This document shows positions 1 to 32,700 of a stretch of 32,700 bases of DNA, one piece after another. Each line of letters opens with the position of its first letter. Positions within the stretch are counted from its first letter, which is position 1. The position numbers were made by a program, and so were the translations under genes. The notes under the pieces were generated by a model. It had not been told where the DNA came from. It was given only the letters and a program-made list of their open reading frames with translations, and made no database searches. Origin of the DNA: Burkholderiales bacterium (GTDB lineage: Bacteria > Pseudomonadota > Gammaproteobacteria > Burkholderiales > Burkholderiaceae_C); NCBI GenBank assembly GCA_947453625.1, contig CANGHK010000056.1, forward strand, positions 1 through 32,700. The letters run 5' to 3'.

Positions 1-31
1 ACCTGATTAGAAACATGCCTCAGCCTGCGCC
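1..31. repeat. Left terminal inverted repeat of the IS1595-type element
   Basis: Matches the reverse complement of 1019-1049 at 28 of 31 bases; mismatches fall at repeat positions 15, 16 and 26. The transposase stop codon (complement of 7-9) is inside it. Confidence 0.85.
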
Positions 32-963
32 CTGAGGACCCTTTTTGGGATAGGTCCGCAACGCGCGACGTCGACGATGAGACGGGCGACGAGAGTGTGG
101 AGATCGAAGCGACGGTTGAACCGGTAGGCGAATCCGGCCATGTAGTAGCCGGCGTACTTGCTGTACTTCAACGAATGAAACGCACCAGCCAAAGTTGTCT
201 TCAAGTTGCCAAGCACCGTGTTGACCCACTTGAACTGGGGCAGATCACGGGGCTTGAGATCGCCCACGACGACTGGCATGTGAATGCATCCGGCTTCGGT
301 CACCGCCCCGAAGCAGCTCAGCCCATCACTGGTCACGACCGAGCCTGGCGCCAAGTTGTCCCTGGCCCATTCCTTGATCGCCTGCGCCGTGAAGCCGCTG
401 ACCAGGTTGAGCTTCAGATGCATGGGGTGTCCCTTTCCGTTGATCGAAACGGCTGCCACGAACGGGACCTTGTTCTCGGAGCCACGGCCAGGTTTGCCGC
501 CGGTGCGCTCGCCACCGAGGTAGGCGTCATCGATCTGGACCAGGCCGCTCAGCCTATGGGTGCTTTCTTGTCGGGCCATCGCGCGGTTGATCTTCTGGTG
601 CAGCAGCCAAGAGGTCGGGTAGCTCACGCCCAATTGACGCTTGAGCGCCAGCGCCGACAACCCCGTCTTGGCTTGGCTGATCAGGTAGCCGGCGAGGAAC
701 CAGGTCGTCAGTGGCAGCTTCGTGTGCTCCATCAGGCTGCCCGCCGTCAACGAGGTCTGGTGCCTGCAACCGTTGCACTGGAAGAGCTTGCGCGCACCGT
801 GACCGACGACATAGTGGTCGGCTACGCCACAACTAGGACACCGAAAGCCATCTGGCCAGCGGGCCTGCTTGACCGCTTCAGCGCACTGCGCCTCGGTGCC
901 GAAGCAACCCAAGAACTCCGTGATGGACATGCCGTGCTGGAACTGGATTTGGTTGAAGGCCAT
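7..963 (-). CDS. IS1595-family transposase (zinc ribbon plus ISXO2-type domain)
   Basis: A 318-residue DDE-type transposase expected to cut and rejoin the ends of the surrounding element. An N-terminal zinc ribbon has CxxC pairs at C42/C45 and C63/C66. The catalytic domain shows DDAYLGG (D145/D146), typical of ISXO2/IS1595 transposases, a second Asp at about D213 (TSDG), and a late NTVLGNLK segment at about 248-255. The usual third acidic residue is not obvious there; from memory, some IS1595 subgroups carry a different residue at this position. The length is normal and no frameshift is visible, so the enzyme may be active. The gene reads leftwards, opposite to the broken peptidase gene at the right end. 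Confidence 0.92.
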   Translation of the reverse strand: MAFNQIQFQHGMSITEFLGCFGTEAQCAEAVKQARWPDGFRCPSCGVADHYVVGHGARKLFQCNGCRHQTSLTAGSLMEHTKLPLTTWFLAGYLISQAKTGLSALALKRQLGVSYPTSWLLHQKINRAMARQESTHRLSGLVQIDDAYLGGERTGGKPGRGSENKVPFVAAVSINGKGHPMHLKLNLVSGFTAQAIKEWARDNLAPGSVVTSDGLSCFGAVTEAGCIHMPVVVGDLKPRDLPQFKWVNTVLGNLKTTLAGAFHSLKYSKYAGYYMAGFAYRFNRRFDLHTLVARLIVDVARCGPIPKRVLRAQAEACF

Positions 964-1018
964 GAACTTCGCTCCGCAGTCAGTGGACCCTAGTTTACTG
1001 CGGAAAACGACCTTGTGG

Positions 1019-1049
1019 GGCGCTGGCTGAGGCTGGTTTCTAATCAGGT
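1019..1049. repeat. Right terminal inverted repeat of the IS1595-type element
   Basis: Its reverse complement matches bases 1-31 at 28 of 31 positions. Its last bases bring an in-frame TAA (1041-1043) upstream of the M23 fragment, closing that reading frame on the 5' side. Confidence 0.85.
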
Positions 1050-1055
1050 CTTGCC

Positions 1056-1364
1056 ATGCACAGCGGCATAGATTTCATGGCCGATTCCGGCATCGCCATT
1101 CATTCGGCCGCCGGTGGCAAGGTGACTTTTTCGGGTGACCACACGCAGTATGGTCGACTGATCGAGATCGATCACGGCAATGGTCTGGTCACACGCTATG
1201 CCCATGCCTCCAAACTGCTGGTCGGCCGCGGTGCGGTCGTGTTGCCGGGGGAGAGAATTGCGCTGGTCGGATCAACCGGCAGGTCGAGCGGACCGCACCT
1301 GCACTTCGAAGTGTTGAGTGACGGCCAATACCTCAATCCAATGGCCCTGCTCGACCGTCGTTGA
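1056..1364 (+). pseudogene. M23 (LytM-like) peptidase, 3' part cut off by the IS element
   Basis: The 102-residue frame is the catalytic core of an M23 zinc endopeptidase that cleaves peptidoglycan cross-bridges or stems. It begins almost exactly at the HSGID zinc motif (H2, D6 of the fragment) and contains the RYAH motif and the HLHFE zinc motif near the end. Family members normally have a signal or membrane anchor and often a coiled coil before this core, and none is present: upstream bases belong to the IS and contain an in-frame stop at 1041-1043. The ATG at 1056 is probably an internal Met of the original gene. No ribosome binding site is seen. A cytoplasmic core domain could still be made, but export is unlikely. 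The 5' half, if kept, should lie left of the window. It runs with the next two genes (3-nt gap). Confidence 0.85.
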
Positions 1365-1367
1365 GCC

Positions 1368-1724
1368 ATGTCACACCGCGCGTGGGCCAGCAACAGATCA
1401 TCGACCCGGGTCGGATTCGAACTGATCCGGGTCCGGCGCCTGCCGCTGTTCCTGACCGGCGCAGCCGTCGGTTCAATACTCACCTTGTGCTGTTTGTTGA
1501 CCTATGCATGGTTCTCGCCGTGGGTCCATTTGGGGTCTGAACTGTTCCGGATAAAAGACCAAAATCGCGAGATTCTGGGGAATCTTGCGCGCAGTGAATC
1601 GAAGGCGCGCATGGCCATGGCCAGGGCCCAGGAATTGGAGCGCCAGATCGAGATTGTCGCCCAGGGTCGACGTCAGCTGCAGGAGGAGTTGGCCTTCCTA
1701 CGAAAAGCACAGAAAGGTTCCTGA
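1368..1724 (+). CDS. Small inner-membrane coiled-coil protein between M23 peptidase and bactofilin
   Basis: A 118-residue protein of unknown function. Residues of about 27-50 form one hydrophobic membrane segment. The region after about residue 60 is rich in charged residues and Leu/Ala heptads (RIKDQNREILGN onward, ending QLQEELAFLRKA), which suggests a coiled coil. It starts 3 nt after the peptidase stop and its own stop overlaps the bactofilin start (ATG at 1724), so the three genes look translationally coupled. By analogy with other bactofilin-M23 loci it may link the peptidase to the bactofilin scaffold at the membrane; that role is inferred from context. It may belong to the DUF6776-type proteins found in similar loci, but I am not certain. 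Confidence 0.75.
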   Translation: MSHRAWASNRSSTRVGFELIRVRRLPLFLTGAAVGSILTLCCLLTYAWFSPWVHLGSELFRIKDQNREILGNLARSESKARMAMARAQELERQIEIVAQGRRQLQEELAFLRKAQKGS

Positions 1725-2170
1725 TGTTTAGAAAATCCAAGAAATCCAGTCTGCTTGCGACCTGTGAATCATTCAGTCTGATCGCCGAGGACGTTGAAAT
1801 CGTCGGCAATGTGATTTTTTCAGCCGGCATGCGGATCGATGGCCGACTGCGTGGCGAGGTGCTGGGCCGGGCCGGCGACGCCACGCAATCCAGCCTGCTG
1901 GTGCTCACCGACAAGGGCCATATCGAAGGCAAGGTGTGTTGCCATGACGCCTTGATCAACGGCACGGTGGTGGGTGACATCGATGTTGAAAACCGGCTCG
2001 AATTGCAGTCCGAAGCCAGGGTGTCGGGCTCCATCCGCTACAGGTCGCTGCAAGTCGATGTCGGCGCGGTGATCGACGGTCGCATGATCAAGGTCGACCC
2101 CCATGCCGTCAACGTGCTGGTGATGGAACACGAAGTGACCGCCAGGACCATCAAACGCGTCCTGGCCTGA
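1724..2170 (+). CDS. Bactofilin (polymer-forming cytoskeletal protein)
   Basis: A 148-residue bactofilin. These proteins polymerise without nucleotide into filaments at the membrane and position cell-wall enzymes, affecting cell shape, stalks or polar organisation. The central DUF583 region (about 20-125) shows the repeated right-handed beta-helix rungs of the family: GNVIFSAGMRIDGRLRGEV, then IEGKVCCHDALINGTVVGDI, then ARVSGSIRYRSLQVDVGAVIDG. The short basic N-terminus (MFRKSKKSS) is typical. The start ATG overlaps the stop of the upstream coiled-coil gene. M23 peptidase plus bactofilin is a recurrent pair in other bacteria (for example Csd1-CcmA of Helicobacter). Here the peptidase partner is broken by an IS, and transcription of this gene may depend on a promoter inside the element or further left. 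Confidence 0.92.
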   Translation: MFRKSKKSSLLATCESFSLIAEDVEIVGNVIFSAGMRIDGRLRGEVLGRAGDATQSSLLVLTDKGHIEGKVCCHDALINGTVVGDIDVENRLELQSEARVSGSIRYRSLQVDVGAVIDGRMIKVDPHAVNVLVMEHEVTARTIKRVLA

Positions 2171-2186
2171 CACGCCATGTGCCGGC

Positions 2187-3089
2187 TCAGCGCAGCGCGG
2201 CCAGCACGGCCAGCGCGGAGGGCAGACCGGCCATCGCCAGCAGCGTCGAGATGGTGACCAGCCCGGCGACATAAGCGCCGTTGCCCCCCATCCTTGCGGC
2301 CAGCACATAGGCGCTGCTGGCCGTCGGCATCGCGGCAAAGGCCACGATCACCGTTTGCTGGGCTGGCGGCAGGTCCAGCCTGATCACTGCGGCGATCGCC
2401 AGCGCCGGCAGCACCGCATGGCGTATCGCCATCAAGCCGCCGGCCAGCCAGGGCGCTTGCCGCAGCGCGCCCAGGCGCAGCCCGGCGCCCACCGCCATCA
2501 GCCCCAGCGGCAGCGCCGCAGCGCCCATGCGGGTCATCGTGGTCGATACCGGCGCTGGCAGCTGCAGGCCGGCGGCGTTGGCCACCAGGCCGGTCAGCGT
2601 GGCCAGGATCAAGGGGTTGCGCGCCAACTCCCGCAGGTAGCCATGGCCGCCCTGGCGGGCCAGCGGCCAGACCGCAGCGATGTTGCAGACCGGCACGCAG
2701 ATCGACACCAGCAGCGCGATCCACGCCAGGCCCTGGGCTCCGGCCAGCCGCTCGGCCAGCGCCAGCGCGACATAGCTGTTGAAGCGAAAGGCGGTCTGCC
2801 CGCCGCTGGCGTGCAGCACAGGGTCCACCCCCGGCGCCAGGCGCAGGGCGAAGGCCAGCGCGATGCCGGTCAGCACCAGACCCAGGCCGGTGCCGCCAAA
2901 GGCCAGCATGTCGCCCGGGTGGATGGGCGAGCGCACGATGGCCTGGAACAGAAGCACCGGGAAGAGCAGGTAGTAGACCAGTCGCTCGGCGCCATCCCAG
3001 ACCTTGCGGTCGAGTGCGGTGTAGCGGCAGACGAGGTAGCCGAGGGCAATCAGCGCGAAGTCGGGCAGCAGAATCATCAGGTCGGTCAT
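2187..3089 (-). CDS. AEC-family permease (auxin efflux carrier-like transporter)
   Basis: A 300-residue polytopic membrane protein of the auxin-efflux-carrier (PF03547) family. Bacterial members export or take up small organic acids such as malate or malonate; the substrate here cannot be deduced. About ten hydrophobic segments are visible. Family-like features are ALGYLVCRYTALD near the N-terminus, the NP/L turn in ELARNPLILATLTG (about 172-185), and the C-terminal MPTASSAYVLAARMGG stretch. It converges on the bactofilin gene (16-bp gap) and is read away from the next gene. It stands alone on its strand, with no regulator next to it. Confidence 0.88.
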   Translation of the reverse strand: MTDLMILLPDFALIALGYLVCRYTALDRKVWDGAERLVYYLLFPVLLFQAIVRSPIHPGDMLAFGGTGLGLVLTGIALAFALRLAPGVDPVLHASGGQTAFRFNSYVALALAERLAGAQGLAWIALLVSICVPVCNIAAVWPLARQGGHGYLRELARNPLILATLTGLVANAAGLQLPAPVSTTMTRMGAAALPLGLMAVGAGLRLGALRQAPWLAGGLMAIRHAVLPALAIAAVIRLDLPPAQQTVIVAFAAMPTASSAYVLAARMGGNGAYVAGLVTISTLLAMAGLPSALAVLAALR

Positions 3090-3168
3090 CGGCCGAGTGT
3101 GCCAGCAGGCGGTCAGCCGGTCCGCGTCCTGCGGCGTTGAGAGAATCCTGCCTCAACTTCCTGCCGCC

Positions 3169-3792
3169 ATGCCCACAGGCTGTCTGCTTGCCAGCCTCTT
3201 GCGCCGGATGCGGCTCTCGCTGGCCTTGCTGGCCTGCGCATCGGCCTTGCCTTCGGCCTGGGCCGCCGATCTGGTCAACCCGATAGGCGGCGTGCGTTTC
3301 GAGCCGCAGCTGCAGCTGGCCGGTCAGGTCTTGCTGCTCAACGGCACCGGCCTGCGGGCGCTGCTGTGGGTCAAGGGCTATGCGGCCGCGCTCTACCTGG
3401 GGCAGCGCGCCGGCAGCGCCGAGGCGGCGCTGGCCCAGCCTGGCGCCAAGCGGCTGCAACTGCGCCTGCTGATCGACGTGCCGGCGGCCGAGTTCGTCAA
3501 GGCCTTCCGCCTCGGGCTGGAGCGCAACAACCCGCCGGGTGAACAGGCCCGATTGGCCGAGCGCGCGGCGCGCTTCGACGCGCTGCTCAAGCCCCTGGGC
3601 GAGCTCAAGCAGGGCGACGCCGTCAACCTCGACTACCTGCCCGGCCAGGGCCTGCTGTTCTCGCGCAACGGCCATCAGTTCGGCGAGGTGATCCCCGGCG
3701 AGGATTTTTACGCCGCGCTGCTGAGGGTCTTCGTTGGCGAGCATGTCAGCGATGAGCCGCTGCGCGCGGGCCTGCTCGGCAAGCCGGTCTGA
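3169..3792 (+). CDS. Chalcone isomerase-like periplasmic protein
   Basis: Belongs to the bacterial chalcone-isomerase-like family (PF16036). These are exported proteins of about 190-200 residues with the plant enzyme fold but no shown isomerase activity; the role is unknown. From ATG 3169 it has 207 residues. A second ATG at 3208 gives a tighter signal peptide (MRLSLALLACASALPSAWA, cut before ADLVNP), so 3208 is also a possible start. Typical motifs are NGTGLRALLWVKGYAAALYL, the LLIDVPAAEFVKAFRLGLE core and the C-terminal LRAGLLG. The reading frame can be extended upstream to 3097, but that part would overlap the divergent permease promoter and adds no family sequence. Confidence 0.82.
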   Translation: MPTGCLLASLLRRMRLSLALLACASALPSAWAADLVNPIGGVRFEPQLQLAGQVLLLNGTGLRALLWVKGYAAALYLGQRAGSAEAALAQPGAKRLQLRLLIDVPAAEFVKAFRLGLERNNPPGEQARLAERAARFDALLKPLGELKQGDAVNLDYLPGQGLLFSRNGHQFGEVIPGEDFYAALLRVFVGEHVSDEPLRAGLLGKPV

Positions 3793-3807
3793 CGCCGGCC
3801 ACGGCGC

Positions 3808-3837
3808 GGCCGCCCGACGATGTCGCCGGGCGCGGCC
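3808..3837. terminator. G+C-rich stem-loop after the chalcone-isomerase-like gene
   Basis: GGCCGCCCG at 3808-3816 pairs with 3827-3837 (CGGGC, then GGCC after a 2-nt bulge), and CGA/TCG extends the stem inwards. No T-tract follows on either strand, so it may aid Rho-dependent ending rather than act as an intrinsic terminator. Confidence 0.3.
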
Positions 3838-3861
3838 ATGGCAGCGGTCACAATTCGGTGC

Positions 3862-3906
3862 ATGGGGCCTGATCGGCCCGGCTTTGCGGAGATTTCCCCG
3901 ACATGA
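3862..3906 (+). other. Possible 14-codon leader ORF before the Bug gene
   Basis: ATG at 3862 opens MGPDRPGFAEISPT, whose TGA stop (3904-3906) overlaps the Bug gene start as ATGA. The -10-like hexamer CACAAT (3849-3854) lies 7 nt before this ATG, leaving no room for a ribosome binding site. It could be a leaderless coupling or leader peptide, or chance. Confidence 0.25.
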
Positions 3907-4880
3907 AGCGATCCCATTTCCTGCTCGCCGCGGTCGCGGCCCTTGCCGCGCTGGCCGTCCCACTGTCCGCCCTGGCCGAGGCCTACCCGACCAAGCCGGT
4001 CCGGCTGGTGGTGCCTTTTGCCCCCGGCGGTACGACCGACATCGTCGCCCGCACCATCGCCGACAAGATAGCAGCCGCGCTGGGCCAGCCGATGATCGTC
4101 GAGAACAAGGCCGGCGGCGGCGGCTCGGTGGGCGCCAACGACACCGCCAAGTCCACGCCGGATGGTTACGCGCTGGGCGTTGCCACGGTCTCGACCACGG
4201 CGGCCAACCCGGCGATCAACCCGCGCATCCCCTACAACCCGATCACCGATTTCACGCCCATCACCAACATCGCGGCCACGCCCAACGTGATCGCGGTGCA
4301 TCCGTCGTTCCCGGCCAAGGACTACAAGGGCTTTCTGGCCGAGTTGAAGAAGAACCCCGGCAAGTACAGCTTTGCAAGCTCGGGCACCGGCGGCATCGGC
4401 CACCTGCAGATGGAGTTGTTCAAGAACCTGTCGGGAACCTTCATCACCCATATCCCCTACCGCGGCGCGGGCCCCGCGCTCAACGACACGGTGGCCGGCC
4501 AGGTGCCGATCATCTTCGACAACATGCCCTCGGCGCTGCCCTTCATCAAGGACGGCCGGCTGGTGGCCATCGTGGTGTCGGCGCCGCAGCGCCTGAGCCA
4601 ATTGCCCAACGTGCCCACCTTCAAGGAGGTCGGGCTGGAGCCGGTTAACCGCATGGCCTACTACGGCATCTACGGCCCCAAGGGGCTGCCCAAGGAGGTG
4701 GTCGACAAGGTCTACGCAGCGGTCAGGAAGACCACCGAATTGCCCGAGGTCAAGGCCAGGATCGAGGGTACCGGATCGCTGGTGGTGGCCAACACGCCGG
4801 CCGAGTTCGCGGCCCAGATCAAGGCCGAGTTCGAGGTCTACAAGGCCGTGGTCTTGGCGCAGAAGCTCAAGCTCGATTGA
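3903..4880 (+). CDS. Bug-family (TctC-like) periplasmic solute-binding protein
   Basis: A 325-residue tripartite tricarboxylate transporter receptor (PF03401). It captures small carboxylates or related ligands in the periplasm; the ligand cannot be read from sequence. Residues 1-25 form a signal peptide (MKRSHFLLAAVAALAALAVP..., cut after ALAEA or nearby). The mature protein begins with the family hallmark YPTKPVRLVVPFAPGGTTDI and keeps the later hallmarks GQPMIVENKAGGGG, IAVHPSFP, and IPYRGAGPALNDTVAGQV. GGAG at 3888-3891 is a fair ribosome binding site for ATG 3903. No tctA or tctB membrane gene is adjacent, so it is an orphan Bug protein, which is common in Burkholderiales. The stop codon lies inside the first unit of an 11-bp triplicate repeat. 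Confidence 0.93.
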   Translation: MKRSHFLLAAVAALAALAVPLSALAEAYPTKPVRLVVPFAPGGTTDIVARTIADKIAAALGQPMIVENKAGGGGSVGANDTAKSTPDGYALGVATVSTTAANPAINPRIPYNPITDFTPITNIAATPNVIAVHPSFPAKDYKGFLAELKKNPGKYSFASSGTGGIGHLQMELFKNLSGTFITHIPYRGAGPALNDTVAGQVPIIFDNMPSALPFIKDGRLVAIVVSAPQRLSQLPNVPTFKEVGLEPVNRMAYYGIYGPKGLPKEVVDKVYAAVRKTTELPEVKARIEGTGSLVVANTPAEFAAQIKAEFEVYKAVVLAQKLKLD

Positions 4881-4903
4881 TGCTCGATTGATGCTCGATT
4901 GAT
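4871..4903 (+). repeat. Three perfect tandem copies of an 11-bp unit
   Basis: GCTCGATTGAT occurs three times without gap or mismatch (4871-4881, 4882-4892, 4893-4903). The Bug stop codon is within the first unit, so a change in copy number would not alter that protein. It lies 27 bp upstream of the xerD-like start. Confidence 0.95.
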
Positions 4904-4930
4904 GCGGCCCACCGGCGCGGATAACTGCTG

Positions 4931-5854
4931 ATGCCCATCGACGACGCCAGTCCCGCGCTGCCGCTGGTCAGCCGGACCCTGATCGGGCGCTTTGTCGATG
5001 CGCTGTGGATAGAGGACGGGCTGGCCAAGCTCACGCTGGAGGCCTACCGGCGCGACTTGACGCTCTATGCCCATTGGCTGGCTGATCACTGCGGCCGCGC
5101 GATCGACAGCAGCACCGAGTTCGATCTGCAGGGCTATATCGCCTACCGCCATGCCGGCAGTCTGGCCACCACCGCGAACCGGCGCCTCACCGTGTTCAAG
5201 CGATTCTTCCGCTGGGCGCTGCGTGAACACCTGGTGGCCGAGGATGCGACCCTGCGGCTGTCCAGCGCGCGTCAGGCCCTGCGCGTGCCCAAGCTGCTGT
5301 CCGAGGCCCAGGTCGAGGCCTTGCTGGGCGCGCCCGATGTCGCGACCCCACTGGGCCTGCGCGACCGGGCGATGCTCGAACTGATGTACGCCAGCGGCCT
5401 GCGGGTCAGCGAGCTGGTGGACATCGCCACTGTGCGGGTGGGCTTGAGCGAGGGCGTGCTGCGGGTGGTGGGCAAGGGATCCAGGGAGCGCCTGGTGCCC
5501 TTCGGCGCCGAGGCGCAGGACTGGATAGAGCGCTACCTGCTGGGCGCGCGCGAGGTCATTCTGGGCGGCCAGCGCAGCGACGCGCTGTTCGTCACCGCGC
5601 GCGGCGGCGCGATGACGCGCCAGATGTTCTGGCTGCTGGTCAAGCGCCATGCGCGTGCCGCCGGCATCGTCGCGCCGCTGTCGCCGCACACGCTGCGCCA
5701 CGCCTTTGCCACCCACTTGCTGAACCACGGCGCCGACCTGCGCGCGGTGCAACTGCTGCTGGGCCATGCCGACATCGCCACCACCACGATCTACACCCAT
5801 GTGGCGCGCGAGCGGCTGCGCCAGTTGCATGCCGCGCACCACCCGCGCGGGTAG
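4931..5854 (+). CDS. xerD: Tyrosine recombinase XerD
   Basis: A 307-residue tyrosine recombinase of the XerC/XerD type, which with its partner resolves chromosome dimers at dif during cell division under FtsK control. The N-terminal SAM-like core-binding domain (about 15-105; LTLEAYRRDLTLYAHWL) is followed by the catalytic domain. All six catalytic residues are visible: R158 (ASGLRVSEL), K182 (GKGSRERLVPF), H253 and R256 (SPHTLRHAFATHLL), H279 (LLGHADIATTTIYTHV) and nucleophile Y288. The length and the Xer-type ends favour XerD over a phage integrase, and no att-like repeats or phage genes are nearby. XerC is the main alternative. Confidence 0.88.
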   Translation: MPIDDASPALPLVSRTLIGRFVDALWIEDGLAKLTLEAYRRDLTLYAHWLADHCGRAIDSSTEFDLQGYIAYRHAGSLATTANRRLTVFKRFFRWALREHLVAEDATLRLSSARQALRVPKLLSEAQVEALLGAPDVATPLGLRDRAMLELMYASGLRVSELVDIATVRVGLSEGVLRVVGKGSRERLVPFGAEAQDWIERYLLGAREVILGGQRSDALFVTARGGAMTRQMFWLLVKRHARAAGIVAPLSPHTLRHAFATHLLNHGADLRAVQLLLGHADIATTTIYTHVARERLRQLHAAHHPRG

Positions 5855-5907
5855 TCCCGTAGCGGCTCGGGGCGCTTGAGGCCGCGCCGCGTTCACAATC
5901 GTCCGCC

Positions 5908-6507
5908 ATGGATCACAGCTTCCTCTCGGCCTTCGTGCTGTTGCTGCTGGTGCTCGACCCCTTCGGCAGCCTGCCGATCTTCGTCTCGGTGCTGCCGGGC
6001 GTGTCGCCCGAGCGCCGGCGCCGGGTGGCGCTGCGCGAAACGGCGATCGCGTTCGCGGTGCTGCTGGCCTTCATGCTGGGCGGGCAGGGCTTTCTCGGCC
6101 TGATGCGGCTGTCCGAGCGGTCGCTGGAGGTGGCCGGCGGCGTGATCCTGCTGATCATCGCGATCCGCATGATCTTTGCCGGCGGCGCCGAGGTCTATGC
6201 CAACGACGGCGGGCGCGAGCCCGTCATCTTCCCGCTGGCCGTGACGCTGATGGCCGGGCCCTCGGAGATGGCCACCGTGTTGCTGCTGGCCTCGCGCCAG
6301 CCCGAGCGGCTGTGGTCCTGGGTCGGTGCGCTGACGCTGGCGATGGGGGTCTCGGGCGGCGTGTTGCTGTCGGCCGAGCGCATCCGGCGCTGGCTGGGCG
6401 CGTCCATGGTCTCGGCGATCGAGAAACTGATGGGCCTGGTGCTGACCGCCGTGGCGGTCGAAATGATCCTGGCTGGACTCCGGCGGTATTTTTTCGACCA
6501 CCATTGA
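5908..6507 (+). CDS. MarC-family integral membrane protein
   Basis: A 199-residue membrane protein of the MarC/UPF0056 family (PF01914); about six hydrophobic segments are visible and the function is unknown. Despite the name, the E. coli member is not proven to act in drug resistance. Family signatures are LLLLVLDPFGSLPIFVSVL at about 10-28, EVAGGVILLIIAIRMIF in the middle and the AVTLMAGPSEMATVLLL stretch. The start follows a -10-like CACAAT (5894-5899) by only 8 nt, which suggests a leaderless or nearly leaderless transcript. It converges on the HPr-rel-A operon, separated by 162 bp. Confidence 0.9.
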   Translation: MDHSFLSAFVLLLLVLDPFGSLPIFVSVLPGVSPERRRRVALRETAIAFAVLLAFMLGGQGFLGLMRLSERSLEVAGGVILLIIAIRMIFAGGAEVYANDGGREPVIFPLAVTLMAGPSEMATVLLLASRQPERLWSWVGALTLAMGVSGGVLLSAERIRRWLGASMVSAIEKLMGLVLTAVAVEMILAGLRRYFFDHH

Positions 6508-6566
6508 GCGCCCCTGGCCAGGCGCAAGACCTCTTACGGGGCTTGTGTCCGGGCTCGGACCCCCGT
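6508..6566. terminator. Two stem-loops in the marC / nucleotidyltransferase convergent gap
   Basis: A palindrome (CCTGGCCAGG at 6513-6522, with GCG/CGC flanks) starts right after marC. A second stem pairs ACGGGG (6536-6541) with CCCCGT (6561-6566) around an inner GTCCG/CGGAC stem. Neither has a T-tract. The rest of the 162-bp gap shows nothing recognisable. Confidence 0.35.
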
Positions 6567-6669
6567 GGGGCTGGCAAGGTGGCAGAGCCACATTCTCGTC
6601 AGCGTCGGTCGCGTTCAACTGCGTCTCGGGCCAGAGGCGGGTGACGCTGCGCGTGGATTTGATGGGGCG

Positions 6670-7827
6670 TCAATCGTTCTGATGGCTCCTGGGCCGGCGG
6701 CCGTGCTCTGGCTTGGCGTCCGCCCTTTGCCGGCGCTCGGCTTCGCGGGCGTCCTGGCCGCTCAGGCGCCGCCAGGCTTTTCTCCCCAGGTGGGCCGCCA
6801 GCAGGCCGATCGGCATCCGCAGCCAGTGCGAGCGCAGGTAGAGCAGCCAGCAGGCGACGCGACGGCCTGCGCTGGCGCAACTGTCATGGTCGGGTCTGAG
6901 GGCCTGGGCATAGAGATGCTGCATCCCCAGTGCAAGCGGCCACGCCGGGGGCGCCAGGCGCCGGTCGCGCATCACGTCATCGGGCACCGGCGTGGCCAGC
7001 ACCTGCGTGGTCATCCGCAGCGCATAGAAAAGCGGTCGGCCGGCACCCAGTCTGGCGCTGTGATCGAGCAGCGCATGCCAGAAGCCGGACCGCGGCCCGA
7101 AGTGCCGAATCAGGCCATCGAGATCGAACAGGTCGCGCAGGCCGTTGCCGAATTCGCCCTCGTGGAACAGGTGGATGGCGCTGTGCAGCAGCATCGATGT
7201 CGGTGGCAGGACGCACAGGCCCGGGAAGGCGGGCAGATCGACCCAGTGCTCGAACAGCGCTGCGCGGTCCAGACTGAGCCTGGCCGTCGGGGGCAGCAGT
7301 CCGTGGTGCACATCGAGGGTGGTGCCGCGCTGGCGGTGGTGCAGCGGTGGCAACTCGTGCATCCAGCGTCGGTAATAGCGCTGGTCATGGGGGCTGATGT
7401 CGTTGAAATGCCAGCCGTGGATCAACAGCGCGGTCTCGACGCGGGCCAGATCGGCATGCGGCACCAGGATGTCCACGTCGCTGAAGATCCGGGTGGCCGC
7501 AAAAGGCAAGCCCAACGCAGCGTAGGCCGCCCCCTTGAGCAGTGCCACCCGTTCGCAGTTGCCGTCCAGCGCGTCCGCGATGCAGGCCAGTTCCCAGCGC
7601 AGGGCGATGTCCTGGCGCTCGGCGATGCGAAGGGCGGACTCCAGGTGCAGGCGAGCGGCCGGCGGCACCGTGGTGCTGCCGCCGCGCTGCGACAGCGACT
7701 CGGCCAGGCGCGCCAGCAAGTTCGCGGCGCGGCCTTGGCGGATCAGCAAGTCCCACTGCGACAGGCTCAACCCGGCGGCTGTTGAGGGATCGAGCAGCAG
7801 GGCCTGGATCGAGGGCGCGGCGGGCAT
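6670..7827 (-). CDS. NTP_transf_5-type nucleotidyltransferase of the HPr-rel-A operon
   Basis: A 385-residue member of the uncharacterised nucleotidyltransferase family PF14907. It should transfer a nucleotidyl or related group from an NTP to an unknown acceptor in the cytoplasm. The active-site pattern is visible: LLKG at 96-99, then RIFSDVDILV (SDVD at 116-119, two metal-binding Asp) and a third Asp in LDVHHGL (D172). The C-terminus is basic (KAWRRLSGQDAREAERRQR onward) and looks disordered. It is the last gene of a four-gene unit, and its ATG follows the kinase stop by 1 nt. Relatives of this family occur with HPr-kinase-like enzymes in some lasso-peptide clusters, where they act on the phosphorylated peptide. 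That parallel is inferred here; the acceptor is unknown. Confidence 0.85.
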   Translation of the reverse strand: MPAAPSIQALLLDPSTAAGLSLSQWDLLIRQGRAANLLARLAESLSQRGGSTTVPPAARLHLESALRIAERQDIALRWELACIADALDGNCERVALLKGAAYAALGLPFAATRIFSDVDILVPHADLARVETALLIHGWHFNDISPHDQRYYRRWMHELPPLHHRQRGTTLDVHHGLLPPTARLSLDRAALFEHWVDLPAFPGLCVLPPTSMLLHSAIHLFHEGEFGNGLRDLFDLDGLIRHFGPRSGFWHALLDHSARLGAGRPLFYALRMTTQVLATPVPDDVMRDRRLAPPAWPLALGMQHLYAQALRPDHDSCASAGRRVACWLLYLRSHWLRMPIGLLAAHLGRKAWRRLSGQDAREAERRQRADAKPEHGRRPRSHQND

Positions 7828-7828
7828 C

Positions 7829-8743
7829 TCAGGCGTCAGTCTCGGCGAGCCGTTCGAACAGCGCGGCGGCCTCGGCCAGCGAGCCGTATTCGAAGTGCAG
7901 GCAACGGCAGCGGCCCACCAGATCGACCATCGCGTCGAAACCGCGGGAGCCGTGCAGGTCGTAGTTGAACGACTGCTCGGCCATCCGCAGCAAGGTGGTG
8001 GCGCGTTCTGCCGGCCTCAGCACGGCTGGCTGGTTGGCACGGTAGCGCGGCAGCACGACCCAGGCCGGGCAGGCCGGCTCCCGTCGACGCGCCACGCTGT
8101 CCTGAGGCGGGCCGAGCAGCGCCACCGTGCCCTTGGCGGTGTCAGGCACCGGCCGGCTCATCACCGCCCGGGGGGCAAACGCGCGAATCAAGTCTATCGA
8201 GCGATTTTTCAGGTTGACCGGTCTGGCCATGCCTGACAACTGTCCGGTGCCCATGTCGTAGAGCGCCAGTTCGTCCGACAGCAGCCGCCAGCCGCGCTGC
8301 GTCAACCCGGCCGCGAGTGTGCTCTTGCCCGACCCGGGTGGCGCTGGCAAGAGCAGCGCCCGGCCGCCACGCTCGAGCACCGCCGCGTGGATGATCAGGT
8401 ACTGGTGGGCGTGCGCGGCCACGCACCAGTTCAGCCCCCACTCCAGCATCGGCAGCGCGTGCTGGCGTGGCAGCGGCAGGAAGGCGGGTTTGCCGTCGTG
8501 GTGAAAGCGGGCCCGGGGCTTGAAGCCGCCGGCCAGTCCGCGCTCCGCGGTGATGGCGACATGGAAATCGGCAAAACCGTCAGCGGACTGCACCTCGAAT
8601 TCACCGTACAGCCTGGCTATGTCGGCCACCAGCGTCGCGACATCGGTCTGGATGCGGGCCACGAAAGGGTGTATGTCGAGCAGCAGGGTATTTTCACGCA
8701 GCCGCCGGGATAACTCGGCGTGTGGCAGCTCTTCGAGTTTCAA
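7829..8743 (-). CDS. HprK-related kinase A (HPr-rel-A system)
   Basis: A 304-residue P-loop kinase related to HPr kinase/phosphorylase. The classic core is visible: IIHAAVLERGG with H119 (the His before the P-loop in HprK), Walker A APPGSGKST (134-142), then RGWRLLSDELALYD with the SDE acidic pair (156-158). It lacks the rest of canonical HprK, and no HPr (PtsH) gene is near, so its substrate is probably not HPr. The start is chosen as TTG at 8743, giving MKLEELPHAELSRRLREN, which fits how these proteins usually begin; no ATG is available close by. It starts 5 nt after the PqqD-like stop and ends 1 nt before the nucleotidyltransferase. The likely partner protein or peptide is encoded upstream in the operon. 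Confidence 0.88.
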   Translation of the reverse strand: MKLEELPHAELSRRLRENTLLLDIHPFVARIQTDVATLVADIARLYGEFEVQSADGFADFHVAITAERGLAGGFKPRARFHHDGKPAFLPLPRQHALPMLEWGLNWCVAAHAHQYLIIHAAVLERGGRALLLPAPPGSGKSTLAAGLTQRGWRLLSDELALYDMGTGQLSGMARPVNLKNRSIDLIRAFAPRAVMSRPVPDTAKGTVALLGPPQDSVARRREPACPAWVVLPRYRANQPAVLRPAERATTLLRMAEQSFNYDLHGSRGFDAMVDLVGRCRCLHFEYGSLAEAAALFERLAETDA

Positions 8744-8748
8744 CGCAG

Positions 8749-9063
8749 TCAGTTCAGGGTATCGATTAAGCCTATTCTCTGCATTTTTGACAACTCCGCA
8801 CGCACGCTGCTGCTGGCGTCGTCCAAGCTGTGGAAGATGTCGCTCAATTCGGCGGCCAGGTCGGCCACGCCGCGCGTACCGTCGGTCAGCAGGTCCAGCA
8901 GTTCCAGGGCCAGCGGCGACAGGCAGTGGGTGCTGCCCGAGCGCAGGTCATAGACGTTGCCCGACACCTCGTCGTGCCAACTGGCATGACGGAATCGGGC
9001 GGGTAGCGATCTTTGCCACCGGGCTTCATTTGGTACACCGTCGGGGGTCTTGGCGGTGTTCAT
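8749..9063 (-). CDS. HPr-rel-A system PqqD-family peptide-binding protein
   Basis: A 104-residue PqqD-like protein. PqqD domains are RiPP recognition elements, small winged helices that bind a leader or substrate peptide and present it to modifying enzymes. Typical sequence is RFRHASWHDEVSGNVYDLRSGSTHCLSPLALELLDLLTDGT (about 23-63), followed by a helical region DLAAELSDIF and a C-terminal LSKMQRIGLID. Its ATG overlaps the stop of the upstream Tat-signal gene by 4 nt (ATGA, 9060-9063), and the kinase follows after 5 nt, so all three are translationally linked. It probably delivers a substrate to the kinase; by position the Tat-signal protein is the first candidate, but this is inference. Confidence 0.87.
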   Translation of the reverse strand: MNTAKTPDGVPNEARWQRSLPARFRHASWHDEVSGNVYDLRSGSTHCLSPLALELLDLLTDGTRGVADLAAELSDIFHSLDDASSSVRAELSKMQRIGLIDTLN

Positions 9064-9752
9064 GGCGGCGCGATGAAATTATTTTCCAGGTAAGCGATGA
9101 TTTGGTCGCGTGTCCAAGCGCGGGGGCCTGTGGTGTTCGAGGGCGAATAGCGGCCATCCATCATTTCTTTGAGTTGGTCCGTGCCGTTCGACCGGAGGCA
9201 GGCGGCAATCACCGGGAACATCATCGAATTGAGCTTGGCGACGATCAGGTGGCTGTTGTAGGACGTGTTGCCCGCCGACGTCAAGACGGCGCCGACCTGT
9301 TGCCCAGCCGTCAGCGTGCCCGGGAAGGGTCCGGCCTGGCCGAACAGGTCTCCCAGGGTGTAGTCCTTGCGCAGTGCAGCGCCCTTGTTCTTGCTGTTGC
9401 CCTTGGGCTTGTAAGCCAAGGCGGTGGCCAGCGCGGTCCAGGGCGCGCTGGTCGGGGAATCGGCGCTCCACTGGCTGATCGTCCAGGTTGCGGTGACGTC
9501 CAGCGCGCTCGCCGCGTTGTGGGCGGCTGCGCTGGCGGTCGGGTTGACTTGTGCCGAGCCCCAGGCCGACGAGGTGCTGCAGGTGTAGGCGCGCACGGGT
9601 CGGCTGGCCAGCGTCATGGTCAGGGGCACTGCGCCCGCCGAGACACGCAGGAAACGACGGCGCCGATCTCGCGCCCCGGCGGCCGCGGTTTCTGGGGTCG
9701 GCACTGCCGGTTCGGGTGCCGGGGCCGGGCGATGCGGTTCGATGGGCGACAT
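9060..9752 (-). CDS. Tat-signal protein of unknown function, first gene of the HPr-rel-A operon
   Basis: A 230-residue protein with no family I recognise. Residues 1-25 are Pro/Ala-rich. A twin-arginine signal follows: RRRFLR (31-36, matching SRRxFLK), a weakly hydrophobic stretch VSAGAVPLTMTLA and a probable cleavage after VRA (A55). The mature part starts YTCSTSSAWGS and is Ser/Thr/Ala-rich to about residue 110, then more mixed, ending NNFIAPP. It has only two further cysteines (C58, C185), which could form a disulfide after export. Tat carries folded, cofactor-bearing or modified proteins, so the three downstream cytoplasmic genes could act on it before export. It could also be an independent secreted enzyme or structural protein. 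The start ATG at 9752 has no strong ribosome binding site. Confidence 0.75.
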   Translation of the reverse strand: MSPIEPHRPAPAPEPAVPTPETAAAGARDRRRRFLRVSAGAVPLTMTLASRPVRAYTCSTSSAWGSAQVNPTASAAAHNAASALDVTATWTISQWSADSPTSAPWTALATALAYKPKGNSKNKGAALRKDYTLGDLFGQAGPFPGTLTAGQQVGAVLTSAGNTSYNSHLIVAKLNSMMFPVIAACLRSNGTDQLKEMMDGRYSPSNTTGPRAWTRDQIIAYLENNFIAPP

Positions 9753-9850
9753 GGTATTCGTGCGGTTGATGTGGGAGGCGTCGGTGTCGGGTGCTGGGCC
9801 GACAATTGATCGAGATCATGCCCGACGACGGGCGGGGAAACCACCGCCAT

Positions 9851-9870
9851 GCCCCCCCCGCTTCGGGGGC
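9851..9870. terminator. Stem-loop between the HPr-rel-A operon and the DUF455 gene
   Basis: A C-run and CCCCG (9851-9860), a CTT loop and CGGGGGC (9864-9870) form a very strong stem 11 bp past the DUF455 stop. On the transcribed strand the T-tract precedes rather than follows the stem, so intrinsic termination is doubtful. The 128-bp gap must also hold the HPr-rel-A operon promoter; no clear -35/-10 pair is seen. Confidence 0.35.
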
Positions 9871-9880
9871 AAAACATCGA

Positions 9881-10714
9881 CTATTTGGCTTGTTCGCCCG
9901 GCGCCTTGGGGGGGCATGCCAACAGGCTGTCGATCTCGGCCTCGCTGAAGCCCGCAGCCCTTCGCGCCGTCAGGTTGAACGGCGGGCGCAACCGCGGTGC
10001 GGCATGGCGCGCCACCAACTTCGGGTACAGCGCCTCGGCATCCAGCCCGTCGCGAGCGCACAGCCAGCGGTACCAGCGGTTGCCGACGGCCACATGGCCG
10101 ATCTCGTCGCGCAGGATGATGTCGAGGATGGCCACCGCGCGCAGGTCGCCGGCCTGGCGCAGCTTGGCCTGGATAGGCGGCGTGGCGTCCAGCCCGCGCG
10201 CTTCCAGCGTGCGGGGCACCAGCGCCATGCGGGCCACGATGTCGGTGCCGGTGGCTTCGGTCATGCGCCACAGGCCGTCGTGGGCGTCGAAATCGCCATA
10301 GTCATGGCCCAGGCTCTGCAGATGCTCACGCAGCAGGCTGAAGTGCAGCGCCTCCTCGCCGGCCACGCGCAGCCAGTCCAGGTAGAAGGGCGCGGGCATG
10401 CCGGCGAAGCGCCAGACCGCGTCCAGCGCCAGGTTGATGGCGTTGAACTCGATATGGCAGATCGAATGCAGCAGCGCGGCTCGGCCCGCCGACGTGAAGG
10501 GCGAGCGGCGCGGCACTTGGTGCACCGGCACCAGTCGGGGCAGGGCGGGGCGACCGGGTAGGCCAGTCAGCGTGGCCGGCGCGCCGAGCTCGGCCGCGGT
10601 GTCGAGCTGGCCCTCGCCGGCCAGCGCGAGGGCGGCCAGATCCCTGGCCTGGCCGGCCTTGAGGGCGGGATCGGCCAAGCGCAATACCTCCAGGGCGCGG
10701 ATTCGCAACTGCAT
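9881..10714 (-). CDS. DUF455 ferritin-like protein
   Basis: A 277-residue protein of the DUF455 family (PF04305), with a four-helix ferritin-like fold and a probable di-iron site. Some relatives act as tRNA-modifying or oxidase-like hydroxylases, but the function of this one is not established. Metal-ligand motifs are visible: SICHIEFNAINLALDAV, then GEEALHFSLL (ExxH), then RDEIGHVAVGNRW (second ExxH). The start is placed at ATG 10714 (MQLRIRALEVLRLADP). A -10-like TATGAT (complement of 10722-10727) lies 7 nt before it, and the longer frame to 10786 adds unrelated residues over that promoter. It is divergent from the carbonic anhydrase gene, with 98 bp between the starts. Confidence 0.87.
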   Translation of the reverse strand: MQLRIRALEVLRLADPALKAGQARDLAALALAGEGQLDTAAELGAPATLTGLPGRPALPRLVPVHQVPRRSPFTSAGRAALLHSICHIEFNAINLALDAVWRFAGMPAPFYLDWLRVAGEEALHFSLLREHLQSLGHDYGDFDAHDGLWRMTEATGTDIVARMALVPRTLEARGLDATPPIQAKLRQAGDLRAVAILDIILRDEIGHVAVGNRWYRWLCARDGLDAEALYPKLVARHAAPRLRPPFNLTARRAAGFSEAEIDSLLACPPKAPGEQAK

Positions 10715-10812
10715 CCCTAGAATCATAGGCTTTGCCGGCAGCGCAGCAGTGCATCGACGCCCGCGCTGCGGCTCGGCCGCCAGCATGCCGGCCTCACTTC
10801 AAGGACATCCCG

Positions 10813-11340
10813 ATGGCGATTTACCAACTCGAAGACGACGCCCCCGAGGTCCATCCGACGGCCTGGGTGGCCGACAGCGCCCAGGTGATGGGCCGGGTCA
10901 GCCTGGCCGAGAACGCCAGCATCTGGTACGGCGCGGTGCTGCGCGGCGACAACGACCGTATCAGCGTCGGCCGTGACAGCAACGTGCAGGACGGCAGCGT
11001 CCTGCATACCGACCATGGCTCGCCCTTGGTGATCGGCGAAGGCGTGACGGTAGGCCACCAGGTGATGCTGCACGGCTGCACGATCGGCGACTGCTCGCTG
11101 ATCGGCATCGGCAGCGTGGTGATGAACGGGGCGCGCATAGGCCGCAACTGCATCGTCGGCGCGGGTGCGCTGGTCACCGAGGGCAAGCAGTTTCCCGACG
11201 GCGTGCTGATCGTCGGCTCACCGGCCAAGGTGGTGCGCGAGCTGACGCCCGAGCAGATCGAGCGCCTGCGCACCAGTGCAGCGCACTATGTGCTGCAGCA
11301 GCGCCGCCATGCGGGCTCGCTCAAGCGCATCGACGCTTGA
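10813..11340 (+). CDS. Gamma-class carbonic anhydrase family protein
   Basis: A 175-residue left-handed beta-helix protein (hexapeptide repeats, PF00132) of the gamma-carbonic anhydrase/YrdA group. These trimers bind a metal with three His and can hydrate CO2, though many YrdA-type members show no proven activity. The expected ligands are H65 (SVLHTDHG), H82 and H87 (GHQVMLHGC). Rungs such as VIGEGVTV and [15 protein letters not shown] are clear. ATG 10813 is preceded by AAGGA at 10800-10804. An upstream in-frame ATG at 10732 adds residues unlike the family. It forms a likely operon with hslO, 9 nt downstream. Confidence 0.92.
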
Positions 11341-11349
11341 GCGGCGACC

Positions 11350-12330
11350 ATGGACACGCTGCAGAAGTTCCTGTTTGAAGGCCTGCCGGTGCGCGGCATG
11401 CTGGTGCGGCTGGGTGCGAGCTGGCGCGACCTGTTGTCGCGCCGCGCCAGCGTCAGCGACGGCGGCCATGCCTTTGCCGCCCCGGTGCGCGCGCTGCTGG
11501 GCGAAATGGCCGCTGCCGGCGTGCTGATGCAGGGCAACCTGAAGTTCAATGGCGCGATCATCCTGCAGATGCAGGGCGACGGACCGGTCAAGCTGGCGGT
11601 GGCCGAGACCTTGCCTGACCTGAGCTTTCGCGTCACCGCCAAGGTGGTGGGCGAGGTGGCGGCCGATGCCGGGCTGGAGGAGATGCTCAACCTGCATGGC
11701 CAGGGCCGCTGCGCGATCACGCTCGACCCGCTGGACCGCCTGCCCGGCCAGCAGCCCTACCAGGGCGTGGTGCCCTTGTTCGGAGACCAGCGCGAGCCGC
11801 TGCAAAAGCTCAGCGAGGTGCTCGAGCACTACATGCTGCAGTCCGAACAGCTAGACACCCGACTGGTGCTGGCCGCCGACGACTCGGTGGCGGCCGGGCT
11901 GCTGATCCAGCGCCTGCCGATGTCGGGCGGGGCCAACCTGGCCGGCCAGGTGCTGGTCAGCGCCGACGAGGACCACATCGGCCGCAGCGAGGACTTCAAC
12001 CGCATCGCGCTGCTGGCCGCCACGCTGACCGCCGACGAACTGCTCACGCTGCAACCTGCCGAGGTGATGCATCGGCTGTTCTGGCAGGAGACGCTGCGCG
12101 TCTTCGAGCCCCAGCAGCCGCGCTTTGCCTGCCGTTGCTCGCGCGAAAGGGTGGCCGGCATGCTGCGCGGCCTGGGCGCGGAAGAGGTCGAATCGCTGAT
12201 CGCCGAGCGCGGCGAGGCCGAGGTGGGCTGCGACTTCTGTGGTGCGATCTACCGCTTCGATCCGGTGGATGTGGGCGGGCTGTTCACGCCCGGGCACGCG
12301 GTGCCGCCCGCGTCCAGCCAGTTGCAGTGA
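11350..12330 (+). CDS. hslO: Hsp33 redox-regulated holdase chaperone
   Basis: A 326-residue Hsp33. Under oxidative stress combined with unfolding, its C-terminal zinc centre releases zinc and forms disulfides, turning the protein into an ATP-independent chaperone that holds unfolding proteins in the cytoplasm. The four zinc cysteines are present as CRC and, about 30 residues later, CDFC near residues 265-300. The N-terminal substrate-binding domain shows VRALLGEMAAAGVLMQGNLKF and LQMQGDGPVKLAVAE. The length is slightly above E. coli Hsp33 (292). It follows the carbonic anhydrase gene by 9 nt and converges on flgN. Confidence 0.94.
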   Translation: MDTLQKFLFEGLPVRGMLVRLGASWRDLLSRRASVSDGGHAFAAPVRALLGEMAAAGVLMQGNLKFNGAIILQMQGDGPVKLAVAETLPDLSFRVTAKVVGEVAADAGLEEMLNLHGQGRCAITLDPLDRLPGQQPYQGVVPLFGDQREPLQKLSEVLEHYMLQSEQLDTRLVLAADDSVAAGLLIQRLPMSGGANLAGQVLVSADEDHIGRSEDFNRIALLAATLTADELLTLQPAEVMHRLFWQETLRVFEPQQPRFACRCSRERVAGMLRGLGAEEVESLIAERGEAEVGCDFCGAIYRFDPVDVGGLFTPGHAVPPASSQLQ

Positions 12331-12337
12331 GCGTCTA

Positions 12338-12365
12338 GCCAGGCCCTGCGCAGGCGGGCCCTGGC
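12338..12365. terminator. Stem-loop in the hslO / flgN convergent gap
   Basis: GCCAGG plus CCC (12338-12346) pairs with GGG and CCTGGC (12356-12365) with one bulged base and a 9-nt loop. It sits centrally in the 50-bp gap and may serve both strands, but lacks a T-tract. Confidence 0.4.
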
Positions 12366-12380
12366 GTCTCAATCCGGCGC

Positions 12381-12788
12381 TCAGGCACTCAGGCTGGCGC
12401 TGCGTTGCTGGGGTGGGGTCAGTCCCTGGGCCGAATACACCTTGCCGACCGGCGTCGCACCGGGCATCAGCACGTCGATCGCCCGGTCGAGCGCGGCGGT
12501 GGCGCGAGACAGGGACTCGCGCTGGCGTGCCAGTTGCGCGCTGGCCCTGGCCAGGCGCACGCGCATCGGCGCGGGCACGCCGCCATGGCGCGCCGCATGC
12601 ATGAAGCACTCGACGGCCCGCGCCAGCGCGCGGTGCAGTTCCTGGGCCTGCTGCTCTATCGCCTGCACGTCGCGTTCGCGCAGTGAATCGGACAGGGCGC
12701 TCAGGCGTTGCTCGACATGGGCGACCAGCGGTTCGAGTTCGACCCCGACCACGCTGGCCAGCCGCGAATCCTGGAGGGGGTGCTGCAT
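12381..12788 (-). CDS. flgN: FlgN-like flagellar export chaperone
   Basis: A 135-residue, almost wholly helical protein. FlgN binds the hook-filament junction proteins FlgK and FlgL in the cytoplasm and hands them to the flagellar export gate. Recognition rests on length, helical heptads (VEQRLSALSDSLRERDVQAI and LARASAQLARQRESLSRA) and its place right after flgM, the usual flgMN order; the FlgN family is weakly conserved. Both clients, flgK and flgL, are encoded further along the window. The gene starts 19 bp after flgM and probably shares its sigma-28 promoter. It could be an unrelated helical protein, but the context makes FlgN much more likely. Confidence 0.78.
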   Translation of the reverse strand: MQHPLQDSRLASVVGVELEPLVAHVEQRLSALSDSLRERDVQAIEQQAQELHRALARAVECFMHAARHGGVPAPMRVRLARASAQLARQRESLSRATAALDRAIDVLMPGATPVGKVYSAQGLTPPQQRSASLSA

Positions 12789-12807
12789 GGGGTTGCGCTG
12801 TCCGGTG

Positions 12808-13110
12808 TCAGCGCCGGGTCACATTGCCCAGCAATTCCTGGGCATTGGCGATCAGCTTGTCAGCGATCGCCCCGGGATCGACCTGGAACTTGCCGTCGCG
12901 GATGGCGTCGGAGATGCGCTGGACCTTCTGGGTGTCGAACACGCCGTCGGTGCCGCGGGCGGCAAGCTGGGCCGCGGTGGTCGACAACTCGACCTGGGCA
13001 CTGGGCTCAGCAGACTTCGTACCTGAGGCCGAGGCTGGCGATGCCGTGCCCGACCTTCGTTCGCCGGGCGCCTGTGTGGCTGACTGGTTGTCGAGATGAC
13101 CGATCTTCAT
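12808..13110 (-). CDS. flgM: FlgM, anti-sigma-28 factor
   Basis: A 100-residue FlgM. It binds sigma-28 (FliA) and keeps late flagellar genes off until the hook is finished, when FlgM is exported through the hollow structure. The N-terminus begins MKIGHLDNQ and is low-complexity and Ser/Ala-rich, as expected of an unfolded export substrate. The C-terminal sigma-binding half has the family pattern VFDTQKVQRISDAIRDGKFQ, then DPGAIADKLIANAQELL. A near-consensus sigma-28 promoter lies upstream (13164-13190), giving the normal autoregulatory loop. The start ATG has AGGAG about 8 nt upstream. Confidence 0.95.
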   Translation of the reverse strand: MKIGHLDNQSATQAPGERRSGTASPASASGTKSAEPSAQVELSTTAAQLAARGTDGVFDTQKVQRISDAIRDGKFQVDPGAIADKLIANAQELLGNVTRR

Positions 13111-13163
13111 GGTGGACTCCTGCAGAGGGCGGGCAAATGGCCCGATCCTGAGATATGTTCAGG

Positions 13164-13190
13164 GTATCGGCCCCCCGGATCGGGACTTTA
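13164..13190 (-). promoter_or_regulatory. Sigma-28 (FliA) promoter of flgM
   Basis: On the minus strand, TAAAGTCC (13190-13183), an 11-nt spacer and GCCGATAC (13171-13164) match the consensus TAAAGTTT-N11-GCCGATAA at 13 of 16 positions with exact spacing. It is 54 bp upstream of the flgM start. Confidence 0.88.
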
Positions 13191-13259
13191 GCCTGATGCC
13201 GCCTCATTTTCTCCTTGCCCCGCACACAGGGGGTGGGCGGTCGGTATCTACCCTGCGGC

Positions 13260-14141
13260 TCAGAGCGCCACCTCGACCCTGTGCTCCCCGGCCGCGACGC
13301 CGGTGACGATGCGCCCGCTCTCGGTGCGCACGCGGGCGGTCTGTCCTTCCAGCCCCGGGCCCAGCGCCTGACCTTCGCTGCTGACGGCGTAGCCCGCGCC
13401 CACCGCGACGATGCGCACCGTGTCGCCGCTGTTGAACCACTGCCGGGTCTTCAGGTCGCCGCGGCGCAGGGATTCGCCGGCTGCCAGGCCGCGCGCCAAG
13501 GTCCGTCCCAGGGCTTGCGGTCCGTCGCTGATGGCCGGATCGGCGCGCTCGGCCAGATCCACCTCGGCAGCCAGCAGGTGGCGCGCGGCCAGCACGGTGC
13601 CCGCCGGCAGCGCGGTGCTGGCCACCAGCGCCGACCCCCACAGGTGCACGGTGATCGGCAGGCTGACGTTCCAGGGCGTGGTGCCCTGGTCGCAGCGCAG
13701 GCCCATACGGGTGCGGCCCAGCGGCCGGGTGCCAGCGGGCAGGTAAGGCCTTATCCGTTGGCAAGGCGCCAGTTTCAGGCGGGGGTCGAGTCGGCCCAGC
13801 ACGACCTCGATCCGCGGCTGCGGCTGGCTGTCGCCCCAGACGATGGCTGCCGCGGCCTGGGCCAGGCGCTTCAACTCGCTGGCCAAGGCATCGGGCAGGG
13901 TGCTGGCCGGTGGACCCCTGTCCGGGGACTGCGCGGCCAGGGCCTGGACAGGCGATGCACCCTCGGCGCCGGCATCGCCAGCGCCCAGCAGGCCCAGCAA
14001 GGCCAGGCACAGCCGCCCCGCCGAGCCGCACGCTTGCCGGTGGAGCGGCCCGTGCTGGTGCGGTCGAGCCGCGCCAACCTCGGCGACCAGGGGCCGGACA
14101 AACTGGCGAGGCAGCGCAGGGGCAAGCGGATAGAGGCTCAT
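13260..14141 (-). CDS. flgA: FlgA, P-ring assembly chaperone
   Basis: A 293-residue FlgA, the periplasmic chaperone that helps FlgI form the flagellar P ring. The C-terminal SAF-type region is clear: LPAGTVLAARHLLAAEVDL, then GRTLARGLAAGESLRRGDL, then WFNSGDTVRIVAVGAGYAVSSEGQALG, ending RTESGRIVTGVA. The secretion signal LCLALLGLLGAGDAGA sits about 45 residues in from the chosen ATG (14141), an unusual position; no ATG or GTG closer to it was found, so the real start may be a rarer codon. A longer open frame to 14861 runs over flgB on the other strand and is not credible. It is divergent from flgB and 149 bp upstream of flgM. Confidence 0.85.
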   Translation of the reverse strand: MSLYPLAPALPRQFVRPLVAEVGAARPHQHGPLHRQACGSAGRLCLALLGLLGAGDAGAEGASPVQALAAQSPDRGPPASTLPDALASELKRLAQAAAAIVWGDSQPQPRIEVVLGRLDPRLKLAPCQRIRPYLPAGTRPLGRTRMGLRCDQGTTPWNVSLPITVHLWGSALVASTALPAGTVLAARHLLAAEVDLAERADPAISDGPQALGRTLARGLAAGESLRRGDLKTRQWFNSGDTVRIVAVGAGYAVSSEGQALGPGLEGQTARVRTESGRIVTGVAAGEHRVEVAL

Positions 14142-14291
14142 GGCCTTGATGCTGAAGCCGAGCGGGCGGTTGCGGTGGTCCGAAATGGACGGCCTTGAGC
14201 CTGTTGTTCGACGGCATGCCGCGGATGCGCCTGCCCACAATCCTTTCACATCGACCCACCCCGGGCTGTGCCAGCGCACAGGAGGCCCCGC

Positions 14292-14702
14292 ATGCAACGT
14301 CTGACCGAAGCACTCGATTTCCAGTCGCAGGCCCTGTTGCTGCGGTCCGAGCGGCAGCGCCTGATCGCCAGCAACATCGCCAACGCCGACACGCCGGGCT
14401 ACCAAGCTCGCGAGATGGACTTTGCCAACGCCTTGCGCCAGGCCACCAGCGCCGCGGGTGCTGGCGGGGGTCTGACCCTGACCCACCCGGCGCACGACGC
14501 CGGCGCGACTGACCTGAGCGATGGACCGGGCCTGCTCTATGCCCGATCCAGCCAGGACTCGATCGACCGCAACACGGTGGACCTGGACCGCGAGCGCGCC
14601 AGCTTCGTCGACAACAGCGTGAAGTACGAGGCCACGCTGCGCTTCATCAACGGCAGCCTGCGTTCGATGCTCGACGCGATGAAGAGCCCGAGCCAGGGCT
14701 GA
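14292..14702 (+). CDS. flgB: FlgB, flagellar proximal rod protein
   Basis: A 136-residue rod protein of the flagellar basal body, exported by the flagellar type III system and assembled in the periplasm. The family N-terminus is present: ALDFQSQALLLRSERQRL, then the rod motif IASNIANADTPGYQAREMDF. The C-terminus SVKYEATLRFINGSLRSML is also typical. ATG 14292 is preceded by AGGAGG (14279-14284), a near-perfect ribosome binding site; the upstream GTG at 14268 lacks one. It heads the flgBCDEF run; the promoter should lie in the 150-bp gap to flgA, where CACAAT (14236-14241) is a weak -10 candidate. Confidence 0.95.
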   Translation: MQRLTEALDFQSQALLLRSERQRLIASNIANADTPGYQAREMDFANALRQATSAAGAGGGLTLTHPAHDAGATDLSDGPGLLYARSSQDSIDRNTVDLDRERASFVDNSVKYEATLRFINGSLRSMLDAMKSPSQG

Positions 14703-14763
14703 TGACCCACGCTGACGCCATGGCCGGCATCCTGCGCGCCCACCACCTGCCCGGAGAACGGCG

Positions 14764-15171
14764 ATGAGCATGTTCAAGATCTTCGATGTCGCGGGCAGCG
14801 CGGCCAGCGCCCAGACCCAGCGCCTGAACGTGGTGGCCAGCAACCTGGCCAACGCCGACACCGTGGCCGGGCCCGACGGCCAGGCCTACAAGGCGCGCCA
14901 GGTGGTGTTCCAGACCCTGCTGATGGGCGAGGCGACCTCCGCTGGCGTCCATGTCAGCAACGTGACCGAGGACAACAACCCCGGTCGCAAAGTGCTCGAC
15001 CCCAAGCATCCGGCGGCCGACGCCCAAGGCTATGTGACTTACAGCAACGTCAGCCCGGTCGACGAGATGGTCAACATGATCTCGGCCTCGCGCTCCTACC
15101 AGAACAACGTCGAGGTGATGAACACCGCCAAGAGCCTGCTGCTGAAGACGCTGCAGATGGGCCAGTCCTGA
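14764..15171 (+). CDS. flgC: FlgC, flagellar proximal rod protein
   Basis: A 135-residue rod protein that stacks with FlgB and FlgF in the periplasmic rod. It starts MSMFKIFDVAGSAASAQTQR and contains LNVVASNLANADTVAGPDG, the rod-hook N-terminal motif. The C-terminal hallmark SNVSPVDEMVNMISASRSYQ is followed by the helical NNVEVMNTAKSLLLKTLQ tail. It begins 61 bp after flgB, with GGAG at about 14755 as ribosome binding site. Confidence 0.95.
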   Translation: MSMFKIFDVAGSAASAQTQRLNVVASNLANADTVAGPDGQAYKARQVVFQTLLMGEATSAGVHVSNVTEDNNPGRKVLDPKHPAADAQGYVTYSNVSPVDEMVNMISASRSYQNNVEVMNTAKSLLLKTLQMGQS

Positions 15172-15195
15172 GCGCCCTGACCACCCGAGCAACCC

Positions 15196-15861
15196 ATGAC
15201 CACCATCACCACCACCAACTCCGGCGTGTCCGGCACCTCGACCACCGCCGGCACCGGCCTGAGCGGCGCCGTGCAGAGCGCGGCCGACATGAGCCAGCAG
15301 TTTCTCAAGCTGCTGGTCACCCAGCTCAAGAACCAGGACCCGCTCAACCCGGTGGACAACGCGCAGATGACCTCGCAGATGGCGCAGATCAGCACCGTCA
15401 GCGGCATCCAGAACCTCAACAGCTCGGTCACCGGCCTGAACACCAGCTTTCTGCAGATGCAGGCCGTCCAGGGCGCGGCACTGGTGGGCCGCAACGTGAC
15501 CTTGCCCGGCAACCAGATCTCGGTCGCCAACGGCGCGGCCAGCGGCAGCTTTTCGGTCAGCGCGGCGGCCGACACCGTCACGGTCGACGTGATCAACCCG
15601 GCCGGCGTCAAGGTGGACTCGCTCAGCCTGGGGGCGCAGACCGCCGGACAGCATGACTTCACCTGGCCCAAGGGCAGCAGCGCCAGCCAGACCGAGGGCT
15701 ACACCTTCAAGGTCATCGCCAGCAGCGGCACCAACGCGGTTGGCAGTACCGCGCTGATGCGAGACACGGTGCAGGCGATCAGCACCACTGGCTCGGCGCT
15801 GACGCTGGAACTGGCGCGCAGCGGCAAGGTGGCCTACACCGCCATCACCGCGATCAACTGA
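15196..15861 (+). CDS. flgD: FlgD, hook-capping protein
   Basis: A 221-residue hook scaffold. FlgD caps the growing hook so that FlgE subunits fold at the tip, then is discarded. The conserved N-terminal region is present: FLKLLVTQLKNQDPLNPVDN, then MTSQMAQISTVSGIQNLN (about 35-80). The C-terminal half holds the Ig-like and tudor-like domains (VDVINPAGVKVDSLSLGAQ, ending KVAYTAITAIN). The first 30 residues are Thr/Ser/Gly-rich and probably unfolded, as in other exported hook proteins. It starts 24 bp after flgC. Confidence 0.94.
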   Translation: MTTITTTNSGVSGTSTTAGTGLSGAVQSAADMSQQFLKLLVTQLKNQDPLNPVDNAQMTSQMAQISTVSGIQNLNSSVTGLNTSFLQMQAVQGAALVGRNVTLPGNQISVANGAASGSFSVSAAADTVTVDVINPAGVKVDSLSLGAQTAGQHDFTWPKGSSASQTEGYTFKVIASSGTNAVGSTALMRDTVQAISTTGSALTLELARSGKVAYTAITAIN

Positions 15862-15958
15862 GCGGGTCCCGCCGCGACTGTGTTCGGCACGGTCATTCCA
15901 CCGGGTGGACGCCTGATCCGCGCCACCCCAGTCCCCGTCTTATCCAAGGAGTATTGCC

Positions 15959-17221
15959 ATGAGTTTCCAAGTAGGTGTCTCCGGACTGAACGCCGCGGGC
16001 CGCAACCTCGACGTGATCGGCAACAACGTCGCCAACGCCAGCACGGTGGGCGCCAAGAGCTCACGCGCCGAGTTTGCCGATGTCTATGCGCGTGCCGCCG
16101 GCGGTGGCTCGGACAACATCGGCCTGGGCGCGACGCTGGCCTCGGTGACCCAGCAGTTTTCCGAAGGCAGCATCTCGGCGACCAACAACGCGATGGACGT
16201 GGCGATCAATGGCGGTGGATTCTTCCAGGTCAAGGACATGAACGGCCTGGTGACCTACACCCGCAACGGCGAGTTCCAGGTCGATAGCGCTGGCTTCATC
16301 ACCAACGCCGGCGGGCTGCGCCTGCTCGGCTACCCGGCCAACAGCCAGGGCGCGCTGATTCCCGGCCAGGCCCAGCCGCTGACGCTGCCCACCGCGGGCA
16401 TCGCGCCGAGCGCGACTTCCAGCGTCAAGCTCCAGCTCAACCTCAACGCCACCGCGTCCGTGACCGACACCGGCGCGACGCCGCCGATCAATTTCAGCGA
16501 TGCCATGACCTACAACAGCGCGACCTCGGTCAACACCTATGACGTCAAGGGCCAGGAAGTGGCGATGACGTATTACTTCCAGAAATCGGCCCAGGACACC
16601 TGGAACGTCTATGCCTCGGCCAATGGCGCGGCGGTCAATCCCGACGGCGCCGGCAACGCGCAGCCCATCACCCAGATGACTTTTCCGACCAATGGCAGCG
16701 CGCCAACGCTGCCGGTCGGCGCGGTCTCGTTCGACGTGCCCGCCAGCACCGGCGCCAATGGCTCGGTCACTGCGCCCATCGTTGGGGTCAAGCTCGACCT
16801 GGGCACCACCACCCAATACGGCGCGGCCTTCGGCGTCACCAATGTCAGCCAGGACGGCTTTCCGCCCGGCCAGCTCAGCTCGATCGCGATCCAGAGCACC
16901 GGCGTCGTGCTGGCGACTTATTCCAGCGGCCAGAGCGCGCCCATAGGCCAGATCGAGATGGCCACCTTCCGCAACATGCAGGGCCTGCTGCCGCTGGGCG
17001 CCAATACCTGGGGCGCGACCTTCAAGTCGGGTGTGCCGATCACCGGCACGCCGGGCTCGGGCAACCTGGGCTCGCTGCAGGCCGGGTCTATCGAGGAGAG
17101 CAATGTCGACCTGACCTCGGAGCTGGTCAACATGATGGTGGCGCAGCGCATCTACCAGGCCAATGCGCAGACCATCAAGACCCAGGACGGCATCATGCAG
17201 ACGCTGGTGAGCATGCGCTGA
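15959..17221 (+). CDS. flgE: FlgE, flagellar hook protein
   Basis: A 420-residue hook subunit, the universal joint between rod and filament. The N-terminal motif MSFQVGVSGLNAAGRNLDVI is followed by GNNVANASTVGAKSSRAEF. The central domain includes NAMDVAINGGGFFQVKD and TYTRNGEFQVDSAGFI, and the C-terminal coiled segment is SNVDLTSELVNMMVAQRIYQ, then ANAQTIKTQDGIMQTL. The length is normal (E. coli 402). AAGGAG at about 15946-15951 is a strong ribosome binding site. The 97-bp gap from flgD holds a small CCACCGGGTGG palindrome (15899-15909). Confidence 0.96.
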   Translation: MSFQVGVSGLNAAGRNLDVIGNNVANASTVGAKSSRAEFADVYARAAGGGSDNIGLGATLASVTQQFSEGSISATNNAMDVAINGGGFFQVKDMNGLVTYTRNGEFQVDSAGFITNAGGLRLLGYPANSQGALIPGQAQPLTLPTAGIAPSATSSVKLQLNLNATASVTDTGATPPINFSDAMTYNSATSVNTYDVKGQEVAMTYYFQKSAQDTWNVYASANGAAVNPDGAGNAQPITQMTFPTNGSAPTLPVGAVSFDVPASTGANGSVTAPIVGVKLDLGTTTQYGAAFGVTNVSQDGFPPGQLSSIAIQSTGVVLATYSSGQSAPIGQIEMATFRNMQGLLPLGANTWGATFKSGVPITGTPGSGNLGSLQAGSIEESNVDLTSELVNMMVAQRIYQANAQTIKTQDGIMQTLVSMR

Positions 17222-17261
17222 GCACGGCGATGCCTGACCACCCCGCGACCCGGGAGCCTGC

Positions 17262-17987
17262 ATGGACCGCGTGATCTACCTTGCGATGGCCGGCGCCAAG
17301 GCCTCGATGCTGCGCCAGGACGTGCTGGCCCACAACCTGGCCAATGCATCGACCACCGGCTTTCGGGCCGAGATGACGGCCTTCCGCGCCGTGCCGGTGC
17401 TGGGCGATGGCGCCAGCACGAGGGTCTACGCGCTCGAGACCACCCCGGGCTACAGCAGCGAGCCCGGACCGGTGGCGGCGACCGACCGCAACCTCGATGT
17501 GGCGATGAAGGGCGACGCCTGGCTGGCGGTGCATGGCGTCGACGGCACCGAGGCCTACACCCGCAACGGCGCGCTCGACGTCAACAGCGAGGGCTTGCTG
17601 GTCACGCGCGGCGGCCAGACCGTGCTGGGCGACGGCGGTCCGCTGACCATCCCGGCCAATGCCCAGGTGCTGATCGGCGCCGACGGCACGGTCAGCGCCA
17701 CCGTCGGCAACGCCAGGCCGCAGGGCGTGGGCCGGCTCAAGCTGGTGACACCCGACGCCCCGCTGTTGCGCGGCGAGGACGGCCTGTTTCGCGCGGCCAC
17801 CGGCGACCTGCCTGCCAACCCGAGCGCCAGGGTGCAGGCCGGGGCGCTGGAAGGCAGCAACGTCAGCCCGGTGGAATCGATGGTGGCGATGATCGCCGCT
17901 GCCCGCCAGTACGAGCAGCAGATGAAGATCCTGTCGACCTCGCAGGACCGCGAGCAGTCGGCGACCAAATTGCTGGCCAACACCTGA
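17262..17987 (+). CDS. flgF: FlgF, proximal rod protein
   Basis: A 241-residue rod protein. It starts MDRVIYLAMAGAKASMLRQD with the motif LAHNLANASTTGFRAEMTAF, shows DVAMKGDAWLAV and AYTRNGALDVNSEGLLV in the middle and ends with SNVSPVESMVAMIAAARQYE. This pattern and length distinguish it from the distal rod protein FlgG further downstream. A strong terminator hairpin follows 45 bp after its stop. Confidence 0.94.
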   Translation: MDRVIYLAMAGAKASMLRQDVLAHNLANASTTGFRAEMTAFRAVPVLGDGASTRVYALETTPGYSSEPGPVAATDRNLDVAMKGDAWLAVHGVDGTEAYTRNGALDVNSEGLLVTRGGQTVLGDGGPLTIPANAQVLIGADGTVSATVGNARPQGVGRLKLVTPDAPLLRGEDGLFRAATGDLPANPSARVQAGALEGSNVSPVESMVAMIAAARQYEQQMKILSTSQDREQSATKLLANT

Positions 17988-18032
17988 CTCGGGCAGGCCC
18001 GCGCAAAGCGTCCCGATCGCTGCCGATGTTCA

Positions 18033-18060
18033 AAAAAGCGCCGCCTCCGCGGCGCTTTTT
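18033..18060 (+). terminator. Rho-independent terminator between flgF and flgG
   Basis: GCGCCGC (18038-18044) and GCGGCGC (18049-18055) form a perfect 7-bp G+C stem with loop CTCC, flanked by AAAAA (18033-18037) and TTTTT (18056-18060). It is thus a textbook intrinsic terminator usable on both strands, within an otherwise continuous flagellar gene run. Confidence 0.85.
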
Positions 18061-18125
18061 GCGTCTTGGATCGACTCGAGATGCCGCCATCATCGACCCA
18101 GATATTTGGCACCTGGAGTGACGCG

Positions 18126-18908
18126 ATGATCCGTTCGCTGTGGATAGCGAAGACCGGCATGGAGGCCCAGCAGACCGCGCTGGACGCGATCTCCAACAAC
18201 TTGGCCAACTCGGGCACCAATGGCTACAAGAGTGGCCATGCGGTGTTCGAGGACTTGATCTACCAGAATCTGCGCCAGGTCGGCGCCAACACGGGCGAGC
18301 AGACGACGCTGCCCACCGGACTTCAGATCGGCCTGGGCGTGCGGCCGGTGGCGCTGGCGCGCAATTTCTCGCAGGGTGGGTTGCAGCAGACCGGCAACAA
18401 CTTCGACCTGGCGGTGCGCGGCAACGGCTTCTTCCAGGTCCAGATGCCCGACGGCACCACGGCCTACACCCGGGACGGCGCGTTCCAGCTCAACTCGCAA
18501 GGCCAATTGGTGACCAACGGTGGCTACCTGGTGCAGCCGACCATCACCATCCCGGCCACTGCGCAGTCGGTGACCATAGGCAATGACGGCGTGGTCAACG
18601 TCTCCATCGCGGGCCAGACCGCGCCGCAGAACGCCGGGCAGTTGCAGATCGCCGCCTTCATCAACACCGGCGGTCTGGAGCCGCGCGGCGAGAACCTGTT
18701 CGGCGAGACCGCTTCATCGGGCACGCCCGCGGTCGGCGCACCGGGCGCCAATGGCCTGGGGCAGGTCACCCAAGGGGCGGTGGAGACCAGCAACGTCAAC
18801 GTGGTGGCCGAGTTGGTCTCGATGATCCAGACCCAGCGCGCCTACGAGCTCAACTCCAAGGCCGTGACCACCTCCGACCAGATGCTGCAGAAGCTGGCGC
18901 AACTGTGA
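18126..18908 (+). CDS. flgG: FlgG, distal rod protein
   Basis: A 260-residue distal rod subunit. It starts [20 protein letters not shown] and has [30 protein letters not shown] and [18 protein letters not shown], the FlgG-specific region. The C-terminus is [20 protein letters not shown], then [19 protein letters not shown]. The frame is open upstream to 18066, but the family start is at 18126, with GGAG about 8-11 nt before it. It lies 66 bp beyond the flgF terminator, so it may need its own promoter or read-through. flgH starts within 3 bp of its stop. Confidence 0.95.
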
Positions 18909-18910
18909 CC

Positions 18911-19621
18911 ATGACTGAATTTTCACCTGTCTCGACGCAAGCGCGCCCGCGTGCAGGACTGGTCGCCGCGGCGCTGCTGACCGTGGCGCTGACCGGCTGC
19001 GAGACCCTGGCCCGGCTGCCGCCGGTCGACCTGGTGCTGCCCACGGCAGCGATGCCGGCGGCAGTGGTGGTGCCGGCGCCACCCAACGGCACCATCTTCC
19101 AGGCCAACCGTTACCGGCCCCTGTTCGAGGACCACCGGGCGCGCATCGTCGGCGACACCGTCACCGTGAGCATCGTCGAGAAGGTCAGCGCCGTGCAGAC
19201 CAGCACCAGCACCATAGACCGCGCCGACACCCTGAGCGCCAGCGTCAGCGCGCTGCCCTTTCTGCGCACCAATGCGCTGACCCGCGCCACCGCCTCGGGC
19301 AGCGACGCCAACAGCTTCTCGGGCAAGGGAACGACGCAGAACAGCAACGACTTCTCGGGCACCATCACCGCCACCGTGGTGCAGGTGCTGGCCAACGGCC
19401 ACCTGGTTGTCGCGGCCGAGAAGCAGATCGGCGTCAACGCCAATGTCGACGTGCTGCGCTTCTCGGGCCAGGTCGATCCGCGCGCGATCGCCCCGGGCAA
19501 CACCGTGCTGAGCACCCAGATCGCCAACGTGCGCATCGAGCAGCGCGGCCGTGGCCAGCAGGCGGAGGCGCAGTCCATGGGCTGGCTGGCGCGCGTCTTC
19601 CAGACCGTAATGCCGTTCTGA
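18911..19621 (+). CDS. flgH: FlgH, flagellar L-ring lipoprotein
   Basis: A 236-residue outer-membrane lipoprotein that forms the L ring around the rod. The lipobox LTGC puts the acylated cysteine at C30, after a hydrophobic stretch GLVAAALLTVALTG. Later family motifs are GTIFQANRYRPLFEDHRARI, VGDTVTVSIVEKVSA, FSGKGTTQNSNDFSGTITA and the C-terminal NVRIEQRGRGQQAEAQSMGW. A GTG at 18905 overlaps the flgG stop and would add two residues; ATG 18911 is preferred. flgI follows after 5 bp. Confidence 0.93.
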   Translation: MTEFSPVSTQARPRAGLVAAALLTVALTGCETLARLPPVDLVLPTAAMPAAVVVPAPPNGTIFQANRYRPLFEDHRARIVGDTVTVSIVEKVSAVQTSTSTIDRADTLSASVSALPFLRTNALTRATASGSDANSFSGKGTTQNSNDFSGTITATVVQVLANGHLVVAAEKQIGVNANVDVLRFSGQVDPRAIAPGNTVLSTQIANVRIEQRGRGQQAEAQSMGWLARVFQTVMPF

Positions 19622-19626
19622 ACGCC

Positions 19627-20778
19627 ATGACCGACCGCCTCATACCCTCACGTTTCAGCCCCGACCGCGTGCTGGGTGCGGTGGTGTGGCTGTGCCTGCT
19701 GGTGGCCAGCGCCGCCATGTGGTGGCCGGCGCAGGCCGCGCGCATCAAGGAGGTGGCCAGCGTGCAGGGCGTGCGGCCCAACCAGCTGACCGGCTTCGGC
19801 CTGGTGTTCGGTCTCGATGGCACCGGCGACCAGGCCACCCAGGCGCCCTACACACCGCAGGCCTTTGCCGCGTTTCTGCAGCAGTCGGGCATCGTGCTGC
19901 CGCCCGGCGCGACGATGCAACCCAAGAACCTGGCGGCGGTGGTCGTCACGGCCGAGCTGCCTGCCTTTGCCCAGCCGGGCCAGCGCATCGATGTCAACGT
20001 GTCCTCGGCCGGCAACGCCAAGAGCCTGCGCGGCGGCCTGCTGCTGGCCACCGCGCTGCGCGGCGCCGATGGCCAGGTCTACGCGCTGGCCCAGGGCAAC
20101 CTGATCGTCGGCGGCGCGGGTGCTGCGGCCGGCGGCAGCAAGGTGCAGATCAACCACCTGGCGGCCGGCCGGGTGCCCGATGGCGCCACAGTCGAGCGCG
20201 CGGTGCCGACCCTGCTGTCGACCCATGGCGTGATGCAGCTCGACCTGCAGTCCAAAGATTTCGCCACCGCCCGCGCGGTGGCGCGGGCCATCAACGACAG
20301 CAAGGGCGATGGCCTGGCGCAGGCCATGGACGGGCGGGTGGTGCGGGTGCGCATGCCGGCCCAGGCGGGCGACCAGGTGGCTTTCCTGGCCGACATCGAG
20401 AACCTCGAGGTCCGGCTCGAGCGGCCCGCCGCCCGGGTGGTGATCAATGCCCGCACCGGTTCGGTGGTGATGAACGACGCGGTCTCGCTCAACAGTTGCG
20501 CGGTGGCCCATGGCGCACTCACCGTCACCGTCAACTCGACGCCGGTGATCAGCCAGCCCACGGCCTTCAGCCAGGGCGGAACGACGGTCAAGGCCGAGAA
20601 GGTCGACATCGCGATCACCCAGCAGGGCGGGGCGCTGATGCAGTTGCCGGCCGGCGCCAAGCTGGCCGACGTGGTGCGAGCGCTCAACACCCTGGGCGCC
20701 TCGCCGCAAGACCTATTGGCGATCCTGCAGGCGCTCAGGAGCGCGGGTGCGCTCAACGCCGAGCTCGAGGTGATCTGA
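19627..20778 (+). CDS. flgI: FlgI, flagellar P-ring protein
   Basis: A 383-residue periplasmic protein that polymerises into the P ring in the peptidoglycan layer, helped by FlgA. The signal peptide covers about 1-38 (VVWLCLLVASAAMWWPAQAA, cut before RIKEV). The mature start RIKEVASVQGVRPNQLTGFG and the GLVFGLDGTGDQ motif are diagnostic. Other conserved parts are ATMQPKNLAAVVVTAELP, VSSAGNAKSLRGG and the C-terminal ADVVRALNTLGASPQDLLAI. The start ATG follows the flgH stop by 5 bp; flgJ starts 2 bp after its stop. Confidence 0.95.
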   Translation: MTDRLIPSRFSPDRVLGAVVWLCLLVASAAMWWPAQAARIKEVASVQGVRPNQLTGFGLVFGLDGTGDQATQAPYTPQAFAAFLQQSGIVLPPGATMQPKNLAAVVVTAELPAFAQPGQRIDVNVSSAGNAKSLRGGLLLATALRGADGQVYALAQGNLIVGGAGAAAGGSKVQINHLAAGRVPDGATVERAVPTLLSTHGVMQLDLQSKDFATARAVARAINDSKGDGLAQAMDGRVVRVRMPAQAGDQVAFLADIENLEVRLERPAARVVINARTGSVVMNDAVSLNSCAVAHGALTVTVNSTPVISQPTAFSQGGTTVKAEKVDIAITQQGGALMQLPAGAKLADVVRALNTLGASPQDLLAILQALRSAGALNAELEVI

Positions 20779-20780
20779 CC

Positions 20781-21689
20781 ATGGCAGCGATTCCGTCCAG
20801 TCTGCTCATGCAAACGCCAGCGCTGCCGCCGCGGGTCAGCAGCGTACGACTGGCCAGTGACGCCACCAGCCTGGACGCCCTGCGAAACAGCGCCGTCCGC
20901 GACCCCAAGGCGGCGGCGCGCGAGACGGCCAATCAGTTCGAGTCGCTGTTCATGGGCCAGTTGCTCAAGAGCATGCGCTCGGCCACCGAGTCGTCGGGGC
21001 TGATGGACAACGCCGGCACCAAGCTGGGCACCGAACTGCTGGACGCCCAGCTCGCAAACAAGATGGCCGGTCGGCCCGGCGGCTTGGCCGACGTCATTGC
21101 GCGCCAGTTGGAACGCCAGATGGGCTTGACGCCGGGGCCGATACCGAGCACCAGCCGATCGAACAATAGCCTGCCCATCGTCAGCGATCCATCGGCCACG
21201 CCCAAGATCCCCGACAAGAGCGCCGCCGGCTTTGTCCAGCAGCATAGCGCTGCCGCCGAGGCCGCAGCGTCGGCCACTGGCATCCCGGCGGCCTTCATGC
21301 TGGCGCAGGCCGCGTTGGAGACCGGCTGGGGCAAGCGCGAGATCGTCGGCCGGGACGGCACACCCAGCCACAACCTGTTCGGCATCAAGGCCGGCGCCAA
21401 TTGGAGCGGGCCGACGGTGGACGTGACGACCACCGAGTATGTCGGCGGCCAGCCGCAGAAGCGGATTCAGTCCTTCCGGGCCTATGCCAGCGACAGCGAA
21501 TCGTTTGCCGACTATGCCAAGCTGATGAAGGACAGCCCGCGCTACGCCGCCGTGGTGGCCGCTGGCGCCGATGCCAAGGGCTTTGCCCAAGGCCTGCAGA
21601 AGGCCGGCTACGCCACCGATCCGGCCTATGCCGACAAGCTGGGCCGGGTGATCAACACCGCGCTGCGGCTGCAGCGCAGCCTGGCCTGA
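20781..21689 (+). CDS. flgJ: FlgJ, rod-cap and peptidoglycan hydrolase
   Basis: A 302-residue two-domain protein. The N-terminal rod-binding part (about 35-110; NQFESLFMGQLLKSMRSA, then DNAGTKLGTELLDAQ) caps the growing rod. The C-terminal glucosaminidase domain (PF01832, about 145-300) opens the peptidoglycan so the rod can pass. The catalytic Glu is E180 in LAQAALETGWGK, and NLFGIKAG and YASDSESFADYAKLM are typical. This dual-domain form is usual in beta- and gammaproteobacteria. The frame is open far upstream, but ATG 20781, 2 bp after flgI, is the family start. Confidence 0.95.
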   Translation: MAAIPSSLLMQTPALPPRVSSVRLASDATSLDALRNSAVRDPKAAARETANQFESLFMGQLLKSMRSATESSGLMDNAGTKLGTELLDAQLANKMAGRPGGLADVIARQLERQMGLTPGPIPSTSRSNNSLPIVSDPSATPKIPDKSAAGFVQQHSAAAEAAASATGIPAAFMLAQAALETGWGKREIVGRDGTPSHNLFGIKAGANWSGPTVDVTTTEYVGGQPQKRIQSFRAYASDSESFADYAKLMKDSPRYAAVVAAGADAKGFAQGLQKAGYATDPAYADKLGRVINTALRLQRSLA

Positions 21690-21707
21690 TAGAGGCTGCG
21701 CGCCGCC

Positions 21708-23627
21708 ATGTCGTCGACTTCGCTGATGAGCCTGGGCAAGCAGGCGGCCTTCGCCGCTTACGCCCAGTTGCAGACCACCGGCAACAACATCGCCAATGCC
21801 AGCACGCCGGGCTATTCGCGCCAGACCGTGCAGCAGGCAGCGGCCGCCGGCAGTTCGTACAGTGGCGCGGGCTACCTCGGGCGCGGCGTCACCTTAAGCT
21901 CTGTGACCCGGGCTTCGAACCTGTTTCTCACCAGCCAGGCGCTGGCGGCCACAGCCGCGGCGTCGGCCGATGGCGCACGCAACGACAAGATCTCTCAGCT
22001 GGAGAAGGTGTTTGCCGGCGGCGATGCCGGGCTGGGCGGCTCGGCCACGCAGATCTTCAACGCCTACGCCGACCTGGCCGCCGCGCCGTCCGACCTGTCG
22101 GCGCGCCAGGCGGTGCTGGGCCGGCTGCAGGATTTCGCCTCGCTGGCGCATTCGGCCAGCGCCCAGGTCGAGGTGCTGCAGTCCAACGTCAACAGCGACG
22201 TCGGCGGCGCCGTCGACAGCGTCAATGCTCTGGCGACCCAGCTGGCCAAGCTCAACCTCAGCATCGCCGCAGCCAACCCCAGCGGCCAGACGCCCAACGA
22301 CCTGCTCGACCAGCGCGACCTGGTGATCAAGAAGATCGGCGAGCAGGTCGAGGTGCACACGCTGTTGGGCCCCGACCAGACGGCCAGCGTTTTTGTTGGC
22401 AGCGGCCAGAACCTGGTGCAGGGCAGCTCGGCGCATGCGCTGGTGGCGCAGCCCGATGCCGCTGATCCGACGCATGTCGCAGTGGGCCTGCGCATCGCCG
22501 GTCAAGTCACCGCCCTCAGCGCGGATGCCATCGGCGGCGGCCAGATCGGCGGCCTGCTGCGTTTCCAGCAGACCGACCTGGCCGATGCCCGCAGCCGGGT
22601 CGGCCAGCTCGTGATCGGTCTGGCCACTGCGGTCAACCAGCAGCAGACGCTGGGGCTGGACCTGCAAGGTCGGGCTGGCACGCCGCTGTTCGCCTTCGCC
22701 GCGCCACAGGCGGTGCCCAATGCCGGCAACGCGCGCGACGCCAGCGGCAATTTCCTGGCCGCGCCCGTCATCACGGTGGTCGACGCCTCGGCACTCAAGG
22801 CCAGCGACTACCGGCTGCAGAACGATCCGGCCAACGCCGGCCAGTACGTCGTGACCCGGTTGTCTGACGGCCAGCCGTTCCAGCCGGTGGCCGATGGCCA
22901 GGTCATCGACGGTTTTGCCATCCGCATCGGTGCCAATCTGCCGGCGGCGGGCGACTCGTTCCTGCTCAAGCCGGTCAGCGGCTCGGCTGGCGGACTGACC
23001 GCGCTGCTGCAGGACCCGACCGGGCTGGCAGCGGCCAACCCGGTCACGGCGGTGGCCAGCGCCGGCAACACCGGCAGCGCGGTGATCAGCGCGCTCGAGA
23101 TCAGCGCCGCGCCTGCCGCCGGCTACGCACCGCTGACGCTGAGCTTCACCGACAACAACGGCAGCTACCAGATCGTCGGCGCCGGCAACAACCCGGTCGG
23201 CAGCGGCAGTTTCGTCGCCGGTCAGCCGATCCGCCACGATGGCATCGAACTGCGCCTGACCGGCCTGCCCAGGACGGGCGACAGCATCGCCATCACTCCC
23301 ACCACTTACCCTGCGGCGAGCAACGGCAACGCCTTGCGCTTGGACGGCATGGCCGCGCGCCCGCTGATCGACGGCCAGACCGTCGGCGATGCCTACGCGG
23401 CTGCGATCGTCGATGCCGGCGTGCGGGCCCAGGGCGCTGCGGCAGCGGCCACCAACAGCGCCACCGTCTCGACCCAGGCCGACGCCTCGCTGAGCGGTGC
23501 GGTCGGCGTCAACCTCGACGAGGAGGCGGCGCGGCTGATCCAGTACCAGCAGGCCTACCAGGCGGCGGCCAAGGTGCTGCAGACCGCGCAGCTGTTGTTC
23601 GACGCCATCTTCAGCATCACCCAGTGA
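21708..23627 (+). CDS. flgK: FlgK, first hook-filament junction protein (HAP1)
   Basis: A 639-residue HAP1, exported by the flagellar apparatus to join hook and filament. The N-terminus is conserved: LMSLGKQAAFAAYAQLQTTG, then NNIANASTPGYSRQTV. Further family regions are GYLGRGVTLSSVTRASNLFL, NPSGQTPNDLLDQRDLVIKK and the C-terminal VNLDEEAARLIQYQQAYQAA with KVLQTAQLLFDAI. The middle (about 330-560) is a variable Ala/Gly/Asp-rich section, which explains the length above E. coli FlgK (547). It starts 18 bp after flgJ. Confidence 0.95.
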   Translation: MSSTSLMSLGKQAAFAAYAQLQTTGNNIANASTPGYSRQTVQQAAAAGSSYSGAGYLGRGVTLSSVTRASNLFLTSQALAATAAASADGARNDKISQLEKVFAGGDAGLGGSATQIFNAYADLAAAPSDLSARQAVLGRLQDFASLAHSASAQVEVLQSNVNSDVGGAVDSVNALATQLAKLNLSIAAANPSGQTPNDLLDQRDLVIKKIGEQVEVHTLLGPDQTASVFVGSGQNLVQGSSAHALVAQPDAADPTHVAVGLRIAGQVTALSADAIGGGQIGGLLRFQQTDLADARSRVGQLVIGLATAVNQQQTLGLDLQGRAGTPLFAFAAPQAVPNAGNARDASGNFLAAPVITVVDASALKASDYRLQNDPANAGQYVVTRLSDGQPFQPVADGQVIDGFAIRIGANLPAAGDSFLLKPVSGSAGGLTALLQDPTGLAAANPVTAVASAGNTGSAVISALEISAAPAAGYAPLTLSFTDNNGSYQIVGAGNNPVGSGSFVAGQPIRHDGIELRLTGLPRTGDSIAITPTTYPAASNGNALRLDGMAARPLIDGQTVGDAYAAAIVDAGVRAQGAAAAATNSATVSTQADASLSGAVGVNLDEEAARLIQYQQAYQAAAKVLQTAQLLFDAIFSITQ

Positions 23628-23674
23628 GCTCGCCGCGCGCCCTGTTGTCGGTCCAACCCAGCTTGCAATCCGCC

Positions 23675-24871
23675 ATGAGAATCTCCACTGCCAACCGCTA
23701 CGATGCCGCCGTCCAGTCGCTGCAGGTCCGCCAGGCCGACATGGCCGCGGCACAGACCCAGATGACCAGCGGCAAGCGCATCAACCAACCCAGCGACGAC
23801 CCGACCGGTGCCGCGCGCGCCGAGCGGGCCTACATCGCCCAGCAGCGCATCGCCAGCGATCAGCGCTCGCTGGCGGCCAGCCGCAACGCGATGACGCTGA
23901 CCGAATCGGCATTGGGGCAGGCCGGCGACATGCTGCAGAGCGCGCGCGAAACCCTGGTCGGCGCCGGCAACGGCAGCCTGGCCGCGAGCGATCGCGCCAC
24001 CCTGGCCGACCAGCTCGGCCAGTTTCGCTCGCAGTTGCTGGCGCTGGCCAACCAGGCCGGCAGCGCCGGCGGTTACCTGTTCGGCGGCCAGAGCGCCACC
24101 GCCATCCCCTTGCTCGACACGCCGGCCGGCGTGCAGGCGGCGGGCACAGCAGGCCAGAACCAGCTCTCGACCAGCGAGCAGATGCCCGCCACGGTGGACG
24201 GGCGGGCGATCTGGCTGGGTGCGCCCAGTGGCAACGGCGTGTTCGTCAGCGCTGGGGATGGCGCCAACCAGGGCTCGGCCTGGATCGATGCGGGCAGCGT
24301 GACCGACCCGTCCGCCGTCACCGGCTCGACCTACCAGATCAGCTTTGCCGGCAGCGGCGCGGCCAGCAGTTACAGCGTGCAGAAGGACGGCGTTGCCACG
24401 GCACAGGCCGGCGTGGCCTACAGCGCGGGCACTGCCATCACCGTCGACGGCATGAGTTTTCACATCAGCGGCGCGCCTGCGGCTGGCGATCGCTTCAGCC
24501 TGCAGCCCGCGACCCCCGGCCTCAGCCCGTTCGCCGCGCTCGACAAGACCATCGCGACACTCAAGGATCCGACTGCCAACGCCGGACGGGTGGCCCAGGC
24601 CGTCAACAGCGGGCTGCGCGACATCGACGCCGTGGCGGGCCATTTGCAGGCTGCCAGATCCGAGGCCGGCAGCACGCTGACACGGCTGGACGCCATCGAC
24701 GGCCGCAACCAAGATCGAACTCTGTGGGCCAAGGCAGTGCAGTCCGACGCCGAGAACGTCGACATGGTGAGCGCCATCAGCGAGTTCAAGAACCAGCAGA
24801 CCGGCTACCAGGCCGCGTTGCAAAGTTATGCCGCGGTGCAGCGCATGTCGCTGTTCGACTACCTCAAATAG
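23675..24871 (+). CDS. flgL: FlgL, second hook-filament junction protein (HAP3)
   Basis: A 398-residue HAP3 that sits between FlgK and flagellin. The flagellin-like N-terminus is MRISTANRYDAAVQSLQVRQ, followed by AQTQMTSGKRINQPSDDPTG, and the C-terminus is NVDMVSAISEFKNQQTGYQA, then ALQSYAAVQRMSLFDYLK. The start ATG 23675 matches the family; the frame extends to a GTG overlapping the flgK stop (23624), which would add 17 unlikely residues. FlgN is its predicted export chaperone. It is the last gene of the flagellar run here; flagellin and motor genes are not in the window. Confidence 0.94.
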   Translation: MRISTANRYDAAVQSLQVRQADMAAAQTQMTSGKRINQPSDDPTGAARAERAYIAQQRIASDQRSLAASRNAMTLTESALGQAGDMLQSARETLVGAGNGSLAASDRATLADQLGQFRSQLLALANQAGSAGGYLFGGQSATAIPLLDTPAGVQAAGTAGQNQLSTSEQMPATVDGRAIWLGAPSGNGVFVSAGDGANQGSAWIDAGSVTDPSAVTGSTYQISFAGSGAASSYSVQKDGVATAQAGVAYSAGTAITVDGMSFHISGAPAAGDRFSLQPATPGLSPFAALDKTIATLKDPTANAGRVAQAVNSGLRDIDAVAGHLQAARSEAGSTLTRLDAIDGRNQDRTLWAKAVQSDAENVDMVSAISEFKNQQTGYQAALQSYAAVQRMSLFDYLK

Positions 24872-24897
24872 CTCGGCCGCGGGCGCACACTCCGGCC

Positions 24898-26097
24898 ATG
24901 ACAGAACACCCCGTGCTGGGTCAGGTGGCCCTGGGCTATTCGCCGATGATCGACCGCCACCGGGCGATCATCGCCCTGCGCTTGACGGTCTTCCCTGTCC
25001 GTCCCGAGGTCCAGCCCGATGCCACGGCGCTGGTGGCCGCGCTGGTCGAGGTCTGGCCAGCCGACGCCGGCCGCATCTCGCTCGACATCGTCAGCGAATC
25101 GCTGCTGGCGGGCCTGATGCGCGCCGACCTGCCGCTCAACCTGATGCTGGAGGTGCCCGCCTTCATGGCTGGCGATCCGGCCTGCAGCGACGCGCTGGCC
25201 GCGCTGTACCAGGCCGGCAACACCTTGCTGATCAAGGGCCGGCCGTTTGCGCCGCTGCCGCGCGAACTGCTGCCCTGCTTCGCCTACTCGATCGTCGACC
25301 TGGCTGACGAGCGGCGCGACGGCATGCCGCCGCCCGGCGGCGTGTCGCGCAACGTCCCGCATGTGCAGTCGGGGGTTCGCACCCTGGCCGAGATGAGCGA
25401 CGCCTTCGCGCGCGGCGCGATCGCCGTGCTGGGTTGGCCCATCGATGACGCGGCCCCGATCAAGGCCGCGGGCGGCCGCGGCGCGCAGCCCGAGTTGACG
25501 GCCATCGTCGAACTGATCAACCGGGTCGACCGGCACGAGGAGGTCGACCGGCTGGAAGCGGTGATGAAGAACGAACCGACGCTGGCCTTCAAGCTTTTGC
25601 GTTACATCAACTCGCCGGGCTTCGGGCTGGGCGTGCAGGTCAGCTCGTTCCGCCACGCGATCATGCTGGTCGGCTACCAGCGGCTCAAGCGCTGGCTGGC
25701 GCTGCTGCTGGCTGCGGGCAGCCGAGACAGCGCGCTCAAGCCGGTCATCTATGCCGCCGTGCGGCGCGGCCTGGTGATGGAGGAACTGGGCCGGGACAGC
25801 GGCTGCGATGACGACCGGCGCAGCGAGCTGTTCATCTGCGGCGTGTTCTCGCTGCTCGACCGGCTGATGCAACAGCCTGTCGACGAGTTGCTCGAGCGCA
25901 TACCGACCAGCGAGGCAGTGCGCGACGCCCTCCTGCACAGCCGCGGTCCGCACCAGCCTTACCTGGCGCTGGTGCGGGCGATCGAGTCGGCCTCGGTCTA
26001 CGACATCCGGGCGGCCGCCGATGCCTTGCTGATGGCCGTGCCGGCGGTCAACCGCGCGCTGTTGCGGGCCTTGGTCGCGGCCCGGCAACTGGATTGA
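24898..26097 (+). CDS. HDOD-domain signalling protein with degenerate EAL-like N-terminus
   Basis: A 399-residue protein with the architecture of the YuxH/CdgJ group. Residues of about 10-190 resemble an EAL fold (LGYSPMIDRHRAIIALRLTV, SLDIVSESLL, LLIKGRPF), but the E-A/L-L motif and metal ligands are not visible, so it should not hydrolyse cyclic-di-GMP. Residues of about 200-390 form an HDOD domain (LTAIVELINRVDRHEEVDRL, then LAFKLLRYINSPGFGLGVQV, then FRHAIMLVGYQRLKRWLALL). Such proteins act as scaffolds in signalling, and some affect motility. It starts 26 bp after flgL and may be co-transcribed with the flagellar genes; its target is unknown. Confidence 0.88.
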   Translation: MTEHPVLGQVALGYSPMIDRHRAIIALRLTVFPVRPEVQPDATALVAALVEVWPADAGRISLDIVSESLLAGLMRADLPLNLMLEVPAFMAGDPACSDALAALYQAGNTLLIKGRPFAPLPRELLPCFAYSIVDLADERRDGMPPPGGVSRNVPHVQSGVRTLAEMSDAFARGAIAVLGWPIDDAAPIKAAGGRGAQPELTAIVELINRVDRHEEVDRLEAVMKNEPTLAFKLLRYINSPGFGLGVQVSSFRHAIMLVGYQRLKRWLALLLAAGSRDSALKPVIYAAVRRGLVMEELGRDSGCDDDRRSELFICGVFSLLDRLMQQPVDELLERIPTSEAVRDALLHSRGPHQPYLALVRAIESASVYDIRAAADALLMAVPAVNRALLRALVAARQLD

Positions 26098-26167
26098 TGC
26101 CGGCATGGCCTGAGGGGATTGCGCTGCTGCAGGCGTCGCGTCAGCAAGCTGTGCTGTCATCCTGCCT

Positions 26168-28021
26168 GTGCCCAACGCCTTCAACTTCACGGTCGCGCCC
26201 TTCGACGTCTTGAGCAGCGACGAGCGCCGCCTGGTGCGCGACAGCGTCGACCTCGAGTTGCTGCACGATGGCCAGGTGCTGCTGGCCCCTGACGAGCCCG
26301 CCAGCCACCTGTTCGTGCTGATCCAGGGCCATGTCCAGCAGTGGGAGGGCGAGGACTTGCTGGCCACCTTCGGCCCGGACGAGGACTTCGATGGCCGCGC
26401 GCTGTTGGCCGGCCAGGCCAGCCACCGTTTTGTCGCCACCGGGGACGGCCTGGCCTACCGGCTGCCCCGGGCGGTGGTGGCCCAGTTGATCGCGCGCAAT
26501 GCCGGCTTCGGCGCCCAGTGGCTGGCCGCGCTGGCGCAGCGGCTGGCCGCGCTGTCGGACCGCCGGGACCGGCATGAGCTGCAATCGCTGACGATGGCGC
26601 GGGTCGATCAGGCGGCGGTGCGCGGCGCGCATGTCGTCGACGCGGCCACCGACATCGTCTCGGTAGCGCGGCTGTTTGGCGCCCATCGCATCACCAGCGT
26701 GCTGGTGCGGGACGCCTCGAAGCAGCCGCCGAGGCTGGGCATCTTCACCCATGCCGGCTTGCAGCGCGCGATCCTGCGCGGCGTACCGCTGGACAGCCTG
26801 GCCGTGGGCACGCTGGCCAGCTTTCCGCTCGTGACCGTCAAGCCCTCGGACCACCTCTACGACGCGCTGGCCACGATGATCCGGCACCGGGTGCAGCGGG
26901 TGGTGGTGGTCGAGCGGGACGGCGCGCAGCCCTTGGTCGAGTCCGATGTCGTCGGCACGCTCGAGCAGATCGACTTGCTGAGCTTTCTGTCCAACCATTC
27001 CTACCTGGTGACGCGGCAGATCCTGGACGCCACCGACCTGCCCGCGCTGAACGCCGCCGCCGCGCAGATCACCCGGGTCATCGGCCTGCTGCACCGCGGC
27101 GGCACCAGAGTCGGCCAGATCGCCCGCCTGGTGCAGGCGCTCAATGCCCAGCTCTTCGAGCGCGCCTGGCAATTGGTGGCGCCGCCCGAACTGGTGAGTA
27201 ACTCCTGCCTGTTCGTGATGGGCAGCGAGGGCCGCGGCGAGCAGTTGCTCAAGACCGACCAGGACAACGGCCTGATCCTGCGCGACGGCTACCGTCCGCC
27301 GGCCGACCTGGTCGCGGTTTGCGACCGCTTCTCGGCGGCGCTGGCCGGCTTCGGTTACCCCGAATGTCCGGGCCGCATCATGCTCAACAACCCGGAATGG
27401 CGGCGCCCGGTGGCCGACTTCGGCCAGACCGTGCGGCGCTGGTTGCTGATGCCCACGCCGGACAGCCTGATGGCGCTGGCCATCTTCATCGACGCCCATG
27501 CGGTGTGCGGTGATCCGGCGCTGCTCGAGCAGGTGCGCGCCGAGGTCTTCAAGCTCGTCACCGACAACGACGCGCTGCTGGCGCGCTTTGCCGCGGCGAT
27601 CAACGCCTTCGACGGCGACGGCGGCAGCGCCTGGTGGCTGCGCCTGTTCGCGGTCGACGCCGGCCGCGAACAGCTCGACCTGAAGAAGGCCGGCACCTTC
27701 CCGCTGGTGCATGGCGTGCGCACGCTGGCGCTGGCCGAGCGGCTGCAAGCCATCGGCACGGCCGAGCGCATCGCGGCCCTGGTGGCCGCGCACCGGCTGC
27801 CGGCCGATCTGGCGGCCGAATTGGTCGAAGCGCTGCATGTCTTCATGCGGCTCAAGCTCGACGCCGGCCTGGCCGCGCTCGAGACCGGCCGGCGCAACGG
27901 CAGCGGCATCGCGGTCGACCGGCTCAGCAGCGGCGACCGCGACCAGCTCAAGGACGCGCTGGGCGTGGTCAAGCGCTTCAAGACCCTGCTGCGGCTGCGC
28001 TTCCACCTCGACGCGGTGTGA
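26168..28021 (+). CDS. cNMP-binding / CBS / DUF294 nucleotidyltransferase
   Basis: A 617-residue multidomain signalling protein. The domains in order are a cyclic-nucleotide-binding-like domain (about 10-125; PASHLFVLIQGHVQQWEGED), two CBS domains (about 150-285) that may bind adenosine nucleotides, a DUF294 nucleotidyltransferase domain (about 300-450) with GSEGRGEQLLKTDQDNG at 352-368 holding the GlnD-like active-site Asp pair, and a substrate-binding-like C-terminal domain. It may nucleotidylate a protein or other acceptor, which is unknown. The start is GTG 26168, as the frame begins MPNAFNFTVAPFDVLSSDER as in relatives. Its stop overlaps the start of the DnaQ-like gene (28019-28021). In related bacteria this pair often adjoins an acetate permease operon, absent here. 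Confidence 0.9.
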   Translation: MPNAFNFTVAPFDVLSSDERRLVRDSVDLELLHDGQVLLAPDEPASHLFVLIQGHVQQWEGEDLLATFGPDEDFDGRALLAGQASHRFVATGDGLAYRLPRAVVAQLIARNAGFGAQWLAALAQRLAALSDRRDRHELQSLTMARVDQAAVRGAHVVDAATDIVSVARLFGAHRITSVLVRDASKQPPRLGIFTHAGLQRAILRGVPLDSLAVGTLASFPLVTVKPSDHLYDALATMIRHRVQRVVVVERDGAQPLVESDVVGTLEQIDLLSFLSNHSYLVTRQILDATDLPALNAAAAQITRVIGLLHRGGTRVGQIARLVQALNAQLFERAWQLVAPPELVSNSCLFVMGSEGRGEQLLKTDQDNGLILRDGYRPPADLVAVCDRFSAALAGFGYPECPGRIMLNNPEWRRPVADFGQTVRRWLLMPTPDSLMALAIFIDAHAVCGDPALLEQVRAEVFKLVTDNDALLARFAAAINAFDGDGGSAWWLRLFAVDAGREQLDLKKAGTFPLVHGVRTLALAERLQAIGTAERIAALVAAHRLPADLAAELVEALHVFMRLKLDAGLAALETGRRNGSGIAVDRLSSGDRDQLKDALGVVKRFKTLLRLRFHLDAV

Positions 28022-28656
28022 TGGCCGCACCGCACAAGCCGGCGGGCTGGGCAGTCACGCTCAAGCGGGAATGGGATTTGCGCCAGTTGCGCGATCAACG
28101 TTTCCGCGCGCTCTGGGCGCCGCCGCCGGCCGGCGAATGGGTGGCGCTGGCGACCCTGGCCAGCGGGCGCGACAAACGGCGCGACCGGATCACGGCGTTG
28201 GCGGCTGTGCGCATCGTCGGCGACCGCCTGCTGACCAGCGAGCGGCTGGCCTGGTCGGCGCCGCCCTTGGCCGGCAGCGGCGGCGGCAGCGACGGCGCGC
28301 CAGCCCCCGCCCCGCCCGATACGGCGACGCTCCAGTCGTGGCTGGACTTCATCGGCAGCCGGCCGCTGGTCGGCTATTTCCTGGATTTCGACCTGGCCAT
28401 GCTCGACCGCGCGCTGCGCCCGCTGCTGGGCGTGGCGTTGCCGAATCCGCGCATCGAGGTCTCGGCGCTGTTTCACGGCTGGAAGTTCCGCCAGTTGCCA
28501 CCCTACCAGCAGCAGGGCAACGTCACGGTCGACCTGCGCTTTGCCACGCTGCTGCGCGAACTCGGCCTGCCGGTGCGCGATGCGCCGGGCGCGCTGGACC
28601 GCGCGGTGCTGGCCGGCCTGGCCTGGCTCAAGCTGCGGCGGCTGCGGGCAGACTGA
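28021..28656 (+). CDS. DnaQ-like (DEDD) exonuclease-fold protein with degenerate active site
   Basis: A 211-residue protein with the layout of the 3'-5' exonucleases usually encoded beside cNMP-CBS-DUF294 genes. The key residues are largely gone. Exo I, normally DxE in a VxDLETTG context, reads VALATLASG (A44, L46). Exo III, normally HxAxxDA, reads PGALDRA (P189, R194). Only the Exo II Asp in GYFLDFDLAML (D124) is kept. Nuclease activity is therefore unlikely, yet the frame is intact and overlaps the previous stop by one base, so it may be a binding or regulatory partner of that nucleotidyltransferase. Alignment was by eye; a diverged enzyme using other residues remains possible. Confidence 0.72.
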   Translation: MAAPHKPAGWAVTLKREWDLRQLRDQRFRALWAPPPAGEWVALATLASGRDKRRDRITALAAVRIVGDRLLTSERLAWSAPPLAGSGGGSDGAPAPAPPDTATLQSWLDFIGSRPLVGYFLDFDLAMLDRALRPLLGVALPNPRIEVSALFHGWKFRQLPPYQQQGNVTVDLRFATLLRELGLPVRDAPGALDRAVLAGLAWLKLRRLRAD

Positions 28657-28671
28657 ATTCGGGCCTGCGGT

Positions 28672-28896
28672 TCAGCCGGGCGGCGGCCGGCGGTGCACCG
28701 TGATCACTACGCTGCCCCGGACCGCGGAGCGCGGCACATCAGACCCGCAACCGCCACAGCCGCCGCAGCCGCCGGCCGGCGCCGCTGTACGGCCCAGCCG
28801 GCGCAGCAACGCGTCGCGCCAGGCCGCAGGCATCAGCGACCAGACGGCATAGACGGCGCTGGCGATCACGATGGCGGCGACGATCAGGTCCTGCAT
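28672..28896 (-). CDS. FeoB-associated Cys-rich small membrane protein
   Basis: A 74-residue protein. Residues of about 3-22 form one membrane segment (MQDLIVAAIVIASAVYAVWS), followed by a basic stretch and a CGGCGGCG cluster (C44, C47, C50) that could bind iron. It starts 14 bp after the feoB stop in the same direction, so it is the third gene of the feo operon. Similar single-span Cys-rich proteins (FeoB-associated or DUF6587-type) follow feoB in many bacteria; their exact role in iron(II) uptake is not settled. It ends 15 bp from the convergent DnaQ-like gene. Confidence 0.8.
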   Translation of the reverse strand: MQDLIVAAIVIASAVYAVWSLMPAAWRDALLRRLGRTAAPAGGCGGCGGCGSDVPRSAVRGSVVITVHRRPPPG

Positions 28897-28910
28897 GCTG
28901 CCTATCCTGA

Positions 28911-30788
28911 TCAAGCACCCAGCCACAGCGCGCTGCGGTAGGTGATGAACGCCGCGGCGTAAGCCAGCGCAAACTGGTAGCCCGCCATCGCCAGCGGATA
29001 GCGCCAGCTGTTGGTTTCGCGCCGCACGGCGGCCAGCGTCGAGATGCACTGTGGCGCGAACACATACCAGGCCAACAGCGACAGCGCGGTCGCCAGCGAC
29101 CAGCTGTGGGCGATCACCGGCACCAGCTGCTCGGCCACCGCGTCGCCGGCGGCCGACAAGGCGTAGACCGTGCCCAGCGCACCCACCGCCACCTCGCGCG
29201 CGGCCATCCCGGGCACCAGCGCGATGGCGATCTGCCAGTTGAAGCCTATCGGCGCGAACAGGTGCTCCAGCAGGTGGCCCAGCTGGCCGGCAAAACTGAA
29301 CTGGATCGCCGGCCCGACGGCGCCCGCGGGCGCTGCCGGGTAGCTCGACAGAAACCACAGCACCACCATCAGCGAGAAGATGATGGTGCCGACCCGGCGC
29401 ACGAAGATGGCCGCGCGCTCCCACAGGCCGAGTGCCAGCGTGCGCAACGCCGGCCGGCGGTAAGGCGGCAGCTCCAGCATCAGCGGCTGGTAGCGGCTCT
29501 TCAGCCAGACCCGCTTGAACAGCCAGGCCACGCCCATCGCCGAGCCCACGCCGGCGGCATAGAGCGCGAACAGCACCAGCCCGCGCAGGTTGAATAGCCC
29601 GACCGCCCGGTCCGGCACGAAGGCGCCGATCAGCAGCGCGTACACCGGCAGCCGGGCCGAGCAGGTCATCAGCGGCGCGATCATGATGGTGGTGATGCGG
29701 TCGCGCCAATGGGCGATGCTGCGGGTGGCCATGATGCCGGGCACGGCGCAGGCGAAACTCGACAGCAGCGGGATGAAGGCCCGGCCCGACAGGCCGACTC
29801 GGCCCATCAGGTTGTCGAGCAGGAAGGCCGCGCGCGGCAGGTAGCCTGAGTCCTCCAGCACCAGGATGAAGGCGAACAGGATCAGGATCTGCGGCAGGAA
29901 CACCAGCACGCTGCCGGCCCCGGCGATCGCGCCGTCGACCAGCAGGCTGCGCAGCGGGCCGGCCGCCATCCGGGTGGTGGTCGCGTCGCCCAGCATCGCC
30001 ATCGCCGCGCGTATCGCCTCCATCGCCGGATTGGCCCAGGAGAACACTGCCTGGAAGGTGATGAACAGCAGCGCGGCCAGGATCACCAGCCCCCACACCG
30101 GGTGCAGCACCCAGGCGTCTAGGCGCAGCTGCAAGCGCTGCCGGGTGGCGGGCCGCGGCGCGGCGATGGCCAGGATGCGCCGCACCTCGGTCTGCAGCTC
30201 GGCCGCGGTGGCCGAGGGCTCGGGCGGCAGCGTGACGTCGGGCGTGCCCGCCGGCAGGGTCCAGCCCGTCAGACTGGCCAGCAACGCGGCATGGCCGTCC
30301 GACCGCACGGCCACCGTCTCGACCACCGGGCAGCCGAGCTCGGCGGCCAGCTTGGCGCTGTCGATGACCAGTCCGCGCGCGCGCGCGACGTCGACCATGT
30401 TCAGCGCGACGATCATCGGCCTGCCCAGGCGCTTGAGCTCAAGCACCAGGCGCAGGTTCATGCGCAGGTTGGTGGCGTCGACCACCGCCACCAGCGCGTC
30501 GGGCACATCCTCGCCGGCGCGCCGGCCTTCGATCACTTCGAGCGTGACCTGCTCGTCGGGCGTGGCCGGCTGCAGGCTGTAGGTGCCCGGCAGGTCGATC
30601 ACCACCACGCTTCGGCCGTCGGCCAGCCTGACCTGCCCGCTCTTGCGCTCGACCGTCACGCCGGCGTAGTTGGCCACTTTCTGGCGCGCGCCGGTCAGCA
30701 GGTTGAACAGCGCCGTCTTGCCGCAGTTCGGATTGCCCACCAGCGCTACGCTGCGCAGCAGGGTAGGTGCGGTCAGCGCGGCGTTCAT
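28911..30788 (-). CDS. feoB: FeoB, GTPase-coupled iron(II) transporter
   Basis: A 625-residue inner-membrane Fe(II) permease. The N-terminal GTPase has G1 GNPNCGKT (18-25), the G2 Thr in NYAGVTVE (about T45), G3 DLPGTYSL (65-72) and G4 NMVD (130-133). The C-terminal membrane part has Gate motifs, seen as LPQILILFAFILVLEDSGYL and SCARLPVYALLIGAF. It is shorter than E. coli FeoB (773) but within the family range. The start overlaps the FeoA stop by 4 nt (ATGA, 30785-30788), showing coupling. Expression is probably Fur-controlled from the site upstream of feoA. Confidence 0.95.
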   Translation of the reverse strand: MNAALTAPTLLRSVALVGNPNCGKTALFNLLTGARQKVANYAGVTVERKSGQVRLADGRSVVVIDLPGTYSLQPATPDEQVTLEVIEGRRAGEDVPDALVAVVDATNLRMNLRLVLELKRLGRPMIVALNMVDVARARGLVIDSAKLAAELGCPVVETVAVRSDGHAALLASLTGWTLPAGTPDVTLPPEPSATAAELQTEVRRILAIAAPRPATRQRLQLRLDAWVLHPVWGLVILAALLFITFQAVFSWANPAMEAIRAAMAMLGDATTTRMAAGPLRSLLVDGAIAGAGSVLVFLPQILILFAFILVLEDSGYLPRAAFLLDNLMGRVGLSGRAFIPLLSSFACAVPGIMATRSIAHWRDRITTIMIAPLMTCSARLPVYALLIGAFVPDRAVGLFNLRGLVLFALYAAGVGSAMGVAWLFKRVWLKSRYQPLMLELPPYRRPALRTLALGLWERAAIFVRRVGTIIFSLMVVLWFLSSYPAAPAGAVGPAIQFSFAGQLGHLLEHLFAPIGFNWQIAIALVPGMAAREVAVGALGTVYALSAAGDAVAEQLVPVIAHSWSLATALSLLAWYVFAPQCISTLAAVRRETNSWRYPLAMAGYQFALAYAAAFITYRSALWLGA

Positions 30789-31081
30789 CGCGGCGACGCT
30801 CTCGGGCTGGGGGGCGTGTGGGTGGGGTCCTCGGTGTGGCTGCGCACGCCGATGCAGCGGGCTTCCACCAGGCGCAGCCCGAACATCGTGTCACCCACCT
30901 GCACCGCCAGCGGCTCACGGCCGCCCGGTCCGCGGTGCAACACCTGCACGGTCTCGCCCGGCAGGAAGCCCAACTCCCCAAGCCGCCGCAGGTGGTGCTC
31001 ATCCAGGCCCGCACCATTGGCGCACACCTCGACCACCGTGGCGGCCACGCCGTCGGGCAGATCACAGAGCAGGAGGGGCAT
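30785..31081 (-). CDS. feoA: FeoA, iron(II) transport accessory protein
   Basis: A 98-residue SH3-like protein that binds or regulates FeoB. The family core is LRRLGELGFLPGETVQVLHR (about 31-50), then GGREPLAVQVGDTMFGLRLV with the usual xRxxEA ending (LRLVEARCIGV). A Pro/Ser-rich tail (EDPTHTPPSPRASPR) extends it beyond the typical 75-85 residues. The start ATG 31081 is 26 bp from a Fur-box-like sequence; the frame is open far upstream, but family sequence begins here (MPLLLCDLPDG). Confidence 0.92.
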   Translation of the reverse strand: MPLLLCDLPDGVAATVVEVCANGAGLDEHHLRRLGELGFLPGETVQVLHRGPGGREPLAVQVGDTMFGLRLVEARCIGVRSHTEDPTHTPPSPRASPR

Positions 31082-31106
31082 GGCCGGGTTGCGGGACGAT
31101 GAATCT

Positions 31107-31127
31107 AAATGCGATTCTCTCTCATTT
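31107..31127 (-). promoter_or_regulatory. Probable Fur box of the feo operon
   Basis: A 21-bp near-palindrome: AAATGCGA at 31107-31114 faces TCTCATTT at 31120-31127, agreeing with the classic AATGAGAA/TTCTCATT type of Fur site. It lies just upstream of feoA, where binding of Fe-Fur would block transcription. Confidence 0.65.
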
Positions 31128-31459
31128 CGAATGGTGCGGGAGGCATGCTGTCTGACGGGGTCTTGCGATGGATCAGGGTTTGCCGCGGCGTTGGCCGGGG
31201 TGGCAGCGAGCGGACCCGCGAGACCGCTGCGCGATGGCGGTCCGCGCTGTGGCCGATGGGCCCGGCACAATCCCGGTCCAGCCAGACTGCCACCGCCGCG
31301 CGCTGCGGCCACCCGCTGCCAACTGGCAGTGACGTTCCCCCATCTCCGGCCCCCGTCCATGCCCATCCCCGAACCCGACCTCCTTGCCCTGCGGCAGCGG
31401 CAGGCCTCGCCCGCGCGCTGGCCTCGCACGCTCGCGGGCTGCTGCCCGGCGCCTTCGCG
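31128..31459. other. 332-bp intergenic region between feoA and the EamA gene
   Basis: No convincing gene. It holds a 14-bp inverted repeat (CTGCCA-AC-TGGCAG, 31316-31329), possibly a regulator site, a CACAAT -10-like hexamer at about 31266-31271 and a 34-codon frame (31359-31463, MPIPEPDLLALRQRQASPAR onward) whose TGA overlaps the EamA start as ATGA. The short frame may be a leader ORF or chance. Confidence 0.4.
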
Positions 31460-32374
31460 ATGAGCGCCAACCCGAAATCCGGCGCCGCCTTGTCGCACGG
31501 CGCTTTCGCCACCTTGCTGCTGATCGCGCTGATGATGGGCGCCAACCATGTTGCGGCGCGGCTGGCCTTCAACCACGGTGTCGATGTCGCCACCGCGGTG
31601 ACTTTTCGCAGCGCGGTCACGGCCGCGGTGGTCGGGCTGTTGCTGCTGGTGCAGCGCGTGCCGCTGCGGCTGACCGCGCGCCACCGCCGGGCCTTGCCGG
31701 CGATCGGCCTGCTGGTGGGTGTGCAGAGCCTGTGCCTGTACTCGGCGGTGGCGCGCCTGCCGGTGGCGCTGGCGCTGCTGGCCTTCAACACCTACCCGCT
31801 GTGGACGGCGTTGTGGGCCCGGCTGGCTTACGGCCACCGGCCCGAGCCGCGCGTGCTGCGGGCGATGCCGGTGATGCTGCTCGGCCTGGCGCTGGCGCTG
31901 GACGTGTTGGGTGCCGCCTCCGGCCTGGGTGCAGCCGGGCAATGGGCCCATATCGGCATCGGCGTGGGCTATGCGCTTGCGGCCGCGGCCATTTTCGGGC
32001 TGGCGCTGGTGTTGACCCAGCATGAGGCCGGCGACCTGGACGGCCGCGTGCGCACCTTCAGCACGATGGCGCTGGTGGCGGTGATGGCGCTGGCCGGCAT
32101 GGCCAGCCAGGGCGGGCCGCAGTGGCCGCAGGCGGCTGCCGGCTGGTGGGGGCTGGCCGCGCTGACCGCGCTCTACGGCACGGCGTTCACCGTCATGTTC
32201 ACGGTGTTGCCGCGGCTGGGCGTGGTCGGCAACTCGGCGATCATGAACATCGAGCCGGTCTTCGCGCTGGTGCTGGCCTGGGGCCTGCTGGGGCAGACCA
32301 TCGCTGCGATGCAGGTCGGTGGCGGCCTGCTGGTGGTGGTCACGGTGGTCTGGCTGGGCTGGCGCAGGCGCTGA
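31460..32374 (+). CDS. EamA/DMT-family transporter
   Basis: A 304-residue membrane protein of the drug/metabolite transporter superfamily, usually exporters of amino acids or other small metabolites; the substrate is unknown. About ten membrane segments form two EamA repeats: the first around LLIALMMGANHVAARLAFNH to VALALLAFNTYPLWTALWAR, the second around IGVGYALAAAAIFGLALVLT to NIEPVFALVLAWGLLGQTI. The NTYPLWTAL and NIEPVFA motifs are typical. The frame is open to 31109, but the family N-terminus is at ATG 31460; no clear ribosome binding site is seen, so coupling to the short upstream frame is possible. Confidence 0.88.
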   Translation: MSANPKSGAALSHGAFATLLLIALMMGANHVAARLAFNHGVDVATAVTFRSAVTAAVVGLLLLVQRVPLRLTARHRRALPAIGLLVGVQSLCLYSAVARLPVALALLAFNTYPLWTALWARLAYGHRPEPRVLRAMPVMLLGLALALDVLGAASGLGAAGQWAHIGIGVGYALAAAAIFGLALVLTQHEAGDLDGRVRTFSTMALVAVMALAGMASQGGPQWPQAAAGWWGLAALTALYGTAFTVMFTVLPRLGVVGNSAIMNIEPVFALVLAWGLLGQTIAAMQVGGGLLVVVTVVWLGWRRR

Positions 32375-32526
32375 GCGCGGCCTGCCCTGGGCGGGTCGGC
32401 GCTGACGGCGGACGGCCGGCCAGGATCCGCCTGGAACAGGGTTTGCATGCATGGTTTCCCCGACCGTCCGGTGGGCGCGCCGGACGCAGAATCCGCAGCG
32501 TCTCCCACTTCCTCGCCGTCCCCGAC
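32375..32526. other. Intergenic region with a perfect 7-bp inverted repeat
   Basis: CGTCCGG (32465-32471) and CCGGACG (32480-32486) are separated by 8 nt, about 40 bp before the lipoprotein start. It may be an EamA terminator stem (no T-tract) or an operator. Nothing else is seen in these 152 bp. Confidence 0.35.
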
Positions 32527-32700
32527 ATGGTCCACACCGATAGGCAGTTCGCCCGTTCCCCCAAGCCGCCACGCTTCACGCTGGGCGTCACTGCGCTGGC
32601 GGCGCTGGCTGCCCTCGGCCTGGCCGGCTGCGCCACCCCGGCCGGCCCCGGCGGCGCTGGGGTGAACGCCGCCACCGCGGCCGCCACCGTGGCCGCCGTC
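32527..32700 (+). CDS. Lipoprotein, N-terminal part (runs off the window)
   Basis: The first 58 codons of an open frame that continues past the window edge. The n-region is basic (RQFARSPKPPRF), followed by a hydrophobic core (LGVTALAALAALGLAGC) with lipobox LAGC, giving an acylated Cys at about residue 38. The following sequence (ATPAGPGGAGVNAATAAATV) is an Ala/Gly-rich linker. Lipid-modified periplasmic or outer-membrane anchoring is predicted; the family cannot be told from this piece. Confidence 0.65.
   Translation, partial: MVHTDRQFARSPKPPRFTLGVTALAALAALGLAGCATPAGPGGAGVNAATAAATVAAV

Follow-up and report, generated by a model that had tools for sequence, protein, structure and literature searches.

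The four-gene operon described here is probably a substrate-plus-modifier module, in which a serine of the first gene product, Ser66, would be phosphorylated and then capped, and the protein exported by the Tat pathway. The closest precedents are the HprK/RRE/NTP-transferase modules of LPP RiPPs and of pseudomycoidin, and by analogy with these the operon is best read as such a module redirected to a Tat-exported protein. What is observed for the module is its gene order, the co-occurrence of its components, intact catalytic residues, an invariant serine with its context and a TatC in the genome. The operon lies in a stretch of 32,700 nucleotides of Burkholderiales DNA (contig CANGHK010000056.1; the window), and its features are as follows.

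9060..9752, minus strand: gene of the RR(Tat)-signal protein (hereafter RR protein), an ORF of 230 aa with an ATG start
8749..9063, minus strand: gene of the PqqD-family protein, an ORF of 104 aa with an ATG start; TIGR04353
7829..8743, minus strand: gene of the HprK-related kinase A, an ORF of 304 aa with a TTG start; TIGR04352
6670..7827, minus strand: gene of the PF14907 nucleotidyltransferase-fold enzyme, an ORF of 385 aa with an ATG start
Residues ~29-55 of the RR protein: signal, with the mature part from ~56 (cleavage site predicted by eye)
9657..9662, minus strand: twin-arginine pair R31 R32, invariant in 51/51 aligned RR proteins
9579-9581, minus strand: Cys58 codon
9567-9569, minus strand: Ser62 codon
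9555..9569, minus strand: SAWGS motif, residues 62-66, with Ser66 as candidate acceptor
9555-9557, minus strand: Ser66 codon, invariant in 51/51 aligned proteins and 79/79 relatives

From the RR-protein gene to the PF14907 gene, the first two genes overlap by 4 nt, and the next two junctions leave gaps of 5 nt and 1 nt. An earlier note on this DNA had described four minus-strand genes with junctions of -4, +5 and +1 nt, with which the ORF coordinates (6670-9752) agree exactly, and its view of the four genes as one unit is borne out by the presence of all four at 79 of the 80 related loci. The flanks consist of unrelated genes (a phage-integrase-type recombinase, MarC, DUF455, a hexapeptide protein and HSP33). 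Promoter and terminator scans at the operon yielded about shuffle level, and no prominent fifth universal gene of the cassette emerged with a crude gene caller that is poor on GC-rich DNA.

The kinase and PqqD genes had previously been named as an HPr-rel-A pair, and both products pass the curated NCBIfam cut-offs: the kinase scores 376.9 bits against TIGR04352 (HprK_rel_A, cut-off 200) and the PqqD protein 45.5 bits against TIGR04353 (PqqD_rel_X, cut-off 35). The names of these models, on which the comparison was based, refer neither to an RR-signal partner nor to a motif or a PF14907 enzyme. The kinase carries the Walker A sequence PPGSGKST from residue 135, SDE from 156 and LKN from 178, all with a conservation of 99-100% across 140 loci. 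It resembles HprK in its Walker A and neighbouring residues and in weak matches to PF07475 and 1jb1, and a sequence search of the PDB gave weak matches only, the best being HprK (E 0.042). Classification as a canonical HPr kinase/phosphorylase was rejected; by sequence the protein is not an HPr kinase, its PF07475 score of 16.5 bits lying below the gathering score of 33.3. The PqqD-family protein, which we propose as a leader-binding, RRE-like adaptor, has SGSTH at residue 42, most relatives having SGDTH. The fourth gene was correctly recognized from the start as PF14907 nucleotidyltransferase-like (178 bits, cut-off 31.2); its product contains KG at 98-99, DxD at 117/119 and DxHH at 172-175. 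The AlphaFold2 model of this enzyme (mean pLDDT 93.6) has 5uvd, ANT(2'')-Ia and LnuA as its nearest Foldseek neighbours, none at E<=0.001, and its sequence gave one weak match in the PDB (E 0.09). At one locus (L106), kinase and PF14907 enzyme are fused in a single frame of 708 residues.

The RR protein carries RRRRFL and an AxA-like end, TLASRPVRA, and has the twin-arginine signal of Tat substrates, with RR in every aligned relative and TatC encoded in the window's own genome. A Pfam search assigned it to no family and NCBIfam gave nothing better than E 0.19; of six relatives searched against Pfam, one gave only two weak matches below the cut-off and the others none, and two relatives searched against NCBIfam had none. 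Three weak sequence matches in the PDB (best E 0.026) were judged to be due to chance. The AlphaFold2 model is helical, with a mean pLDDT of 81, and Foldseek found no fold match at E<=0.001 among PDB and viral models.

Kinase and PF14907 enzyme occur together in 80/80 related loci, and RR protein and PqqD accompany the kinase in 79/80; in the exception (L065), they form a separate pair elsewhere in the same genome. The Tat-signal and nucleotidyltransferase genes are thus not absent from other kinase loci, an absence that the earlier note had set against its own proposal. PqqD was first counted by a motif pattern (77/80), and a profile recovered two of the three missed. The profiles matched to loci L003-L082 had been built from these loci themselves, and the survey loci (L083-L142) are independent. 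In this survey, the kinase was present in 61 of 398 Pseudomonadota genomes. The RR protein was found beside the kinase in 54 of these and elsewhere in six; in the sole genome where none was found, the kinase is cut by a contig end. A Tat-signal partner of HprK-related kinase A, whose constancy had been proposed as a check, is therefore near-universal. The RR-family profile matched 39/61 kinase-positive and 4/337 kinase-negative genomes (Fisher p 1e-33). PF14907 was found in 61/61 kinase-positive vs 85/337 kinase-negative genomes and TIGR04353 in 54/61 vs 24/337, so that neither is exclusive to the cassette. In five genomes (G069, G125, G268, G398 and G022), PqqD adjoins the RR protein at a site apart from the kinase, a second such pair occurs in G185, and the genome of locus L109 contains an RR protein and PqqD pair; this pairing, even when both are separate from the kinase, is as expected of an RRE-type adaptor. 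No TIGR04353 match was obtained in 7/61 kinase-positive genomes. RR protein, kinase and PF14907 enzyme are kept with no TIGR04353 match in six genomes of one family (G015, G126, G318, G340, G348 and G375), and since only 116-305 nt precede the kinase there, PqqD has either diverged or is absent.

The window's own genome also encodes a kinase and PF14907 pair with no detected RR protein or PqqD (L001/L170), as do several genomes with kinases below the cut-off. Such pairs, and the PF14907 matches in kinase-negative genomes, would suit an alternative in which the RR protein is a functional partner and not a substrate. The kinase, PqqD and PF14907 enzyme would then act on some other molecule (a small metabolite, a polysaccharide precursor or a different protein), and the RR protein would work on their product outside the membrane. 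The two C-terminal-type loci examined (L116 and L121) adjoin XrtA/PEP-CTERM polysaccharide genes, which also suits this explanation. We nevertheless consider it unlikely, given that PqqD stays with the RR protein, that a serine is fixed within otherwise fast-diverging RR proteins, and that the minimal partner at L110 is barely more than signal and motif, its mature part being only ~20 residues with SCLDSF retained.

The RR protein is instead the likely substrate of the modifying enzymes, with one fixed serine as the candidate site. RR proteins diverge strongly, yet one mature serine is kept, and the type of site differs between two kinase clades. In one clade, S[AG]xxS stands directly past the signal, and within this N-terminal family a single mature serine is invariant, although the proteins average 29 S+T after residue 50. 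In the other, a C-terminal motif, [ST]C[WFYLIM]xS[FLIMA] (commonest form [ST]C(W/F/Y)xS[FL]), is found in 40/52 survey RR proteins, with a shuffle expectation of 0.04. This survey figure is the unbiased count; group B was at first defined by the C-terminal motif itself, and the motif-picked set is also the source of the C-terminal alignment, so that invariance of the serine within the first-defined group B is circular. The partner in G022, located via its PqqD, ends in SCWISFF. The RR protein of L115 matches neither motif, and the N-terminal pattern is a poor fit for those of L129 and L130. In the kinase tree, the location of the site (N- vs C-terminal) tracks the kinase clade, with labels that were partly given wholesale (loci lacking a local partner as B by default, L065 as A), and the correlation between clade and motif is essentially one evolutionary change.

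The invariant serine could alternatively be a structural or docking residue, with modification taking place elsewhere, for example at a nearby cysteine, or by other chemistry. A cysteine is indeed almost always close to the serine (0.97 in group A; in groups B and C it is part of the motif), but the RR proteins of L014 and L076 have none near the motif and keep the serine, and the HprK-type kinases of the precedents act on serine (PMC13381572, PMC8498205), which makes this alternative decidedly improbable. Conservation in the signal region bears on a further explanation. Beyond the arginines, T and L are kept at 0.90 and 0.91 in group A and at 1.00 and 0.96 in group B, with P at 1.00 in B, group B having been picked for these figures by its C-terminal motif and not by its signal. 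Together with the position of the group A serine, ~10 residues past the cleavage site, and the binding of Tat signals by REMP chaperones described in PMC3316669, this would agree with export proofreading. PqqD would then serve as a chaperone of the Tat signal, and phosphorylation close to that signal would retain or release the precursor, as a regulatory mark that leaves no lasting decoration. Such proofreading seems quite unlikely, as the serine of the other clade lies near the C-terminus, distant from the signal, and the PF14907 enzyme in all 61 kinase-positive genomes would be left unexplained.

Modification of the RR protein itself has its nearest parallel in the linear polyphosphorylated peptides (LPP RiPPs) of Bacillota (LppA-K-B-S-D-N), which combine a precursor, a discrete RRE, an HprK-like kinase and an NTP transferase (PMC13381572). 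LppK phosphorylates Ser3 immediately past the leader, which is removed by a signal-peptidase-type enzyme, and no visible effect of an LppN deletion was seen in the host used there (PMC13381572). The operon shares the clustering of RRE, HprK-like kinase and NTP transferase, a match at family level only (TIGR04353, TIGR04352 and PF14907), and its candidate serine near the mature start recalls the LPP core serine. Unlike the LPP systems, it belongs to a different phylum, and its precursor is a 230-aa RR-signal protein with a confidently predicted helical domain, in which the LPP leader motif (YxxPxVLxHQxIxFETxxS; PMC13381572) is absent by reading. The window's own genome gave 0 matches to an archaeal-type signal peptidase I (TIGR02228; control positive in 8/14), and neither the four genes nor the scanned flanking ORFs include an MsbA-like transporter. 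The main text of PMC13381572 has no mention of Pseudomonadota, proteobacteri, Tat or twin-arginine. In pseudomycoidin, an HprK-like kinase phosphorylates a serine and a nucleotidyltransferase adds one to two hexoses to the phosphate (PMC8498205). The phospho- and phosphoglyco-lasso peptides (pseudomycoidin, paeninodin) thus share with the operon an HprK-like kinase and a nucleotidyltransferase, and the sulfotransferase genes of phospho(glyco)lasso clusters are likewise found at loci L113 and L116; a TPR-sulfotransferase is present at both group B loci tested. No macrolactam synthetase or B2 leader protease, as in lasso peptides, occurs in the operon or the flanking ORFs scanned, and the substrate, a threaded peptide in lasso systems, is proposed to be a protein here. 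At family level, the kinase and PF14907 enzyme would resemble LppK and LppN and the pseudomycoidin enzymes. In the literature searched, mostly without subscription papers, no paper was found for 'HPr-rel-A' or 'HprK-related kinase', nor any combining at least three of HprK, PqqD, nucleotidyltransferase and Tat signal; none was found for 'PF14907', which says little, as accessions are rarely printed in papers.

From the characterised systems we infer leader binding, phosphorylation, capping, the order of these steps and Tat export of the RR protein. The RR protein would first be synthesised as a precursor, with a Tat signal peptide that also acts as a leader. The PqqD-family protein would bind this leader and so present the precursor to the HprK-type kinase, which would phosphorylate Ser66 of SAWGS, ~11 residues into the mature protein. 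The PF14907 enzyme would then cap or extend the phosphate; a sugar, as in pseudomycoidin, is the most likely addition, and a nucleotide the other candidate. Finally, the protein would fold, be exported by Tat and lose its signal peptide. Capping is the weakest step because of the LppN deletion. Cytoplasmic modification followed by Tat export, the pathway of the earlier note, holds as a plausible reading; its nucleotidyl transfer may be wrong, given the hexose of pseudomycoidin (PMC8498205).

More tentatively, we suggest as a possible outcome a bacterial protein-phosphoglycosylation pathway, in which the dedicated HprK-type kinase and the PF14907 enzyme would link a sugar through Ser-phosphate to a folded protein destined for the envelope, the Tat signal serving as a RiPP-type leader for the PqqD adaptor. 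At XrtA/PEP-CTERM loci, the sugar might be further sulfated or serve as a surface-polysaccharide anchor, and the site would have moved between the N- and the C-terminus along with the kinase. The phosphorylation and phosphoglycosylation chemistry of such modules is so far known only from small peptides. If the proposed module is real, RRE-guided phosphorylation and phosphoglycosylation would reach beyond these to Tat-exported proteins, and PF14907 enzymes would gain a concrete assay. The HPr-rel-A cassette, named but without a function in the literature searched, would gain a substrate together with a likely site and likely chemistry; its kinase is carried by 61 of the 398 sampled Pseudomonadota genomes.

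The four-gene arrangement reported in the earlier note is real and is conserved across relatives. On the minus strand, four open reading frames follow one another with junctions of -4, +5 and +1 nt, in this order:

9060-9752, minus strand: protein with a twin-arginine (Tat) signal and no assigned family (RR protein)
8749-9063, minus strand: small PqqD-family protein, passing TIGR04353 (45.5 bits)
7829-8743, minus strand: HprK-related kinase A, passing TIGR04352 (376.9 bits)
6670-7827, minus strand: nucleotidyltransferase-fold protein, passing PF14907 (178 bits)

The genes scanned on both flanks are unrelated to these four, and the cassette is thus a free-standing unit in the window. In the source genome the RR-family profile had no match besides the RR protein of the window. 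A second PF14907 gene lies at about 76.5 kb on contig C18 of that genome (loci L001 and L170), shortly after an HprK-like protein of 400 aa that scores 29 bits against TIGR04355, far under the cut-off of 200.

The reading of these genes as one system held when other kinase-PqqD loci were examined for absence of the Tat-signal and nucleotidyltransferase genes. A kinase search of genome contigs gave 268 relatives; among the best 80, which were retained, profiles trained on those same loci found the kinase with PF14907 in 80/80 and the RR protein with PqqD in 79/80. For the 80th locus (L065), a genome-wide search located an RR-family protein cut by a contig start, so that its C-terminal portion is present and its signal is not visible; a PqqD-type open reading frame with SGDTH follows it.

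In a survey of 398 Pseudomonadota genomes, 61 (the source genome counted) carried TIGR04352 above its cut-off. Loci were obtained for 60 of these, the 61st being a kinase fragment in genome G173, whose other piece (L166) has an RR protein and PqqD adjoining the kinase start. With the window's own locus left out, an RR-signal protein adjoined the kinase at 52 of 59 survey loci, in one case (L100) on the opposite strand. Six of the seven genomes without an adjoining partner have one away from the kinase, either as an RR-PqqD pair (G069, G125, G268 and G022) or as an RR protein (G081 and G214); in the remaining genome, G189 (57% complete), the kinase runs into a contig end. Survey loci and genome-wide finds together therefore place an RR partner in 60 of the 61 kinase-positive genomes. 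The RR-family profile alone matches in 39/61 kinase-positive versus 4/337 kinase-negative genomes. Read one by one, two of these four kinase-negative matches resemble a hydrolase and a short RR protein of generic kind, and the other two look like an isolated TPGYWK segment and a sister cassette. The corresponding counts are 61/61 versus 85/337 for PF14907, found close to the kinase at 41/59 survey loci in the DNA fetched around it, and 54/61 versus 24/337 for TIGR04353; a PqqD profile built in this analysis matches at 47/59 survey loci. TIGR04353 was not found in seven kinase-positive genomes, namely G189 and six of family f13 (G318, G348, G375, G126, G340 and G015; loci L124, L126 and L128-L131). 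The f13 cassettes hold RR protein, kinase and PF14907 with no TIGR04353 match anywhere in the six genomes; their PqqD is either missing or has diverged strongly.

An alignment of 51 RR proteins resembling that of the window, with S[AG]xxS just after the signal, has R31, R32 and S66 as its sole invariant residues, while L48, R51, P52, A55, C58, S62, W95, L174 and N175 are at least 90% kept. Relatives of this type share 19-38% identity with the window protein and average 29 Ser and Thr after residue 50. The last Ser of the motif and its few variants (S[VS]xxS, T in first position, or one additional residue) is kept in 79/79 relatives (100%). The mature part of the other kind of survey RR protein shows no clear likeness; [ST]C[WFYLIM]xS[FLIMA] lies within the final 45 residues of 40/52 survey partners, versus 0.04 expected when those residues were shuffled. 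The remaining 12 comprise 11 of the N-terminal type seen in the window, among which L129 and L130 fit poorly, and the L115 partner, which matches neither Ser motif. A similar C-terminal motif (SCWNSF, SCWTSF, SCWSSF, SCLNSF, TCFASI, SCWTSL, SCWTSF) occurs in seven more partners, located through the signal-dominated RR profile, and the G022 partner, located via its PqqD, ends in SCWISFF. A tree of 140 kinase loci places in separate clades, with support of about 0.97, 92 loci of the N-terminal type and 48 others, made up of the C-terminal types and some exceptions; the labels were partly given by default (loci with no partner nearby to the C-terminal group, L065 to the N-terminal). Common to both motifs is [ST]-[AGC]-x-x-S, its middle position often W or F, and we infer from the sequences a single recognition motif placed at two sites in RR proteins.

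In one RR partner (L110:2688-3017, minus) only about 20 residues make up the mature part, with SCLDSFNGL at the end; the gene may have decayed, or its product could be a near-minimal substrate that forms a bridge to precursors of the RiPP type. Many RR partners (L064, L031 and relatives) have a C-x-G-x-TPGYWK-like segment with an AALLNA stretch downstream, and those of L064 and L031 match no Pfam or NCBIfam model. The segment is also present in a kinase-negative genome (L164, G342:C23), within a large open frame whose inspected portion shows no RR signal.

Both enzymes keep their characteristic residues: Walker A, D-E, K-N and others are 99-100% kept in 140 kinases, as are KG, DxD and DxHH in 121 PF14907 proteins. 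The PF14907 model (pLDDT 93.6) is closest to nucleotidyltransferases, e.g. 5uvd, ANT(2'')-Ia and LnuA, none at E <= 0.001. The RR protein is modelled as helical (mean pLDDT 81), with SAWGS at residues 62-66 preceding the highest-confidence portion, and a fold search with this model against PDB and viral models gave no match at E <= 0.001. In one genome, kinase and PF14907 enzyme are fused in a 708-residue open frame (L106:1438-3561), an arrangement supporting the view that the two may act consecutively.

Linear polyphosphorylated peptide (LPP) clusters of Bacillota combine an RRE (leader-binding domain), an HprK-like kinase, an NTP transferase, a signal-peptidase-type leader protease and a transporter; the kinase adds several phosphates to core Ser3, the S3A change abolishes phosphorylation, and deletion of the NTP transferase made no visible change in the host used (PMC13381572). 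The phosphoglyco-lasso peptide pseudomycoidin is reported to be phosphorylated on Ser by a kinase, one or two hexoses then being attached to the phosphate by a nucleotidyltransferase (PMC8498205). A mechanism is proposed on the ground of the parallel in component types and of a Ser near the cleavage site. The most likely function would be RRE-guided modification of a Tat-exported protein, in which the machinery would target one Ser of the RR protein, phosphorylate it first and next cap the phosphate with a sugar or nucleotide. The cassette lacks defining features of the LPP family and of the lasso family alike, and is therefore classed here as a variant of such modules, not a member.

Genomes of family f39 may hold a sister cassette (L167, G144:C96), which comprises a sub-cut-off HprK-like kinase, a PqqD-like open reading frame, a PF14907 protein and an RR-signal protein containing GSCAPSACQPC. 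The two C-terminal-type loci examined for context, L116 and L121, adjoin an XrtA/PEP-CTERM amidotransferase (TIGR03108, 875 and 846 bits), L116 also adjoining a glycosyltransferase (TIGR03088, 472 bits), and a TPR-sulfotransferase (PF13469, 169-178 bits) lies directly 3' of the kinase at L113:5813-7513 and L116:5555-7216. These neighbours suggest that the cell envelope, or its polysaccharide, may be where the modified protein belongs.
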